A stretch of DNA of 64,000 bases from a bacterium. Lineage in GTDB: Bacteria; JAJVIF01. The translations under genes were made by a program, and so were the position numbers. Below are positions 1 through 64,000 of the stretch, one piece after another (position 1 is the stretch's first letter; each line of letters opens with the position of its first letter). The notes under the pieces are model-generated. The model saw only the letters and a program-made list of their open reading frames with translations. It searched no databases and had not been told where the DNA came from. The stretch is taken from positions 361,204 to 425,203 of the forward strand of contig JAJVIF010000003.1 in the NCBI GenBank assembly GCA_022072165.1, in the 5' to 3' direction.

Positions 1-927
1 GGGGTCCTGGGAGAGGGCGCTGTCGGGAAAGCGGGCATCGAGGACCCGGAGCCAGCGGTCGGGCGATTCGGCGGTGGGGTCGGTGGCGGAACGCTGCTGG
101 ACCAGCGATCGCAGGGTGAGAATCAGCGTTTGCAGGAGTGCAGGATGTTGCAGTCGGGGGTCATCGGGTGGGATGTCTTCCAGGAGCAGCAGGAGCATGG
201 CACGACCGGCTGGGGCGAATGGTTGCCCGAAGACCCGGGGATCGAGGCCGAGGGCCTCGGGCAGGAGCAATTCCGACTGGAGTTGCGCCAGTGTTTTATT
301 GATCCAGGCGGCGCGCAACAGTGAAACGTCATCCGGTGTCAGTGCTGCTGCGGCCAGCGGTAATCCGGGAGTGAGCGAGATGTCCGTTGGGGCATCGCAG
401 GCGAGGAGCAAGCGTGAGAGGGCCTGCTCGGCGACTCCGAGGCGGGCTTCGGGAAAGTCCCCGGTGGCGACATACAGCGCTGGCAGGGTCCTGGGAACAA
501 AGCTCATCAGGAGTGCGAGAGCATCTACGGCGGGCTGATGCAGCGGGGGGTCGTACTGAAAGAGCGACTCCCCGTTGGCCCGAAGCCAGGCATCGAGGGT
601 GGTGGGGTCCGGCGGTGGCAGGAGAAGGGGGACCAGGGAAGCGGCGATGGCCGCCCCGGGCGGCAGATCAGCGTCCTGGTACTTGCCACTCCACCATCGG
701 AGCCAGGCGAGTTGCCCTTTGGTCGCGGCTGGGTAATGGCGGGTGTACTGCTCCAGCGGGAGCCGGACTGCCGGGAGCTGGCGCAGGGTGTCGGGGGTCG
801 GTATCTCGCCGGTGGAGGGGAGCACAGCCAGCACTCCCCGGAGGAGCTGCAGACTCTCCCGCTCCCGGAGGGGGATGGCATCCTCCGGGTCGCGCTGGCA
901 GCCAGGGATCGTACTGACCAGGAGCAC
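1..927 (-). CDS. Lipoprotein of unknown function (partial, runs off the left edge)
   Basis: One minus-strand frame stays open from about position 960 to the window edge and reads like real protein, while the overlapping frames are Ser/Pro/Arg-rich shadows. The N-terminus is a hydrophobic stretch ending in a lipobox (VSTIPGC), so this is probably an exported lipoprotein. The rest is Leu/Pro-rich and helical with no motif I recognise. The first conventional start is GTG at 927, which leaves a short signal peptide. A CTG at 948 would give a better one (start TLLLAGVLLV), so the start is uncertain. It follows a TlpA-like gene by about 40 bases and is probably co-transcribed with it. The C-terminus is outside the window. 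Confidence 0.6.
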   Translation of the reverse strand, partial: MLLVSTIPGCQRDPEDAIPLRERESLQLLRGVLAVLPSTGEIPTPDTLRQLPAVRLPLEQYTRHYPAATKGQLAWLRWWSGKYQDADLPPGAAIAASLVPLLLPPPDPTTLDAWLRANGESLFQYDPPLHQPAVDALALLMSFVPRTLPALYVATGDFPEARLGVAEQALSRLLLACDAPTDISLTPGLPLAAAALTPDDVSLLRAAWINKTLAQLQSELLLPEALGLDPRVFGQPFAPAGRAMLLLLLEDIPPDDPRLQHPALLQTLILTLRSLVQQRSATDPTAESPDRWLRVLDARFPDSALSQDP

Positions 928-967
928 TCCGGCCAGCAGCAGGGTCAGGTGACTGGTGGCGGGACTG

Positions 968-1699
968 CTAAATGCTGGTGCCCCCGGACTGGGCGACAGC
1001 CCCGTCTTTCAGGAACGCCTTCTCAAAGGCCTTGATCAGGTGGGCCTCGCCGCCGAAGCCTTCGAGCCGTTCCACCAGACGTCCCTCGCGATCCACAAAG
1101 AGGGTGAGCGGAATGCTCATTGCCTTGAAATCTTTCGCGACTTTCATGGCAGTGTCGTGGGCGACCGGGTAGGTGATCTTGCGCTGCTCCACCATTTTGG
1201 TGACCGCGGCGGCGGCTTTCGGGTCGTCCAGGGAGATGGCGATGAATTCGACTTCTTTGCCGTACTGGTCATAGAGCTTCTGGATGACCGGGATTTCATG
1301 GAGGCAGGGACCGCACCAGGTCGCCCAGAGAGTGATGCTGACCGGTTTGGTCCCGTAGAGGACCGTCGAATCGAGGGTGCGTCCATCGAGGGTGGTGACG
1401 ACAAAGTCGGGGGCGCGACCCTCTTCCTTCGTCACCGACTTCGATGTCGAGGCGGGGACATCGGCCTGGATCCATTCCCCCTCATCGGCGGAGGCTTCCT
1501 GTCCGGCGGCATCGGTGGCTGGTTCAGTCGCGGACTCCGACGCCTCGGATGGGGGAGGAGCCGGTTCCGGATCGGCAGGGGCCTGAGCGGGGCCTGCAGC
1601 ATCGCGCGATGCGGGCGTGGGGGTGTCGGCCTCCTGGGACTGGGGAGTCGCGGAGCAGCCGAGGATGAAACAGAGCGGGAGGCACAGCAGGGTGCGCAT
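968..1699 (-). CDS. TlpA-like thioredoxin-fold lipoprotein
   Basis: 243 residues. Residues 1-15 form a lipoprotein signal with lipobox ILGC (Cys15). A low-complexity Ala/Pro/Glu linker of about 75 residues follows, then a thioredoxin fold with the redox motif WCGPC (CGPC at 129-132) and the cis-Pro segment SIPLTLFVDREG. The architecture matches TlpA/ResA/AhpC-TSA-type periplasmic disulfide reductases, held to the membrane by the linker. These commonly serve cytochrome c or heme-copper oxidase maturation, which would fit the respiratory operon 2 kb away, but the specific substrate is inference. A second TlpA-like gene lies just upstream in the same direction. Confidence 0.88.
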   Translation of the reverse strand: MRTLLCLPLCFILGCSATPQSQEADTPTPASRDAAGPAQAPADPEPAPPPSEASESATEPATDAAGQEASADEGEWIQADVPASTSKSVTKEEGRAPDFVVTTLDGRTLDSTVLYGTKPVSITLWATWCGPCLHEIPVIQKLYDQYGKEVEFIAISLDDPKAAAAVTKMVEQRKITYPVAHDTAMKVAKDFKAMSIPLTLFVDREGRLVERLEGFGGEAHLIKAFEKAFLKDGAVAQSGGTSI

Positions 1700-1803
1700 G
1701 GGAGCAGGACCTCAGCGATGGAGTCGTCGTCAGAAGCGAACCGGGTGCAGCAGGGCCGCACCCGGTAAGCGTACAGTCTATTGGTGTCTGGGGGGATGTC
1801 CGA

Positions 1804-2334
1804 TCAGGATTGCAGACTCTTGACGAAGCTCCGGAGGTTTTCTTCGCTGGTGAGTCCGACCTTGGTGTGGCCATTGCCCTTGAGGTCGACGCCATAAATC
1901 ATCGGGATGGCGGTGATTTTGAAGCGCTGGGAGAGGGAGCGGTCGGTATCGATGGCGACTGTGTAGTCGATGCCATGTTTGGTCATCGCGCCCCGGACCA
2001 GCTTGTCGAGTTCTTCCGGTGTTTTGGCGGTGTCGACACTGACACCGATGAACTGCACCTTGTCGCCGAACTCCTTGGCGAGCGTCTTAATGGCGGGGAT
2101 CTCTTTCAGGCAGGGACCGCACCAGGTCGCCCAATAGACCAGCACGACGGGCTTTTTGCCATAGAGCTCCAGGCTGGAGAGCTCCACCGGTTCCTCATCG
2201 AGGGTGGTGACCACGAATCCCAGGGCATCCCCTTTGGTGGGATTGCTGTCTTTGGCGGGGGCTTCGGCCAGGGCTGCTCCGGGGAGGAGCAACGCCAGGA
2301 TCAGCAGGGGAAGGAGCAAGAGGGGTCGGAACAT
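1804..2334 (-). CDS. TlpA-like periplasmic thioredoxin
   Basis: 176 residues with a cleavable Sec signal peptide (Leu-rich core, likely cleavage after ALA at about 23), followed by a thioredoxin domain with WCGPC (CGPC at 72-75) and the cis-Pro motif ITAIPMIYGVD. Unlike the neighbouring paralogue it has no lipobox and no long linker, so it is probably soluble in the periplasm. It shares the lead-in VVTTLD and the active-site surroundings with the downstream gene, which suggests tandem duplication. Expected role: thiol-disulfide exchange with exported proteins such as apocytochromes or CuA/CuB site assembly factors (family knowledge, not shown here). Confidence 0.88.
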   Translation of the reverse strand: MFRPLLLLPLLILALLLPGAALAEAPAKDSNPTKGDALGFVVTTLDEEPVELSSLELYGKKPVVLVYWATWCGPCLKEIPAIKTLAKEFGDKVQFIGVSVDTAKTPEELDKLVRGAMTKHGIDYTVAIDTDRSLSQRFKITAIPMIYGVDLKGNGHTKVGLTSEENLRSFVKSLQS

Positions 2335-2469
2335 AGTCAGCCTCCGGTGGAAGACATGCAGGAAGTCGGACGGGTGTCAGTATCGCAGACTGTCCTGGTG
2401 AAAGGGCCAGTCGTGTCTGCAATGTGACCAACAATTGCGGGTCGGGGTTGATTCCGGGACCAGGCAGAT

Positions 2470-3006
2470 TTAGCTTCCGGCGGCTTTGCGCATTTCCTGC
2501 TCGATAGCCTCCGCCAGGGCGTTGTCCCCCGCCGCCCGGGCACGTTCCGCCTGCACTCGCGGATGGGAGTTGTAGAGCTCAATCGCGAAGTACAGGAACG
2601 CCACCAGGCTCCCCACGATGAGGATCGCCCGGAAGTGGGGGTCTGCCAGGACCGACAGCGTGAGGCAACTAACGCCGACAAACAGCGTCGTCAGTTGTGG
2701 ACGAAGACGGAGTTTGACTTGCCGACTCAGACTTGATCCCCCTTCGAGGGTGCGAATCTGCGCCGGGGTAGTCAACGGCTCCCGCTTCAGCGCGCCCGCC
2801 TCCTCGATGGCGGTCTGATACGCCGGATCCGTGAGACTCCTGAGGCGCTCAGCGGACTCCGGGTCGCTCAGGGTGTAGTCGAGCAGGTGCTGCCGGAGCC
2901 AGGGACTTGCGTGCCCACCGATCAGGACCCCCCAGTCCTCTTCGGAGGGGGCGAGGGGGAGCTCCGCACCGGTCACGAGATAGACCTCGGGGGTGGAGTC
3001 GGTCAT
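2470..3006 (-). CDS. Membrane protein coupled to the ECF sigma factor
   Basis: 178 residues. The first 100 are soluble and acidic. Two transmembrane helices follow at roughly 105-120 and 125-145, then a short Arg/Ala/Glu-rich helical tail. Its start overlaps the stop of the sigma factor gene by 4 bases (ATGA), so the two are translationally coupled. Position and topology suggest a membrane-bound regulator, possibly the cognate anti-sigma factor. I see no zinc anti-sigma motif (HxxxCxxC), so this role is inferred from context only. Confidence 0.65.
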   Translation of the reverse strand: MTDSTPEVYLVTGAELPLAPSEEDWGVLIGGHASPWLRQHLLDYTLSDPESAERLRSLTDPAYQTAIEEAGALKREPLTTPAQIRTLEGGSSLSRQVKLRLRPQLTTLFVGVSCLTLSVLADPHFRAILIVGSLVAFLYFAIELYNSHPRVQAERARAAGDNALAEAIEQEMRKAAGS

Positions 3007-3647
3007 GGGGGGCCTCCGACGAGGGGAGATGGCGTACTGCTGCTGGCGGTGTCGCGCTCCTGCAGTCGCTGCTGCATGGACTCCAGGGCGCGGTAGGCCC
3101 GGCTGGTGACCGCCCTTTCCGAGAGTCCGGTCAGCTGGGCAATCGCCTGCCAGGGAAAGCCCTGCTCGAACCGGAGGCGCAGGATCTGCCAGGTGAGGGG
3201 GTCGAGACCCTCCCGGGCAAAGGCGACATCGGCGGCAGCGCTCAGGCGCTCGATGAGCTGCTCATGCTCCGGCACCGCGCTGAGGGCTTCCTGCCTCAGG
3301 TGCGCCCGCTGTTCCCGCTCCCGTCGACGGAACTCCGCCCGCATCCGCTCCCGGACGACATTGAGGGTCACGACCCCCAGCCACTCCTCCAGATGACACC
3401 GGTAGGCGAAATTCTGCAGACGAGCGGCAGAATTGGCGAGTAATCGGCGCTCCACTTCGGCGATGGCATCGTTCACATCGGCCTCCGAGAGCTGATACCG
3501 CCGACTGAGGCCCTGGAGCAGGACTTCGAGCATCTGATGCAGCCGCTCGAACGCCGCCGGCTCTCCAAGGAGGAGGGCCTGGACCAGTCGACGATCATCA
3601 TCGGCCGGGGAGGCTGCGGCGGGTCGGGGTCGGGGAGCGGAGCCCAT
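3003..3647 (-). CDS. RNA polymerase sigma factor, ECF (sigma-70) family
   Basis: 214 residues. The segment DRRLVQALLLGEPAAFERL is a sigma region 2 start, and the central LEEWLGVVTLNVVRERMRAE resembles region 2.3-2.4. The C-terminal LDPLTWQILRLRFEQGFPWQAIAQ followed by TGLSERAVTSRAYRAL is a sigma region 4 helix-turn-helix. It therefore directs RNA polymerase to specific promoters. It is divergent from the cytochrome oxidase operon and shares a 243-bp intergenic region with it, but nothing shows that it drives that operon. It is translationally coupled to the downstream membrane protein, its probable regulator. Confidence 0.85.
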   Translation of the reverse strand: MGSAPRPRPAAASPADDDRRLVQALLLGEPAAFERLHQMLEVLLQGLSRRYQLSEADVNDAIAEVERRLLANSAARLQNFAYRCHLEEWLGVVTLNVVRERMRAEFRRREREQRAHLRQEALSAVPEHEQLIERLSAAADVAFAREGLDPLTWQILRLRFEQGFPWQAIAQLTGLSERAVTSRAYRALESMQQRLQERDTASSSTPSPLVGGPP

Positions 3648-3794
3648 TTGAATCTGATTGTAGCGAGGGACGACGGAATCAGCTTGACCAGACTGCGCCG
3701 GGCGGGGTACCGTCCCCGCTGGTTCGCAACACTCGCATCAGAGCAGGACCCCGCAGGCGGGGTCGCGCAGGTCACTGAGGCTCGCCCCAGCCGT

Positions 3795-3824
3795 TTGCGG
3801 TTGGGGGAGCGACAGTGCTACACT
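3795..3824 (+). promoter_or_regulatory. Predicted sigma-70-type promoter of the respiratory operon
   Basis: -35 TTGCGG (3795-3800), 18-base spacer, -10 TACACT (3819-3824), giving a start site near 3831. It lies about 60 bases ahead of ccoN and directly abuts the CRP-like palindrome. The call rests on hexamer matches only. Confidence 0.45.
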
Positions 3825-3827
3825 GCG

Positions 3828-3847
3828 CTTGTGAAAACTTTCACAAG
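3828..3847. promoter_or_regulatory. CRP/FNR-family operator upstream of ccoN
   Basis: CTTGTGAAAACTTTCACAAG is a perfect 9-bp inverted repeat with a 2-base centre and contains the CRP-type core TGTGA-N6-TCACA. It sits immediately downstream of the predicted -10 box, a position that would favour repression if that promoter is correct. A second copy with the same half-sites occurs at the ETF operon (43098-43117). No CRP/FNR gene lies in the window. Confidence 0.7.
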
Positions 3848-3890
3848 CGGATGCGCCGACGTCAGTCAGCGCTAAGCGCAGGGGTCTGGT

Positions 3891-5273
3891 ATGCCGAAGG
3901 TCAAGCAGCTCTCGGTCGCGATGTACTTCTGGGGGGCCCTCATTTTCCTCCCACTGGGCGTGACCTACGGGCTGTTCAGCGCGACGCACTTCATCATGCC
4001 CACCTGGGTGGAAGGGATTCCGCAGCTTTCCTTCGGGCGGATGCGGCCGGTCCATATTCACCTGGTGGCCTTCGGCTGGCTGAGCATGGCGTATGTGGGT
4101 GCCATGTACTACATGATCCCGAAGATGTGTAAGACGCCCCTCTGGTCGGAGACGCTGGGGCGCTGGACCGCAGTGGCGCACTTTGGCTGGGTCTGGGCGG
4201 CGGTGATCTGCCTGTCGAATGGGATTACCGAAGCCCGGGAATACGCCGAAGCTCCCTGGTTCCTCGACATTATTTTCCTCCTCTATCTGGTGGCGGTGGC
4301 GGTCAATCTGTTCATGACCATCGCCAACCGGACCCAGAAAAAGCTCTATGTCAGCATCTGGTACTTCACCGGGACGCTGATCTGGTTCCCCTGCGTGTAC
4401 ATCCTCGGGAACCGGGTGTTTATGCGCCTCGATGGCCTGAACGACGCCATCGCGAACTGGTTCTACGGGCACAACATTCTCGGGCTCTGGTTCACGACGG
4501 TGGGTGTCGGGATCACCTACTACCTGATGCCGCTCCTGGTGCGCCGTCCGATTTACTCCCACAAGCTGAGCATGATCGGCTTCTGGGCCATCGCGCTCTT
4601 CTATGCGCCGACCGGGACCCACCACATCCTGCAGTCGCCGGTCCCCTACTGGCTGAAGTCCCTGGCGGTCGTGAGCTCCATCGGGCTGCTCGTGCCAGTG
4701 CTGACAGTCCTCTTCAACTTCTTCCTGACCCTCGACAAGAAGTGGCCGCAGGCCTATGCGAACTACACCCTCCGCTTTTTGATTTCGGGGTGTGTGTTCT
4801 ACCTGATCACCTGCGTACAGGGTCCGTTCCAGGCGACCCGGTGGGTGAACTGGTACATCCACTTCACGCAGTGGGTGGTGGCGCACGCGCACCTGGCGCT
4901 GCTGGGGACTTTCACCAACATGTCGATCGCGGCGATCTACTACATCGTGCCGCGTATCACCGGCCGGCCCATTTTCAGCCGTCCGGCGATGGCCTGGCAC
5001 TGGTGGCTCACGCAGTTCGGCTTCACGCAGTTCTTCGTGGCGCTGACCATCGCCGGTCTGGTGCAGGCGGCAGGGTGGCGCTACGGCTACCCGATCGTGC
5101 AGTGGGTCCAGGCGATGTATCCGGAGCAGGTGGTCCGCTGGCTCGGCGGCATCATGATCGTGGTGGGGCAGTACATCTTCGCCTGGAACATTTACCGGAC
5201 CTTCTTCACGCCAGTGGAGGTCGAGGAAGATTCTGACGCGCCGGTCGCAACCCCTGCGACGCAGGCCGCGTAG
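3891..5273 (+). CDS. ccoN: cbb3-type cytochrome c oxidase subunit I (CcoN/FixN)
   Basis: 460 residues, about 12 transmembrane helices. Heme and copper ligands are visible: RPVHIHLVAFGW (low-spin heme b His), WFYGHNILGLWF (CuB His and the helix that carries the cbb3 cross-linked Tyr), TGTHHIL (two CuB His) and VVAHAHLALLG (heme b3 and heme b His). This is the oxygen-reducing, proton-pumping subunit of a high-affinity terminal oxidase. An AGGGG ribosome site precedes the start. It opens a long operon that continues with the CcoO-type subunit 15 bases downstream and ends with a Rieske/cytochrome b module. Confidence 0.96.
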   Translation: MPKVKQLSVAMYFWGALIFLPLGVTYGLFSATHFIMPTWVEGIPQLSFGRMRPVHIHLVAFGWLSMAYVGAMYYMIPKMCKTPLWSETLGRWTAVAHFGWVWAAVICLSNGITEAREYAEAPWFLDIIFLLYLVAVAVNLFMTIANRTQKKLYVSIWYFTGTLIWFPCVYILGNRVFMRLDGLNDAIANWFYGHNILGLWFTTVGVGITYYLMPLLVRRPIYSHKLSMIGFWAIALFYAPTGTHHILQSPVPYWLKSLAVVSSIGLLVPVLTVLFNFFLTLDKKWPQAYANYTLRFLISGCVFYLITCVQGPFQATRWVNWYIHFTQWVVAHAHLALLGTFTNMSIAAIYYIVPRITGRPIFSRPAMAWHWWLTQFGFTQFFVALTIAGLVQAAGWRYGYPIVQWVQAMYPEQVVRWLGGIMIVVGQYIFAWNIYRTFFTPVEVEEDSDAPVATPATQAA

Positions 5274-5288
5274 AGGAGGGCAACGCTC

Positions 5289-6470
5289 ATGCAGGTCCGG
5301 CAAAAAGACTACGCCTTCCTGGTGGCCTTCGTTTCCGCCACGTTCCTCAGCATCGTCTTTATGACGGTGATCCTGCCGAACATGGTGTTCCAGCCGCAGC
5401 CTTCGGACTATGTGGAAGCGCTGACGGTCCAGGAGCTCCGGGGGCGGGAGGTCTACAAGAAAGAAGGGTGCTGGTACTGCCATACGCAGTTTGTCCGGCC
5501 CCAGGACCGCAATGAAGGACCGGTGGCCCTCTCCGGGGACTTCGAGTTCAAGGAAGAGACGGTCCAGCTTGCCAAAGAGCACGGCTATCAGCTCGTGCAT
5601 CTGCTCGGCACGGAGCGGACCGGTCCGGACCTGAGCCTTATCGGCGGCAAGATGCCCGATGCCTGGCACAAGGCGCATCACGCCAATCCGCAGGCCTTCA
5701 ATCCCGGGTCGATCATGCCGAAGTACAACTACCTCTCCGAGCAGGAGATGGACGACCTGGTGGCGTATCTGCAGACCCTGGGTCGGAAGAAGAACGCCCT
5801 TTCCCGGCAGGCGCATGAGACATTCCGGGGGAACTTCAATGCGGCGTATCAGACAACTACCGAGGGGGGCGTCTCCCTGGGCTATCTGATCGAGCCGGAA
5901 GTTCCCTGGGAGTTCAAGCAGTTCTACGAGAAGAAGTACAAGAACCAGAACCCCATCAAGTACGAGAACCGGTACATCGCCGGGGCCCGGGGGATCTACA
6001 ACAACAAGTGCGCCCACTGTCATGGTGTCCAGGGGGACGGCAACGGTCCCCGGGCCCTGTCACTGACCGAACGTCCGGCAAACTTCCAGTCCAATGACCC
6101 GAACATGGGTTACGACGAGTGGTCGGACATCAAGTGGTACTGGAAGATCGCTGAGGGGGCCGGCCCCGGCGCGGTGATGCCGCGCTGGAATGGAGTCCTG
6201 CATCCCGACCAGATCTGGTACCTGGTGATCTACTGCCGCTACCTGGCGGCGGACCGGACGCTGCCGCTGCCCCCCCGCGATGAGCCGTTGCGGGCACCGG
6301 AGCTGGGTGGTCGGACCTTCCATTACGAAGGGGATGACCTGGTGGTGAGCTATCCCGAGCCTCCGCCCGGGATGCCCCAGTCTGATCCGGCCCTGGACCC
6401 CGGGCTCACCCTGCAGGTCGATGAAGAGCTGGCGGAGACCGGGCAGCCGGTCGGTGCCGCAGGTAACTGA
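5289..6470 (+). CDS. ccoO: CcoO (FixO) fused to a second cytochrome c domain
   Basis: 393 residues. An N-terminal membrane anchor (about 9-30) is followed by a CcoO-type cytochrome c domain with heme motif CWYCH (61-65) and axial Met in GSIMPKYN (about 143). A second class-I cytochrome c domain follows, with CAHCH (241-245) and a Met ligand in AVMPRWNG (about 297). The tail is Pro-rich and acidic. The second domain probably replaces the separate CcoP subunit, since no stand-alone ccoP is present. It relays electrons from cytochrome c to CcoN. A strong GGAGGG ribosome site precedes the ATG. Confidence 0.92.
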   Translation: MQVRQKDYAFLVAFVSATFLSIVFMTVILPNMVFQPQPSDYVEALTVQELRGREVYKKEGCWYCHTQFVRPQDRNEGPVALSGDFEFKEETVQLAKEHGYQLVHLLGTERTGPDLSLIGGKMPDAWHKAHHANPQAFNPGSIMPKYNYLSEQEMDDLVAYLQTLGRKKNALSRQAHETFRGNFNAAYQTTTEGGVSLGYLIEPEVPWEFKQFYEKKYKNQNPIKYENRYIAGARGIYNNKCAHCHGVQGDGNGPRALSLTERPANFQSNDPNMGYDEWSDIKWYWKIAEGAGPGAVMPRWNGVLHPDQIWYLVIYCRYLAADRTLPLPPRDEPLRAPELGGRTFHYEGDDLVVSYPEPPPGMPQSDPALDPGLTLQVDEELAETGQPVGAAGN

Positions 6471-6513
6471 CCGCATCATCAACGTCTGAGCTCCGACGAG
6501 GAGGACACCAGTC

Positions 6514-6690
6514 ATGCTGACCCACAATCTCTACAGCGCGCACTACCTGGTGATCTTTCTGTCACTGGCTTTCGGAGCCATCGCCATCGGAGCCGCCCTC
6601 TGGAGCATCCGGCATGGCCACTTCCAGTACATGGAAGGGGTTAAGTACTCCATCTTTGATCCGGATGACGACGAGTCGCTGACCGACTAG
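6514..6690 (+). CDS. CcoS/FixS-like small membrane protein
   Basis: 58 residues: one transmembrane helix (about 12-32), then WSIRHGHFQYMEG and an acidic end FDPDDDE. This matches the CcoS pattern (membrane helix, GxF-x-x-EG, then DDD), a small protein needed for cofactor insertion into cbb3 oxidase. A GAGGAG ribosome site sits 10 bases before the ATG. It lies directly after ccoO. Confidence 0.72.
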   Translation: MLTHNLYSAHYLVIFLSLAFGAIAIGAALWSIRHGHFQYMEGVKYSIFDPDDDESLTD

Positions 6691-6720
6691 GCCACAGGGC
6701 CGCAACGAAGGGAGGGGACC

Positions 6721-6912
6721 ATGGGCTGTCCCAACTGTGCAGCAAAACTGGCAGAGCTGGGACCGGGCTGGTGGGCCGCTTTTTTCATCGTGGGGCTGTT
6801 CGGGATGCTGGCGGGCTTCATGCTCCTGGCGAACCGGAATGGCCTCGGAGGCCGGGACGAGGATCATCTGGAAGTGAAGTACGCCATTCTCGACTGCGAG
6901 GATGACGACTAG
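6721..6912 (+). CDS. Second CcoS-like small membrane protein with an N-terminal CPNC motif
   Basis: 63 residues. It begins MGCPNCAAKL, has one transmembrane helix (about 17-36) and ends EVKYAILDCEDDD, which parallels the CcoS-like tail of the previous gene (GVKYSIFDPDDDE). The Cys pair at 3 and 6 plus a further Cys near the acidic tail are not part of normal CcoS and suggest metal or thiol chemistry, for example copper handling. A GGGAGGGG ribosome site precedes it. It may have arisen by duplication of the preceding gene. Confidence 0.65.
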   Translation: MGCPNCAAKLAELGPGWWAAFFIVGLFGMLAGFMLLANRNGLGGRDEDHLEVKYAILDCEDDD

Positions 6913-6950
6913 CCCCGGAGCGGGGAGCGCAGGATGGCAAAGGAGCAGTC

Positions 6951-7130
6951 ATGTCGGAAGAAGGCACATCCGTAGAGGCCACCAAGGCGGTGGAGTACGG
7001 TGAGTACGAAGTCGACGCGGATGTCGGGAATGTCCCGGCGCTGCTGATCTGGATCTTTGTCGGCGTCCTGCTGTGGGGAATCTTCTCGTGGGTTCCGTTC
7101 TTCGGCGGGGTGGAAGGCAGTCAGTGGTAG
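6951..7130 (+). CDS. Small single-helix membrane protein of the oxidase operon
   Basis: 59 residues. A hydrophilic, acidic first half is followed by one transmembrane helix (about 30-48) and a short end GGVEGSQW. An AGGAG site precedes the ATG. It has no recognised family. Its position suggests a small structural subunit like CcoQ or the membrane stub of CcoP, but that is inference. Confidence 0.6.
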   Translation: MSEEGTSVEATKAVEYGEYEVDADVGNVPALLIWIFVGVLLWGIFSWVPFFGGVEGSQW

Positions 7131-7161
7131 GTCGCCAGGCGGCCGGAGAGAAGGGGAAGGC

Positions 7162-8142
7162 ATGAGCGCAAGTCGTCATGGGCAACTGACAGGGGTGCGG
7201 GTCCTGAGCGGGCTCGGGCTGTCGCTGACCCTGCTGCTGGGGGCTGCCTGTGGGGCAGCACCAACCGGAGGACGGGCGGTGAATGCGACGCTGGTGACCG
7301 GCACTGAGCTCGCCCATCATTCGCCGGAGCGGCCGAGTCGGTACCTCGGCAAGTTCATCTATCAGCAGAACTGCTCGGGCTGCCATGGTCAGGTGGGGCC
7401 CATGCCCCCGTATAACCTCGATGTGCCGGGCAAGCGGCTCAGCACCGAGCGGATTGAGATGCTCGATGCGCAAAAAGCTGCCCGCATGGAGATCCGCAAG
7501 TCGGAACCGGACCCCTTCTATCCGCCGGTCCAGGGCCCCTATGAAGACATGTACGACTTCCGCTGGTTTGCCAATGGCGGCGAGTTCAGCCGCTACGCGA
7601 ACGGCGCCAAGTCCCCCCTGTCGGACTATACCTACCACCAGATTTTCGAGATGCTCTCCCATGGCGAGCATGGTGATGCGAATCAGAAGTACAACTACAA
7701 GGACCGGCTCTCCGACCGTGAACGGTGGGCAGTGGTCTACTACATCGCCAACATGGGGCTCGATAACGGCCAGGCGGACTGGCAGGAAGCCTGGGATCAG
7801 CAGGTCGCTCTGCGGAAGACGATCTATGGCACCCATTGCTCCATCTGTCACGGGGCCGTGGGTCGTGGGGATGGTCCCGAAGGGCACAAACTGGTGCCCA
7901 AGCCGATGAACTTCACTTACCTCGACTGGTCCGCCGGTGTGAAGGCGGGCTACCCGGTGACCGACGAATATCTGTACGAAATCATCGCGAACGGCAAGAT
8001 TCATCCGGGTTCCATCGAGGGGACGCCGGGGAATCCGGAGCCCCGGTGGACCGGGATGCCGTTCTGGAAAGACACCCTGCGCGAAGAAGACATGTGGGGT
8101 CTCGTGGAATTCATCCGCAGCCTGAGCTACGTGCAGGACTAA
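7162..8142 (+). CDS. Diheme cytochrome c lipoprotein
   Basis: 326 residues. The start is ATG 7162, which gives a proper lipoprotein signal (lipobox LGAAC, Cys30). Two class-I heme c motifs are present: CSGCH (71-75) and CSICH (226-230), with Met-containing loops after each. It is membrane-anchored on the periplasmic side. Lying between the cbb3 genes and the Rieske gene, it is the natural electron carrier from the quinol-oxidising complex to the oxidase. The next gene begins 15 bases downstream. Confidence 0.9.
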   Translation: MSASRHGQLTGVRVLSGLGLSLTLLLGAACGAAPTGGRAVNATLVTGTELAHHSPERPSRYLGKFIYQQNCSGCHGQVGPMPPYNLDVPGKRLSTERIEMLDAQKAARMEIRKSEPDPFYPPVQGPYEDMYDFRWFANGGEFSRYANGAKSPLSDYTYHQIFEMLSHGEHGDANQKYNYKDRLSDRERWAVVYYIANMGLDNGQADWQEAWDQQVALRKTIYGTHCSICHGAVGRGDGPEGHKLVPKPMNFTYLDWSAGVKAGYPVTDEYLYEIIANGKIHPGSIEGTPGNPEPRWTGMPFWKDTLREEDMWGLVEFIRSLSYVQD

Positions 8143-8157
8143 GGGGAGACGCGCGTC

Positions 8158-8820
8158 ATGGAGAAAAGTCTGAGCCGACGCAACTTCATGGCCGCCTGGC
8201 TGGGGGCGCTGCCGGGCTTCGGCCTGCTGGCGTACCTCATCCCGGTCTGGTGGCGCTTTTTGTTCCCCACCATGGAGCCATACGGCTTCTTCTCCGAACA
8301 GGTGCTGGGGACCGAAAAGGAACAGTACGTTGAGAACGTCTCGAACATGAAGAATCCCTGGGACTTCCGGCCCTTCGAGTTTGTCCGGCAGGCCCGCCTC
8401 TTCACTTCCGACGGGATCTACAACACCCGGGTGCCCGGGTTCCTGGTGGCGATTCCGAAAGACCCTTCCAATCCGAAGGCAGGCGAAGTGGAATACCGGG
8501 CGTTCTCCCGTATCTGTGTCCACCTTGGCTGCGTGTTTGACTACGTGGTGGGCCGGGATGCCATCAAGACCGGCTTCAATTACGCCGTGCCGCTGAACGA
8601 GGTCCACTTCGGGTGCCCGTGTCACCTCTCGGTGTATGACCTGTCGCAGCTGATCCCGATTCCAGGCGTGTCCATCAGTCCGGAAGACAAAGACTGGATG
8701 CTGGGACCCAAAGTGGTCTCGGGCCCTGCGCCGCGTCCGGCCCGCCCCTTCAAGGTGAGGGTGGATGAGCAGAGTGGGGACATCTTTATCGTGCAACTCG
8801 AAGGCGGAGGCCTGAGCTAA
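8158..8820 (+). CDS. Rieske [2Fe-2S] iron-sulfur protein
   Basis: 220 residues. The N-terminus has a twin-arginine-like signal/anchor (SRRNFM followed by a hydrophobic helix at about 13-33). Cluster ligands are CVHLGC (about 119-124) and CPCH (about 158-161), the standard two Cys plus two His with the disulfide Cys pair. It extracts the first quinol electron at the Qo site and passes it to cytochrome c. Its stop overlaps the start of cytochrome b by one base (TAATG), implying a fixed stoichiometry. Confidence 0.93.
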   Translation: MEKSLSRRNFMAAWLGALPGFGLLAYLIPVWWRFLFPTMEPYGFFSEQVLGTEKEQYVENVSNMKNPWDFRPFEFVRQARLFTSDGIYNTRVPGFLVAIPKDPSNPKAGEVEYRAFSRICVHLGCVFDYVVGRDAIKTGFNYAVPLNEVHFGCPCHLSVYDLSQLIPIPGVSISPEDKDWMLGPKVVSGPAPRPARPFKVRVDEQSGDIFIVQLEGGGLS

Positions 8821-10046
8821 TGGCGACCAACGCCGCGCTCATCAAAGGCGCACCGGACATCCTGCAGCAGGCCCAGGCCTGGTTGTCGGAGCGGCTGGCC
8901 GTAATGGATCTCTTCGATGAGACCTTTACGGACCGGGCGAAAACGAACCCCTGGTATGCCATCGGCGGGATGTTCTATCTCTCCTGGGTGATCGTGCTGG
9001 TCACCGGCTTCTGGCTCTGGATGTGGTACACGCCGACCATCGAGCAGGGATATGCCAGCATCGAGCGGATCCAGCATGAGATCCCCTACGGCTGGCTGTT
9101 CCGGGCGGTCCACAAGTACGCCGGGGACGCCATGATCATCCTGGCGACCATGCGGGCCTATCGCTTTGTCTTCACAGGGGACTACAAGAAGCCCTACGAG
9201 ATCGTCTACTTCATTTCGATCTTCGCCATCATTCTCTGTATGTACTCGGGGCTCACCGGGTATCTGCTGATCTGGAATCAGCGGGCCTTCTGGGCCACGA
9301 AGGTGATGGTGACGTTCCCGACCTACATCGACTACACCCCTGGGCTGGGCTTCCAGTACTTCGGCCGCAACACCGCGTTCTGGTGGCTGGGGGGCGGGTC
9401 CATTGGTCAGGGGACGATGACGAACTTCCTGACGGCGCACTATGCGCTGTCAATCATTGCGTTCCTGCTGATCGAGCAGTACTTCTGGAAGACCAAGCAC
9501 CGCCGGATCAATCTCTCCGTGCCGCAGATGATCACGACCTTCGCGATCATCGTGGGCGTCGTCTTCATGCGCCCGTCAGAAATGGGCACGTTCGCCAATC
9601 CGACCGTGACCCCGAACCCGATTCTGTCGGACTGGTACTTCCTGGCGCTCTACCAGCTGATGAAATATCAGCATCCGGTGACGGCGACCTGGGTGACGGT
9701 GGCGATTCCGGCGGTGGCGATTCTCTGTGCCTTCCTGGATGTCCGGCCGGAGCGTTCCCTCTGGCAACGTCCGGGGATGGCAGTCTGCTCGATCGCCGCG
9801 CTGCTGCAGTTCATCGCACTGAGCGTCCTGATCATTCTCAACATCGCGGACATTCAGCGGGACCCCCCGTTCTGGTATCTGAGCCTGATGCTGCCGGGGG
9901 TCCTGGCCGGCTGGCTCGAGTGGCAGCACTTTAAGAAGACGAAAGTTCCGAAGGGTCTCTGGGCGCTGCCGGTCTTCGCCAATCAGGTGATGAAGCGTCC
10001 GGAAGCCCCACCACAGACCCGTCCGCAGGCCACTCCGGCGGAGTAG
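8820..10046 (+). CDS. Cytochrome b (bc-type complex), paralogue 1 lacking heme bH ligands
   Basis: 408 residues covering both the N-terminal four-helix and the C-terminal halves of cytochrome b. The Qo-region segment GYLLIWNQRAFWATKV and the ef-loop NPILSDWYFLALYQL (SDWY in place of PEWY) identify the family. The heme bL ligand pair is present (His98 in RAVHKY and His207 in LTAHYAL). The residues 14 positions later that should ligate heme bH are Arg112 and Tyr221 instead of His, so only one b heme is expected. The Rieske gene precedes it directly. Compare paralogue 2 at 10766, which has all four His. Confidence 0.9.
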   Translation: MATNAALIKGAPDILQQAQAWLSERLAVMDLFDETFTDRAKTNPWYAIGGMFYLSWVIVLVTGFWLWMWYTPTIEQGYASIERIQHEIPYGWLFRAVHKYAGDAMIILATMRAYRFVFTGDYKKPYEIVYFISIFAIILCMYSGLTGYLLIWNQRAFWATKVMVTFPTYIDYTPGLGFQYFGRNTAFWWLGGGSIGQGTMTNFLTAHYALSIIAFLLIEQYFWKTKHRRINLSVPQMITTFAIIVGVVFMRPSEMGTFANPTVTPNPILSDWYFLALYQLMKYQHPVTATWVTVAIPAVAILCAFLDVRPERSLWQRPGMAVCSIAALLQFIALSVLIILNIADIQRDPPFWYLSLMLPGVLAGWLEWQHFKKTKVPKGLWALPVFANQVMKRPEAPPQTRPQATPAE

Positions 10047-10097
10047 TCTGGCTGGTCTGATGCCGGAGCGAATCCGGCAGAGAGGAGCCCCGGCACC

Positions 10098-10382
10098 ATG
10101 TTCTGGTGGATGCTGGTGGCGATCGCGGCAGGGGCGCTGATGCTGCTGCTGCAGTGTGTGGGAGTCCTGACCGGCACACGGGAAGGGACTCCTGGGCCGG
10201 AGCATGTGCTGGGCCTCATCCTGAGCGTCGCTGGTCTGGCTACGACGATGCCTGTGATCGTCTTTCTGGACTACAAGTCGCAAAAAAAGAAGGGGAAAGT
10301 GGTCCGCCAGATTCCCCTGTTCGAAAAGGCGCTCACCATCGCTGATCAGCAGCGTCGGGAGCCGGAAGCGAAGGAGCCGTAA
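10098..10382 (+). CDS. Small two-helix membrane protein between the cytochrome b genes
   Basis: 94 residues with two hydrophobic helices (about 3-25 and 37-55), then a Lys-rich KSQKKKGK segment and a charged C-terminal tail. There is no known family. The GAGAGGAG ribosome site and the one-base overlap with the next start (TAATG) place it firmly in the operon. It is likely a structural subunit of the bc-type complex. Confidence 0.7.
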   Translation: MFWWMLVAIAAGALMLLLQCVGVLTGTREGTPGPEHVLGLILSVAGLATTMPVIVFLDYKSQKKKGKVVRQIPLFEKALTIADQQRREPEAKEP

Positions 10383-10738
10383 TGGCCGGGCACGAACCGC
10401 CGAAGCTGAATACCGGAACCGCACTGAACCTCGTGGTGTCAGCGTGGTCGCTCACCTGGGCTGGCCTGGGTGGAGTCGTGGTGCTGCTGATCCTCTGGCT
10501 GGAGACGTTTTACGTCACCTTCGACAAGGAAGCCCAGCAGTACCTGCATAGCGTGACGCTCCCCTTCGCTGTGCCCGGATTTGGCCGGGCGGTGCTGTCG
10601 ACAGTGGAGTTCCAGCAGGTGACGCTGATCCTGTTCGGGTTCGCGCTGATCTGCACCGGTCTGGCGATCATGCCGCTGTACCAGAAGGATGAGCCGGCGG
10701 CCGCGCTGGCTCCTGAGAGTGACGCCAGCGGCGCATAG
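10382..10738 (+). CDS. Two-helix membrane protein between the cytochrome b genes
   Basis: 118 residues with two hydrophobic helices (about 25-46 and 82-101) separated by an extramembrane loop containing TFDKEAQQYLHSV. No cofactor motif is visible. Its start overlaps the preceding stop. It is probably a small subunit of the complex, and I recognise no family. Confidence 0.7.
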   Translation: MAGHEPPKLNTGTALNLVVSAWSLTWAGLGGVVVLLILWLETFYVTFDKEAQQYLHSVTLPFAVPGFGRAVLSTVEFQQVTLILFGFALICTGLAIMPLYQKDEPAAALAPESDASGA

Positions 10739-10765
10739 CGTTGCTGCCCAGAGAGAGGACTGACG

Positions 10766-12028
10766 ATGGCGACATCGATCCAGGAAGTCATCACGAAGCC
10801 CCAGATCCAGCAGACCTATGTTGAGGTCTTCTGGCGGGCTGTGCTCTGGATGGAAGACAAGGTCAACCGGGCGTTCAACAACCGGCTGAATCCCTTTTAC
10901 TACCACGGAGCGCTCCCGAACTTCTTCCTCTTTACGCTGTTTGCGACGGGCATCTTCCTGATGTTCCACTACATCCCCACCCGGCCCCGGGCGTATACGG
11001 AAATCGAGTTCATGACGAACTCGGTGCCGTTCGGGGTCTGGATGCGGGGGGTCCATCGCTACGCGGCTGACGGGATGATGATCGTGGTGCTGGTGCACAT
11101 GTTCCGGGTCTGGTTCACCGACCGGTACCGGGGCTCCCGCATCCTCCCCTGGCTCACCGGCGTCGGGCTCCTCTGGATGCTGTATATCGTCGGCATCACC
11201 GGGTACATGCTGATCTGGGATGGCCGGGCACAGATCGTGACCGCCATGACCCTGGATATGTTCTCTACGGTGCCGTTGATCGGCGGCTGGCTGCAGGACT
11301 TCCTGCGGGGCGGCGAGGCTATCACCGACAACACGCTGGGTCGTTACTTTTCGATCCACATCATGTTCGCGGTGGGGATCTTCTTCTTCCTGGTGCTGCA
11401 TTACATCCGGTTGTACAAACCGAAGACTTCGACCCCCATGCCCCTCTGGATGGTGTTCCTGGGGATCACGTTCATCATCGCCGGGGCGGTGCCGGTGACG
11501 GCAGATCTGCCGACCCCGCTGATATTCCCGGGGACTGGTGACAACGTGGCCGGGTATTCCCGGAGCATGGGCATCAGCTACGACGAGGCCGTGAGCATGG
11601 CGGCGCAGGCTGCCGGCGCGGAGCTCGCGGCTGGTGACGCCTCCTGGACCATCGACTGGCTGTACATGTGGCCCTATGGTCTGTACTACTCCATCGGACC
11701 GGGAGCCTTCTGGCTCTTCATGGCCCTGATTACGGTGCTCTTCTTTGTGCCGTACTTCGTGAAGACGCACCGGCCTTTTGCCTACGTCATCGAGGAAGCC
11801 TGTGTCGGCTGCCAGCTCTGCTACCTCGACTGCCCCTTCAACGCCATCGAAATGATCGAGAAGCCGAGCCTCAAGAAGGGGCGCAAACCGAAACTGCTGG
11901 CGATCGTGTACGAAGCGCGCTGCACCTCCTGTGGAGTCTGCGTCGGTTCCTGCGCGTATGAGGCGATCGAGATCCCGCGAGTCCGCTCGCAGGAGATCGA
12001 GGCCGCGGTCGCGGCGCTGTGCAGCTAG
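10766..12028 (+). CDS. Cytochrome b paralogue 2 fused to a 2x[4Fe-4S] ferredoxin
   Basis: 420 residues. Residues 1-335 are a cytochrome b with all four heme ligands: His97 and His111 in one helix, His198 and His212 in the other (spacing 14 in both). A DWLYMWPY segment sits where the Qo ef-loop lies in normal cytochrome b. Residues 340-405 form a bacterial ferredoxin domain with two clusters: CVGCQLCYLDCP (346-356) and CTSCGVCVGSC (386-396). The fusion would let the membrane b hemes exchange electrons with low-potential cytoplasmic carriers. It is followed 28 bases later by an MvhD/FlpD-like gene, another cytoplasmic iron-sulfur electron adaptor family. Confidence 0.92.
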   Translation: MATSIQEVITKPQIQQTYVEVFWRAVLWMEDKVNRAFNNRLNPFYYHGALPNFFLFTLFATGIFLMFHYIPTRPRAYTEIEFMTNSVPFGVWMRGVHRYAADGMMIVVLVHMFRVWFTDRYRGSRILPWLTGVGLLWMLYIVGITGYMLIWDGRAQIVTAMTLDMFSTVPLIGGWLQDFLRGGEAITDNTLGRYFSIHIMFAVGIFFFLVLHYIRLYKPKTSTPMPLWMVFLGITFIIAGAVPVTADLPTPLIFPGTGDNVAGYSRSMGISYDEAVSMAAQAAGAELAAGDASWTIDWLYMWPYGLYYSIGPGAFWLFMALITVLFFVPYFVKTHRPFAYVIEEACVGCQLCYLDCPFNAIEMIEKPSLKKGRKPKLLAIVYEARCTSCGVCVGSCAYEAIEIPRVRSQEIEAAVAALCS

Positions 12029-12056
12029 ACTGGAAAGCCGTCAGAGAGGACCTGCC

Positions 12057-12557
12057 GTGAGCGAGACTGCCACCGCTGTCGGAGCCCCAGAGAAAGTCCG
12101 GATCATCGGCTTTGTCTGCGAACGGGCGTACGACCTGGAGAAAATCCTGAACGCCGACGGGACCCTGAAAGCGGATCCTGATGTCCGGCTCATCGCCCTG
12201 CCCTGCAGTGGCATGGTGCAGCCGGGGTTCATCGAAAAGGCGCTGGAGGCAGGCGCGCAGGGCGCTTTCGTTATGGGCTGCCTCCTTGGCGACTGCTACT
12301 TTCGGGACGGGAACTACGTCATCAAAGAGCGGATCGAACGGACCCGGCGGCCGCAGATCAAGCGCAAGTACAACCTCGAGCAGATCGGGACCATCTGGTT
12401 CTCCCGGGCCATGATGGAAGAAGAACTCTACGGTCTCATCGCCAGTTTCAAGGACCGGGCGCTTTCCTTCTGTAAGGAGCATCCGGAGAAGATGCCAGCG
12501 GCTATCGCCGCGCACGAGGCGGAGCTCCGCCGGTCCCGCGCTGCCGCCCGGAAGTAA
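12057..12557 (+). CDS. MvhD/FlpD-like electron-transfer protein (hydrogenase delta-subunit family)
   Basis: 166 residues from GTG 12057, preceded by AGAGGA. It carries the family hallmarks VRLIALPCSGMVQPGFIEKA and GAFVMGCLLGDCYFRDGN, as in MvhD/FlpD, which bind a [2Fe-2S] cluster and link heterodisulfide-reductase-type complexes to hydrogenase or formate dehydrogenase. The first part of the usual Cys set is reduced to a single Cys21 (FVCERAYD). It lies directly after the cytochrome b-ferredoxin fusion and probably docks on that ferredoxin in the cytoplasm. The electron donor or acceptor is not encoded nearby. Confidence 0.8.
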   Translation: MSETATAVGAPEKVRIIGFVCERAYDLEKILNADGTLKADPDVRLIALPCSGMVQPGFIEKALEAGAQGAFVMGCLLGDCYFRDGNYVIKERIERTRRPQIKRKYNLEQIGTIWFSRAMMEEELYGLIASFKDRALSFCKEHPEKMPAAIAAHEAELRRSRAAARK

Positions 12558-12607
12558 CGACCGGACGTTCCGTTCGTATCGCAGTCTCATCGCTGGAGGG
12601 CCCGCTG

Positions 12608-12748
12608 ATGGCCAAGCCTGACATCCCGAAGCCGCCGGTCGATCCCCGCGAAGTCACCGCGGTCGATATCCGGTATGTGGCGTACTTCGCCTTCTTCGCC
12701 TTTATTCTCTACATCATCGCCAGCTTCGGCCTCATCGCCGAGGTCTAA
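12608..12748 (+). CDS. Tiny single-helix membrane protein
   Basis: 46 residues. A Pro-rich hydrophilic head is followed by one transmembrane helix rich in Phe, Tyr and Ile (about 22-43). It sits 50 bases after the MvhD-like gene with GGAGGG upstream of its ATG. No family is recognised. It is likely an accessory subunit of the respiratory complex. Confidence 0.6.
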   Translation: MAKPDIPKPPVDPREVTAVDIRYVAYFAFFAFILYIIASFGLIAEV

Positions 12749-12769
12749 GCGTCAAAGGACCCGCTGCGC

Positions 12770-12913
12770 ATGGAACCGGTCCAGTACGGCTATCTTTTTC
12801 CCCTGGCGATGCTCTTCGTCTTCGTGATCCTGCCGGTCTGTCTCTGGCAGGGGTTTCACTGGATGCATGAGCTGGATGAGACTGATCACGATCACGGCAA
12901 TCACGGCCACTAG
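12770..12913 (+). CDS. Tiny membrane protein with a His-rich tail
   Basis: 47 residues: one transmembrane helix (about 8-27), then HWMHELDETDHDHGNHGH. The terminal His/Asp cluster looks like a metal-binding tail (copper, zinc or iron), fitting a role in cofactor delivery or assembly. It is the last gene before the operon terminator. It has no recognised family. Confidence 0.6.
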   Translation: MEPVQYGYLFPLAMLFVFVILPVCLWQGFHWMHELDETDHDHGNHGH

Positions 12914-12967
12914 TCCGGCGGGAGTACCGCCGATGGACTGTCCTGTCGCGTAAAAGTCGCTGATTAC

Positions 12968-12993
12968 GACCACCGGAGGCCCCGGTGGTCTTT
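12968..12993 (+). terminator. Intrinsic terminator of the respiratory operon
   Basis: GACCACCGG pairs with CCGGTGGTC (9 bp) around a GC-rich loop and is followed by TTT. It lies 55 bases after the last small gene. The T-tract is short, so efficiency may be modest. Confidence 0.7.
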
Positions 12994-13052
12994 GCTACGC
13001 CGTAGAATAGGTCAGTTCGCATCGAATTCCCGGACTCGCCGGAGATGCCCGC

Positions 13053-15713
13053 GTGCGCCTGCTGCTCACATCATTGCTGGTGGTCCTGACGCTGGCCCTG
13101 CAGCCGGGATGTGGTGCTGCGGATCCTGAGCAGCCGCCGTTGGCGGATACTGAAGTGCTGCTGCAGACCACCGCCCTGCCGGAGCAGCAGGGCCTGGGAC
13201 TGGTGGCCATCGATCTGGATCCCGAGACCCTTCAGGCGACATTTGCGCCGTTGACGGTCCCCGAGCGGTCCGGGCAGGGGGGCCTGGAGTCGGTGCATCT
13301 CACCAGCTACCTGACCACGAAGCCCTGTGCGGACTGCCTGAAAATCGCGGGGGTCCGCCGGCTCCCGGGCGGACAACTCGGGCTGGATGTCGCGATCCGG
13401 CATCCCTTCACACCGGGGAATCCTGATCTGCCTGGCAGCGCCACGAATCGGCTGGACCTCCATGTCTACAATGTGGAAGGGGTCCTGCTGGTGAATGATT
13501 TTGAGCAGAAGACTACATTCCCCGGACTCGGGCAGGTCGCGGCAGACACGCTGGTGAGCAACGCCGATGGCTATAGCGCCAATCTCACGCCGGCTATTGT
13601 TGGACCGCTGGGGCTGGGCCTGACGGTCTATCCGTATCGGGTCTTCTTCCGGGATTACACGCAGGGCAATTTCAATGTGTCGAGTGGGTATGCCGATGTC
13701 CGGAATCCCCGGGGCTACATGGTGATGCCCATGGGGAGCGGGTACGACACCAAGACCTTCCAGTTGCGGCTGCCGGGGACTGGCCAGCGGCGGCTCTATC
13801 TGTATGCACAGGCGTCCTGGGGACAGGCCAATCTCGCTCCCGGCAGTCTGCTGGAGCCGGTCTATCGGGTCCCACAGTTTTCCAAGAAGGCCGCCAGTGA
13901 AGTGACCGTCAGTGTGGTGACCAATGGACTCAAAGGGGGCGATGCCGCGTCGACCGCGTCGCTCCGCATCCGGGTGCTGGATACCAACGCCGATGCTCCC
14001 GTGGGGACAGGGCTGGGCGAGATCGACTTTCACTCCTATGTCGCCCGCATCGATGTCGAGGTTCCGGGGCTGATGACTGCGCCCCTGGTGCTGAACAATC
14101 CGACACCGGTCCAGGGACAGCCCCGCAACATCCTGAATCCCCTGGCGTATGACGTCACGATCCCCAACGCGAAGGGGGCGGGGGTCGGGAACTATCTGGG
14201 ACTGGTCCGGGTGCTCGATGCCTATCCGGCAGGTCAAACGGGCGACGGGCTGGGGAACAACGATGTCCTCGACGCGCCAGGACCGGGGAGCAATCCGCTG
14301 CAGTTCGCCCGGCAGCTGACGGAATACGCGACCTATGCGGTCTTTGCGCTGCCGATCACAGATGCGGGATGTCCGAACAATGTGACTTTTACGGCGGCCG
14401 AGCCTCCTGATCCGGTGCTCGGGGTGCCTTACACCTACACGTTCCAGGCGACCGGCGGTACGGCTCCTTACACCTTCTCCGTGGCGAACGGCACGCTGCC
14501 GGAAGGCCTCAGTCTGGCGGACAACGGACTCCTCAGCGGGACGCCGACCCGTCGGGCGGACTTCTTCCAGGCCTGGCCGGTCACGATCCGGGTGCAGGAT
14601 GCCTGCTCCACGCCGGCGAGTGCGCAGACGCCGCTGACTCTGCGGGTCAATCTGCGGCCTGTGACCTTTGTCTACTTCGACATCGGGCAGGGCCATGCGA
14701 CGCTGATTTACTCGGCGGCGAAGGAAGCGTTACTGCTGGATGTGGGGCCTTCGAACAAACCCCGGGGGGAGCGGATCCGGGACTTCATCATCAACAATGG
14801 CCTGACCCTGAAGTACACCATCGCCAGCCACTTCGATGGCGACCACATCGGTAACATCGCGTACATCATCTCAGGCCCCGATGGTGCGCCGGGGCGCAAG
14901 AATGTCGATGATGACGGGGATGGGTCCACGGACAACTTCGAGGACCGGGAAGAATATGGCTGGCCGGGGTCCGATGACCTGATGCCGCTCAAGAGCTTCG
15001 ACACGGGGAATGATGATCTCGAGAATCAGCAGTCTGACCGGATCTGGCGGGCGGCGACCTGGCGGGCGCGGCAGACCTGGACCAAAGACTTTCTGGGCGA
15101 CAAGTCGCTGATGTCGCTTTCGGAGCCGGGGCTGGAACTCTGGATCGCGGCGGGGAACCGGGCCGTTTTCAATGGCGTGGACCTCGGGCGGAGTGTCACC
15201 GACGAAAACACCAATTCGCTGTCGGTGATTTTCTCGCATGGGGCGTTTGACACCGAAATCGGTGGCGATCTGGTGGGGTCCAGCGGAGGGGGTGGGCAGG
15301 ACTTTGAGACGACGCTCGCCAATGCCCTGGCGTCCATTGGCTTCGGCCTCGATGTCATGATGGCGCATCACCACGGGTCGCGATACTCCTCGAACACCAC
15401 CTGGATGAATCTGCTGAAGCCGGAAGTTATTCTGATCCAGTGTGGTGCGGGGAACCCTTACGGGCATCCGCATCAGGAATTGCTGAATCGCATCGACACA
15501 GTGCTCTACACCAATCCGGTGATCCTGGAACATATGTTCTGGTCCACCACCGGAACCGCGGATACCAGAACCTTTGACGGCATCAATGTGACCGTCTCGC
15601 CTGTAATTACGCAGGCGAGCGGCGACATCACGATCGTCACCGATGGCCGGAACTACACCGTCACGACCCCGCAGGGACAGCGTCACTATCCCGTGGATCT
15701 CGCGCTGCCTTAG
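13053..15713 (+). CDS. Multidomain lipoprotein with Ig-like and ComEC-like metallo-beta-lactamase domains
   Basis: 886 residues from GTG 13053 (GGAGA ribosome site). A lipoprotein signal (LQPGC) is followed by an N-terminal region of about 400 residues that shares motifs with the protein at 29254 (CADCLKIAGVR, IRHP, NRLDLHVYNV, FPG, SNADGY). A putative Ig/He_PIG-type domain lies at about 450-530 (GVPYTYTFQATGGTAPYTFS). The C-terminal 350 residues are an MBL fold with SHFDGDHIGN, MAHHHGS and the ComEC-like GNPYGHPHQ. An inserted acidic loop (DDDGDGSTDNFED) resembles a calcium site. Likely an exported hydrolase acting on a phosphodiester or nucleic acid, though the substrate is unknown. It overlaps the convergent ligD-like gene by 4 bases. 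Confidence 0.82.
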   Translation: MRLLLTSLLVVLTLALQPGCGAADPEQPPLADTEVLLQTTALPEQQGLGLVAIDLDPETLQATFAPLTVPERSGQGGLESVHLTSYLTTKPCADCLKIAGVRRLPGGQLGLDVAIRHPFTPGNPDLPGSATNRLDLHVYNVEGVLLVNDFEQKTTFPGLGQVAADTLVSNADGYSANLTPAIVGPLGLGLTVYPYRVFFRDYTQGNFNVSSGYADVRNPRGYMVMPMGSGYDTKTFQLRLPGTGQRRLYLYAQASWGQANLAPGSLLEPVYRVPQFSKKAASEVTVSVVTNGLKGGDAASTASLRIRVLDTNADAPVGTGLGEIDFHSYVARIDVEVPGLMTAPLVLNNPTPVQGQPRNILNPLAYDVTIPNAKGAGVGNYLGLVRVLDAYPAGQTGDGLGNNDVLDAPGPGSNPLQFARQLTEYATYAVFALPITDAGCPNNVTFTAAEPPDPVLGVPYTYTFQATGGTAPYTFSVANGTLPEGLSLADNGLLSGTPTRRADFFQAWPVTIRVQDACSTPASAQTPLTLRVNLRPVTFVYFDIGQGHATLIYSAAKEALLLDVGPSNKPRGERIRDFIINNGLTLKYTIASHFDGDHIGNIAYIISGPDGAPGRKNVDDDGDGSTDNFEDREEYGWPGSDDLMPLKSFDTGNDDLENQQSDRIWRAATWRARQTWTKDFLGDKSLMSLSEPGLELWIAAGNRAVFNGVDLGRSVTDENTNSLSVIFSHGAFDTEIGGDLVGSSGGGGQDFETTLANALASIGFGLDVMMAHHHGSRYSSNTTWMNLLKPEVILIQCGAGNPYGHPHQELLNRIDTVLYTNPVILEHMFWSTTGTADTRTFDGINVTVSPVITQASGDITIVTDGRNYTVTTPQGQRHYPVDLALP

Positions 15714-16405
15714 CCTGCGTCGCGGATCGCCGCGATGTCCCGTCCGCTCTGAATCGACAGCGGCTCCTCGGTCACGATGTCGCCCTCCTCGCGGGCAGTG
15801 GCATCCCGATGTTTAATCAGCAGCCAGCTGTTTTCCCGTCCACCAAAGCCCTTCGTCTTCACCAGAGTCCATTCTCCCCGGAGCTTCTCTCCCTGGAGCT
15901 GAAACACCAGCTTGCCGCGATTGAGATTCACGCCGGGATCTGGCTCGCCTGTTTTTTCATCGGGCATAAACCTCACGGCACCCAAATCCCAAAGGAGCAC
16001 TGGTCCGGCACCGTAGTGGCCGGCGGGGATGACCCCCTCGAAGGTGGCGTAGGCGAGGGGATGGTCCTCGGTCATCATCGCGAGGCGCTTATCCTTCGGG
16101 TTGTAGCTGGGACCTTTCGGTACCGCCCAGGATTTCAGGACCCCATCGATCTCCAGGCGAAAATCGTAGTGCCGGGCGGTTGCCTGGTGATGCTGGATGC
16201 AGAAGAGGGGTCGCGGCAGTTGGGGGGGGAGTTCATCGCCGCTCGGTTCGGGGGTCGCGGCGAAGTCCCGCATCTGCTGATAGTCGGTGAGACTCGCGGG
16301 CGCGGTGGTGCCAGCGGTGATGTCTGCCCCCGCCGAAGGGGCAACTGTCCGCCGGGAAGTGGCTCCTGTGTAGGGAGTCGTGGGGTCTTTAGGTGTACGG
16401 GGCAT
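15710..16405 (-). CDS. Stand-alone LigD-type 3'-phosphoesterase domain protein
   Basis: 231 residues from ATG 16405 (upstream GAGGTG); a longer form from 16435 is possible. The conserved core is the LigD PE domain: CIQHHQATARHYDFRLEIDG, LKSWAVPKGPSYNPKDKRLA, EDHPLAYATFEGVIPAG and HYGAGPVLLWD. His and Asp residues in HYDFRLE match the Mn-dependent active site that trims 3'-phosphates at DNA ends during bacterial non-homologous end joining. There is no ligase, polymerase or Ku gene next to it. The first 60 residues are a disordered Thr/Pro-rich extension. Confidence 0.88.
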   Translation of the reverse strand: MPRTPKDPTTPYTGATSRRTVAPSAGADITAGTTAPASLTDYQQMRDFAATPEPSGDELPPQLPRPLFCIQHHQATARHYDFRLEIDGVLKSWAVPKGPSYNPKDKRLAMMTEDHPLAYATFEGVIPAGHYGAGPVLLWDLGAVRFMPDEKTGEPDPGVNLNRGKLVFQLQGEKLRGEWTLVKTKGFGGRENSWLLIKHRDATAREEGDIVTEEPLSIQSGRDIAAIRDAG

Positions 16406-16506
16406 CGGGCACCTCACGGGGCTGTCAGCTGGCACTGTAGGGTATGCGCCCGGCCAGGGTCTCAGACTGACGGGGCCGGGGACTTAGAATACGCGCTGGC
16501 AACACC

Positions 16507-17193
16507 ATGAGTCTCTTCCTGGACATTGTGTGGACCGGCTGGCCCCTGTGGGTCGGGCTGCCCTGGACCGCAGCCTGGGCATCGCGGCTGCGTGAGGAAG
16601 CGGCAGCGGGGATGATCGGCGAGCCCCGGGAGATCGGCATGTCGCTGCTCTATTTTGCGGAGGGGGATGTGTTGCGGGCGCTGGTGTTGCTTGAAGGAGA
16701 ATCGCATCCGCTGTGTGTGGTGCTGTCGGGCTTCTGGAAAGGGATCGTGAATCCGCGTCAGTGGGAAGGGGTTGCACTGGTGGGGGAAGCTCAGCGACGG
16801 CTGCCGTCGCTGCTGGGGCATCTCGGACGGGCTCGTCAGTGGGTCCAGGGAACCGGCCTGGTGACCATCGCCCTGACGCTCGGCTGGCTCCTCTGGCAGC
16901 GTCCCTGGGGCACTGATGCCGCGGCGCTCTTTAGCTCAGCGACTGGCGGCGTCCTGGTGGTCCTCTGCGCTTTCATCGGATGGTGGCTCCTGGTGATTGC
17001 GACCGAGCAGCGTCGGCTGCAGGTGCTGCGACAGCGGGCGACTGCGTTGCTGCATCAGTCTATCGATGCGCTGGATCATGGGCGGATCGGCACCGCTCTG
17101 GGGCAGGAGCGACGGACCGGCCCCCTGACACCAGCAGGAACCGGTGCGCGTCCACGCAATATCGTCACCGACACCTATCGCCAACAGCGCTAA
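16507..17193 (+). CDS. Membrane protein of unknown function
   Basis: 228 residues with an N-terminal hydrophobic segment (about 8-25) and two strong central transmembrane helices (about 115-132 and 143-165), then a helical charged region and a disordered tail. The layout loosely recalls MotA/ExbB-type proteins but I cannot identify a family motif. TAGAAT lies 16 bases upstream and may be its -10 box. Confidence 0.6.
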   Translation: MSLFLDIVWTGWPLWVGLPWTAAWASRLREEAAAGMIGEPREIGMSLLYFAEGDVLRALVLLEGESHPLCVVLSGFWKGIVNPRQWEGVALVGEAQRRLPSLLGHLGRARQWVQGTGLVTIALTLGWLLWQRPWGTDAAALFSSATGGVLVVLCAFIGWWLLVIATEQRRLQVLRQRATALLHQSIDALDHGRIGTALGQERRTGPLTPAGTGARPRNIVTDTYRQQR

Positions 17194-17207
17194 CTGCGAC
17201 TGCCGAC

Positions 17208-18608
17208 TTACCAACCAGGCCCATCAGGGAAGGGCTCGAAGAGGGCAGCATCATTCACCAGCTGTCCCTCAATAATGACGTAGCGCGCCCGACTCTTGGT
17301 TTCCAGTGGATGACCATCCCAGAGGACGAGATCGGCAGCGAGTCCGGGGGTCAACGATCCAATGCGGTCGGCGACACCAAAAATCTCGGCGGGATAGCGC
17401 GTGATGGCAAGGAGCGCGAGGTCGGCGGGGAGTCCGCCACTCACGGCCCAGGCGGCTTCATGGGGGAGGGCGCGGACATTCAGCGCGCCGCTGGTCTGGA
17501 TGGCGAAAGGGAGTCCAGCAGCCGCTACCAGCGCTGCGTTGTCGAGGCGGGCGGCGGCGGTCTCGAAGGTGTTGGGACCTGTCCGGATGGGCCCCAGGAG
17601 CAGCGGGACCTGGGCATCGCCGATCTCCGGCAGGATCTGCCACGCGGCGGTGGCGTGGAGCAGGATCGGCCGGATACCGAACTCGCTGGTGATCCGCAGG
17701 GCCGTGAGGATGTCGTCCTGTCGATGCGCGCTGCAGATGACCGGGAGGTCCCCCTGCAGGGCGGCGGCCAGCACCTGCTTTTTCAGATCGATGTCCCGGG
17801 GCGCGGGGGGCATGGGTGGCTCTTCGCCCTCACCGAGTTTCGCGACCTTCGCTTCGTACTGTGCCTGCTCCCGCACATGTTTTTCAGACCCCCGGAGCCA
17901 GTTGCGGGCCGCGGTGAGTTCCATCCGCAGGACGGCGGCAGATCCCATCCGGGTGCCCGGCCCCCCTTTGCCTCCCCAGGTGTTCTTCGGGGCTTCGCCA
18001 AGATTCAGATGGAGGGCTGCCGGGGCTTTCAGGACCAGGTCCGCGATGTTGGCGGAGGGTCGCAGTTTGATGAGGGCTCCCTGACCGCTGATGAGGGTCT
18101 CTTCGCCGGGATTGACATAGACCGTGGTGATGCCACTGGCCCGGACCCGGGGGATGGCCCGGTCGAGGGGGTTGATGCCATCGATCACCCGCAGTTGTGG
18201 CAGGCTCCGTTCGGAGTTTTCGTTTTGCTCCTGCGTGATGCCGGTGACCGGATGCCCGGAGAGTCCGAGAATGGTGTTGGCATCGATGAGCCCCGGGGTG
18301 AGCCATCGTCCGTCGCAGTCGAGGGTGGGAGAGCTTGTACGGGGCTGTGAGGACATCGGTCCCAGCGCCAGGATCCGCCCATCCGCACCGACATCGAGCC
18401 AGCCATCAGCGATCAGGCCGGTGGTGCGGTCGCCGGTCATGGGGAGGATCCGGGCGTGAATCAGACGGACTCCCTTTCGTCCGGTGAGGTAGCGGGCGAA
18501 GTCGGTGGCTGGGTCCGCCTGGACCGGCTTGGCAGGAGCTGCGAAGAGGCAAAGGAGCAGCAGGACCAGCAGCGGGCCGGGGGTCCGTTGCAGAGGGATT
18601 AGCACCAT
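17208..18608 (-). CDS. Amidohydrolase-family protein lacking metal-binding residues (probable pseudo-enzyme)
   Basis: 466 residues with a signal peptide. Overall it aligns with the neighbouring amidohydrolase, but metal ligands are missing. The HxH motif position reads PGLIDANTIL instead of PGLVDPHSHM. The second His strand reads VICSAHRQDD instead of HIHCHRADD, and the HSDHP site reads IQTSGAL. The family C-terminus SLTPGLAADLVLWDG is intact. It is probably a catalytically dead paralogue that partners or regulates the active one. It starts inside the end of the upstream gene (10-base overlap), so the two are co-translated. Confidence 0.82.
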   Translation of the reverse strand: MVLIPLQRTPGPLLVLLLLCLFAAPAKPVQADPATDFARYLTGRKGVRLIHARILPMTGDRTTGLIADGWLDVGADGRILALGPMSSQPRTSSPTLDCDGRWLTPGLIDANTILGLSGHPVTGITQEQNENSERSLPQLRVIDGINPLDRAIPRVRASGITTVYVNPGEETLISGQGALIKLRPSANIADLVLKAPAALHLNLGEAPKNTWGGKGGPGTRMGSAAVLRMELTAARNWLRGSEKHVREQAQYEAKVAKLGEGEEPPMPPAPRDIDLKKQVLAAALQGDLPVICSAHRQDDILTALRITSEFGIRPILLHATAAWQILPEIGDAQVPLLLGPIRTGPNTFETAAARLDNAALVAAAGLPFAIQTSGALNVRALPHEAAWAVSGGLPADLALLAITRYPAEIFGVADRIGSLTPGLAADLVLWDGHPLETKSRARYVIIEGQLVNDAALFEPFPDGPGW

Positions 18609-19993
18609 GGCTCGCTGAGCCTCCAGAGCATAGGGATCGTGGGGGGATTCGGTGCACCGATGATGCCGCCCTGCTCGCGATCGAGCACCAGCCGACCGTT
18701 GATCCAGATCATGCGGACCTGCGACTGGATATCGAAGGGGTCCCCGGAGAAGAGGACCACGTCGGCGTCTTTGCCGGGGGTCAGGCTGCCGATGCGGTGG
18801 TCGACCCGGAGGATCCGGGCGGGTGTCAGCGTGACCGCCTGCAGCGCGACCTCCCAGGGGAGGCCCTGGGCAATGGCGAGGGCGGCCTCATCCCGGAGGT
18901 ATTCCTGACTGATGACCGGATGATCCGAGTGGAGGGCGACCGTGAGTCCGGCTTCGTGGGACCGGACAATGTTTTTGGGCGTCATGTTGTCGGTTTCGAG
19001 CTTGATGCCGGCCCAGTAGGCGGCGAATTCCACCACCGGGACCTTGGCGTCACGCAGTTCCTGCGTGATCAGATACGCTTCAGTCGCGTGGTGGAGGGCA
19101 GCGAGGTCGAAGCCGAACTCGTCGCGGAGGCGGATGGCGGTGAGCATGTCATCGGCGCGATGGCAGTGGATATGCACCGGGAGGCGTCGCTCGAGGATCG
19201 CCTTCAGCGCCTCGAGCTTCAGGTCGACCGCCGGAGGATCGGGGGGCTGTGGTTCGCTGGCGGGGTCGGGGGAGTCTTCTGCCAGCCAGCGCGCCAGCGA
19301 GGCTTCATAGCGGGCGAGCTCCTGGGCGTAGCGATCCCACTGGGCCTTGTAGTTCTGGCCATCCACGAAGGCCTGCCGGAGTCCTGCGGCGACACCCATC
19401 CTGGTGGAGGGGAGCTGGCCGCGTCCGCCATAGGTGCGCTTCGGATTTTCCCCCAGGGCCATTTTGACCCCGGCAGACTCCATGAGGATGCGGTCGGCGA
19501 GGGGGGCAGCCGGCAGATTTTTCAGGAGGCAGCCCTGGCCGCCGATGAGATTCGCGGAGCCGGGAATGATGAAGACGGTGGTGACTCCGCCGCTCAGCGC
19601 CATGCCGAACGCAGGATCGTCGAGGTGGAGGGCATCGAGGGTCCGGACCTGCGGGGTGATGGGGTCGCTGGCTTCGTTGCCGTCGCTGTGCGCCGGGGCA
19701 CCGGGAAGGGGATAGATGCCCATGTGGGAATGGGGATCCACGAGGCCGGGAATGACCCAGCCGCCCTCGGCATCCACGACTGTCGCACTTTTGGGAATCG
19801 CGAGCCGGGGTCCCAGCGCCTGAATCTGACCATCAGCCAGGATCAGTGTCCCGGTGAAGGGTGGCGCATCAGCGGGGCAGATCCGGGCATTGGTGATGGC
19901 CCAGAGGCGTGAGGTGGGGTCCGGGGGCGTGTTGCTGCCAAGCAGCAGCAGTACGCCAAGGAGGAGCAGGGCGATGAGGGAGCAGCGCGACAT
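18599..19993 (-). CDS. Exported amidohydrolase (imidazolonepropionase-like)
   Basis: 464 residues with a hydrophobic N-terminal signal. The metal-dependent TIM-barrel signature is complete: VIPGLVDPHSHMG (HxH), HIHCHRADD, LHHATEAY, and HSDHP with the catalytic Asp. The C-terminal SLTPGKDADVVLFSGDP is typical of the amidohydrolase family. Likely an extracytoplasmic hydrolase of a cyclic amide, dipeptide or similar compound; the substrate is not predictable here. It forms an operon with the metal-less paralogue downstream. Confidence 0.88.
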   Translation of the reverse strand: MSRCSLIALLLLGVLLLLGSNTPPDPTSRLWAITNARICPADAPPFTGTLILADGQIQALGPRLAIPKSATVVDAEGGWVIPGLVDPHSHMGIYPLPGAPAHSDGNEASDPITPQVRTLDALHLDDPAFGMALSGGVTTVFIIPGSANLIGGQGCLLKNLPAAPLADRILMESAGVKMALGENPKRTYGGRGQLPSTRMGVAAGLRQAFVDGQNYKAQWDRYAQELARYEASLARWLAEDSPDPASEPQPPDPPAVDLKLEALKAILERRLPVHIHCHRADDMLTAIRLRDEFGFDLAALHHATEAYLITQELRDAKVPVVEFAAYWAGIKLETDNMTPKNIVRSHEAGLTVALHSDHPVISQEYLRDEAALAIAQGLPWEVALQAVTLTPARILRVDHRIGSLTPGKDADVVLFSGDPFDIQSQVRMIWINGRLVLDREQGGIIGAPNPPTIPMLWRLSEPWC

Positions 19994-20024
19994 AGGGCAT
20001 TGTAGTCAGGGGACGACAGACCCT

Positions 20025-20062
20025 GCAAAAAAGACAGCCCGCTGCGTAGGCGGCAGCGGGCT
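20025..20062 (-). terminator. Strong intrinsic terminator reading on the minus strand
   Basis: AGCCCGCTGC and GCAGCGGGCT form a perfect 10-bp stem around a 7-base loop, followed on the minus strand by T6. It lies only about 30 bases before the start of the minus-strand amidohydrolase gene and has no minus-strand protein gene upstream of it. It must end some short minus-strand RNA or act as an attenuator. Confidence 0.75.
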
Positions 20063-20318
20063 GGAGCAGTCAGAACGGTCAGTCACTCACCGGAGGGCCC
20101 TCTGCGCGAGGGCGGAGGCGTGCGAGGGGGGGCTGGTTTAGCGCGTCGTCCACAGAACTCGGGGACCCGGCAAAGACAGAAACCGGGCGGCGGGGGAGAG
20201 CGGGCCTGCCCCTCAATCACCGCCGGCTAACGGGAGGTGAGTGTTATCGGCCATCATCACAAAGGCGCATCGCGGCGGTCACACGACTGTAAAAGTCCTG
20301 CGCTATCGTGAACGGGCT
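20063..20318. other. Intergenic region with unexplained GC-rich structure
   Basis: About 255 bases between the amidohydrolase operon and the B3/B4 gene, with no credible protein. The minus strand contains paired GC-rich segments (for example CCCGG...CCGGG and GGCGG...CCGCC) and ends in the strong terminator. This would fit a small RNA of 150-200 nt or a 5' leader. I could not match it to SRP RNA, RNase P RNA, 6S, tmRNA or a known riboswitch. The right end holds the probable promoter of the plus-strand gene (TATCGT at 20304). Confidence 0.4.
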
Positions 20319-20996
20319 ATGGCGAGTCCTCTGGTCCTGCAACTGTCGGACTACCTGCGGCACACCTGCCCCAATCTGCGACTGGGGGGACTGATCGCTT
20401 CCGTCTCACGCAACGGATCGCAGGAAGCCGGGATTACGGCAGCGCTGGAGGCGGTTTCGCGGGAGCTCCTGGCAGAGGACGATCCCCTGCGTCACCCGCG
20501 TCTGCTGGCCATGGAAGAGACCTTCCGGCGGGCGGGAGCGAATCCGAAGCGGTATGCCCCCTCTGCCCACGCGCTGATTCGGCGGCTGGTTCAGGGTCGC
20601 GATCTTGTTCGCATCAACGACCTAGTGGACACCAACAATCTGTTGTCGCTGACCCTGCGGGTCCCCTGCGGCCTTTACGACCGGACCAACATCGCGGGAT
20701 CGCGACTGACCTTTGATTTGGGCGCTGGGCAGGCGACATACCTGGGGATTGATGGGGTCGAGCAGCGGACCCAGGGGAAACTGCTGCTGACCGACCGGGA
20801 CAAAGTGCTGGGGGGACCTCACGCCGATGCCTGGCCGACCCGGATCACCGACGAGACCCGGCATTTGCTGGTGGTGCTCTATCTGCCGGATCGTCCGGAG
20901 AGTCCGATGGAGATCGATGAACTGCTGGGTAAGGCGCGGGGCGTGTTTGAACGGATGGTGCATGCAGCGGTGTTGGGCGAAGTCGTGGGGGGGTAG
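20319..20996 (+). CDS. B3/B4 tRNA-binding-domain protein
   Basis: 225 residues from ATG 20319; an upstream in-frame start at 20241 is less likely. The segment RINDLVDTNNLLSLTLRVPCGLYD, the later LLTDRDKVLGGP, and AWPTRITDETRHLLVVLY match the B3/B4 domain of phenylalanyl-tRNA synthetase beta chains, found alone in many bacteria, where it may edit or bind tRNA or amino acids. No catalytic synthetase part is present. A TATCGT box ends 9 bases before the ATG, which suggests a leaderless or near-leaderless transcript. Confidence 0.8.
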   Translation: MASPLVLQLSDYLRHTCPNLRLGGLIASVSRNGSQEAGITAALEAVSRELLAEDDPLRHPRLLAMEETFRRAGANPKRYAPSAHALIRRLVQGRDLVRINDLVDTNNLLSLTLRVPCGLYDRTNIAGSRLTFDLGAGQATYLGIDGVEQRTQGKLLLTDRDKVLGGPHADAWPTRITDETRHLLVVLYLPDRPESPMEIDELLGKARGVFERMVHAAVLGEVVGG

Positions 20997-21029
20997 GTGT
21001 GAAGAAACTGCATGAGGCCGCCAGCCCAA

Positions 21030-21206
21030 GGCGCGATGTATCGCGCCCCTAAGCATGGTTCCGGGGGGAGGTGCTGTCGCCCATCGGAGATGTCGCCCGT
21101 GATGTCGATGTTAGGGCTGCGATTCATCGCAGCCTGTTCTTCAACCGGGCAATTTTTCAGGGAGCACAACAACAAAACAGGGCGCGATGAATCGCGCCCC
21201 TAAGCA
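21030..21206. repeat. Palindromic repeat cassette, copy A
   Basis: Three short palindromes in order: GGCGCGATGTATCGCGCC (21030-21047), GGCTGCGATTCATCGCAGCC (21115-21134) and GGGCGCGATGAATCGCGCCC (21180-21199). The last is followed by CTAAGCAT. The DNA between them (for example GGGGGGAGG, GCTGTCGCCCA, GTCGATGTTAGGGC, AGCCTGTTCTT) is shared with copy B at 22838. It lies just downstream of the subtilisin gene. Confidence 0.85.
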
Positions 21207-21239
21207 TCGTGACGATGTAGCGGTTAGGTCGGGAGCGAT

Positions 21240-22610
21240 TTACGGAATCGCGCCGACCGCCCTGGCCGCGTTGACCCGCTTGCCAATGGGCTTGTCCGTG
21301 GTGATGGTGTCGCCGGTGGATTCGATGCGTGCCCGAACCGCACTGGCAGAAGTGCCATAGGGGGAGGCCCAGACCAGTGCGGCGAGTCCGGCCACATGCG
21401 GACAGGCCATGGAGGTGCCGCTCATGGTGGCGTAGGCATCAGTGGTTCCGGAGCGCTTGTAGGTGGAGTAGATGCTGGAGCCCGGTGCCGCGACATCCAC
21501 CCAGGTGCCGTAGTTGGAGTACGAGGCTCTCTTATCCGATGACGTAGTCGCGGCGACCGCGATGCAGTTCGTGTAGGCTGCCGGGTAGGACATCGTGCTG
21601 GTGTTGCTGTTGCCAGCGGCGGCGACCACGACGCAACCGGCGTTCCAGGCCGCATTGACCGCGCTTTGCATCGTGGAGGAGCCGCCCCCGCCACCGAGGC
21701 TCATGCTGATGACCTTTGCGCCGTTTTGATAGGCCCAGTTGATACCGCTGGCGATCCAGGAGGTGTAGCCGCTTCCGTTATCTGCGAGCACCTTCCCGAC
21801 CATCAGGCTGGTGTTGAAGCCGACCCCGGCGACACCCTTGCTGTTGTTTGTGGCAGCGGCGACTGTCCCGGCGCAGTGCGTGCCGTGTCCATGAGCATCC
21901 TGCACCGACGTGCTGGTCGAGCTGAAATTCTTGCTCGCCACCATCTTGGGTCCGACATCCGTATGACCGGTGTCGAGACCCGTATCCAGCACGGCGACTT
22001 TGATGCTGGCGAGCCCCTTCGTCACATCCCAGGCCCCCTGGCAATTCATCTTCGTCATGTCCCATTGCTTGGAGGCGAAGGAAGTGTCGTTGGGGGTGAA
22101 GAAGGCAGCGTATTTGTGATCCGGCTCGGCGTAGTCGACCCCGGCTTCGCGGTTGTACGCTGCGATCAGGGCGAGTTCCTGGCCGGCCGGGACCGTGACA
22201 ATCTGCACATCCATGCCTTCGATGAACTTGTCGAAAGTCCCGCCGAGGCGGGCATGGATGGCATCGGCATCAGCGGAAGGAGCAAAGCGGACGAGGATGC
22301 GTCCGGCGGCAAAGTCATCGGCGGTCGGCATCGTGGAGCTGACCGGAATGACGAGCCCAAAGGATGAGACCGGCGTACCATCGATGGAGGTCGTTCCTGG
22401 GGTGCCTCCCAGGAGGGGGGCCGGAGCAGGTGAGACAAGCGGCTTCCCAGTCAGGGAGCCGGCATTCGGATCCCGTGCCGGGTCGGTGGGAGCGTTGCTG
22501 CCGGAGCAGGCGGTGAAGCCCGCAGTCAGCAGGGAAAGGAGGGCAGCCAGCGCGAGGCAGCGCACTGGCGCGTGGGTCAGAGAAGGCAGGTCATGCAGGC
22601 GCATGGGCAT
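21240..22610 (-). CDS. Subtilisin-like serine protease lipoprotein (S8 family)
   Basis: 456 residues. A lipoprotein signal (lipobox FTAC, Cys35) and a propeptide are followed by a thermitase-like S8 catalytic domain. The triad is Asp in KVAVLDTGLDTG, His in AHGHGTHCAGT and Ser in TMSGTSMACPHVAG, with the oxyanion Asn in VVVAAAGNSN. It should be a secreted or surface-anchored protease. The gene is bracketed by two direct copies of a palindromic repeat cassette, which may mark a mobile or recently inserted segment. Confidence 0.95.
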   Translation of the reverse strand: MPMRLHDLPSLTHAPVRCLALAALLSLLTAGFTACSGSNAPTDPARDPNAGSLTGKPLVSPAPAPLLGGTPGTTSIDGTPVSSFGLVIPVSSTMPTADDFAAGRILVRFAPSADADAIHARLGGTFDKFIEGMDVQIVTVPAGQELALIAAYNREAGVDYAEPDHKYAAFFTPNDTSFASKQWDMTKMNCQGAWDVTKGLASIKVAVLDTGLDTGHTDVGPKMVASKNFSSTSTSVQDAHGHGTHCAGTVAAATNNSKGVAGVGFNTSLMVGKVLADNGSGYTSWIASGINWAYQNGAKVISMSLGGGGGSSTMQSAVNAAWNAGCVVVAAAGNSNTSTMSYPAAYTNCIAVAATTSSDKRASYSNYGTWVDVAAPGSSIYSTYKRSGTTDAYATMSGTSMACPHVAGLAALVWASPYGTSASAVRARIESTGDTITTDKPIGKRVNAARAVGAIP

Positions 22611-22837
22611 CTCTTTCGTGGGAACGGGATGCGACCGTACGGCACGGCTCGGTCGGTGATGTATCTAAGAGGAGGGTATTCTGGCACCCCTCCTCCGGGA
22701 AGGCAAATGGCTATATGTAGAGTCGTGTCGGGTGGGGCGCGTATTGGTTAAGCGAAATTGATGAGCGAGCGCGAAAGAAGTCGCATGATGACGAAGGCAG
22801 GGCGGGGCGGCAAAATCAGGGCGCGATGACAAACACT

Positions 22838-23032
22838 GGGCGCGATGAATCGCGCCCCTAGCATGATCCGGGGGGGAGGGGCTGTCGCCCAATTGAGATG
22901 TCGCGTGTGAGGTCGATGTTAGGGCTGCGATTCATCGCAGCCTGTTCTTAAATCAGCATCAATCAGGACCCTAACGAGTCAGCGCGCGACGACAAAAACA
23001 GGGCGCGATGAATCGCGCCCCTAGCATGATCC
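22838..23032. repeat. Palindromic repeat cassette, copy B
   Basis: The same order and orientation as copy A: GGGCGCGATGAATCGCGCCC (22838-22857), GGCTGCGATTCATCGCAGCC (22923-22942) and GGGCGCGATGAATCGCGCCC (23001-23020), with shared spacer DNA including GGGGGGAGG, GCTGTCGCCCA and AGCCTGTTCTT. A further half-palindrome (GGGCGCGATGA) is at 22819. Together with copy A it flanks the protease gene. Confidence 0.85.
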
Positions 23033-23058
23033 GGTTGACCGACCGCGGAGGTCGCCGG

Positions 23059-23889
23059 TTAGCCCAGGCGGGCGCCGGCGAGCGCGTGACTGATCCAGGC
23101 CGGACGCGCGTCAGGATCCGGCAGATGCGCGATGACCCGGAAGAGCAGGCCCCGGAGCTTGTCGTTGTTTTCCGTAAAGACCCGGATCACTTCCTCGTGC
23201 GACACCGGTTCCACGTTGGGGTCATCCTCGAGTCCGACATCGTAGTCCGTGATCAGCGCGATGTTGCAGTAGCTGATCTCCGCTTCCCGGGCGAGGACAT
23301 TCTCCGGGTAGTTGGTCATGTTGATGACCTCCCAGCCCTGGCCCGCGAACCAGCGACTCTCCGCCTTTGTGCTGAAGCGGGGGCCGTTGATCACCACGAT
23401 CGTGCCCGTGGGGTGGCAAGTGATGCCTTCATCCGCGGCCGCCTGGATCGCCAGGTCCCGCATCACGGGACAGAAGGGCTGCGCCTGGGAGATGTGGGTC
23501 GCGATGGGGCCCTCGAAGAAGGTGTCTTTGCGACCGTTGGTGCGGTCCACATACTGGTCGGTGACCACGAAGTGTCCCGGCGCGACATGCGCCTGCAGCG
23601 ACCCGGCGGCGCAGGGGCCGAGGAGCCAGGCGACCCCCAGGCTTTTCATGGCCCAGACATTCGCCCGGTAATTGATCATGTGCGGGGGATACCGGTGGTC
23701 GCGACCGTGCCGGGGCAGGAAGGCGACCTTTCGGTCACCGACCATGCCGATAATGACGGCATCGCTTGGGGGCCCGTAGGGGGTCTCAATCCACCGTTCT
23801 TCGATCTGGTCAACGAAGTTGTAGAAGCCCGAGCCGCCAAAGACTCCAATTTCGACGGGGTCGGCGGGGGGGGCAGGGAAGAAGCCCAT
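23059..23889 (-). CDS. mtnP: S-methyl-5'-thioadenosine phosphorylase (MTAP/PNP family)
   Basis: 276 residues from ATG 23889. Longer reading towards 24057 would run into the tRNA gene and is not family sequence. Signatures are VFGGSGFYNF (phosphate loop), FLPRHGRDHRYPPHMINYRANVWAMKSLG, GPCAAGSL, and NMTNYPENVLAREAEISYCNIALITDYD. It cleaves MTA (or a purine nucleoside) with phosphate, feeding methionine salvage. No other salvage gene is adjacent. The substrate cannot be fixed with certainty from the motifs seen. Confidence 0.9.
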   Translation of the reverse strand: MGFFPAPPADPVEIGVFGGSGFYNFVDQIEERWIETPYGPPSDAVIIGMVGDRKVAFLPRHGRDHRYPPHMINYRANVWAMKSLGVAWLLGPCAAGSLQAHVAPGHFVVTDQYVDRTNGRKDTFFEGPIATHISQAQPFCPVMRDLAIQAAADEGITCHPTGTIVVINGPRFSTKAESRWFAGQGWEVINMTNYPENVLAREAEISYCNIALITDYDVGLEDDPNVEPVSHEEVIRVFTENNDKLRGLLFRVIAHLPDPDARPAWISHALAGARLG

Positions 23890-24030
23890 GTGGACTGCAC
23901 ACTCCTTGGCGGCCCCGGTCAGGGCGGGGCGAATCGATGCCGGGTCATTGTAGGGAGCGGGGTGCAGCGGGGCAAGCGGCAGCCCCGGCACGGAGGCGTG
24001 TGAGAGCGGGTATGCTAGGAGCCCTGGTGC

Positions 24031-24106
24031 GCACTCGTAGCTCAACGGATAGAGCATCTGACTTCGGATCAGACGGTTGGGGGTTCGAATCCCTCCGAGT
24101 GCGCCA
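24031..24106 (+). tRNA. tRNA-Arg (anticodon TCG), CCA encoded
   Basis: 76 nt. Acceptor stem GCACTCG pairs with CGAGTGC, followed by discriminator G and encoded CCA. The D arm is GCTC/GAGC, the anticodon arm TCTGA-CTTCGGA-TCAGA has anticodon TCG (reads CGA), and the T arm contains TTCGAAT. All arms fold canonically. Confidence 0.97.
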
Positions 24107-24123
24107 GACCAGATTCCAGCAGC

Positions 24124-24387
24124 TCAGGCAGCCGGCTTATGTTGCTGAAGTAAGTGTTGCCAGTCGCTGAGATCAAAACTGCCCGGCAAGAGCAGCGATT
24201 CCCCAGCAGCCATGCGTTGTGAAAAGAAGAGCAAATCGTAGCCCTCAATCTCGCCAGTGACACCATGGCTCCGCATCAGGACATCCGCCTCAAGCATGTC
24301 GATGACCTGCTCGGGATGCGGAAGAGTCTTCCACAGAAAGAGGATGTCCCCCAGCGGGTCATACCGGATGGTCAGTTCACCGGCCAT
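24124..24387 (-). CDS. DUF2283-like small protein, probable antitoxin partner
   Basis: 87 residues. It starts MAGELTIRYDPLGDILFLW, the YDxxxDxLxx motif of DUF2283. An AGGAG site precedes the ATG. It overlaps the 3' end of the upstream toxin-like reading frame by 16 bases. DUF2283 proteins often sit next to small HxxHP-containing toxin-like proteins, so a toxin-antitoxin relationship is likely from context but unproven. Confidence 0.7.
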   Translation of the reverse strand: MAGELTIRYDPLGDILFLWKTLPHPEQVIDMLEADVLMRSHGVTGEIEGYDLLFFSQRMAAGESLLLPGSFDLSDWQHLLQQHKPAA

Positions 24388-24701
24388 AGCGTTACTCCTG
24401 CGAGGCGTCGTGCGAGATACGCGGTGACTACCCAGCTTCTGTCAGTGTCACATGATCTGACGACCACTACTACTGCAAACTTACCGCCTGCAACAGCTGG
24501 ATACCAGCGACAGAAAAGGAGTTCGCCGCTTTCCGGTCGCTTGGCCAGTATCTGCTCAGGCTATGCCAGCACTTCAGCAATCAGGTTCTCCAGCGCTTTC
24601 AGAAAAGTCGGATGTGCTTCTGCGATGTGCTCCAGCCGTTCCCCAGTGAGCTCGACCATCCTATTCAGATACGGACAGGGATACCAGCCTGGAGTGGTCA
24701 T
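24372..24701 (-). pseudogene. Toxin-like gene interrupted by an in-frame amber codon
   Basis: From ATG 24701 the frame reads MTTPGWYPCPYLNRM, then ERLEHIAEAHP, and hits TAG at 24563-24561 after 46 codons. The same frame continues immediately with PEQILAKRPESGELLFCRWYP, GGKFAVVVVRS and WVVTAYLARRL to a TGA at 24372. The joined product (about 109 residues) has the layout of small HxxHP nuclease-like toxins. A single substitution (CAG or GAG to TAG) explains the break. TAGAAT 8 bases before the ATG looks like a leaderless promoter. It lies upstream of the DUF2283 gene. Confidence 0.75.
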
Positions 24702-24777
24702 ACCCGGGCATTCTACCGGTTATCCTGATGACACTGGCTGGTTTCGCGCTGGCCTGTCGTAAGGAGTCTGCCCTGTC

Positions 24778-26100
24778 GTGCATCCCACGATAACTGCCGC
24801 CCCACCGCCGCGACTCTTCGTCGCTCCTGCGCTCCAGTGCGAGGTGGAGGTCCTCCCCCTGCGCGACCTGATCCTGGCGGGATCCCCCACTGAGCACTAT
24901 GTTCTGCTGATCCTCAGGAGCCAGGCCGCTGGTGGCCAGGTCTCGCAGGTGACGCTGAACCTCGGACTCCTGCTGGACTCCTCGCAGTCGATGCTCGGCG
25001 GTCCCTTTGCCCAGGCGACCGAAGGGGCGCTGGCTGTGATGAGCCAGCTGGATCGAAGGGACCGGATCAGTATCGGGACCTTCGATGAGCAGGTGCAGGA
25101 GATCATCGTCCAGGGCACCACTGCGGACCTCCCCACGACTTCACAGAAACTCCGGGGGACCGCCATGCTCGGCGGGCGCACCGACCTGGAGGGGGCGTTG
25201 CGGGCCGGGGAACGGATGCTGCGTCGGGAACGCCGGCCGGGTGAGGCGGACAAGCTGCTGCTCCTCACCGATGGTCGGCCGACCGCAGGCGCGCTGGAGT
25301 CGCTGGAGCTGGCAGCTCTGGCGGATGAGCTCCGGGAGTCGGGTATTAGCCTCTCGTGCATCGGACTCGGCGTGGACTATGACGAAGAACTGCTGATGCA
25401 ACTGGCGGAGCGCGGCGGCGGCTATTACTACCACTCCAGTCGCCCCCGGGATATCCGGAAGCTCTTTCAGCGGGAAATGGCGGCGTTCAAGAACATCCAT
25501 CTGCGGGATATCGAGCTGGAGCTGAAACTGCCGCAGGGCTTTCAGTTGCTGCAGGCCGTGAATGCCCAGGCGCGGCATGTCGGCGAGGCCCATCGGGTGC
25601 GACTGCCGGATCTTGAGAAAGCCGAGGAGAGCGAAGTCCTGCTGAAGCTGAGTAGCGACGCCCATCCGTCGGGACTCTTCAAGGCCCTGGACCTGACCCT
25701 GCATGCCACGCCGGTCGGCCAGGAGAAGCGAGCCTCGGCGCAGGGGTTCGCCTGGTGGCATTACTCCCTTGATCCCGTACGCCTGCGGGAGGTCCAGAAT
25801 CATCCCCGGGTCGACCGGGCGCTGACCGTCAAAAATGTACAGTCGCATCTGTTGTCGACTATGCAGGGGATCAAAACGCAGACCCTGAGTCGGGAGCAGG
25901 CCTACGTGGAGCTCAAGGAATACCAGAAGACCCTGGTCCTCAAGGGACGGACCCTCGAAGCGATGGAGATCCAGCAGGCGATCCATCTTCTGGGGCAGGG
26001 GCAGGACGAGGAAGCGGTGAAGGAGCTCGGGCAGAGTGCGTTCCACCTGCAGCGCGGGGCGCGTCCGGTACACGATGCCGATGAGGAATCAGAGGGATAG
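24778..26100 (+). CDS. von Willebrand factor A domain protein
   Basis: 440 residues from GTG 24778, with AAGGAG 11 bases upstream. The VWA domain lies at about 60-240 with an intact MIDAS: DSSQS (Asp67, Ser69, Ser71), GRTDLEGAL (Thr) and LLLTDGRPT (Asp). A C-terminal beta-rich region and a helical end follow. There is no signal peptide, so it is probably cytoplasmic. It is followed by a two-FHA protein with the same ribosome-site sequence, suggesting a shared phosphoprotein-dependent signalling or assembly role. Confidence 0.88.
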   Translation: MHPTITAAPPPRLFVAPALQCEVEVLPLRDLILAGSPTEHYVLLILRSQAAGGQVSQVTLNLGLLLDSSQSMLGGPFAQATEGALAVMSQLDRRDRISIGTFDEQVQEIIVQGTTADLPTTSQKLRGTAMLGGRTDLEGALRAGERMLRRERRPGEADKLLLLTDGRPTAGALESLELAALADELRESGISLSCIGLGVDYDEELLMQLAERGGGYYYHSSRPRDIRKLFQREMAAFKNIHLRDIELELKLPQGFQLLQAVNAQARHVGEAHRVRLPDLEKAEESEVLLKLSSDAHPSGLFKALDLTLHATPVGQEKRASAQGFAWWHYSLDPVRLREVQNHPRVDRALTVKNVQSHLLSTMQGIKTQTLSREQAYVELKEYQKTLVLKGRTLEAMEIQQAIHLLGQGQDEEAVKELGQSAFHLQRGARPVHDADEESEG

Positions 26101-26154
26101 GTCCGGAAGAACGCTGAGTCCGGGACAGTAGCTAGAAAGGAGTCTGACGCCCCG

Positions 26155-26967
26155 ATGCCTGAGCCGCTGAATCCCGCCTTCACCCAGGCGGCTATGCCCG
26201 CCCTCCTGGGGACAGTCCACTGTCCCAATTGCGACATCACCTCGCCGACCCCAGCAGACGGTTTCTGCCCCCGGTGCGGCTGGTTCCTGGATCAGGCCCC
26301 CCCGGCGGCCCAAGCCCTGGGGACTCGTCAGGCACTGGCGGGTGTCGTGGTCGCGCTGAAGGTGTCAGCGGCCGAAAGCTATCTTGTGAAAGAGACGCCT
26401 TTCCTCATTGGACGGGACCAGGGGGATCTGAAGTTCCCCGAGGACCTGCAGTTGAGCCGGCTCCATGCTGCCGTGCTCTACCGTGATGGCCAGCTGTATG
26501 TCCGGGACCTCGATTCCCGCAATGGGACTGTCCTGGGCGATCGACGACTCCCTCCCAACGAGGACATTCCCGTGCTGGAAGGCGAACGCCTCCGCCTGGG
26601 GAACAAGGAATTCGAGATTCTCTTCAAGGGCGAGTCGGGGGGGCTGACGACCTACGGCAAGGCGTACTACCTCGACAGCAGCACGGGGGTCCGCTTTGCG
26701 CTCCGACCCGGCGAAAACATCATCGGGCGGGGCGACTTTGCCCACATTCGGCTGAATGACAACGAAGCCGTCTCGCGACAGCACGCCACCATCCGGCTGG
26801 AAGACCAGTTCGGGAAATTCCGCATTGAGTTGCAGGACCATAAGAGCGAGAACGGGACCCAGATCAATGGGAGCCGCGTGCTGCCGCAACGCTGGGTGGT
26901 ACTGGAAGTTGGAGATGAGGTACAGGTGGCGGATGTCGTCCTGCGCCTGGTCGAGGAAGTCGCCTGA
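26155..26967 (+). CDS. Zinc-ribbon protein with two FHA domains
   Basis: 270 residues. An N-terminal zinc ribbon (Cys23/26 and Cys38/41; HCPNC, FCPRC) is followed by two forkhead-associated phosphothreonine-binding domains. FHA1 contains FLIGRDQGDLKFPEDLQLSRLHA and RDLDSRNGT; FHA2 contains NIIGRGDFAHIRLNDNEAVS, then RQHA and SENGTQING. It lies directly behind the VWA gene (54-base gap). It probably reads Ser/Thr-kinase phosphorylation, although no kinase gene is in the window. Confidence 0.9.
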   Translation: MPEPLNPAFTQAAMPALLGTVHCPNCDITSPTPADGFCPRCGWFLDQAPPAAQALGTRQALAGVVVALKVSAAESYLVKETPFLIGRDQGDLKFPEDLQLSRLHAAVLYRDGQLYVRDLDSRNGTVLGDRRLPPNEDIPVLEGERLRLGNKEFEILFKGESGGLTTYGKAYYLDSSTGVRFALRPGENIIGRGDFAHIRLNDNEAVSRQHATIRLEDQFGKFRIELQDHKSENGTQINGSRVLPQRWVVLEVGDEVQVADVVLRLVEEVA

Positions 26968-27052
26968 CGGTCGCGGAACCGGACAATCGCCCGCCGCTGG
27001 TGCGCCCTGACTGACCCTTCAGGCGCAGGCTCGCGCCTATACTCCCCCTGCT

Positions 27053-29122
27053 ATGAGCGACGCACCTCAGACGGCTGCCATTCTGGCGGCGCTGCACGAC
27101 ATCCTGCCGACCCTGGGCTATACGCCTCCCGCCAAGATCGACCTGCGGGAGATTCCGTTTGAGGGCGCCGCAGGCTTTGGGACGCCGCTGCTGCTGGCGC
27201 TGGCCGGGCAGGTCCGGGACCAGCATCCGGGCGCCTCGAATCCCGAGATCGCCCAGCGAATCGGGGCAGACCTCATTGCCGCGCTGGCCGGGCGGCCTGA
27301 AGTCGGACGGGTCGAGATGGCAGCGAATGGTTTCCTGAATTTCATTTTTCCCCGGGGCGATCTCCTCGCACAGACCCTCCAGCGGATTCTGCAGGAGGGA
27401 CCCGCCTACGGTCATGCCACGACTCGCCAGCCCGGACGGGTCATGGTGGAGTACTCCCAGCCCAACACGCACAAGGGCTTCCACATCGGGCATATGCGGA
27501 ATGTGGCGCTGGGGATGGCGCTGGTCAACATTTATCGCGCGGCGGGATTCGACACGATCCCGGCGAACTACTACGGCGACATTGGCACCCATGTCATCAA
27601 GTGCCTCTGGGGCTATCAGCGCTTTTATAAGGGGCAGGAGCCGCCGAAACGTCGGGGGACCTTTCTCGGGGAGGTCTACACCTTCGCGGAGTCGAAGTAT
27701 GCCGCGTCAGAAGACGTGAAAACCGAAGCGTTGAAGTGGATGCAGGACCTTACGAAGATGCCCACGACCCGGGCCGAAGCCGAGATGGGGAAGCGTCTGC
27801 TGAATCACCTGAATGCGGAGCGGATCAGCCTGGCCCCGACCCTGGGCAAACGGGAACTCTGGACCAACATCACCCGGGCGATGACCTACCTCTTCACGCA
27901 GCTGCCGCTGATCGATGAAGAGGATGCGGCGCTGCTGCAAATCGCAGCGCAGCGCTTTGATCCAACCACCCCGGCCTGGCAGTACGGCTTCGAGGTGCTC
28001 GACACCTTCGCCCAGTGGGAGGCCCATGCGCCGGCGCTGGTGTCGTTGTGGGAAGAGACCCGGGAGTGGTCCCTGGCGGAGTTCCGGGAGATTTACCAGC
28101 AGCTCGGCGCGCAGTTCGATGTGGAGTTCTACGAGTCGGAGGAGGAAGAGCCCGGGAAAGCATATGTCCGGGAGCTGGTGGAGCAGGGGGTCGCGGTCCA
28201 GGATCAGGGAGCGTTGATCGTCCGGATCGATGCGCTCCTCGCAGCCCGGGGGCTCCAGGAGCCGGAGAAGGAGCGCTATCGCACACTGATCGTGCTTCGG
28301 GCCGATGGCTCCAGCCTCTATTCCACGAAGGACCTCTCGCTGGCCCGCAAGAAGTTTCAGGACCACGGCATCACGCGGTCGGTCTATGTGGTCGCCGATG
28401 AGCAGGCGTTCTACTTCCAGCAGATTTTCAAGATCCTCGAGCTGGCGGGGTTCGAGCAGGCCCAGGACTGCTTCCACCTGTCCTACGGGCTGGTGACACT
28501 GCCTGAGGGGAAGATGTCGAGCCGCAAAGGGAACGTGGTTCTCTACTTCGATTTTGTGAAGGAGATGCTGGACGCTGCCTGGCGGATCGTGAAGGAAAAG
28601 CAGCCGGAGCTGGGGGATGCCGCCAGGGCGCAAATTGCACGTCAGGTCGCTTTCGGAGCGATGAAATACGACATGCTCAAGGTCGATGCTACCCGGACCA
28701 TCGTCTTTGATCGCGATGAGGCCCTCTCCTTTGAGGGGCGCACCGCGCCGTACATCCAGTACGCCCATGCGCGGGCGTGTCGCATTCTTGAAAAGGCCGC
28801 CTCGGAGCTGGCGACGACCCCGGACCCCTCTCATCTGGGAAATGCCGGAGAGATTGGACAGGAAGAGCTGGAGCTGGCGAAAAAGCTCGGCCATCTGGGC
28901 GATGTGATCCAAAAGGCGGCGGGGGAGAACAATCCGCTGCCGGTAGCGACTTATGTGTATGAGGTAGCGCAGGAGTTCAATGATTTCTATCAGAAGATCC
29001 CGGTGCTGAAGGCCGAAGACCCCGCCGCGCTGAACACCCGTCTCTGCCTGGTCCAGGCGACTCGTCAGGTGCTGGCGAATGGCCTGGCGCTGCTGGGCAT
29101 CGACGCCCCGGTGGTGATGTAA
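27053..29122 (+). CDS. argS: Arginyl-tRNA synthetase
   Basis: 689 residues, within the normal ArgS size. Class I signatures are visible: PNTHKGFHIGHMRN (HIGH, about residue 144) and GKMSSRKGN (about 487). The Rossmann insert contains YYGDIGTHVIKCLWG, and the C-terminal DALR-type anticodon domain ends the protein. It charges tRNA-Arg; a tRNA-Arg(TCG) gene lies 3 kb upstream. TATACT ends 9 bases before the ATG with no ribosome site in between, so the mRNA may be leaderless. Confidence 0.96.
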   Translation: MSDAPQTAAILAALHDILPTLGYTPPAKIDLREIPFEGAAGFGTPLLLALAGQVRDQHPGASNPEIAQRIGADLIAALAGRPEVGRVEMAANGFLNFIFPRGDLLAQTLQRILQEGPAYGHATTRQPGRVMVEYSQPNTHKGFHIGHMRNVALGMALVNIYRAAGFDTIPANYYGDIGTHVIKCLWGYQRFYKGQEPPKRRGTFLGEVYTFAESKYAASEDVKTEALKWMQDLTKMPTTRAEAEMGKRLLNHLNAERISLAPTLGKRELWTNITRAMTYLFTQLPLIDEEDAALLQIAAQRFDPTTPAWQYGFEVLDTFAQWEAHAPALVSLWEETREWSLAEFREIYQQLGAQFDVEFYESEEEEPGKAYVRELVEQGVAVQDQGALIVRIDALLAARGLQEPEKERYRTLIVLRADGSSLYSTKDLSLARKKFQDHGITRSVYVVADEQAFYFQQIFKILELAGFEQAQDCFHLSYGLVTLPEGKMSSRKGNVVLYFDFVKEMLDAAWRIVKEKQPELGDAARAQIARQVAFGAMKYDMLKVDATRTIVFDRDEALSFEGRTAPYIQYAHARACRILEKAASELATTPDPSHLGNAGEIGQEELELAKKLGHLGDVIQKAAGENNPLPVATYVYEVAQEFNDFYQKIPVLKAEDPAALNTRLCLVQATRQVLANGLALLGIDAPVVM

Positions 29123-29253
29123 CGCGCATTCCAGCTTGAGTTTTGCGACGTGCAGGTTACGGCTATGTGACATGCGGTCGATGCCAGTCACGGACTGTGG
29201 ATGCCGTGCTACGCTCCCCGGACGGACCCACTTTCGTCTGGAGGAATCCTGCC

Positions 29254-31983
29254 ATGCGCCGCCTGAGCCGCGCCCTCGGAGTCTCTCTCCTGCTGAGTCT
29301 GAGCGCCCTGATAGCCGCCTGTCAGTCAGGGAGTTCAGTCAACGCCCCCTCGTTTTCCGACACCGGGACTGATGTCCCGTTGATTGGCCTGACCCAGCCT
29401 GCACTCCATTTGCAGGAGAGCGGACTCGTGGCGGGCACGGCGGCGATGGGGGTGTATCGCCTCGACCTCGTGGATGGTGTCGCGAGCCTGGCTCCGGCCT
29501 GGCGATCCGCCAGCCTCACCGGAGCGAAGTTCGAGACCGATCTCACAGCGGCGATGTCCGGGGAGATCCTGACGCGGTGTCCCGACTGCTTCCGGGTGAC
29601 CGGGATTCGCCCCACCGGGCCGAGCCGGATCGCGGTGGAGTTTCAGCTGCGGCATCCGATTCCTGCCCCTGATGGCGTGAGCCCCATCGGGGCGGTCCTG
29701 AACCGGAACGACCTGCATGTGACGAATGTCCGGCTGGTCGCCCTGGTGGATGGCACCACGGAGATGTTCCCCGGGACGCGGCGGGTCACGGTCAACATGG
29801 ATCAGGTCACCAATGCCGATGGCTACACGAAAGTGGAGCCGGTGGTGGCCCTGGACCCCATCTACGCCGCTGATGTCTTCCCCTTCATCACCATGGGAGA
29901 TGGTCTGGCGACAAACAATGGTCAGGGAAACTTCCTGCCAGGGATTGGTCCGGGGACAGGCTGGGAAGCGGTCCTGAGCGGGAATCCGGAAACGACCAGC
30001 GCGTATCCCAAGGGCTTCAATGTCCTGCCCCAGGGGGGGACGGTCATTGATGAACTGGAGTTTGATCTGTCGCAGGGAGCGACTGGCAACTTCACGACCA
30101 ATCTGGTGATCCTCGCAAGCTACATCGGGGCCGCCGATGGCCGGGACACCCGCCTCACGAGCCGGTACTTCATGCCGGAAGGGGCGATCCAGCAAAGCCC
30201 CAACGTGCAGATCAGCTTCACCCAGACTCCCGGTGTGGATGTCGGCTCGGCGGGCGAACTGGTGATCCGGGCCGTGGACTTCCAGCAGGGTGCGTCCATC
30301 GCCTCGGACCCGCTGCAGGCGCTGAACGACAAGGACTACAGCAAGGTCTGGGCGGATGGCCGCATCGAGTCCGTGGAGCCGACCCTGGGTGAGTTCATCG
30401 GGAACGTCAACAACTTCCTGGGAGCCTCACCGCAGCCGGGGGCCTTCAATCGTGATGTGGTCGCGGCGGCCAGCGGGACCGGTTCCTACGCGAGCCCCAA
30501 GACGCTGACTGTGCCGTTCACCAACGTGAACGGTTTCAGCGGGACCCTGCGCGTCGGGTGCTATGTGAATGACTCGCGACGTCAGGCACCGGTCCTGGAT
30601 GTCGCGGCCGCCGGTGCCGATCCCCTGAATCCCAACGTCTTTGAGTCGATGACCGGCCTGCAGAAGGACCTCAATGTCTTCAACGGACCGAGCGTGGTGA
30701 GTGCGAGTCCGCTCCTCATCACTTATCAGTTCGCCAAAGTAGACCTGAGCGGGGAGCCGCCAGTGCCGCAAGGGGTCTTCATTCCGGACACCCCCGCCCG
30801 GGCGAATCCGGGAATGACTAACGACTTTTTCCGTAATGGCCTTGCGGCGAGCGGGAACAACATCTACGCGATCTGGCACTGGCAGGGGAACGACGACAGT
30901 GCGCTGTTTGTCGCCCGCTCGGCTGATGGCGGGACCACCTGGGGTGCGCCGGTGAAAGTGGCGGGAGATGCCATCGCCGGGACAGAGTTCGAGGGGCGGG
31001 GCTTCAGCATCACGACTGGTCCCGGCGGCGTGCCGGTGCTGGTCGGAATAGACTCCGATGAGGATGTCGTCTGCCTCGTGGGGACCAATAGCGGCACGAA
31101 TCTCACCACCTGGCCGACCGGCGTCGCGAATCGCATCGAAGTCCTGGCGCGGGGCGATGGTCGCAACTTCACGGTGAGTACCGCCTCGCTGGTCAACGAC
31201 CCGAGCAAGATCGCTATCGGGATGAATCGGCGGGAGACGGTTCCGGCAACTTCCAACGAAGTGCAGTACTTCCTGGTGGAAGGGGTGGGTACGGCAACTC
31301 TGACGAAGCGCAAGGCCACTGAGGCCAACGGTGGGGTGATCGATAACGGCCCGGATGCCGGACAGAGTCGGTTTGATGTGGATGTCCAGACCGACAACAC
31401 GGGACGGGTCCACTTCCTCTGGAAGGACAACGGCGACAGCGCCATTGAGTACCGCACGGTCCTGGGGGCAGTGGTCTCGCCCATCGAGTCGCCATTCCCT
31501 GGCAAGCTGCTGAGCGGCACCACCCGTCCCAATCTGGCGGTCGACCCGGTCACCGGCCAGCCGTTCGTGGTGATCGACTTCAACAGCGCGACCGTGATCG
31601 ATGACGGCGAACTCACCGACCGGGATGTGTTTATCTCCACCAAAGCCGGCGCCTCCTGGGGGACGGCGGTGCAGGTGAACGAGGATGCGCTGGATCTGGA
31701 CGAGAAAGAAGCGGACGTGGCGATTCTGCCGCTGAGTGGCGGCGGCTTCAAGGTGGGTGTCTGCTATGAGGCAGACCTGGGGGCGAATGCCCGTCGCATC
31801 TTCGCGGCCACCATCGACAGCAGTCTGACCCCTGGCAGCATTGTCCGGTCGCAGCTGACTCCGGATCCCACCAGCGGCCAGGACCGTCTGGATCCCAAGA
31901 TCATCAGCAACGCGGATGGCCAGGCGGTCGTGATCTGGGAAGCGAAGAAGGATGGTCCGGCAGGTCAGAGCGCGGTCTGGTAG
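29254..31983 (+). CDS. Large lipoprotein with shared N-terminal domain and Asp-box propeller
   Basis: 909 residues from ATG 29254 (GGAGG ribosome site). The lipoprotein signal ends LIAAC. The first 400 residues share motifs with the 13053 lipoprotein: CPDCFRVTGIR, QLRHP, NRNDLHVTNV, MFPG and TNADGY. The C-terminal half contains sialidase-type Asp-box repeats (SADGGTTWGAP, TKAGASWGTA) typical of beta-propellers, but I see no sialidase Arg triad. It is likely a surface-exposed binding or glycan-active protein. It ends just before a strong terminator. Confidence 0.8.
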   Translation: MRRLSRALGVSLLLSLSALIAACQSGSSVNAPSFSDTGTDVPLIGLTQPALHLQESGLVAGTAAMGVYRLDLVDGVASLAPAWRSASLTGAKFETDLTAAMSGEILTRCPDCFRVTGIRPTGPSRIAVEFQLRHPIPAPDGVSPIGAVLNRNDLHVTNVRLVALVDGTTEMFPGTRRVTVNMDQVTNADGYTKVEPVVALDPIYAADVFPFITMGDGLATNNGQGNFLPGIGPGTGWEAVLSGNPETTSAYPKGFNVLPQGGTVIDELEFDLSQGATGNFTTNLVILASYIGAADGRDTRLTSRYFMPEGAIQQSPNVQISFTQTPGVDVGSAGELVIRAVDFQQGASIASDPLQALNDKDYSKVWADGRIESVEPTLGEFIGNVNNFLGASPQPGAFNRDVVAAASGTGSYASPKTLTVPFTNVNGFSGTLRVGCYVNDSRRQAPVLDVAAAGADPLNPNVFESMTGLQKDLNVFNGPSVVSASPLLITYQFAKVDLSGEPPVPQGVFIPDTPARANPGMTNDFFRNGLAASGNNIYAIWHWQGNDDSALFVARSADGGTTWGAPVKVAGDAIAGTEFEGRGFSITTGPGGVPVLVGIDSDEDVVCLVGTNSGTNLTTWPTGVANRIEVLARGDGRNFTVSTASLVNDPSKIAIGMNRRETVPATSNEVQYFLVEGVGTATLTKRKATEANGGVIDNGPDAGQSRFDVDVQTDNTGRVHFLWKDNGDSAIEYRTVLGAVVSPIESPFPGKLLSGTTRPNLAVDPVTGQPFVVIDFNSATVIDDGELTDRDVFISTKAGASWGTAVQVNEDALDLDEKEADVAILPLSGGGFKVGVCYEADLGANARRIFAATIDSSLTPGSIVRSQLTPDPTSGQDRLDPKIISNADGQAVVIWEAKKDGPAGQSAVW

Positions 31984-32018
31984 ATCGCACACAATCGCGT
32001 TCACGCCGAGCAACTACA

Positions 32019-32046
32019 GCGTCGCCCCGATGGGGCGGCGCTTTTT
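32019..32046 (+). terminator. Intrinsic terminator after the large lipoprotein gene
   Basis: GCGTCGCCCC pairs with GGGGCGGCGC around a GAT loop and is followed by TTTTT, 36 bases after the stop codon. Confidence 0.88.
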
Positions 32047-32090
32047 CTGTGTCGCCATTTAACTTGTTGTGAGGAATAGTGGCGTGCGGG

Positions 32091-32127
32091 ACAAAACAAA
32101 ACCCCGGCGCCAGAGGGCGCCGGGGTT
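32091..32127 (-). terminator. Intrinsic terminator for the convergent minus-strand gene
   Basis: AACCCCGGCGCC pairs with GGCGCCGGGGTT (12 bp) around AGAG. On the minus strand it is followed by TTTGTTTTGT. It lies about 35 bases after the end of the minus-strand gene that stops at 32162. Confidence 0.85.
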
Positions 32128-32161
32128 CGTTCCACCTGCTCGAACTGTCTGTCCGGGAGTG

Positions 32162-32752
32162 TTAGCTGCGCCGGACACGGTGATCGTACCCGCGATGGGC
32201 ATCGGTATTCAACCAGCCACCAAGGATCGCGATGTGTCCGACGAGGCGCAGATGCTCATCGGTGAGCGAGCCGAGCTGCGCGTTGGCTTCATGCTCATGC
32301 AGCACGACCGCCAGGAGATAGCCGAAGGGTTTCAGCGCGACGAGGTCGCCCTGCTGTTCGATGGCTTCTGCGCCGAGCAACAGACCAGCCGTGCCGGGGC
32401 GTGTGAGTCCGGAAAAATCTTCCCGGACACGAAACTCAATCCAGGCGGGGCTGATGTCCGGGGCGTAGTAGCTCTCCAGCCGGGTCTCGAACAGGGAGCG
32501 CTGATCCATGGTCCAGAGGGAATCGAAGCCCAGGACTTCATCGGCTTCATAGCCCAGCGACTCCGCCCAGACTCCCCCACGTCGCGGACCCTGCAGCAGG
32601 CTGTAGAGCACCCGGGCGGGCCACCGGAGCCGGTGGCGTCGGGTCAGCAGATGCAGCGCCTGTTCGGTGTTGGCGAGCTGATCGATGAGGAAGAGATTGC
32701 CCACGGGCACATCAAGCTCAGTACCTGACCGGGGGAGAGGAAGCAGCGACAC
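32162..32752 (-). CDS. Hypothetical protein
   Basis: 196 residues from GTG 32752, chosen because AGGA lies 8 bases upstream and sequence before it (His/Thr/Arg-rich) does not look coding. It is a soluble, mixed alpha/beta protein with segments LFLIDQLANTEQALHLL, LGFDSLWTMDQRSLFE and RTHAVVLH-like His-containing stretches (LLAVVLHEHE). I recognise no family. It is a single gene with its own terminator, divergent from the plsC pair. Confidence 0.6.
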   Translation of the reverse strand: MSLLPLPRSGTELDVPVGNLFLIDQLANTEQALHLLTRRHRLRWPARVLYSLLQGPRRGGVWAESLGYEADEVLGFDSLWTMDQRSLFETRLESYYAPDISPAWIEFRVREDFSGLTRPGTAGLLLGAEAIEQQGDLVALKPFGYLLAVVLHEHEANAQLGSLTDEHLRLVGHIAILGGWLNTDAHRGYDHRVRRS

Positions 32753-32966
32753 AAGTGGAGTCCTGTGATGAGATCGCGTGCATGGCGCGGTACGGGAGTA
32801 CGAAGGCGATTTTACCACCCGCAGCTCAGTACAAGTGGTTCGCGGAGAAAATGTGTGACGAGTGTGGAGTCGTGTGTGAGTTGCCGTGCGCTGGCACGAG
32901 GTGGCGAGTCGAACGCGATGTGGCTGCACGGTCCTGGGTGAGCATTGTTAGAATGCAACTCCTGCA

Positions 32967-33683
32967 ATGAGCGACACCCCGCACCGTCCAGGCAACGACG
33001 AGTCCCTGCATGCGGCAGCCCACCGTGAGTGGAGGGGCTTCTATCGCTTTTGCCAGGTCATCGTGTTCACGCACTACAAAGTCTGGCATCAGATGACGGT
33101 GATCGATCCGCAGAAGATGCCGAAGAGTGGTGGCGTGATCATTGCGGCGAATCATCAGTCGCACCTCGATCCGCCCCTCCTGGGAGTCGCTCTGCCGCGG
33201 GTGGTGCACAACCTCGCGAAAGAGGAACTCTTTCACAAGCCGTTCCTGAACTGGTTCCTGCCAGCCATCGGCCAGGTACCGGTAGCGCGGGAGGGCTCTG
33301 GTGCGGGGATGGCGCTGAAAACCGGCGCACGACTCCTGCGAGATGGCAAAGTCCTCGGCGTCTTTCCTGAAGGGACCCGCTCCAAAACCGGGGAGCGGCA
33401 GAAGGCCCGGACAGGTGTGGTGGTCCTCGCCAGCATGGGCGATGTCCCGATTCTGCCGGCGTACATCTGGGGGACCCGGGAAGCCTTCCCGCCGAAGTCG
33501 AAACTCCCCATCCCGTTCCGGCCGATTGGCATCCGGTATGGTGACCTGATTCATCTGACCCCAGAGCAAAAGGACCTGCGGAATCGGGACGAGATGGAGC
33601 GGACAGCCGAGATGATCATGGACCGCGTCTTCGACCTGGCGCCGGAGCAGAGGGCAGGAGTGTCGCACCCGAGCCATGGCTGA
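32967..33683 (+). CDS. 1-acyl-sn-glycerol-3-phosphate acyltransferase (PlsC family), copy 1
   Basis: 238 residues. Acyltransferase motifs in order are NHQSHLDPPLL (block I, NHxxxxD), GQVPVARE (block II), FPEGTRSKTGE (block III) and VPILPAYIWG (block IV). It acylates lysophosphatidate to phosphatidate at the membrane. TAGAAT ends 12 bases before the ATG, so the 5' leader is very short. It overlaps the second, similar gene by 8 bases. Confidence 0.92.
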   Translation: MSDTPHRPGNDESLHAAAHREWRGFYRFCQVIVFTHYKVWHQMTVIDPQKMPKSGGVIIAANHQSHLDPPLLGVALPRVVHNLAKEELFHKPFLNWFLPAIGQVPVAREGSGAGMALKTGARLLRDGKVLGVFPEGTRSKTGERQKARTGVVVLASMGDVPILPAYIWGTREAFPPKSKLPIPFRPIGIRYGDLIHLTPEQKDLRNRDEMERTAEMIMDRVFDLAPEQRAGVSHPSHG

Positions 33684-34338
33684 ACACCGGCTGAGTAAAG
33701 GAACGCTCTGGTTCCACGATCTGGCGCGGCTGGTCGTACGCACCTACGCCCACCTCTGGCATGGTGTCCGGGTGGTGGGGCTGGAGCAGCTTCCCAGGCA
33801 AGGGGGCGTCCTGGTGGTCAGCAACCATCAGTCGCACCTGGACCCGGCCTTCCTCAGCGCGTTTGCATCCCGCCCGATTCACTTTTTAGCCAAAGAGGAA
33901 CTCTTCCGGGTCCCGGTGCTCAAAGTCCTGATGGTCTGGATGGGAATGGTGTCGACACCCCGGGAAGGGAACGCCTCAGCTGCCATGCGCTCCGGCATCC
34001 GGGTGATCAAGGACCAGCACATTCTTGGGGTCTTTCCTGAAGGAACGCGGTCAAAGACCGGCGAGCGACTCCCCGCGCAGAGCGGTGTAGTGGCCATCGC
34101 GGCGCTGGCGGGGGATGTTCCCATTGTCCCGGCGTATATCAGTGGGAGCTTCGAGGCGTTACCACCGGGTGCCGGCTTTCCGAAGTTCCGCAAGCCGGTG
34201 ACTATCTATTTCGGTGCACCGTTTCAGCTTAGTGCTGAAGAGCGGAATCTGAAGGATAAGGACCAGCTGGCTGAGACGGCGGAGCGGATCATGGACCACG
34301 TCTTTGCCCTGCGACCGGCCGCCTCCGGGTCGGCCTGA
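33676..34338 (+). CDS. 1-acyl-sn-glycerol-3-phosphate acyltransferase (PlsC family), copy 2
   Basis: 220 residues with the same blocks as the upstream paralogue: NHQSHLDPAFL, GMVSTPREG, FPEGTRSKTGE and VPIVPAYISG. The two proteins share long identical motif stretches (for example LAKEELF), so they arose by tandem duplication. They may differ in acyl-chain or lysolipid preference. The 8-base overlap implies coupled translation. Confidence 0.92.
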   Translation: MAEHRLSKGTLWFHDLARLVVRTYAHLWHGVRVVGLEQLPRQGGVLVVSNHQSHLDPAFLSAFASRPIHFLAKEELFRVPVLKVLMVWMGMVSTPREGNASAAMRSGIRVIKDQHILGVFPEGTRSKTGERLPAQSGVVAIAALAGDVPIVPAYISGSFEALPPGAGFPKFRKPVTIYFGAPFQLSAEERNLKDKDQLAETAERIMDHVFALRPAASGSA

Positions 34339-34367
34339 CCCCGTCCGATCATCGGTATCATCCAGCC

Positions 34368-35228
34368 ATGAGCACAACCCGTCCGCGACTGGTGCTGTCC
34401 GGCATTTTTGGCCGCATGGGCCAGGCCCTCGCCCCGCTACTGATGGCGGATCCCCGGATCGACCTGGTCGGGGGCATCTATGCCCCGCACGAGGAAGCTG
34501 AGACCTCCCCGTTCCGCGAAGAACTCGTCCACGCCGGAGTGGAACTCGATTCCAGCCCCATCGCCCTGTTGAATCTCATCGACGGTGCGGACATCTGGCT
34601 CGACTTCTCCAATCGTGAGGGAATTCGCTCCAATCTCGAGGCGGCCCTGCACAAGGGCGTGGACGCGCTGATCGGCGTGACCGGTTTCGATGACGAAGAA
34701 CGGCGCTGGCTTCGGGAGCTCCCCGCAGCGACCGGTCGTCGGGTCTGGTGGTGTCCCAACTTTTCGCTGGGGATGCTGGTGCTGAACGAAGCCGCCCGGC
34801 TCGCCCGGCAGTACTTCGGGGCGGTAGAGATTCTGGAACTGCACCACGACCGCAAGCTGGATGCCCCGTCAGGGTCGGCGGCTGCCACGGCGCGCCTGAT
34901 TGCGGCAGCGGGGGCCGCGCCAGGCGCCGCGGTCTACAGCCCGCCGGTGATGGCGGAGTCCTCACCGAGCGTCGGCAGCGCTATCGCTGCCAGCGCCCGG
35001 GGGATGGCGGTGCAGGAGGTACCAATCCACAGCATCCGACTCCCCGGTCTGCTGGCACATCAGCAGGTCTTTTTCGGGGGGACCGGAGAGACGCTGACCC
35101 TCACCCACGACACGCTGGACCGGTCGGCATTCGTGGAGGGGATCATCCGGGCAGCTCTGCATCTGCCGCAGCTGACCGGATACCAGGAAGGGCTGGAGCA
35201 GTTGCTCCAGTCCAATAGCCGGGGCTGA
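34368..35228 (+). CDS. dapB: 4-hydroxy-tetrahydrodipicolinate reductase
   Basis: 286 residues. The nucleotide-binding loop is LSGIFGRMGQAL (GxxGRMG), the catalytic/substrate motif is ELHHDRKLDAPSGSA (E-x-HHxxKxDAPSG), and HQQVFFGGTGETLTLTHD closes the fold. It carries out the NAD(P)H step of lysine/diaminopimelate synthesis. It is followed by asd, another enzyme of the same pathway. TATCAT ends only 6 bases before the ATG, which strongly suggests leaderless transcription or an internal promoter. Confidence 0.94.
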   Translation: MSTTRPRLVLSGIFGRMGQALAPLLMADPRIDLVGGIYAPHEEAETSPFREELVHAGVELDSSPIALLNLIDGADIWLDFSNREGIRSNLEAALHKGVDALIGVTGFDDEERRWLRELPAATGRRVWWCPNFSLGMLVLNEAARLARQYFGAVEILELHHDRKLDAPSGSAAATARLIAAAGAAPGAAVYSPPVMAESSPSVGSAIAASARGMAVQEVPIHSIRLPGLLAHQQVFFGGTGETLTLTHDTLDRSAFVEGIIRAALHLPQLTGYQEGLEQLLQSNSRG

Positions 35229-35264
35229 TGGCTTTCGCATGATTTGTGCCGCGACGGGGGCAGG

Positions 35265-36266
35265 ATGAGCCGCTTCACCAGACTACTGATCATGGGCGCG
35301 ACCGGCCTGGTGGGACGGGAGTTGCTCCGGCTCCTCGCGGAGCGGGAGTTCCCTTGTCCGGAGCTGGTGGTCGCGGCGTCTCCCGCCTCCGCCGGACGTC
35401 CGCTGCATCAGGGGGATCGACGGCTCACGATCCAGGATGTCACGCGGGTCGCGACCGGTCCGGGGGATCTCGTCTTTTTCACCGGCCACGATGATCTGGC
35501 GGCGGACCTGGTGCCGCAGGTAGTTGCGAGTGGCGCACTGGTGATCGACAATTCCGCGACTTTTCGTCAGGAGCCGTATGTCCCCCTGGTGGTCCCGGAG
35601 GTCAACGGCGCGGCACTTCAGCAGCATCAGGGACTCATCGCGAATCCCAACTGCACCACCATCACGTTTGTGGTGCCGCTCGCAGCATTGCAGGCCGCCT
35701 ATGGTCTGTGCTGGGTGAGTGTGGCGAGCTATCAGGCAATTTCCGGGGCTGGAACAGCGGCGTATGAAGATTTCCAGCAACGGCATGTGGAGATCGCATT
35801 GGAGGGTCGGAACAGTGATGCGTCCCGGCTGCCCCTGAACGTCATTCCGGCTATCGGGAGTGTCGGGGCGGATGGGAGTACGAGCGAAGAGACCAAGATG
35901 CGGCTGGAGACCCGCAAGATTTTGGGACTGCCGGACCTGCCGGTCTTTGGGACAGCAGTCCGGGTTCCGGTGCAGGTGGGGCATCTTTGTGCGGTGCATG
36001 TAGCGGTCGAGCGCGTACCGGCGGATGCCGATGCGGTCCGGGCGCTGCTGGCGTCAGCACCAGGGGTCGTGGTGCAGGATGACCCGGCGACGGGGCTCTG
36101 GCCGACGCCGGTGGGTGTCGCGGGCACTGATCCGGTGGCGGTGGGTCGCGTGCGTTTGCTGGAAGATGGGGTTATTGGGCTGGTGGCAGCGGCAGACAAT
36201 CTGCGGAAAGGGGCCGCGCTGAACGCGATTCAGATCGCGGAGGCCCTCCTCGCGCTCCCGGACTAA
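35265..36266 (+). CDS. asd: Aspartate-semialdehyde dehydrogenase
   Basis: 333 residues from ATG 35265, with GGGGCAGG directly upstream; an earlier start at 35244 adds only a few residues. NADP-binding GATGLVGRELL opens the protein. The catalytic Cys lies in LIANPNCTTI and the substrate segment in YQAISGAG. The His region reads RVPVQVGHLCAVHV. It makes aspartate semialdehyde for the lysine, threonine and methionine branches. It clusters with dapB. Confidence 0.94.
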   Translation: MSRFTRLLIMGATGLVGRELLRLLAEREFPCPELVVAASPASAGRPLHQGDRRLTIQDVTRVATGPGDLVFFTGHDDLAADLVPQVVASGALVIDNSATFRQEPYVPLVVPEVNGAALQQHQGLIANPNCTTITFVVPLAALQAAYGLCWVSVASYQAISGAGTAAYEDFQQRHVEIALEGRNSDASRLPLNVIPAIGSVGADGSTSEETKMRLETRKILGLPDLPVFGTAVRVPVQVGHLCAVHVAVERVPADADAVRALLASAPGVVVQDDPATGLWPTPVGVAGTDPVAVGRVRLLEDGVIGLVAAADNLRKGAALNAIQIAEALLALPD

Positions 36267-36408
36267 GGCGTCCCGGAGTCAAGACACGCCCGCAGCGCTG
36301 TCGCCTGCCGGATCCTCAGTTTCTCCCTCAAGTCAGATAGAATGGGAAGTTGCCCGCCGGATCGAGATGGCGGGCGATCCTGTGTCTGGCAAGGAGCCGG
36401 TGTCTCTC

Positions 36409-39400
36409 ATGGCTGCCCCGACTTTTCGTGCTGTCTGTAAACCCGATCTCATCCTCACCGAGGAAGAGACCATCTTGCGGTTCTGGCAGGAGCACCGGAT
36501 TTTCGAGCGGACCCTGGAAGCGACGGCTGACAAGCCGGCCTGGATCTTTTATGAGGGGCCGCCGACCGCCAACGGCGCTCCCCATGCCGGGCATGTCATC
36601 ACCCGGGCCATGAAGGACCTCTTCCCCCGCTTCAAAACGATGCAGGGCTTCCATGTCGCGCGGAAGGCGGGCTGGGATACCCACGGGTTGCCGGTGGAGA
36701 TCGAGGTCGAGAAAACACTGGGACTCTTCGACCACCGGGCCATCGAGGACTACGGGGTCGAGGCGTTCGCCGAAAAGTGCCGGGAGTCGGTCTGGAAGTA
36801 TCTGGACAAGTGGCAGGACCTGACCACCCGGATGGCCTACTGGATCGACATGGAGCGGCCCTATGTGACCTACTACCGGGACTACATCGAGTCTCTCTGG
36901 TGGATCATCCAGCAGATTCATAAGGCCGATTTGCTCTACCTGGGGCACAAAGTGGTGCCGTATTGCTGGCGCTGCGGATCGCCCCTGTCGAGCCATGAAG
37001 TCGCCCAGGGCTACAAGGACGTGCAGGACCCTTCGTTGACCGTGCTTTTTAAGCGGGTCGGGGAGGCGGACAGCTACTTCCTCGCCTGGACCACCACCCC
37101 CTGGACTCTCCCCAGCAACATGGCGCTGGCGGTAGGACCGGGCATCGACTATGTCCGGGTTCGGCTGGCCGATGGCCGGGAAGTGACACTCGCCGAATCC
37201 CGGGCGGCGGCGGTCCTGGGAGAGGCGTACACCGAAGAGGCGGTCCTCCGGCGCATGAAAGGGAAGGCCCTGGAGGGCGCCCGGTACGAGCCGCTGTATG
37301 ACGTCAGTGATCGCTGCCCTGAAGCGGGACAGGCGCACTATGTGGTGGCGGCAGATTTCGTGACGACCAGCGACGGCACCGGTATCGTGCACATCGCGCC
37401 GGGGTATGGCGAGGACGACTTCCAGGTCGGGCTGGGGCAGGGGATCCCCATGGTCCAGCGGGTGAGTGGCGATGGTCACTTCACCGCCGATGCGCCGGAG
37501 TTCCTGCGGGGGCTCTACTTCAAGGAGGCCGATAAGCCGGTCATCCAGGACCTCAAAGCACGCGGACAGGTCTGGGCGCAGCAGACCTACCAGCACAACT
37601 ACCCCCATTGCTATCGTCACGATGTGCCGCTGATCTATATGGCGACCGAAACCTGGTTCATCCGGACCACAGCGGTCCGGGACCTGTTGCTGGAAGCCAA
37701 CCGGCAGATCCACTGGGTCCCGGAGACTATCGGGACCGGTCGCTTTGGGAACTTCCTGGAGAACAATGTCGACTGGGCGCTCTCCCGGAATCGCTTCTGG
37801 GGGACCCCGTTGCCGATCTGGACCGGGCGGACCGATGATGGGACCGATGTGATCCGGGTCGTGGGGAGCCTGAAGGAGCTGGAGTCGCTCTGCGGTCGGG
37901 ACCTCAGCGGCGTAGACCTCCACCGGCCGTTCATTGATGCCGTGACCTTCCAGGACCCGGAGCATGGCTGCGACATGCGCCGGGTGGAGATGGTGGCGGA
38001 CTGCTGGTTCGATTCCGGTGCGATGCCGATCGCGCAGGCGGACTGGCCGCGCAAGAAGAGCGCCGATGGCGGACTCGTCACCGGGTACCCCGCGGACTTC
38101 ATCTGCGAAGCGATCGATCAGACCCGGGGCTGGTTCTACACCCTGCACGCGATCGCCTGCCTGCTGCATCACATCGCGAATCGCCCGGAGCAACTGGAGA
38201 ATCCGGACCTGGCACCGTTCCGCGCCTCGCCCATCAGCTACCGGAACTGCCTCGTGCTGGGACACGTCCTCGACAAAGAGGGCCTGAAGATGTCCAAGTC
38301 CAAGGGGAATGTCGTTGACTCGATGGAGGTCATCAGCGAGTTTGGCGCGGATGCCATGCGCTGGTACTTCTATGGCAACACCGATCCCTGGACCCCTCAG
38401 CGGTACTACAAAGATGGTGTCCGGGAAGCGAACCGGCAGTTCCTGCTGATGCTCCGGAATGTCGCGAGCTTCTTCGCCACCTACGCCACCATCGATGGCT
38501 ACGACCCGACACAGCCGGTCGCCGGACCCTTGCCGGAGCTCGATCGCTGGATTCTGTCGCGTCTGCAGGGGACCATCCGGACGGTCACTGAATCACTGGA
38601 ACGAATCGATGTCCTCCCGGCGGCACAGGCGCTGGTCCAGTTCACGGATCATCTCTCGAACTGGTGGCTCCGCCGGAGCCGGCATCGCTTCTGGAGTGGC
38701 ACCCGGGGCGTGGAGAAGTGGACCGCGTACTCCACCCTGCATACCTGCCTCGCGACACTCAGCCGGCTGATCGCGCCCTTTACGCCGTTCCTGGCTGAAG
38801 AACTGCATCAGGGACTGGTGCGGGTCGCGGACCCCACCGCAGCGGAGTCGGTCCATCTGCTCTCCTGGCCCGTCGCGGACCCCTCGCTGGAGGATGCTGC
38901 CCTGGAGAGTGCGATGGCGACGGTCCTGCAGGTGGTGACCCTCGGACGCGCCGCCCGGGCCCATCATCAGTTGCGGGTTCGACAGCCCCTGCGCCGCCTC
39001 GAAGTCATCGTGGCGGATCCTTCCCAGCGGGCGGCGATTGAGCAGCACGCGAAGGTCATTGGCGAAGAGCTGAATGTCGAGCTGGTAGAGCTCGCGACCA
39101 ATCCCGATGACTACGTCACCTTCAGTGCGAAGCCGCTCTTCCCGGTACTGGGACCCCGCTTTGGGAAAGCGATGAAGGATGTCGCTGCGGCGGTCGCCGC
39201 GCTCCCCAAGACGCAGATCCAGCAGATCGCGCTGGGGACCATCGAGACCGTGGAGATCCCGGTGGCCAGTGAGACGGCAATCCTGAGTCGTGACGAGCTG
39301 GAGCTCCGGGTCGAGGCCCGGGAGGGGTATGTCGCGGAGATGGCCGGGGGCCTGAGTGTGGTCCTCGATACGCACATCACCGAAGTTTTGCGACGCAAGG

Positions 39401-39690
39401 GCTGGGCGCGGGAAGTCGTCCATCTGGTGAGCGAGGTCCGCAAGCAGCACGACCTCCCCTATCAGGCCCGCATCCAGGTGCAGCTGATCACAGATGCGCC
39501 ACTGGCAGCTGCAGTGGAGCTGCATCGGGAATACGTCATGGGCGAAACGCTGATGGCGACCCTGAAGGTTCTGGGCCCCGAAGCAAGTCTCGCGCCGGAC
39601 TGTCAGATCACCGAGAGCGGCGATATCGAGGGGCATCCGGTGCAGGTGGGGCTCGTGATCCTGCCGGTGGAAGCCGGTATCGCGACCTGA
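36409..39690 (+). CDS. ileS: Isoleucyl-tRNA synthetase (eukaryote-like, type 2)
   Basis: 1093 residues from ATG 36409 (AAGGAG upstream, spacing a little long); ATG 36367 is an alternative. The class I HIGH-like motif is GAPHAGHVITRAMKD, preceded by FYEGPPTANG. GWDTHGLPVEIEVEK and the editing-domain segment TTPWTLPSNMAL are present, and KMSKSKGN lies at about 627. The C-terminal region contains FPVLGPRFGKAMKDV, typical of the IleS2 group. These are often less sensitive to mupirocin (family knowledge). I see no T-box in the short leader. Confidence 0.95.
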   Translation: MAAPTFRAVCKPDLILTEEETILRFWQEHRIFERTLEATADKPAWIFYEGPPTANGAPHAGHVITRAMKDLFPRFKTMQGFHVARKAGWDTHGLPVEIEVEKTLGLFDHRAIEDYGVEAFAEKCRESVWKYLDKWQDLTTRMAYWIDMERPYVTYYRDYIESLWWIIQQIHKADLLYLGHKVVPYCWRCGSPLSSHEVAQGYKDVQDPSLTVLFKRVGEADSYFLAWTTTPWTLPSNMALAVGPGIDYVRVRLADGREVTLAESRAAAVLGEAYTEEAVLRRMKGKALEGARYEPLYDVSDRCPEAGQAHYVVAADFVTTSDGTGIVHIAPGYGEDDFQVGLGQGIPMVQRVSGDGHFTADAPEFLRGLYFKEADKPVIQDLKARGQVWAQQTYQHNYPHCYRHDVPLIYMATETWFIRTTAVRDLLLEANRQIHWVPETIGTGRFGNFLENNVDWALSRNRFWGTPLPIWTGRTDDGTDVIRVVGSLKELESLCGRDLSGVDLHRPFIDAVTFQDPEHGCDMRRVEMVADCWFDSGAMPIAQADWPRKKSADGGLVTGYPADFICEAIDQTRGWFYTLHAIACLLHHIANRPEQLENPDLAPFRASPISYRNCLVLGHVLDKEGLKMSKSKGNVVDSMEVISEFGADAMRWYFYGNTDPWTPQRYYKDGVREANRQFLLMLRNVASFFATYATIDGYDPTQPVAGPLPELDRWILSRLQGTIRTVTESLERIDVLPAAQALVQFTDHLSNWWLRRSRHRFWSGTRGVEKWTAYSTLHTCLATLSRLIAPFTPFLAEELHQGLVRVADPTAAESVHLLSWPVADPSLEDAALESAMATVLQVVTLGRAARAHHQLRVRQPLRRLEVIVADPSQRAAIEQHAKVIGEELNVELVELATNPDDYVTFSAKPLFPVLGPRFGKAMKDVAAAVAALPKTQIQQIALGTIETVEIPVASETAILSRDELELRVEAREGYVAEMAGGLSVVLDTHITEVLRRKGWAREVVHLVSEVRKQHDLPYQARIQVQLITDAPLAAAVELHREYVMGETLMATLKVLGPEASLAPDCQITESGDIEGHPVQVGLVILPVEAGIAT

Positions 39691-39776
39691 GGCATCGGCT
39701 CAGGGGTGTCGGGGATTTGGGCAGGGGGCCGTCATGGATGGCCCCCGCCTCGTATACTTGACACTGAGCAATCCTC

Positions 39777-41078
39777 GTGGCCAGTACACCTCCCCAGACT
39801 TCTTTTCGCTGGTTTCGTCCGGTTCTGCGCCGGACGGAGTATGTCTATGCCGATGAACTCCTGCTGAAAGAACGTCGCAATCTGGCGCGTCGCTGGTGGG
39901 CGACCTTCGGGACTGCTTACGGGGTCGCGCTGTTGCTCATCGGCCTGGGCTGGTGGCAGAACGGTGTCGCCATCCTGCAGCGCGAGGACGCCAGGCTCTT
40001 TGTGATCTCGGTCCTGGGGATTCCCCTGGCCGGAGCGCTGGTGGGATTTATCGTCTGGTGGCTCTGGCTCATGCAGCGACCCCTGCGGCACTACTCCTTC
40101 TCGCCAGGACACAAAGCGGGGACGGCATTTCGGCTGGCGCTGGGGACCGTGGCGGAGTGTGGCTGGACCCCCTGGGAGATCGACTACGACCATTTCGTGA
40201 TTGTCGCCCTGTCGCCGGAGGGGATGTACGAGGGGATTCCACCGCAGGTCGTGACCGTCTTCTGCTCGTATGTATCGGAGCGGACCTCCGAGATCCGGGT
40301 GCAGTCGCGCTTCGTGGAAGCGACCCGGGTGGGGGACATCCGACGCATCCACGCGAGAAATGTTGGGACCTTCGCGAAGCGGTACCGCGAGCTGGCGGAT
40401 CGGGCGACTGACCCCACGCTGGCCATGCCCCATCCACTGGCGCGTCTCAAAGGGCGACTGCCCGAAGAACAGCTGCTGGCGTTCCAGGATCTGGGCGAGC
40501 CCCGCGCCCGAGCTCGTTTCTGGGCATTGTGGGTCTTTCTGACCGTGGTCGCCGGGGTGATGCTCCATCTGCAGCCCTGGCTGAATCCGTGGATGGCCTG
40601 GCCCCTGACTTTCATCGCTGCCGGGGGCTTCCAGTTCCTGCTTTCTGAACAGTGGAAGGCGCAGCAGCATCACGCTCTGACCCATGCCACCGCGACGGTC
40701 ATCGCGAATCCATTAGCCAGTCGCGAGCTGCTCTGGCGTCGCATCGATGGGCTCGCGGCGGCACAGCGCTGGATCCTGCATGAAGAAGTCGACAGCGACA
40801 CGCGCCTTTATCGGGAGCGTCAGCCTGCCGGCGGCTATCCGGGCACTTACTTCCTGCTGCAGACCACTCGAAACGATGCCGGGATCGAGCAGCTGCTGGC
40901 GGTGGCCCTGCCGGAGTGGGGGTTGCTGACCGCGCTGATGCCGCAGGTGTATGCCCCGTTCCAGTTGCTGGCGATCATGCAGGCGATTCGCAAGGGGGTG
41001 CCGGTCAAAGAACAGGCGCCCCTGGGAGTCGGGGCGCCGTTGATGCCAGCTACTACGCTGCCGGAGCGGTCGCTCTAG
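39777..41078 (+). CDS. Membrane protein of unknown function
   Basis: 433 residues from GTG 39777, with four transmembrane helices in two pairs (about 45-62 and 78-98, then about 245-260 and 268-284). A long soluble domain lies between the pairs and another at the C-terminus. No motif recognised. TATACT (39753-39758) is a likely -10 box. Its stop codon shares CTAG with the stop of the convergent etfA gene. Confidence 0.65.
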   Translation: MASTPPQTSFRWFRPVLRRTEYVYADELLLKERRNLARRWWATFGTAYGVALLLIGLGWWQNGVAILQREDARLFVISVLGIPLAGALVGFIVWWLWLMQRPLRHYSFSPGHKAGTAFRLALGTVAECGWTPWEIDYDHFVIVALSPEGMYEGIPPQVVTVFCSYVSERTSEIRVQSRFVEATRVGDIRRIHARNVGTFAKRYRELADRATDPTLAMPHPLARLKGRLPEEQLLAFQDLGEPRARARFWALWVFLTVVAGVMLHLQPWLNPWMAWPLTFIAAGGFQFLLSEQWKAQQHHALTHATATVIANPLASRELLWRRIDGLAAAQRWILHEEVDSDTRLYRERQPAGGYPGTYFLLQTTRNDAGIEQLLAVALPEWGLLTALMPQVYAPFQLLAIMQAIRKGVPVKEQAPLGVGAPLMPATTLPERSL

Positions 41079-42037
41079 CCCTTCGCTGCCTTTACCGCCG
41101 CCGTGAGCTGTGGCAGGACCTCGAAGAGATCCCCTACGATGCCGAAGTCGGCGATTTTGAAGATGGGAGCATTGGGGTCGCTGTTGATGGCGACGATGTA
41201 CCGCGAACTGCTCATCCCCGCCAGATGCTGGATCGCGCCACTGATGCCGACCGCGATGTAGAGCTTGGGGGAGACAGTCTTGCCGGTTTGTCCGACCTGA
41301 TGATGATGGGCGATCCAGCCGGAGTCGACCACGGCCCGGGAGGCTCCCAGCGCTGCGCCGAGGGCATCGGCGAGCTCCTGCAGGGGGCCCCAGTTTTCCG
41401 GACCCCGGATCCCCCGACCCCCCGCCACGATGATCTCCGCATCGCTCAGTTCCACTTTGCCATTGCCGCCACTCCCGAGGGCTTCCAGCAGCGTCCTGGC
41501 AATCTGCCCGATAGCAGGTGTGTGATTCGTGACCGGAGCAGGGGCTCCGCCTGGCGCAGCGGCGACGAAAGCGTTGGGTCGAATGCTCAGACAGGCGGGC
41601 TGGGCGGTGATGCGGACGGTCGCGATCCCTTTGCCGGAGAGGACCGGCCGGGTGATATCGGCCGTGTCGCCGTTCACATTCAGACCGGTGATGTCGGTCG
41701 CCATGCCGCCGCCCAGGCGCTCAGCGAGGCGGGGGAGCCAGTCGCGGGCCTCGGTGGAATGTCCAGCGACGATGGCAGTCGCGCCAAGGCTCTGGACGAG
41801 TCCTGTCAGGGCCGCGACCCAGCCATCGGGGGAGTACGCGCCAAGCTCGGGGGCGGTGAGGGCGTGGACCGCGCTGACCGGCCAGCTGGCGGCTTCCTCC
41901 GCCAGCGAGGAGGTGTCTGCACCCAGGACCGCGATGGCCACCGGCGCTCCGCCAGCCAGTTGGTGGGCTGCGGTCACCAGTTCGCCAAGATTTTTCTTGA
42001 GGTGGCCATCTTTGGCTTCAGCGACGATCAGGATCAT
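41075..42037 (-). CDS. etfA: Electron transfer flavoprotein alpha subunit
   Basis: 320 residues, the usual EtfA size. The C-terminal FAD-binding half is fully conserved: [44 protein letters not shown] and [11 protein letters not shown], then ADFGIVGD. With EtfB it accepts electrons from acyl-CoA or other dehydrogenases and passes them to the quinone pool, usually via ETF:quinone oxidoreductase (not in the window). It is last in the three-gene operon. Confidence 0.96.
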
Positions 42038-42109
42038 GTTGCGGCTCCTTTAGCGAACGACAGACACCGACAGTAGGCAAGCGCGATGGTGGATCGATGC
42101 TCCCGGGAC

Positions 42110-42889
42110 TCAGAGGACCCCGGCTTCGGATTTCAGGAAAGCGATCAGGTCCGGCACGCCGGCGGCCCCTTCCGCGATGCGCCCGGCCTGCTTCGGAGGC
42201 GGGGGGACGATGCTCTGGAGGGCGACCCGGGGGGCGACAGCGGCGGCATCGAGGCCGAGGTCGGCCAGCGACTTGCGGTCCAGCGGCTTTTTCTTGACGG
42301 CCATGATGTCTTTGAGGGAGGGGTAGCGGGGCTCGTTTAGCCCCTTCTGGGTGGTGATGACCGCCGGCAGCTGTACCTGAACTTTCGCTGCGCCCCCTTC
42401 GATTTCGGAGGTGACGGTCGCGGTGCGGGCGGCGGCATCGATGTCGAGTCCGGTGGCGAGCTGGACATGGGGCCAGCCGGCACGTTCGGCCAGCAGGAGG
42501 GGGGTCTGGGCGTTATTGAAGTCGACCCCTTGCTGCCCTGCCAGGATGAGGTCGCAGCCGCCGAGGGAGTCGATGACTTTCTGCAGGACCACCGCGATGG
42601 CGTGGGCATCGGCCCCCTCCAGGGCGTCATCCCAGATCAGCAGCCCCCGGTCGGGACCCATGGCGAGGATCTTCTCCATGGTCTTGCGGGCGCGCTCTTT
42701 CCCGATGGTCACCAGCACGACCTCGGTGTCTGCCCCGAGCTTCTCTTTGAGCTGGACCGCCGCTTCCACCGCGTATTCGTCGTAGGGATTCGCGACCCAC
42801 TTGATGGTCTCCTCGACGATCCGGCCATTGGCGATGTCAGGGCGTGTCCCGGTATCGGGGACTTCCTTGAGGAGAGCGACGATCCGCAT
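42110..42889 (-). CDS. etfB: Electron transfer flavoprotein beta subunit
   Basis: 259 residues. It starts MRIVALLKEVPDTG and contains NPYDEYAVEAAVQLKE, ILAGQQGVDFNNAQTPLLLAE and a Lys-rich C-terminal MAVKKKPL segment typical of EtfB (AMP-binding subunit). It overlaps the preceding small gene by one base (TGATG) and is followed by etfA, forming the ETF heterodimer. Confidence 0.95.
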   Translation of the reverse strand: MRIVALLKEVPDTGTRPDIANGRIVEETIKWVANPYDEYAVEAAVQLKEKLGADTEVVLVTIGKERARKTMEKILAMGPDRGLLIWDDALEGADAHAIAVVLQKVIDSLGGCDLILAGQQGVDFNNAQTPLLLAERAGWPHVQLATGLDIDAAARTATVTSEIEGGAAKVQVQLPAVITTQKGLNEPRYPSLKDIMAVKKKPLDRKSLADLGLDAAAVAPRVALQSIVPPPPKQAGRIAEGAAGVPDLIAFLKSEAGVL

Positions 42890-43107
42890 CAGGCGGCTCC
42901 TTCGGCAGGGGGGAGAAGAGCGAGGCCGAGTCGAAGGGCCTCATCTTCCAGTTGCTGCCGCGCCAGCAGGCGCTGAGTTTCGAGAAAGTGGAAAGTGGCG
43001 GCGAGGAACTCATCGGCAGTCGCCTGCCGGGCCTGGGCATAGAAGGCGGTGGCCTGTTCCTCGAGCGCCAGGGCCTGCCGGAGCAGGTCGGCCTCACCTT
43101 GTGACAT
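42889..43107 (-). CDS. Small helical protein preceding etfB
   Basis: 72 residues, mostly Ala/Leu/Glu/Gln-rich helix, with LEEQATAFYAQARQ recalling one helix of ferritin-like or rubrerythrin proteins. It is too short for a four-helix bundle on its own. GGAGGG lies about 10 bases upstream. The start codon falls inside the CRP-like palindrome, so regulator binding would cover it. Function unknown. It is translationally coupled to etfB. Confidence 0.6.
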   Translation of the reverse strand: MSQGEADLLRQALALEEQATAFYAQARQATADEFLAATFHFLETQRLLARQQLEDEALRLGLALLPPAEGAA

Positions 43108-43117
43108 TTTTCACAAG
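43098..43117. promoter_or_regulatory. CRP/FNR-family operator at the ETF operon
   Basis: On the minus strand this reads CTTGTGA-AAAATG-TCACAAG: a 7-bp inverted repeat with the CRP-type core TGTGA-N6-TCACA. The same half-sites occur at the cbb3 operon (3828-3847). It lies about 30 bases downstream of the predicted transcription start and contains the start codon of the first gene, so binding would most simply repress. Confidence 0.7.
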
Positions 43118-43146
43118 CCCTCCGGGTTGTCAATCGGTGCCCCTTC

Positions 43147-43175
43147 TTTATAGGGAGTGGTGTGAGGGAGGGCAA
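43147..43175 (-). promoter_or_regulatory. Predicted promoter of the ETF operon
   Basis: On the minus strand: -35 TTGCCC (43175-43170), 17-base spacer, -10 TATAAA (43152-43147), start near 43140. It is a good match to a housekeeping promoter and lies upstream of the operator. Confidence 0.6.
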
Positions 43176-43250
43176 GTCCTGGCGGGGGAGAGGGGGGAGA
43201 TTGGGGAAAGACACGGGGAAGGCAGGCAGCGGAATCGGGGAAACATCGGG

Positions 43251-43287
43251 GTAAACGAAAACCCCCACCGGTTGGCGACGGCGGGGG
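43251..43287 (-). terminator. Intrinsic terminator downstream of the VanW operon
   Basis: On the minus strand CCCCCGCCG pairs with CGGTGGGGG (one G-U) and is followed by TTTTCGTTT. It ends the 50325-43431 operon. The 140 bases between it and the vanW stop contain no gene I can support. Confidence 0.75.
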
Positions 43288-43430
43288 CTTCCTCTCTCGT
43301 CTCGCTCTGCGCAAACCCTCGGGGCTCGACCCCCCGAAGGCGGAGGTGCATGCGCACATCAGGTAGCTTGTATGAGTAGAGTCGGCCCCGCCGGGCGATT
43401 TGTGACCAGCCGCGGCCAAAAATTTTTCAG

Positions 43431-44198
43431 TTACCGGTCATGGACCACGATGCGGGGCATGGAGGGGTAGTCATCCTCGCTGAGGAGCTCCCGGACCACC
43501 CCCTGAGGACCGGTCAGGACCCGCCAGGTGGTGACCCGGACCCCAGGCTTCCCGGGATGGACCAGGACCGATTCGGCGGTAGGACGCCCTCCCCGAAGGG
43601 TATCGGCGGCCCGAACCTCATGCACATCTGACACAAGGGAGACCGAAGTCGCGGGGGTCGCGGCTCCGAGGACCTCCACCACGACCTGTTGCCCCTGACG
43701 TCGCGCGGCAAAGCGGACCGGCCAGGGATGGGGGTTCCGGAGCTTGAGATCCAGGGTGTTGTAGGCCACCGCCGCATCCCGTCCGGGCGGGACATACCCC
43801 GGTGCAAAGTGATGCCGATGCCGTTCAGTGACTTCCAGCCCCGCCAGAAGAGCGGCGTTGTAGAGCGTGGTGGAGGTCTGGCAAACCCCACCCCCCATCG
43901 CCCAGACCAGCTGTCCGTTGTAGCTCACCGGCGCTTTGCGATAGCCCGCATCCTGCGACCAGGTACCGATGGTGTCGTTGAAGGAGAGTGTCGCGCCGGG
44001 TTCGAGCCGCACCCCATCGAGATGACGGAGGCTCTCCAGCGTGTTGTACCGCTGGTTGCGGGTGCGACCCTCCAGGGAAGTGGCATAGGCCGCGAGGCGG
44101 ACCTCCGGTTGTTCCTGACGCACCAACAGCCATGCGCCACCGGCCAGCAGGACGAGCGGCAGGAGGAGCACCAGCGCGGGGAGCCAACGGGGGGTCAT
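43431..44198 (-). CDS. VanW-family protein
   Basis: 255 residues. One N-terminal membrane anchor (about 8-26) is followed by a VanW domain with LSFNDTIG, AMGGGVCQTSTTLYNAALLAG and HFAPGYVPPGRDAAV. The GGGxCQxSTTLYNA segment is the family hallmark and includes the conserved Cys. VanW proteins are envelope-associated, and their enzymatic role is unsettled. It overlaps the alpha-2-macroglobulin gene by 4 bases, so the two probably work together at the envelope. Confidence 0.88.
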   Translation of the reverse strand: MTPRWLPALVLLLPLVLLAGGAWLLVRQEQPEVRLAAYATSLEGRTRNQRYNTLESLRHLDGVRLEPGATLSFNDTIGTWSQDAGYRKAPVSYNGQLVWAMGGGVCQTSTTLYNAALLAGLEVTERHRHHFAPGYVPPGRDAAVAYNTLDLKLRNPHPWPVRFAARRQGQQVVVEVLGAATPATSVSLVSDVHEVRAADTLRGGRPTAESVLVHPGKPGVRVTTWRVLTGPQGVVRELLSEDDYPSMPRIVVHDR

Positions 44199-47100
44199 GG
44201 CGTGATCTCCAGCGTCAGGCCCTCGCTGGTGGCGCTGATCTGCGGGGCATACATCGCTTCCACCTGCGAGGGGAGCGCCTGCCAGCTGCCGGGTTGCTCC
44301 GCCCGGAGGAGATAAGAAAACTCGCGCTCGCCGGTGTGGAGGGTCCGGGCAAAGAAGGCGATATGGTCATCCCGCAGGTCGGTCTGGGCCCACCAGTGCA
44401 TCCAGCTCCAGCGATCTTCCGGCGCGGTCCGCTCGATGCACTCGAAGCCGCCCGGCAGGGGGTCCCGGAGCATGATGAACTCGCGATCCGTATCTGAGGT
44501 GATGGTCACGACACAACGGAGAATGTCCCCCGCTTTGAAACGGGTCGCGGGCTTCGGCGCGGGGAGGAGACGCTGGTTGCCATCGGCATCGCGGCGCACC
44601 TGCAGCAGGTAGTACTCCCGTCGCACTGTCAGCTGCGATCCCAGGGGTCGCGCCTTCAGGACCGGCTCCGCCACCACCTGGGTAATGCCCGCACTGTAGA
44701 AGCAGGGGCTGGACGAATCGGTTTTGCTCAGCGTGATTTCGTTCTGACCCGGTCGCAACTGGCTGGTGGGAATTTGCAGCAGGAACGGGGTCAGGGAAAG
44801 CCCGGCATCGTAGCTCTGGGTGCTGATGACCGCGCCGTTGAGGCTGATGGTAATGGTGTCGGCGACATTCCCAGCCCCGGTCCGCTGGAGATAGCGACTC
44901 AGGGCGTTGATGGTGATGGCGGTATCGCGGGTAGAGGTCCAGTAGGCCCCGCGACGCTGACGCTCCAGGTAGGTGATGACTTCCGGAATCAGCTGGTCCC
45001 GGGGATTGGCGGTCACGAGGGCCAGGAGTCCCTGGGCGGTGGTCTCGACACCCCACCAGGCTTCTTCCCAGGAGGCGGCGCCATCGGGAGTCCGGACCGC
45101 TTGTTGCGCGAGTCGCGCCGCCAGGGCCTCGGCCCGGGGCTGATCGCGCAGCGCCTGGGCGATGATGATGCCGGAGCTGAGCTGCGCGGGAGTCGTGAGC
45201 TTGCTGTAGAAGTCGGGACCAATGAAGCCACGGACCGCATCGGTCTCGCCGTGCAACGCCAGCGCTCGCAGCAGGAAGAGGCGTCCGCCCCGATGCAGAC
45301 TCAGGCTCTCTTCGGAGTTGTTGCGCTCCAGAAAGCCCCGAACCCACTGGAGGCCATCGCGCACCATGGATCGTGGCGCGGGATACCCCGCCTCGGCGGC
45401 GCGGGCGCAGCCTTCCAGAACATAAGCGGTCATCCAGGGATCCGACTCGTCATATTCCCACCAGCCCCAGCCGCCATCATCGTGCTGGAAGCGTTGCAGT
45501 CGCGCATAGGACTTCGCGACGATATCCGGAAGGGCCGCAGCGATGGGCGGTGCGGGGAGGTCGAGGCGGCTCAGGGCATCGGCGGCCAGGACCGATGGCA
45601 AGAAGCGGCTCATGGTCTGCTCGGTACAGCCGTAGGGATACCCGATGAGGTAGTCGAGGGCGTTGAGGAGGCTGTGGGCCAGCGTCGGGGTGAGGGCGAG
45701 TTCGATGCCGCCTGATTCACGGATCGCATCGGGTTCCAGCGTGAAGGTGAAGGTGGTGGAGTCCGAGAACTGTCCGCCGGTCCGGGCACGCTGGACATAG
45801 CCCCGGGGCTGGATGGGGACTCGCTGCATGACGCCATCGGTGAGGCCGCCAGCTTTCGCTGTCACCGTGAAGCTGGCATCGCCGGGGGTCGGGCAGGTGA
45901 TGGGCCAGCGGACTGCGGTCGGTGTGCCAGGCGGAAGGGTCAGCGTCTGCGATGCCTCCCCGTTGAGCTTAGCGATGGTGGTCTCTGCCGTGGTGTTGAC
46001 CTGCAGCGGAGACTCGGTTTCGTTATGCAGGACCGCGATGAGCTCGGTGGTGTCCTGCTGCGTGAAGGTCCGGGGCAACTGGAGCCGGATCATCAGGTCC
46101 TTGCGGGCGCGGAGCTTGTGAGTCGCCATCCCGACCCGGCTGTCAGCGGAGAGGGCGACTGCGGTCGCCCGCCACTGGGTCAGGTTGTCGGGGAGGGTCA
46201 CGGTGACTTCGGCGAGCCCCTGGGCATTGGTCATGATGGCGGGCATCCAGGCGGCGGTATCGAGGAACCGGGTCCGGATGTCGGCGTTGATGCTCCCCTT
46301 GTCGCCCCCATCGAGGTAGATCGGCGCGAAGGAATAAGCGGTGCTGACACTGTTCCAGCGCCGGGGATAGAGCGCTCCGAGAGGGTTGGTCTGATCCTCA
46401 CGGAGGGCAAAGATGGACTCATCCACGATCCCGAGGGCGACTTCTGCCGCGAGAGGCGCACCCGAAGCATCGGTGGTCCGAAGGGAGTAGGTCACGGTAT
46501 CGCCGGGCTTCACGACCTGCTGCGGGGTTTCGATGGCGACCTGGATTTCACGAATCGTGGTGTCGATCCGGAGCTGAGCGCTCGCCTGCAGCAATTCCCG
46601 GTTCTGGACCTGCGTGAGACTGACATAGACATTGGGGAGCCAGGCCGCCTCGATGGGGAGGGGAATCAGGCTGGAGTCTTTGCCGATGGTGATGACCTGG
46701 GCATGCCAGATACGGTCAGACTCGACGGTGAGCAGCAGCTGTTCGCCAGCCTCAGCGCCGGAGAGAAGGAGCTGGGCGGTGTCACCGACCGCGTAGGAGG
46801 GGAAGTCGGGCTGGATGCGGAGGGTCCGCTGATGCTGGCCCCCGGGGAGGGGACTCCCATCGGTGATCCAGCACCAGGCCCGGGCGATGGCGGGCCGTCC
46901 GCGATCATCCTTCGCCTGCACCCGAATCACTAACTCGCCCTGCGACGCAGCGCGCACCCTCCCGGTGGCGGTGCCATCGGCTCCGATGGTGAGGACCTCG
47001 CTGCCGCCGGGTTCTTCGCGACGAGTCCAGCGCTTGGTCCGGGCATCCTCTTCCCAGACTTCATAGCCCCACTGCACGGTCACCTGTTGCTGCGACGACA

Positions 47101-48922
47101 GGGGCTGTCCATCGTGACGTTTCGCCGACACGGTGTACGGAATGTCGCTGCCGGGCGGGGCGACCCAGCGGTCCGGGCTCACCTGGACCGCCAGCGTGCT
47201 GTGGGTAACGAGAAAGGTTCCCTTGCCTTCGTAGTACTTCCCGCCCTCATCGACCACGGAAGCAGTGAGGTTGTAGCGGTAGTCGTTGTCGGCGAGCCAG
47301 TACTGCTCAGCATCGGGGTCAGGAATCGTGGCGGGGATGCGGAACTTCGCAACCCCGTTGTTGTCGGTCGTCGCGGTGAGGGACTCCACAAACTCGCCGC
47401 CGGTGTCCCAGCCGCTGTCCCAGGCTTCGAGGGCGAAGGGATCGTGCCAGGTGGGGGTTCGCAGAACATAGAGCGACACCTCGGCGTTGGGGACCGGTCC
47501 GCCGAAGTAGTACTCCGCCTGCACCGACACTTCACAGCTCTCGCCGGTCACGACAAACGGAGCTTGCGGCAGGACCCTCACGACATACTCCGGCTTGCGA
47601 TACGCCGCGACCTCCACCGGGTAACTCTCTTCATTGCCATCACTCTGAATGTTCAGGTAGTAGATACCTGTAGGGGCTTCCGCATTGAGAGTGACCTCGC
47701 CATGGAAGGTTCCGATGGCCGAGAGGGTATGGGCGTTCGCCGCGACCAGGTTGTCCTCGAAGTCCCGCAGTTCCACCAGGACCGCTCTGGCGCGGGGGAG
47801 GCCGTAGCCATCGGGGTTCCGCTTCCGGGCCAGGCCGCGATAAGCAATGGTGTGTCCGGGCCGATAGATGGGGCGGTCGGTATGGAGCCAGAGCTTGAGG
47901 GGTTCCCCGGCAGGGGTGCCATCATCCCAGCCGGTCCAGAGTCCCAGCAGTGCCCGGGAGTCGCCGAGTTCCGCATAGAGTCCGATGCGGGAGCCCCCTC
48001 CCGCGGGCATCGTGGCCCGCAGGAGGCCATCGGGACCGGTCACACCGAGGCGCTTCGGGACATCGTCGGACTGCGCAAAAACGGTCGCGCCCTGCACCGG
48101 CTGACCCGTATCAAGGCGGGTCACCCAGGTGAGGAGTTCGTCATCGGTGGACTTGCTCACCAGGGCGAGGTCGGTGACTTCGAGGAAGGTCCCCTGCTGC
48201 TGGCCCCAGGCGGAGCAGTTGACGTAGTAGATGCCGGGGGGGAGAACCGGCAGGGTGACCCGTTCGGCAAAGCCCCCTTCCGGGTCGCGCTCGCGCAGGG
48301 TGTAGGTGAAGGAGTCGTGCTGTGTGATTGCGGCGGCGTTGGTATTGAACGACCGGTCCCACTGTCCTTCTACCGCTACGGACAGCTCCTGCCAGTACAG
48401 CTCCTCGATGCTGCCGGAAGCGGCGAGGGTGTTGAAGTCGATCTGCCAGATCGTGAAATCCAGCGAGGCATCCGGACCGAAACCATGCGCCCGGACCTCT
48501 GGGGCCACCTGTGGGGCATAGATACGCTGGCTCGCATAGAGCTCGATGCGCGGGGGATCCGGGACCAGCTCCAGTTGCGCAGATGCCAGTTCCCCTTCGG
48601 CGATAGTGACCTGGACCGCCGGCCCGTGATGATGACGTCCGCTCCCTTCAAGTTGCCAGACCCCCTCCTGGAGTCCCCGCAGATGAAAGCGCCCCTGATC
48701 GTCGGTGCGGGTCCGCCGGGCATCGGGGAGTTCCTCGGTGACCACGAAAACCGGTCGCGCCCAGATCGTGACCCCCGCTGCGGGGGCCTGCCCCTCTTCC
48801 TTCAATGCGAGTCCCTGGATGCTCCCCACTGGAATCTCGTCCTGGAACGAAAAGCAGAGCGCCAGCAGGAGCGCCACCACGGACGCCGCCAGGCTGATGA
48901 CCCGGCCCAGATGTCCGGTCAT
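44195..48922 (-). CDS. Bacterial alpha-2-macroglobulin with intact thioester
   Basis: 1575 residues, the normal length. An N-terminal membrane anchor/signal (about 8-26) is followed by a carboxypeptidase-regulatory-like domain and MG domains (KLWLHTDRPIYRPGHTI is the typical MG1 start). The A2M signature and the thioester motif PYGCTEQTMSRF (Cys1099 to Gln1102) follow, then the toroid complement-like domain and receptor-like beta domains. It traps proteases in the periplasm or at the surface. It is flanked in the operon by VanW and a polytopic membrane protein, not by the usual penicillin-binding protein PbpC. Confidence 0.94.
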   Translation of the reverse strand: MTGHLGRVISLAASVVALLLALCFSFQDEIPVGSIQGLALKEEGQAPAAGVTIWARPVFVVTEELPDARRTRTDDQGRFHLRGLQEGVWQLEGSGRHHHGPAVQVTIAEGELASAQLELVPDPPRIELYASQRIYAPQVAPEVRAHGFGPDASLDFTIWQIDFNTLAASGSIEELYWQELSVAVEGQWDRSFNTNAAAITQHDSFTYTLRERDPEGGFAERVTLPVLPPGIYYVNCSAWGQQQGTFLEVTDLALVSKSTDDELLTWVTRLDTGQPVQGATVFAQSDDVPKRLGVTGPDGLLRATMPAGGGSRIGLYAELGDSRALLGLWTGWDDGTPAGEPLKLWLHTDRPIYRPGHTIAYRGLARKRNPDGYGLPRARAVLVELRDFEDNLVAANAHTLSAIGTFHGEVTLNAEAPTGIYYLNIQSDGNEESYPVEVAAYRKPEYVVRVLPQAPFVVTGESCEVSVQAEYYFGGPVPNAEVSLYVLRTPTWHDPFALEAWDSGWDTGGEFVESLTATTDNNGVAKFRIPATIPDPDAEQYWLADNDYRYNLTASVVDEGGKYYEGKGTFLVTHSTLAVQVSPDRWVAPPGSDIPYTVSAKRHDGQPLSSQQQVTVQWGYEVWEEDARTKRWTRREEPGGSEVLTIGADGTATGRVRAASQGELVIRVQAKDDRGRPAIARAWCWITDGSPLPGGQHQRTLRIQPDFPSYAVGDTAQLLLSGAEAGEQLLLTVESDRIWHAQVITIGKDSSLIPLPIEAAWLPNVYVSLTQVQNRELLQASAQLRIDTTIREIQVAIETPQQVVKPGDTVTYSLRTTDASGAPLAAEVALGIVDESIFALREDQTNPLGALYPRRWNSVSTAYSFAPIYLDGGDKGSINADIRTRFLDTAAWMPAIMTNAQGLAEVTVTLPDNLTQWRATAVALSADSRVGMATHKLRARKDLMIRLQLPRTFTQQDTTELIAVLHNETESPLQVNTTAETTIAKLNGEASQTLTLPPGTPTAVRWPITCPTPGDASFTVTAKAGGLTDGVMQRVPIQPRGYVQRARTGGQFSDSTTFTFTLEPDAIRESGGIELALTPTLAHSLLNALDYLIGYPYGCTEQTMSRFLPSVLAADALSRLDLPAPPIAAALPDIVAKSYARLQRFQHDDGGWGWWEYDESDPWMTAYVLEGCARAAEAGYPAPRSMVRDGLQWVRGFLERNNSEESLSLHRGGRLFLLRALALHGETDAVRGFIGPDFYSKLTTPAQLSSGIIIAQALRDQPRAEALAARLAQQAVRTPDGAASWEEAWWGVETTAQGLLALVTANPRDQLIPEVITYLERQRRGAYWTSTRDTAITINALSRYLQRTGAGNVADTITISLNGAVISTQSYDAGLSLTPFLLQIPTSQLRPGQNEITLSKTDSSSPCFYSAGITQVVAEPVLKARPLGSQLTVRREYYLLQVRRDADGNQRLLPAPKPATRFKAGDILRCVVTITSDTDREFIMLRDPLPGGFECIERTAPEDRWSWMHWWAQTDLRDDHIAFFARTLHTGEREFSYLLRAEQPGSWQALPSQVEAMYAPQISATSEGLTLEITP

Positions 48923-50325
48923 GGAGCCACCTCTTCTACGGCCGGTGCTGGAGTTGGTTTGCGGAACGCCAGGGGGAGTGCGAGCAGGAACCCTGCGCCT
49001 CCCAGCAGGAGGAGCCAGCTGATTTTTTCATCGCGGGTCAGCAGGAATGCTTCCGGACGGAGCATGACAGTGAGGAATGCTGTCGCGACCGTCAGTGGAG
49101 CCATCCCGAGGACCGGACGAGCCACCGGATGTCCGGTCAGGGCGACAAACGGCGCGAGGGCGGCACCGGCGAGGAATCCGGTAGCCGCACGATCCGCGAG
49201 GAGAAGGGGGGTCGCGCTGGCGATGAGGAGTCCGAGTCCCGCCACTGGAAGCCAGTACCAGGGACCCTGGGGATCGTCCTCGGCGGCCTCGCTCTGGAGT
49301 GCGAGGAGGGCGGGGAGTCCGGCGCCAAGCAGGAGTCCGATCAGGACATAGTGCTGATTGGGATTCAGGGTGGCCTGGAGCGTGCCGCCATATTCCTGGA
49401 GGACGCGATGCCACGCCAGGATCACCAGGGGGCTGGCAGCCAGCAGGGCGTCAGGACGCTGGCAGAGCACCAGCACCCCACAGGCGACGAGGGCCACCAG
49501 GGCGAGGCCGGTCCCCTGGGCGAGTCCGAAGGCAATGGTGCCGACCGTGATCGCGATGAGACATCCGAGTAGTGCGGGGCCGGGTGCTGGACGTTCCTGC
49601 CCCGGGACGAGCAGCACGAGGATCAGGGTCGAGGCCGCGGCGATGGCGGCAAGGAGGAGGGGCTGCGGCAGCGCGACATAGCCCGCGATGGCATAGCCGC
49701 CGGCGGCAGCGAGGAGGAACGACACCGGCAAGACGATCTGGCGTCCTGCGCTCCCGATCAGCGTGATCCCCCGCGCAATGAGGGCCACCAACAGGAGCAG
49801 CGCCAGGGCGAGCGTGGCGAGTTGCGCCATTCGAGGCTCAGGACGCTGGGCGGCCAGCAGGAGGAGTCCGCCAGCGCTGGCGATGAGGAGGGTCGCTTCG
49901 GCGGCGATCCGTCGCCCGGGGTCGTGGGCGAGGCCGGTCAGCAGGCCGCTCGCGATGATGGCGCTGGCAATGGCCGGAGCCCAGGCGGCATGCGGGAGCA
50001 GGGCGAGTCCGGACACCAAGAATCCCGCCGCGCCGCAGGCGATCAGCCCGCCGGAAGCGGTGGGTCGCTGAGCGGCGAGGAGGACCAGGAGCGTCACGAG
50101 ACCCCCAGCGGCTATGCCGAGGGTCACCCAGCGTCCTGCGGGAAGTCCGCCCAGACCGATGGCTGATCCGGCAAGGAGGAGGCCGAAGGCGACCAGCAAC
50201 GGGATCCAGGGGAGTGGTCGGGGTGGCGGTGATGGATCAGTGGACTGGTCAGCGGCCGGCGGAGGAAGCAGGGCGAGCCCCCAGGCGATCACACTCAACA
50301 GCAGCACAAGCAGAGGCAGCACCAT
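48919..50325 (-). CDS. Polytopic membrane protein, Leu/Ala-rich
   Basis: 468 residues with about 13 hydrophobic helices and very few charged residues. No catalytic motif seen. It begins the operon with alpha-2-macroglobulin and VanW (4-base overlap with the next gene). The helix count and composition resemble O-antigen ligase, antiporter-like or flippase-type proteins, but I cannot choose among them. Confidence 0.65.
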   Translation of the reverse strand: MVLPLLVLLLSVIAWGLALLPPPAADQSTDPSPPPRPLPWIPLLVAFGLLLAGSAIGLGGLPAGRWVTLGIAAGGLVTLLVLLAAQRPTASGGLIACGAAGFLVSGLALLPHAAWAPAIASAIIASGLLTGLAHDPGRRIAAEATLLIASAGGLLLLAAQRPEPRMAQLATLALALLLLVALIARGITLIGSAGRQIVLPVSFLLAAAGGYAIAGYVALPQPLLLAAIAAASTLILVLLVPGQERPAPGPALLGCLIAITVGTIAFGLAQGTGLALVALVACGVLVLCQRPDALLAASPLVILAWHRVLQEYGGTLQATLNPNQHYVLIGLLLGAGLPALLALQSEAAEDDPQGPWYWLPVAGLGLLIASATPLLLADRAATGFLAGAALAPFVALTGHPVARPVLGMAPLTVATAFLTVMLRPEAFLLTRDEKISWLLLLGGAGFLLALPLAFRKPTPAPAVEEVAP

Positions 50326-50332
50326 GGGGTCC

Positions 50333-50379
50333 CTCCCTGGATGTCCCGCTCAAAAGATGACGAGCGGGAAGCCAGGGAG
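50333..50379. repeat. Nested inverted repeat between two minus-strand genes
   Basis: CTCCCTGG (50333) pairs with CCAGGGAG (to 50379). Inside this, CCCGCTC pairs with GAGCGGG around a 10-base loop. There is no T-run on either strand. It may end the diguanylate cyclase transcript or stabilise the next mRNA. Confidence 0.55.
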
Positions 50380-50380
50380 A

Positions 50381-51880
50381 TTATGCGCCAGTCGTGATGG
50401 AGGTGTAGGACCCCAGCATCACCCGATTGCGGCCGGAATGTTTCGCTTCATACAGGGCAGCATCGGCGGCGGCGAGAAGCGCTTCGGCATCGCAGTCCCC
50501 GGATCCATCCCAGGTGGCGACTCCCACGGAGACCGTGCATCGCAACGGGACGTTCCCTTCCACTGGTGTGAAGGCGTGACTCTCGATGGCGTGGCGGAGG
50601 CGCTCGGCGACGATGAGCCCACCTTCGCTGTTGGTTTCCGGCAGGAGGACTGCATATTCCTCGCCTCCCAGCCTCCCGGGAACGTCGATGGCGCGGAGGG
50701 AGTCCTGGAAGATGCGCGCGGTTTCCTTCAGGACCCAGTCGCCCTGCTGATGCCCGTAGGTGTCGTTCACTTTTTTGAAGAAGTCGATGTCTGAGAGCAG
50801 CATGGTCAGCGCCTTGCCGTTGCGTCGATGCCGGACCACTTCTTCCCGGGCCCGCTCGAAGAACGCCCTGCGGTTGTAGAGCTGCGTCAGCTCATCGATG
50901 CGGGAGAGGTTTTGCACACGCTGGTAGAGCAGCGCGCTGGCGAGGGCGAGGGTGATCTGCTGGGCAAGCAAGCCGAGTGTCCGCAGGTAGTAGTCACGAC
51001 GGGAGAAGGCTTTGCTGGTCTGGAGCCCGATGACCCCCAGCATGTCCTCATCCGCCTGGAGGGGGACCGCGAAGAAGGCGGGGGAGTCCTCGCTTGGCTG
51101 CGATCCGCCGGGAAAAACCCCAAGGGGGAGCTCGGTGAGCTTGCCGCTGAAGTCCATGAGCCCCGAGAAAATTTCCGCCTGCTCCAGCATCGCTTCCTGG
51201 AATTCCGGATCGGCCTCGGGTGTCCGGCCCCCCCGGATGGAATAGAGGGTCCGGGTTTCATAGAGATAGAGCCCGGCCCGATCAAACTCCAGGACATCGC
51301 CGCAAAGGAGTAAAAGCTCCATGATCAGCGTGGGGAGGTCGTGGAGCTTGGTGCTGGTGACCGCCAGGGCCCGGAGGATGGTCCGCTCGAGCAACGTGTC
51401 CTTGAGCTGCCCGGCGATTCGGGGGAGGAGCTTTTCCGCCGTGAAGTCCCAGGCGAGGCGGGCGCTGACCTCCGGCGGCAGGGGTGTGAGGACCGGGCGC
51501 TCCAGCAAGGGCCGCAACCGCTCCAGGACCTCGGGGGAGTCGAAGGGGGTGCCATCGGAGAGGGACAAGTGGAGATCGGCGTCGGTTTCGTGGCTGAGCA
51601 ACTCATCCAGGCGATGCCCGTGGAAATAGATCAGGACCACCGGGAGTTTGGCGATCTGGCCTTCCTGACGCAGCAACTGACACACCTGGAGCCCGGAAAG
51701 TCCGGGCATATCGGCGGTCAGCAGGACCAGCCGGGGGAGCTGCCGCGCGATTTCCATCAGGGCTGACTGACCATCGGGCACCCATTTCACGGGCCAGGCG
51801 TGTTGCAGCGCATCGGCCAGCGCTGGGGCGTGGCGGGGGTCAGGGGTGACAACCAGGATCGGGGGGGCGGTGTGGTCCAC
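50381..51880 (-). CDS. Diguanylate cyclase with degenerate receiver and GAF domain
   Basis: 499 residues. Residues 8-120 have a response-regulator fold, but the acidic pair is replaced (ILVVTPDP) and the phospho-Asp position reads LTADMPGLSG (Thr where Asp is expected), so phosphorylation is unlikely. A GAF-like domain follows (about 175-325; FDRAGLYLYE, FFAVPLQ, GVIGLQ). The C-terminal GGDEF domain is active-looking: IDELTQLYNRRAFFE, SDIDFFKKVNDTYGH and RLGGEEYAVLLP, with an RxxD I-site (RAID) just ahead. It should make cyclic di-GMP under control of a GAF ligand or a protein partner. Confidence 0.9.
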   Translation of the reverse strand: MDHTAPPILVVTPDPRHAPALADALQHAWPVKWVPDGQSALMEIARQLPRLVLLTADMPGLSGLQVCQLLRQEGQIAKLPVVLIYFHGHRLDELLSHETDADLHLSLSDGTPFDSPEVLERLRPLLERPVLTPLPPEVSARLAWDFTAEKLLPRIAGQLKDTLLERTILRALAVTSTKLHDLPTLIMELLLLCGDVLEFDRAGLYLYETRTLYSIRGGRTPEADPEFQEAMLEQAEIFSGLMDFSGKLTELPLGVFPGGSQPSEDSPAFFAVPLQADEDMLGVIGLQTSKAFSRRDYYLRTLGLLAQQITLALASALLYQRVQNLSRIDELTQLYNRRAFFERAREEVVRHRRNGKALTMLLSDIDFFKKVNDTYGHQQGDWVLKETARIFQDSLRAIDVPGRLGGEEYAVLLPETNSEGGLIVAERLRHAIESHAFTPVEGNVPLRCTVSVGVATWDGSGDCDAEALLAAADAALYEAKHSGRNRVMLGSYTSITTGA

Positions 51881-52042
51881 GGGGTACGCTGCTTAGTATC
51901 GGCTCAAAGAGGGCAGGTCTTGCGCGATCTCTCCGGGGGTGATATGCGATAAGGGTTAGGACCATCCGGCAAAGTGGCATAACGGCTGCTCGCCAGCGGC
52001 AGGTCGCGACCACCCTCCCGGATCTGAAAGGCATTGTCCCCC

Positions 52043-53488
52043 ATGACCGCCCCCGCTCCCACCCTTACCTTCGCGCTTGGCGGGCTTTTGCTCGCCGGAG
52101 CGGTGGGGGGGGTGCTGGCGAGCCCGGTGGCAGCTTCCAGTCCGCAGGGATGGCTCCTGAGCCGGGGAAGTCAGGTAGCGGGCATCGATGTGAGCGGATT
52201 GACGCCTGCCGATGCCGCCGCCCATCTGGGGCTGCTGTGGGAAGACTTCGCGAAGAAGCCCTGGGTCCTGGAGGCGGGGAGCCAGACTCTGGAGGTCCGG
52301 CCTGCTGATTTTGGGCTCCAGCCATCACTCAGCAACCTCCAGCGTGCTTTAGAGGAGGCGCAGCCAGCCCCCAGGACCACCTGGGACCGACTGGTTCGCT
52401 GGGTCACTCCGCCGACCCCCGCCACCCTCGATTTCCCGGTCGTGCTGGATCAGACAGCGTTTGATGCCTGGATCGCAGCGGTCCGGCCGCAGGTGGAGCA
52501 GTCAGCGGTCGATGCCCGAATCGACTGGGAAGCCCGGCAGGTCATCCCGGATCAGACCGGGCGGTCTTTCGATGCCGGGCAATGGCAGGGCTTGCTGGAT
52601 GATGCGCTTCCCCGCCTGACGCCCCGCCAGGTCTCGCTTCCCGTAGTGGAAGCTCCTGCCATCGTGAAGGCGGCCTCGCTGGGAGCAGTCAATTTTGATG
52701 AAGTGTTCGCGTCATTCACCACGAAATTCGACATCGGCAAGCGGAGCCGGAGCCACAACATCGCGACCGCGGTCAAGAAGTGGCAGGGGGTCGTGATCCC
52801 TCCGCATGGTCGGGTCAGCTTCAACGAGACAGTGGGGCAGCGGACTGCCAAGAATGGGTACCTCCCGGCGCCGGTCTATGAAAATCGGCGAGTCAGCGAG
52901 GGACTGGGGGGCGGGATTTGCCAGGTGAGCACGACGCTCTACAACGCCGGGCTGGAAGCCGGAATGAAAGTGATTTCCCGGGGGGGGCATAGCCGGCCTT
53001 GCAGCTACGCCCCGCCTGGTCGGGATGCGACAGTCGACTGGCCCACAAGGGACCTGGTGCTGGAAAATCCTTACGACTTCCCGCTGCTGGTCCACGCCGA
53101 GGCGGAAGGGGGGAAGGTGACCTTCCGGCTCTATGGCGATCCCGCCCGCCGCCCCGCCATCGCCCTGAGCGAGGAGGTCACCTGGCTGGGGGGGCCGGGG
53201 GAGCCGGACCTGGTGGTGGATCTCAATCTGCCGCCAGGAACCAAGAAGACGGAAGATGCCGGATTTGGCGGCCAGAAGATCGTGGTCACGCGGATCTGGG
53301 ATCCGGGATCGCCGCAGGAGCGCCGGGAAATCATCAGTACGGACCGGATTCATGCGCTGCGGGGGATCATCCGGTACAACCCGGGTCCGGATGGGGTGTA
53401 CGAACCGGTGCGGGTGGTGGATCCGGTGCCGGATCCGGAGGGGACCCCGGAGGGTGGTCCATCGGAGGACCCCGCAGTGCCGTTCTAG
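52043..53488 (+). CDS. YoaR-like protein: peptidoglycan-binding N-domain plus VanW
   Basis: 481 residues from ATG 52043 (AAAGG upstream). A signal anchor (about 8-30) is followed by a YoaR-type domain (VAGIDVSGLTPADAAAHL). A second domain of the same type and then a VanW domain with VSFNETVG, GLGGGICQVSTTLYNAGLEAG and YAPPGRDATV come next, and a Pro/Gly/Asp-rich tail ends the protein. It is an envelope protein of the same VanW family as the gene at 43431 but with a longer, cell-wall-related N-terminus. Confidence 0.88.
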   Translation: MTAPAPTLTFALGGLLLAGAVGGVLASPVAASSPQGWLLSRGSQVAGIDVSGLTPADAAAHLGLLWEDFAKKPWVLEAGSQTLEVRPADFGLQPSLSNLQRALEEAQPAPRTTWDRLVRWVTPPTPATLDFPVVLDQTAFDAWIAAVRPQVEQSAVDARIDWEARQVIPDQTGRSFDAGQWQGLLDDALPRLTPRQVSLPVVEAPAIVKAASLGAVNFDEVFASFTTKFDIGKRSRSHNIATAVKKWQGVVIPPHGRVSFNETVGQRTAKNGYLPAPVYENRRVSEGLGGGICQVSTTLYNAGLEAGMKVISRGGHSRPCSYAPPGRDATVDWPTRDLVLENPYDFPLLVHAEAEGGKVTFRLYGDPARRPAIALSEEVTWLGGPGEPDLVVDLNLPPGTKKTEDAGFGGQKIVVTRIWDPGSPQERREIISTDRIHALRGIIRYNPGPDGVYEPVRVVDPVPDPEGTPEGGPSEDPAVPF

Positions 53489-53668
53489 GGGAGCTATAGT
53501 TGGCGGCCCAATAATCGTGGTGCGGACTAATATGCAGGAGAATAGGAAGGCCAGTCCAGCGCATGTTATAGCGCGAGCGACATAAGGGCCGGGTCTCTGA
53601 GGCGCGATAGGCTGGCATACCTGAGTCCGGAACCCCGCATCTGAAGCGGGATTCTGTGGTCCAGGGGC
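53489..53668. other. Intergenic region, no gene seen
   Basis: About 180 bases between the VanW-type gene and the HU promoter. A short inverted repeat (CCCGC-ATCTGAA-GCGGG near 53636) may help end the upstream transcript. No protein, tRNA or known RNA was recognised. Confidence 0.4.
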
Positions 53669-53698
53669 TTGACACCCGATTCACACTATGTCTACACT
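53669..53698 (+). promoter_or_regulatory. Promoter of the HU gene
   Basis: Consensus -35 TTGACA (53669-53674), 18-base spacer, -10 TACACT (53693-53698). It implies a 5' leader of about 150 bases containing a small hairpin (CCGCT...AGCGG) before the AAAGGAG ribosome site. Confidence 0.7.
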
Positions 53699-53853
53699 TT
53701 TCCCCCGGATGCCCGCAAAGCCGCTTGAATAGCGGCATCGCGGAGACCAGTCGCTGCATAGGGCTGTAAAAATGCGGTAAGCCGCAAGTCACAGTGCCAG
53801 TGCAGTGGGGCATCCACTTTAAGACCGTAGTCACTCAAAGGAGCCCTCTGGCA

Positions 53854-54126
53854 ATGAACAAAGCCGAGCTCATCGATGCCGTAGCGGAAGCTACGGGCCT
53901 GACCAAGACCGATGCCAAGAAGGCGGTCGAGGCCACCATCGAAACCATCACTGGCCAGCTGCAGAAGCATGAGGAAGTTCGCCTCATCGGCTTCGGTACG
54001 TTTGGTGTCCGCAAGCGGAATGCCCGCAAGGGTGTCAATCCGCAGTCGGGTAAGGAGATCAAGATCAAAGCGAAGAACGTGCCGTTCTTCCGCCCCGGTG
54101 TCGGTCTCAAGGATTCCATCAAGTAG
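53854..54126 (+). CDS. hup: DNA-binding protein HU
   Basis: 90 residues from ATG 53854 (AAAGGAG upstream), exactly HU length. It starts MNKAELIDAVAEATGLTKTD and carries the DNA-binding arm signature GFGTFGVRKRNARKGVNPQSG. It bends and compacts DNA as a dimer. It has its own strong promoter and terminator. Confidence 0.96.
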   Translation: MNKAELIDAVAEATGLTKTDAKKAVEATIETITGQLQKHEEVRLIGFGTFGVRKRNARKGVNPQSGKEIKIKAKNVPFFRPGVGLKDSIK

Positions 54127-54161
54127 GTCACCGGACCCACGCACTCCCACAAACACACGCC

Positions 54162-54194
54162 ACGTCCGGGGTCTGGGACCCCGGACGTTTTTTT
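54162..54194 (+). terminator. Intrinsic terminator of the HU gene
   Basis: ACGTCCGGGGTC pairs with GACCCCGGACGT (12 bp) around TGG and is followed by a T7 tract. Confidence 0.92.
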
Positions 54195-54241
54195 GTGCAA
54201 GACCTGGTTGTTGCGCTGTAGGCCGCTGTGAGGCGAGGGAC

Positions 54242-55606
54242 CTATTCGGCGGTCGAGATCCCAAGCCCATCCACGAGGAACCAGGGGGCCAGGGTGTTCC
54301 CGACCCAATGGCGTTCGGCGGAGAGGGCCAGCAGCTGTTGACGCAATAGCTGGAACGTGTTGCCGCTGAGCATGGCGTCCTTCAGCCGTCCCACGATCTC
54401 TCCCTGCACCACGACCAGGGCGAGGTCGAGGTTCAGCGCGAAGTCGCCGGAGATGGGGTTGGTGGTGTGGACCCCCATGACGCCATCCACGATGACACCC
54501 CGGCTGATGCCTTTGATCAGGTCCGCCAGGGGCTGGGTCCCGCCACCGATGATGGTGTTGGAAGCGTGGGGAATGATCTCGTTCTGGTAGCTGCGACCTG
54601 CCCCGAGGCTCATCCGCCCGCAGCGGATGCCATTCCCGGTGGAGCCGGTGCCGCTTCGCTGGCCATAGCGCAGGTCGAAGAGGAAGCCCCGTACGATGCC
54701 CTGGTCCACCAGCGCGGTGGGGCTGGCGGTGACCCCCTCATCATCAAGGGGGTAGCTCATCGGACCGCCAGCGACGGTGGGGTCATCGATGATGGTCAGG
54801 AGTTCTGAGAGCGCCTGGGTCCCCAGGGCGTCGCGCAGGCTGGAGAGGCCCTCCACGACCGGCTTGCCGTTGAGGGCATTGGTCAGTGCATGGAAGGTCC
54901 CGAGGGCGTTGGGCGTGAACAGGACGGGATAGGACCCTGATGCCAGTCGGGCAGGACGTTCGCAACCCTGGACTTTCAGCACCATGCGCGACAGGGGATT
55001 GGCGTAGTCGATCCCCTCCGCTGTCGACTGATACAGCTCGTAGGCTTCCAGCTGGTCCTCTGGTCGGGTGACACTGGTGACGAGGTAGCCCGCTTCTTCA
55101 GTATGACCGTAGCGGGCCTGAGCGCCAGCAGAATTGCCGAGTTCGAAGCTGCATTCCGTGTGGAACAGCTCCAGCGCATGAAGGCCCGCCGGGATGGCGG
55201 CCTGCAACTGGGCGATAAGGGACTCACCATCGGCGACCAGATCCGAGGCCGAGCGACCGGCCAGGAGAGCGGGAGCGGTATCGACAGCTGCGGGGGCATA
55301 GGTGGACTGCGGCTCGAAGTCGGCGGGGTCGCCTAGGGACGCCAGATTCCGGGCCATGGCGAGGGTCGCGGACGGATCGGAGAAGTCGCTGGTGGCAAAG
55401 GCCCCGGGGCGACCGGCGGTGTCGCGCATCCGGATCATCAGCCCCCGGGCTTCCCGGACTGTGGCGTCTTTCAGCTTGTTGGCCTCGAAAGAGACCTTGG
55501 TGGTGATGGCAGTCTGGACGAAAGTCTCGACAAACTCGCCCTCCCGGGCGGCAGCGAGGACTTCCTGGGCAAAATCGAGGGCACGGGAGACCGCGACAGG
55601 ATTCAT
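54242..55606 (-). CDS. tldE: TldE/PmbA-family metalloprotease partner
   Basis: 454 residues. It has the U62/PmbA fold: VSFEANKLKDATVREARGL near the N-terminus, then ASNTIIGGGTQPLADLIKGI and a C-terminal SGDFALNLDLALVV segment. It lacks the HExxxH zinc motif, as expected for TldE, the non-catalytic half of the TldD/TldE heterodimeric protease. AAGGAG precedes the start. It follows tldD by 61 bases. Confidence 0.93.
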   Translation of the reverse strand: MNPVAVSRALDFAQEVLAAAREGEFVETFVQTAITTKVSFEANKLKDATVREARGLMIRMRDTAGRPGAFATSDFSDPSATLAMARNLASLGDPADFEPQSTYAPAAVDTAPALLAGRSASDLVADGESLIAQLQAAIPAGLHALELFHTECSFELGNSAGAQARYGHTEEAGYLVTSVTRPEDQLEAYELYQSTAEGIDYANPLSRMVLKVQGCERPARLASGSYPVLFTPNALGTFHALTNALNGKPVVEGLSSLRDALGTQALSELLTIIDDPTVAGGPMSYPLDDEGVTASPTALVDQGIVRGFLFDLRYGQRSGTGSTGNGIRCGRMSLGAGRSYQNEIIPHASNTIIGGGTQPLADLIKGISRGVIVDGVMGVHTTNPISGDFALNLDLALVVVQGEIVGRLKDAMLSGNTFQLLRQQLLALSAERHWVGNTLAPWFLVDGLGISTAE

Positions 55607-55667
55607 GGATGGCTCCTTCAGTGGTGCTGTTCAGCGAGAAATCAGAGAAGCGTGAGACGAGACGGGT

Positions 55668-57056
55668 TTATGCGCCGCCGAGCACCACGTTCTGGATGCG
55701 GATGTGCGGTCCGCCATGACCGACCACCAGCGGCGCCTGTTCGCCTTTGCCGCAGCCTCCGGTGGACTTGAAACTGACATCCTGTCCCACCCGGTCGATG
55801 TGCGACAGGGTCTGGAACAGGTTGCCGGCGAGGGAGACATTTCGGACCCGCTCGGCGATTTGCCCATCGCGGATCATGTAGCCTTCGTCAGCGCCGAACT
55901 GGAACAGCTCGCCGTTGGTCTGTCCGCCATGCGCGCCGACCGCATAGACGCCGAGCTTGATGTCGCTGAACATCTCCTCGCGGGAGTGGGGACCCGCTTC
56001 GATGTAGGTGTTGGTCATCCGGACAATGGGCGCGAAGCGATAGTTGATCGCCCTGGCATTGCCGGTGGGGGCCTCGCCCAATGCGGCGGCGGTCTCCCGG
56101 CTGTGGAGCCGGGCGTTGAGGGTGCCGTTCTTGATCAGGTAGGTCTGCTGCGTCCGGACTCCTTCGTCATCGTAGGAGAACGCACCCCCTTCGCAGATGG
56201 GGCCGATGGCGCTGTCCACAACATTGAGAAAGCTCTCGCCCATGGTCCGCCCGAGGGGGAGCAACTCCTGCCAGGTCGGATTCGCGTGGATGTGGTCCGC
56301 TTCCGAGAGGTGCCCGAAAGCCTCATGGATAAAGACACCGCAGAGGTCCGGATCGACCACCACCGGATAAGTCCCCGCCGGGACTGAAGGGGCTCCCGCG
56401 ATAGCGATGGCTTTCTTCACCGCTTTGGCGCACTTGGGTTCCAGCCCAAAGAGGATTTTGGCGTCGGTGAGGGAATACGCGGTCTCCATCCCGACCTGCA
56501 TCAGACCGTCAGCATCCGGCACCATCGCCATGAGATAGCACTGCACGCGCATTTTTTCCTGGACGATCCAGGAGCCGGCGGTGTCGCAGAAGATGCGCTG
56601 GTAATGGAAGTCGCCGTAGTTGGTGTCGGCGTTGGCGACCTGGGAGTCCTGACTGTTGAGGAGCCGGGTGTAGGCCAGGACTTGTGCGACCTTTTGGTCG
56701 ATCCCGATCTGACGTGGCGACGTCTCGATGCAGCTATGCACGACCTCCTCCACCGGGCGCTTCCCGGCGAGCTGGACGTCGCCCTTCCCGAGCAGTTTGG
56801 CGAGGCTGACGGCCTCCTCCACGCGACGGGGGAGTTCATCGAGGTCGTTGAAGGAGCTGAAACCCCAGCGTCCGTTCACCAGTACGCGGACACAGCCGCC
56901 CAGGTCGGATTCCTGGGAAAGGGCGGTCAGGCCTCCCTTGTTCGCGCTGACGCGGGTGCGGGTGTCGGCTTCCAGTCTGATGGAGGCGTCTTCGGCCTCC
57001 GGGGCATGAGTCAGGGCATCTGAGAGCTGATCGCGCAGCTTGACTATATCCAGCAC
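55668..57056 (-). CDS. tldD: TldD-family zinc metalloprotease
   Basis: 462 residues from GTG 57056 (AAGGAG upstream). The zinc motif is GVFIHEAFGHLSEAD (HExxxH), and the C-terminal EGYMIRDGQIAERVRNVSLAGN is typical of TldD. With TldE it degrades unfolded or modified peptides (microcin B17 maturation and CcdA degradation in E. coli). No peptide-antibiotic genes are nearby, so a general proteolytic role is likely. Confidence 0.94.
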   Translation of the reverse strand: MLDIVKLRDQLSDALTHAPEAEDASIRLEADTRTRVSANKGGLTALSQESDLGGCVRVLVNGRWGFSSFNDLDELPRRVEEAVSLAKLLGKGDVQLAGKRPVEEVVHSCIETSPRQIGIDQKVAQVLAYTRLLNSQDSQVANADTNYGDFHYQRIFCDTAGSWIVQEKMRVQCYLMAMVPDADGLMQVGMETAYSLTDAKILFGLEPKCAKAVKKAIAIAGAPSVPAGTYPVVVDPDLCGVFIHEAFGHLSEADHIHANPTWQELLPLGRTMGESFLNVVDSAIGPICEGGAFSYDDEGVRTQQTYLIKNGTLNARLHSRETAAALGEAPTGNARAINYRFAPIVRMTNTYIEAGPHSREEMFSDIKLGVYAVGAHGGQTNGELFQFGADEGYMIRDGQIAERVRNVSLAGNLFQTLSHIDRVGQDVSFKSTGGCGKGEQAPLVVGHGGPHIRIQNVVLGGA

Positions 57057-57154
57057 GGGCTGGGCTCCTTGGCAGACAGAAGTAGATGGCGGCCGCGTGC
57101 AGTGTACACAGTCGGAGGCCGGGTCGGGAGAGCGCTGGGGTACTCTTCTCTTCC

Positions 57155-58750
57155 GTGCGCCTCTGGTTCATCCCGACGCTGGCTGTCTGTTGCTGGCTGC
57201 TGAGCCCCGCGTTGTGGGCGGCAGAGGCGACCTATCGCCTCGCCAGCAGTGCCGTAGAAGCACCGGAGCGGCCCAGGGCCTCGCCAGAGTCGCTGGTCGC
57301 TCAGGAACTGGCGCAGCTGCAGCTGGTGGAAGTGGCCGGCGACACCCTGGTCTATGACGAAGCCGCGCAGACCGCCTCGTGGCGCGGCGATGTCCGTCTC
57401 ACCGCCGGGTCCATCGAACTCACCACAGAAGCACTCACCCTGACCTTCATCGCGGACCCGGCAGGGGGAGAGCCGCTGCTCGACACCCTGGCAGCGGGAC
57501 CGGTAATGGAGATTCGGGTCCGGCAGAATCTGGTGGTGGTCCGGGGCGAGGAACTCTCCTACGCCTTCCAGTCCGGGGAAGGGCAGGTGCTGAAGCCTGC
57601 CATCGAGTTGCTCCTCCCGGAGGACCTCCTGAAGTCGCTCGGTGACATCCCGCTGTCGCTGGGGGATGTGCAGACCACGGTCTATGGCGACCGGGTGGCG
57701 ATTGCCGAGAATCAGGTGCTCATCGAGGGGGCCTCGGTGACGCTGCTGGCGGAGGGGCGTCAGGACTTCAAGATCACAGCGCGGTCGCTGGAGGTTTTCA
57801 ATCCCTATCCCGATGTCACACAATTACGGACGAAAAATCTGCGGATCCAGCTCGCTGGCTGGACCGTTGTCCGGCTTCCCTGGACGCAGACCTTTACGGT
57901 AGATGGGGAGGTCTCCCGGGAAGGTTGGCAAGTCGACTTTCCCCGGTTTGTTTCTGCCGACGAGGGCATCGGTGTCCAGACCGCCGTGCACTATGACTGG
58001 CTCACCAGCGGCGCTGATGCCCGGGAAGTCCTGGCGCTGGGCGTGGCTTTCGAGGGAATTTTCGATGACCGCACCTACTGGCAGCCGTATGCCGCCTTCC
58101 GGAGGCCCGACCTGGGGGAGTTGCGACTGAAGTGGGGGACCGAGCGGGGGATCTCAGCTCTCGATGATCGCTCGCTGGCGGTCGAGACCGCGCCGGAGCT
58201 GGTCTGGCAGGTCCCGGTGATCGGGGTCGGCGATTGGCTGTCGCTGCGTCCGGAGATCGGCGCGGGTCGCATTGAGGAGCGGGTGACTGCCCGGACATCT
58301 GACCGCCTGCGGGGGACAATCCGCTGGAGCACCCCGCGATTGCCTCTGGGGAGTCCGCATTTCACCGCACAGCTACGGGGGCTCGCCGATCAGCGGTACT
58401 ACGACCAGGGATTTGAGCAGACAATCCTCGAGGGGGGCGTCGTCCTCCAGTACGTCGAGCCGGGGGAGTGGGGGACACAGGTCAGCTGGATGCGTCGGGA
58501 TGACCAGGGCTTTTCGCCCTTTCTCCACGACCGGCTGCGTCTGCGGGAAGAAGCCGCCTTCCGCCAGAAAGTCATCGGACCGGATGGCTGGAGCGGACTG
58601 CTTCGGGGGCGGTATGACATTGAGGAGAGTCGATGGCGGACCTTCGAACTCGGCTTCGGCAAGGAACTGGAGCTACTTGAGGCCCGGCTTTTCTGGGATA
58701 CCATCCGGGATGGGGTCCGGTTTGAACTGGGGTATGTCGGCGAAATCTGA
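57155..58750 (+). CDS. LptD/OstA-like outer-membrane assembly protein (candidate)
   Basis: 531 residues from GTG 57155. A signal peptide (ending WAAEA) is followed by an OstA/LptA-like beta-jellyroll region (DTLVYDEAAQTASWRGDVRL then GSIELTTEALTL, the repeat pattern of LPS-transport proteins). A long beta-rich region of alternating hydrophobic residues ends in EARLFWDTIRDGVRFELGYVG, like a beta-barrel. It is shorter than typical LptD and lacks clear Cys pairs. It supports a diderm envelope; the exact role is uncertain. Confidence 0.65.
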   Translation: MRLWFIPTLAVCCWLLSPALWAAEATYRLASSAVEAPERPRASPESLVAQELAQLQLVEVAGDTLVYDEAAQTASWRGDVRLTAGSIELTTEALTLTFIADPAGGEPLLDTLAAGPVMEIRVRQNLVVVRGEELSYAFQSGEGQVLKPAIELLLPEDLLKSLGDIPLSLGDVQTTVYGDRVAIAENQVLIEGASVTLLAEGRQDFKITARSLEVFNPYPDVTQLRTKNLRIQLAGWTVVRLPWTQTFTVDGEVSREGWQVDFPRFVSADEGIGVQTAVHYDWLTSGADAREVLALGVAFEGIFDDRTYWQPYAAFRRPDLGELRLKWGTERGISALDDRSLAVETAPELVWQVPVIGVGDWLSLRPEIGAGRIEERVTARTSDRLRGTIRWSTPRLPLGSPHFTAQLRGLADQRYYDQGFEQTILEGGVVLQYVEPGEWGTQVSWMRRDDQGFSPFLHDRLRLREEAAFRQKVIGPDGWSGLLRGRYDIEESRWRTFELGFGKELELLEARLFWDTIRDGVRFELGYVGEI

Positions 58751-58791
58751 TATCTGACCGGACCAGGTCGGGTATCGTGCTCCCTCACCTG

Positions 58792-59376
58792 ATGCTGCAC
58801 TTCCAACGCGCCATCGAGATTGCAGCCCCGCTGGAGCGGGTCTTTGCGTTTCACCTCGACACCCGCAACGCCGCACGCATCGCGCCTCCCTTTCCCCGGG
58901 TCCGGGTCGGGGAGGCCACGACCCCGCCCACTGCGGGAGTCAGTGTGCAATGCCTGACAGTCAGCTTCGGGATCGCCAGCTTTCCCTGGGATGCGCTGGT
59001 GACCACCATCGCTGCGCCGACCCTCATCGAGGATGTGCAGGAGCGGGGACCCTTCGCGAGCTGGCGTCATCGCCACGCCTTCGTGGCGGTGAGTCCCACC
59101 GTGACCCGGCTCACCGATGAAATCTGGTGTACCGCCCCCTGGTGGATGGGGGGGCGACTGGGGGAAGGGACTGTGGTCCGGTGGCAGCTGCTGGCGATGT
59201 TCGCCGGACGTCAGGCGGCGACGAAGCGGCTGCTGGAAGATCCCACCGCCCCGGTTTGGGTGACGCCCTCGCATCAGGTGGATCAGGCGGCGGCCCGGGC
59301 GCTGGGAGTCGATTCCACCGGCCGGACTCGTCAGACCGGCATGTTCGTGTCGGTGGCCCCGCCGCCGGCTCCCTGA
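58792..59376 (+). CDS. SRPBCC (START-like) ligand-binding protein
   Basis: 194 residues from ATG 58792; a GTG at 58777 would add five. It begins HFQRAIEIAAPLERVFAFHLDTRN, the usual first strand and helix of SRPBCC proteins. FGIASFPWDALVTTI, FVAVSPTVTRLTDEI and the long C-terminal helix WQLLAMFAGRQAATKRLLE follow. Likely binds a hydrophobic ligand. Its 3' end overlaps the convergent doxX-like gene by 46 bases. Confidence 0.8.
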   Translation: MLHFQRAIEIAAPLERVFAFHLDTRNAARIAPPFPRVRVGEATTPPTAGVSVQCLTVSFGIASFPWDALVTTIAAPTLIEDVQERGPFASWRHRHAFVAVSPTVTRLTDEIWCTAPWWMGGRLGEGTVVRWQLLAMFAGRQAATKRLLEDPTAPVWVTPSHQVDQAAARALGVDSTGRTRQTGMFVSVAPPPAP

Positions 59377-59774
59377 CGCGCTCCCCACCAGGCATCGAGG
59401 GACCATCGCCCCGGCCCCAGACAAAAAATCGCGACGTATTGCAGGCAGTACAGCAGCGCCAGTTCCTTCTTGCTCCAGGGATCCGCACCGTGGGCGATGA
59501 ACCCCGCCACCAGCATGGCGATGACCAGCGGTATCGCGGCCCAGCGGGTGAAGAGGCCCAGCACGATGGCGATGGCGGCGAAGAACTCCGCGCCGACCAG
59601 CAGGGTGTATTCCACGGGAGGCGGCAGGCCGAGAAAGCTCGTAAACGATGTCACCCGTTCGCTGTAGGCCTCCAGTTTTCCCCAGCCATGCAGCCATGCC
59701 ATAAAGCCTCCCGCATTGAGGCGGAGCATGAGGAGTCCGAGATCGGGCCAGTGCGGCAGGGCAAGTCGGGGCAT
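59331..59774 (-). CDS. DoxX-family membrane protein
   Basis: 147 residues from ATG 59774 (AGGAGA upstream). Four transmembrane helices with LLMLRLNAGGFMAWLHGWGKLE and GAEFFAAIAIVLGLFTRWAAI are typical of DoxX. Such proteins are often linked to thiol or quinone redox chemistry. A Gly-rich tail overlaps the end of the convergent SRPBCC gene. Confidence 0.85.
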   Translation of the reverse strand: MPRLALPHWPDLGLLMLRLNAGGFMAWLHGWGKLEAYSERVTSFTSFLGLPPPVEYTLLVGAEFFAAIAIVLGLFTRWAAIPLVIAMLVAGFIAHGADPWSKKELALLYCLQYVAIFCLGPGRWSLDAWWGARQGAGGGATDTNMPV

Positions 59775-60048
59775 GTCGGTGTCTCCTGATGATGATGTGA
59801 GCTTGCGTGACGGATTCAACCACCATGATGCGCCGAGGTCGGCCGATGTTCAATGCCACGGCGTATCCCCCGGGTGCCTGAGCGACCTCCCACTTTGGCG
59901 ATCCTCGTGTAACCAAGCTGGAGGCTCTTGCAGCCCTCACTGACTCCGGCGATGAGGACCGTCGGGACTCCCGCCTCCGAGGGGTCGATCGGCGTTGTTG
60001 GACAGACGCTGCCCACAGGTGGTGACGGTCGCCGTAATCCTCTGGGAC

Positions 60049-61026
60049 ATGAACGTCCTCGACTGGCTCCTCGACGGTGATCCCGTCATTCGCTTCCAAA
60101 CTCTCCGCGACCTCACCGACGCCTCTCCCGGGGAGGTCGCGACCGAGCGTCGACGGATCGCGCACGAGGGCTGGGGCGCGCGACTCCTCGACCTGCAGGG
60201 TGACGATGGACACTGGGATGGCGGCGCTTGCTTCCCCGGGCACCTCGACTGGAGCGCCTGGGACTGGGAAGGGAAGGGCCAGCCCTGGACCGCGACCCTG
60301 CCGGTGTTGCAGCTGCTCCATGAGTTCGGCATCGACCCCGCCGAAGCGCGTGTCCAGGATGCGATCGCACAAGTCCACGCGAAGTGCCGCTGGGAGTACG
60401 CCAACGAACCCTTCTTCGAGGGCGAGGTCGAGCCATGCATCAATGCCCGTGCGGCGACCATCGGCCTCTACTTCGGTCAGCCGGTCGAGCCGATCATTCA
60501 GCGACTGCTGGGGGAGCAGATGGCAGATGGCGGCTGGAACTGCGACCAGGAAAAGGGGTCGGTCCGCTCCTCGTTTCACAGCACGATCTGTGTCCTCGAG
60601 ACATTGCGCGAAGTCGAGCAGGCTTCCGGACATCAGCTCGCGGAGTCCGCCGAGGCCATCGCCACTGCCCGCGAACGTGCCGAAACCTACCTCCTTGACC
60701 GTCAGTTGCTGCGCCGCCGGTCGACCGGGGAGTATGTGAATCCGAACTGGCTCGAGATCGCCTATCCGGTACACTGGTACTACGACCTGCTGCGGGTTCT
60801 CGATTACTTCCAGTCGCGCCAGGTCGCGCCCGATCCGCGCATGGACGAGGCGATCGCGCTCCTCCGTGCGAAGCAGCAGCCGGATGGTCGCTTCCTCCTC
60901 GAGCGGACCCACTTCGGTCCGATGTGGTTCCCGCTGGACGAGGATGGTGTCGGACACCCCAGCCGCTGGAACACTCTCCGGGCTCTGCGGGTGCTCAAAT
61001 GGGCGGATCAGACCCGGCCTTCATAG
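60049..61026 (+). CDS. Terpene-cyclase/prenyltransferase-like alpha-toroid protein
   Basis: 325 residues from ATG 60049. Repeated helical pairs carry QW-type motifs (EQMADGGWNCDQEKG, KQQPDGRFLLE), as in squalene-cyclase-like toroids. It is about half the size of true squalene-hopene cyclase and lacks an obvious DxDD catalytic motif, so cyclase activity is doubtful. Codon use differs little from neighbours. It stands alone between doxX and the tadZ-like gene. Confidence 0.75.
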   Translation: MNVLDWLLDGDPVIRFQTLRDLTDASPGEVATERRRIAHEGWGARLLDLQGDDGHWDGGACFPGHLDWSAWDWEGKGQPWTATLPVLQLLHEFGIDPAEARVQDAIAQVHAKCRWEYANEPFFEGEVEPCINARAATIGLYFGQPVEPIIQRLLGEQMADGGWNCDQEKGSVRSSFHSTICVLETLREVEQASGHQLAESAEAIATARERAETYLLDRQLLRRRSTGEYVNPNWLEIAYPVHWYYDLLRVLDYFQSRQVAPDPRMDEAIALLRAKQQPDGRFLLERTHFGPMWFPLDEDGVGHPSRWNTLRALRVLKWADQTRPS

Positions 61027-61159
61027 AAGTTAATGATTCTCGCTGAAAGTCGACGGGTACTGGTCTGGCACGGGCTCAGTCACTATCCGGCAGCCGCGCC
61101 CGATACTAAACCGTATCGACTTGGGTGGCCCCCTTGCGGTGGCCCAGGGAGCCGTGTGC

Positions 61160-62389
61160 ATGGCCAGGAACTCTGAAGTCACGCTCGTCATCGTGGATGA
61201 CTCCCAGGAAATGCGGGAGACCCTCAAAACGCTCCTGACGTTTAACGAAACGGTACGGGTGGTGGGAGAAGCCAGCAACGGAGAGGAAGCGGTAGACCGG
61301 GTCGCGGAGCTGAAGCCCGACCTGGTGCTGATGGATATCAATATGCCGGGGATGGACGGGCTGAAGGCGACCGAGGCGATCGCGATCAAGTCGCCGCGGA
61401 CCGGAGTCATCATCATTTCGGTGCAGGAAGAAATGGAGTACATGCGGCGGGCGATGTCTGCCGGTGCCCGGGAATACCTGGTCAAGCCCTTCGATTCTGA
61501 TGAGCTCTTCCGGACCATCAACAATGTTGTGGAGAAGGAACGCTTCCGCTGGGGAAATGTCGGCACGGGAACCGGTGGCAACGGCGAGCCTGAGCGGGGG
61601 AAGATTGTGACGGTCTTCTCACCACGGGGAGGGATCGGGAAGTCGCTCCTGGCGACCAATGTCGCCTCGGAGCTCAAGCGCGAGACCCGGCAAAAGGTGC
61701 TTTGTGTGGACCTGTCGGTGGAGTTCGGCGATGTCGCGCTGCTGCTGAATTGCCATGTCGCCTCGACCCTGACGAATCTGGCGCAGACCGGGGTCCAGGC
61801 CATCGATCTGGAATATCTCAAGAGCAACATTCACACGTCGCCCAACGGCGTAGATGTTCTGGCGGCCCCCACGAAGCCCGAATACGCCGAGATGGTGACC
61901 AGTGGGGTCATCTCGAAGGTGCTGGAACTGGCGCGGGAGGAGTGGGACTGGATCGTGGTCGACACCCGTCCGACCTTCGCCGGCGAAATCCTGGCGGCGC
62001 TGGACTTAAGCGACGAAATCCTCATGCTCATTGGCGGGGACTTCCTGTCGCTCAAGAGCGCGTCGCTGTCGCTGCAGGTCTTTTTGTCGCTGAACTACAA
62101 CATGGATGCGGTGAAAGTGATCCTGAACCGCGCGAACTGCCTGCCCAATACGAAGGTGCTGGATTTGGAAAAGGGGCTCAAGAAGCGGATCGATTTCGAG
62201 TTGCCGCTGGACCAGGACCTGGTGCTCAACAGCATTAATCGGGGGGTGCCGTTTATGGACACGAACCCGACAAGCGACCTGGCGAAGGCGGTCCGGAGCG
62301 TCGTGCAGGGGCTGCTGCCGCAGGAAGCGGTGGCGGGTCAGGCGGAGAAGAAGAGCGGCGGGCTGCTGAACATGTTCGCGCGTCGGTAG
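61160..62389 (+). CDS. TadZ/CpaE-like protein: receiver domain plus MinD-type ATPase
   Basis: 409 residues from ATG 61160 (AGGGAG upstream). The receiver domain is complete: LVIVDDSQEM acidic pair, phospho-Asp59 in LVLMDINMPGMDG, Lys in YLVKPFDSDEL. The MinD/ParA-type domain has a deviant Walker A FSPRGGIGKS and Walker B WDWIVVDTRP. This is the layout of CpaE/TadZ, which positions Flp (Tad) pili or secretion machinery at the pole. No other tad genes are in view. It ends just before a terminator-like hairpin and the CRISPR array. Confidence 0.88.
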   Translation: MARNSEVTLVIVDDSQEMRETLKTLLTFNETVRVVGEASNGEEAVDRVAELKPDLVLMDINMPGMDGLKATEAIAIKSPRTGVIIISVQEEMEYMRRAMSAGAREYLVKPFDSDELFRTINNVVEKERFRWGNVGTGTGGNGEPERGKIVTVFSPRGGIGKSLLATNVASELKRETRQKVLCVDLSVEFGDVALLLNCHVASTLTNLAQTGVQAIDLEYLKSNIHTSPNGVDVLAAPTKPEYAEMVTSGVISKVLELAREEWDWIVVDTRPTFAGEILAALDLSDEILMLIGGDFLSLKSASLSLQVFLSLNYNMDAVKVILNRANCLPNTKVLDLEKGLKKRIDFELPLDQDLVLNSINRGVPFMDTNPTSDLAKAVRSVVQGLLPQEAVAGQAEKKSGGLLNMFARR

Positions 62390-62423
62390 GTATGGATTGT
62401 GTTCTGACTCCTGGATTACTCTG

Positions 62424-62448
62424 GCGTCTGCGCCAGCAGACGCATTTT
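62424..62448 (+). terminator. Hairpin with short T-tract after the tadZ-like gene
   Basis: GCGTCTG pairs with CAGACGC (7 bp, loop CGCCAG), followed by ATTTTGT, 35 bases after the stop codon. It probably ends that transcript. The same hairpin would form in a minus-strand transcript leaving the CRISPR array. Confidence 0.6.
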
Positions 62449-62459
62449 GTATAGACAAA

Positions 62460-62482
62460 CAGATGCCGCGTAGCGGCATCTG
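62460..62482. repeat. Perfect hairpin at the edge of the CRISPR array
   Basis: CAGATGCCGC and GCGGCATCTG form a 10-bp perfect stem with loop GTA, 8 bases from the first repeat. No T-run follows on either strand. It may be a leader-associated element or part of a structured RNA that includes the terminal repeat on the minus strand. Confidence 0.75.
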
Positions 62483-62490
62483 AGTCCGCG

Positions 62491-64000
62491 ATTGTGGCCG
62501 TCGGACAATGACCGCTCAGGTACAATGTACCCTGAAAAGGGCATCACACACAAGGAGCTGTGGCCGTCGGACAATGACCGCTCAGGTACAATAGAGTCTA
62601 CGCGCTGAAATTTCCGATACACGCTGTGGCCGTCGGACAATGACCGCTCAGGTACAATCACAAGGGGAGCGCTTGCGCAAGTGTTCCGCTGTGGCCGTCG
62701 GACAATGACCGCTCAGGTACAATTCAGCAGCGGGTGGACACTTACGAAAAAGAGCTGTGGCCGTCGGACAATGACCGCTCAGGTACAATACTATGCTTCA
62801 GAGTATCGACGCGCAGGTTGCTGTGGCCGTCGGACAATGACCGCTCAGGTACAATACAAGCAGATGGCGAAACTGCTGGATGCCGGCTGTGGCCGTCGGA
62901 CAATGACCGCTCAGGTACAATCCTGGCTCCGGGGCGACTGCACGGGCCTGAGCTGTGGCCGTCGGACAATGACCGCTCAGGTACAATCCCCGGGGAGTCT
63001 GGGGGAACCTGACAGAGGCTGTGGCCGTCGGACAATGACCGCTCAGGTACAATAACCTCACGAGCACCGTAGACACCCTGCGAGGCTGTGGCCGTCGGAC
63101 AATGACCGCTCAGGTACAATGGATGTAGGGGACATTCCCCTATGCACTGAGCTGTGGCCGTCGGACAATGACCGCTCAGGTACAATTCAACGAGCTGCGG
63201 GTCAGCTGCGGGTCATGCTGTGGCCGTCGGACAATGACCGCTCAGGTACAATTGCGTGCTGGATTGCTCAGCATGTCGCTGAGCTGTGGCCGTCGGACAA
63301 TGACCGCTCAGGTACAATTTCACCCTCCCCAACAGCGACCTCGCCATCGCTGTGGCCGTCGGACAATGACCGCTCAGGTACAATCTAGGGGCCAGCCAGC
63401 AGGCCAGCCAGATCGCTGTGGCCGTCGGACAATGACCGCTCAGGTACAATGCGAGCCGTGGACGATCCACTACAAGGCGCGCTGTGGCCGTCGGACAATG
63501 ACCGCTCAGGTACAATTTAAGGAGAACAGATACCAGTCATCATCATGCTGTGGCCGTCGGACAATGACCGCTCAGGTACAATTGGTCCACTGCCCCGCGC
63601 TGGCGAGGGATAGCTGTGGCCGTCGGACAATGACCGCTCAGGTACAATACTGTACTGTAAGTATTCTAGCAAATCAGCGCTGTGGCCGTCGGACAATGAC
63701 CGCTCAGGTACAATCACGGCAAAAACATCGGGAACATTATCCTTGCTGTGGCCGTCGGACAATGACCGCTCAGGTACAATTTCGCGCGTGGTGGTCCACC
63801 ATTAGCGCGAGCTGTGGCCGTCGGACAATGACCGCTCAGGTACAATACATGGGGTGATAGGGTGATATAAAATTTCGCTGTGGCCGTCGGACAATGACCG
63901 CTCAGGTACAATCAGTGATGGACTCCATGAAGCGGCGATACTGCTGTGGCCGTCGGACAATGACCGCTCAGGTACAATTTGAATCTTATGAGAAGCTCAA
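62491..64000 (+). CRISPR. CRISPR array, 23 repeats (36 nt), truncated at the right edge
   Basis: Repeats of 36 nt begin GCTGTGGCCGTCGG and end ACCGCTCAGGTACAAT. Copies start at 62491, 62557, 62623, 62688, 62754, 62820, 62886, 62952, 63018, 63085, 63151, 63217, 63283, 63349, 63415, 63481, 63547, 63613, 63679, 63745, 63811, 63877 and 63943. All are identical except the first, which begins AT instead of GC. Of 22 complete spacers, 20 are 30 nt, the third is 29 and the ninth 31; a 23rd is cut by the window edge. The partly complementary ends (GCTGTGGC...GGTACAAT) resemble type II-C repeats, but no cas gene is in the window, so the type is inferred. Several spacers are AT-rich compared with the host. 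Confidence 0.97.

Follow-up and report, generated by a model that had tools for sequence, protein, structure and literature searches.

An engineered bc1 complex whose halves have one functional site each, Qo in the first and Qi in the second, has been shown to turn over by electron transfer between the two bL hemes, over 14 Å (PMC4330944). The importance of transfer between bc1 halves in living cells has so far been argued mainly from engineered mutants. In the operon described here the alternative route has apparently been removed by nature in one half, and the question is therefore directly testable in a wild-type enzyme. This operon, encoded in a bacterial window (the whole stretch of DNA that was analysed, 64,000 nucleotides), resembles those of bc1 and b6f complexes in its Rieske protein, cytochrome b fold and c-type cytochrome, and in an oxidase partner as in bc1-cbb3 supercomplexes. 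Unlike these complexes, which have one b polypeptide, it encodes two diverged b proteins: b1 lacks heme bH ligands and has the Qo motif (S/A)DWY rather than PEWY, and b2 carries a 2x[4Fe-4S] arm, with FlpD encoded next to it. The engineered fused b-b bc1 has a layout like the one that we propose, with Qo in one half and quinone reduction in the other, linked via the two bL hemes alone, but it is a mutated laboratory construct (PMC4330944), whereas the asymmetry here is natural and involves separate genes and a ferredoxin arm. The Fer4 pair followed by FlpD also resembles the C-terminal layout of HdrA2, and MvhD, in HdrABC-MvhAGD (5odc), but the operon lacks the flavin part of HdrA, and the arm is joined to a membrane cytochrome b instead.

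In Melainabacteria, "complex III/IV" clusters have been reported in which petB and petC, annotated as b6f subunits, lie beside a C-type oxygen reductase (PMC6349859). This is probably the same operon; in the part of that report drawn on here, a second b protein, the ferredoxin arm, FlpD and the lost heme ligands go unmentioned. The sequence-only reading had allowed that related clusters might already be described; the cluster does have this earlier name, and no account of its asymmetry was found. No description of a Rieske protein, FlpD and a b heterodimer in combination was found in the open-licence literature. What is new is the loss of the heme bH ligands in b1 against their full retention in b2.

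All of the genes named in the sequence-only reading are present where it placed them (Table 1), and the conserved unit is longer than it had noted, since it begins at ccoN and takes in ccoOP, s1-s3 and the diheme cytochrome c. An orthologue of ccoN lies upstream of b2 in 31/41 loci, and the s1/s2 and s3 families occur in 23/41 and 11/41 loci, respectively. The diheme cytochrome c also lies upstream of the Rieske gene in relatives, supplying the c-type partner typical of bc1 and b6f complexes, and is the probable link from Rieske to cbb3. The Pfam score of the Rieske protein (18.1 bits) is below the cut-off of 20.3, and its two Cys and two His cluster ligands (CxHxGC and CPCH) are unchanged in 37/37 covered orthologues. 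A domain search of b2-Fd gave no match to Cytochrom_B_C. Inside the operon, 7 terminator-like sites are predicted against 5.0 expected, and 0 promoter-like sites against 2.0 expected.

Table 1. Genes of the conserved operon, with positions in the window.
Gene	Product	Position	Strand	Basis
ccoN	cbb3-type oxidase catalytic subunit, first gene of conserved operon	3891..5273	+	TIGR00780 9.8e-77
ccoOP-like	CcoO + c-type domain fusion	5289..6470	+	PRK14486 2.9e-41, CcoO/CcoP domains
s1, s2, s3	three small single-TM proteins	6514-6690, 6721-6912, 6951-7130	+	ORFs
cytochrome c	diheme c-type cytochrome, start approximate	7153..8142	+	two CxxCH; Cytochrome_CBB3 1.1e-16
Rieske	Rieske [2Fe-2S] protein	8158..8820	+	Pfam 2.6e-3 and cluster ligands
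b1	eight-TM cytochrome b	8820..10046	+	Cytochrome_B 1e-25 and Cytochrom_B_C 4.5e-7
sm1	small membrane protein	10098..10382	+	equivalent ORF between b1 and b2 in 27/41 loci
sm2	small membrane protein	10382..10738	+	equivalent ORF in 20/41 loci
b2-Fd	six-TM cytochrome b fused to 2x[4Fe-4S]	10766..12028	+	Cytochrome_B 6.8e-31, two 4Fe-4S motifs
FlpD	FlpD/MvhD-like protein, GTG start	12057..12557	+	PF02662 2.2e-20; best solved structure MvhD 5odc_D 1.4e-14
t1	tiny single-TM protein	12608..12748	+	ORF; single weak relative, in locus L081
t2	tiny single-TM protein with His-rich tail	12770..12913	+	ORF; no relative among compared loci

The two b proteins differ most clearly in their heme ligands. The heme bL ligands of b1, H98 and H207, are present in 40/40 orthologues, and the bH positions are never His: position 112 is R in 35 and K in 5, and position 221 is Y in 31, R in 5, F in 3 and V in 1 (n=40; R112 and Y221 in the window). 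Of the usual four His per b chain, b1 thus lacks the two for heme bH in 40/40 sequences, and b2 has all four in 89/89 (97, 111, 198 and 212 in the window). When b1 was aligned independently, by profile, to cytochrome b6 of 1VF5, the second helix-B His of b6 paired with R112 of b1. Canonical bc-type b proteins placed alongside b1 and b2 in a further alignment keep all four His and PEWY/F; the bovine cytochrome b row there was a convenience control, and what carries the argument is the 1VF5 comparison and the fetched proteins. Glycine at the helix-C position that packs heme bH is kept in 89/89 b2 sequences and in just 9/40 b1 sequences. A missing His supplied by sm1 or sm2 was ruled out, as no His is conserved among the aligned relatives of either protein. 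It may be that b1 has a heme ligand of an unusual kind. At the Qo motif, DWY follows S or A in 40/40 b1 sequences (SDWY in the window), and b2 of the window has DWLY, not PEWY, at this position. Given the complementary ligands of b1 and b2, the most economical reading is that the two form an asymmetric dimer.

An alignment-based scan of genome contigs gathered about 40 loci of other phyla with this gene order, and this places the arrangement far from chance. The operon spans at least five bacterial phyla and is present in Melainabacteria, Acidobacteria and Armatimonadota, among others; viral contigs scanned with b2 gave no relative. In the tree, b1 and b2 are separate lineages, with b1 forming one clade (99/99), and the two are co-inherited (Mantel r=0.94, with 0/5000 permutations as high). 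We found b1 in 16/16 genomes of the two-gene type and in 0/29 of a fused type (at least 390 against at most 152 bits), and a search of 385 genomes that began from b1 returned six b1 genes, each adjoined by b2-Fd-FlpD. The conserved co-occurrence that the sequence-only reading had proposed as a check thus holds wherever b1 was found. It had also held that independent occurrence of b1 and b2 would count against a single complex: no b1 turned up that lacked a b2, but proteins of the b2 type do occur in other phyla without b1, as fused b-Fd-FlpD proteins. Such a fusion can be seen in the domain list of RME88945.1 (PMC8756737). The fused proteins carry the three modules of the operon in unchanged order, but in one chain, to which a further C-terminal domain is often added, and they fall inside the b2 clade, the whole forming one clade with a b6-like four-His core, 2x[4Fe-4S] and FlpD. 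Their loci have no b1 or Rieske gene alongside, and the neighbours are CuA-type heme-copper oxidase genes, often with SCO.

The existence of b2-type proteins without b1 would suit two separate assemblies, one a homodimer of b1 with Rieske and the other a homodimer of b2-Fd with FlpD, the latter a stand-alone wire from cytoplasm to quinone like the fused family. In a b1 homodimer, however, the second electron would be stranded on heme bL, and an engineered double bH knockout has no functional connection between Qo and Qi (PMC4330944). As b1 without b2 was also never found in the searched genomes, we regard separate assemblies as quite unlikely.

The reading that we consider probable is an asymmetric b1/b2 heterodimer joined to cbb3, with cytoplasmic electrons entering via the iron-sulphur arm. 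The gene set and its conservation, the ligands lost and retained, the cysteines, the co-inheritance and the predicted folds are established here, and from them we infer the heterodimer, the bL-bL path, the contact with the oxidase and a Qi site on b2; the direction of electron flow and the identity of the partner are the most tentative parts. The membrane core of this Rieske/cytochrome b complex would be the heterodimer, electrically coupled to the cbb3 oxidase, and quinol would be oxidised at a Qo site on b1 with the Rieske protein. The first electron would pass from Rieske via the diheme cytochrome c and cbb3 to oxygen, and the second from heme bL of b1 to heme bL of b2 and on to the bH heme of the latter, which would lie close to the cytoplasm. 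As b1 would lack heme bH, the sole exit for this electron would be the crossing to bL of b2, and the apparent loss of one heme from b1, with both kept in the arm-bearing b2, would make transfer between the halves compulsory. The covalent 2x[4Fe-4S] arm of b2 would lie at the bH side, with FlpD docked on b2, and electrons would be shared among heme bH, a probable Qi site for quinone reduction and a soluble cytoplasmic redox partner. In the likeliest direction, cytoplasmic electrons would pass via FlpD to the ferredoxin arm, and menaquinone would be reduced at the cytoplasmic side by these electrons and the one from Qo. We favour entry over exit because the arm persists both in relatives in which a Rieske gene was not found and in the fused family within heme-copper oxidase operons. 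The complex would then be of the bc type and have a permanent electrical link to the cytoplasm, an idea comparable to the input from ferredoxin to b6f during cyclic electron flow, and it would widen the respiratory-chain architecture of non-photosynthetic relatives of Cyanobacteria and of other phyla.

The cluster ligands of the arm are C346/349/352/356 and C386/389/392/396. These eight Cys are kept in 88-89/89 sequences, and FlpD has the cluster Cys typical of Hdr-Mvh/FlpD subunits, with Cys 21, 50, 75 and 80 kept in 43/43, save that the fourth is kept in 42/43 (one gap). Both classes of b2-type gene lie in oxidase operons, and this could fit a heterodimer with an ordinary Q-cycle, in which the arm and FlpD serve purely in structure, regulation or oxidase assembly. 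Retention of the eight Cys of the arm and the four of FlpD across phyla is, in contrast, the pattern expected of redox-active clusters, and we think this reading very unlikely.

In Hdr complexes that bifurcate electrons, MvhD proteins act as relays. It is possible, if doubtful, that the heterodimer bifurcates menaquinol electrons between the Rieske/c/cbb3 branch and a path from bL via bL and bH to the ferredoxin arm and FlpD, reaching a low-potential cytoplasmic acceptor by oxygen-driven reverse flow. Every cofactor of this path is present and conserved, most members have Rieske and the Qo motif, and FlpD matches MvhD of 5odc. The arm survives, however, not only in the fused family but also in two relatives (G001 and G003) that keep b1-b2-FlpD and in which no Rieske gene was found, in drafts 92% and 82% complete. 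The host genome (99% complete) has no match to HdrB (PF02754) or to NiFe hydrogenase (PF00374), with control genomes positive for both, and a partnership with HdrABC or hydrogenase is ruled out for this host. The host quinone is probably menaquinone. Menaquinol lies near -75 mV and a menaquinol-type Rieske centre near +130 mV, and the membrane potential opposes the transfer; with such textbook potentials, the cytoplasmic side would reach roughly -130 to -280 mV, which is marginal for NAD and too high for ferredoxin. The asymmetric heterodimer of the sequence-only reading thus gains from the non-equivalence, separate lineages, co-inheritance and complementary ligands of b1 and b2, and the low-potential bifurcation that it attached to the dimer is so far not supported. 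A quinone-based bifurcation hard-wired to oxygen, in an obligate natural heterodimeric bc complex of at least five phyla with bL-bL as the sole route and the low-potential electron reaching a cytoplasmic carrier via the arm and FlpD, is in our estimate unlikely.

For the favoured entry of cytoplasmic electrons, no gene for a soluble partner is conserved around the operon beyond its own genes in the neighbourhoods compared. An FDH-like Mo enzyme with a NuoE/F-type subunit is encoded elsewhere in the host genome, away from the operon. In AlphaFold2 models of b1 and b2 (pLDDT 83 and 84), b1 has eight helices and b2 has six and the Fd domain, which is predicted to lie on the bH side of b2. By fold, b1 matches 8smr and 5kkz, and b2 matches bc1 cytochrome b and b6 of 2e74.

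Orthologue alignment shows that b1, the eight-helix cytochrome b of the operon, retains invariant bL ligands (40/40 each), while its two bH positions hold Arg or Lys at one and Tyr, Arg, Phe or Val at the other (40 orthologues). By comparison b2-Fd, the cytochrome b fused to a 2x[4Fe-4S] ferredoxin, has His at all four heme positions (89/89). The b1 pattern was the same in an alignment to b6 of the solved structure 1VF5 and in one with canonical b proteins, all of which retain four His and PEWY/F except another unusual b from the same genome (L041). The helix-C glycine that packs heme bH is invariant in b2 and missing from most b1. Two residues from the lost bH ligand b1 carries E219 (38/38 where aligned), R/K112 is universal in b1, and we suspect that these residues jointly occupy the empty bH pocket. 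In a b1 homodimer the second quinol electron would have no route beyond bL, and a partner b2 would supply both bL and bH; in engineered bc1 such a path works on the catalytic timescale over 14 A (PMC4330944). From these considerations we infer that the membrane core is a b1/b2 heterodimer.

The sequence-only reading had proposed conserved co-occurrence as a check, and on the b1 side this was borne out: a b1 profile run against 45 genomes found b1 in all 16 two-gene genomes (at least 390 bits) and none in the other 29 (at most 152 bits). As the 45 had been picked via b2 or kinship, a b1-first search of 385 broadly sampled genomes was added; it found b1 in six, with b2-Fd and the MvhD-like FlpD adjoining in 6/6, and the next matches (at most 217 bits) were canonical b where inspected. 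The b1 and b2 distance matrices correlate at r=0.94 (0.89 without two divergent relatives and one near-copy), which shows joint inheritance rather than contact, since common species history alone can yield such a correlation. In the tree b1 is a single clade (99/99), and single-chain b-Fd-FlpD proteins fall inside the b2 clade, a relation whose polarity is tentative because the root is a midpoint.

Domain matches identify b1 as a full-length cytochrome b, C-terminal part included, and b2, together with its AlphaFold2 model, as a b6-like core followed by two more helices and a two-cluster ferredoxin domain. Model quality is fair for both (b1, pLDDT 83, pTM 0.83; b2, pLDDT 84, pTM 0.82), and their top Foldseek matches are bc1/b6f cytochromes b. 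In cytochrome b, helix A begins at the cytoplasmic side, where the bH-ligating ends of helices B and D are also found; with this helix order the b2 ferredoxin, after helix F, would lie on the same membrane side as heme bH. FlpD is similar to MvhD, with four Cys invariant among orthologues, and the Fer4 pair followed by FlpD matches the layout of the HdrA2 tail. A long C-terminal extension that the window's b1 lacks is found on b1 at L045, L050, L053 and further Obscuribacterales loci; a heme c motif was not apparent in the L045 protein.

The gene list and coordinates of the sequence-only reading proved correct by ORFs and domain matches, and the operon is larger than it had described, running from ccoN at 3891 to the tiny membrane protein t2 ending at 12913 with every gene on the + strand. 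Its genes overlap or nearly abut, base 8820 being common to the Rieske stop and b1 start and base 10382 to the small membrane protein genes sm1 and sm2. Two thioredoxin/TlpA-like proteins encoded upstream of the cbb3 genes may serve in cytochrome c or copper maturation, and two very long antisense ORFs are probably shadow reading frames in GC-rich coding sequence (Table).

Scanning named genomes with a profile yielded 80 loci. Those with separate genes (L045-L085) have the order ccoN, ccoOP, diheme c, Rieske, b1, small genes, b2-Fd, FlpD in nearly all cases where the contig extends far enough; cbb3 genes were not seen at the usual position in L059 and L085. Hosts are Melainabacteria/Vampirovibrionia, Holophagae and other Acidobacteria, Armatimonadota including Fimbriimonadaceae, and one MAG classified under Bacillota. 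The core also recurs in family f79 (L158-L160), where the oxidase genes follow a different arrangement. L086-L124 have one b-Fd-FlpD gene instead and b1 is absent from these loci; where sequence suffices, most of them lie in an operon for a CuA-type heme-copper oxidase, often alongside SCO. Single-chain proteins (L086-L124, L038) are widespread in Verrucomicrobia, Nitrospinae, Nitrospirae, Proteobacteria and Bacteroidetes, and an unassigned multi-TM protein is often encoded beside them as well.

One report describes, in Melainabacteria, petB and petC adjacent to C-type oxidases and calls them a complex III/IV combination (PMC6349859); papers on Vampirovibrio and Obscuribacter name complexes I-IV or just cbb3 oxidase, and a protein that combines cytochrome b6, ferredoxin-type and FlpD domains is listed without comment (PMC8756737). 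In the open-licence literature we found nothing that describes a heterodimer of two b proteins, the loss of bH or the ferredoxin-FlpD arm. Canonical Rieske/cytochrome b complexes have four His in every b, and PEWY, and the operon's complex departs from both; we file it among them as a variant not described in that literature.

Two same-class relatives, L044 (G001) and L037 (G003), keep diheme c, b1, b2-Fd and FlpD, and searches of both draft genomes with the Pfam Rieske model and with the family profile found no Rieske gene. Both have long b1/b2 branches and an acidic N-terminal extension on FlpD, and ccoN of G001 is very divergent or frameshifted. We modestly prefer electron entry through the arm to exit, because the arm persists in these relatives and is kept in the single-chain family, because futalosine-pathway genes point to menaquinone as the organism's probable quinone, and because HdrB and NiFe hydrogenase were not found in its genome. 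A formate-dehydrogenase-like enzyme is a possible source of cytoplasmic electrons. The b of the odd L041 pair lacks the usual bH His spacing in aligned helices B and D, has PEWW at the Qo position and sits on a very long tree branch; the pair adjoins a heavy-metal P-type ATPase and urocanase. With the L040 set as a further one, the genome has three different Rieske/b sets.

Table. Coordinates of features near the operon and elsewhere in the same genome (C1)
Feature	Position	Strand	Remark
TlpA-like pair	window 968-1699 and 1804-2334	-	WCGPC
Antisense ORFs, 761 and 615 aa	window 3738-6023 and 6949-8796	-	opposite cbb3 and Rieske genes
Formate-dehydrogenase-like molybdopterin enzyme and fused NuoE/NuoF-type subunit	L167:1589-6378, C1 about 667.6-672.4 kb		
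Odd Rieske and cytochrome b pair	L041:5570-7053, C1 about 773.6-775.1 kb		
Canonical-looking Rieske/cytochrome b and multiheme cytochrome c	L040:4875-8239, C1 about 526.9-530.2 kb
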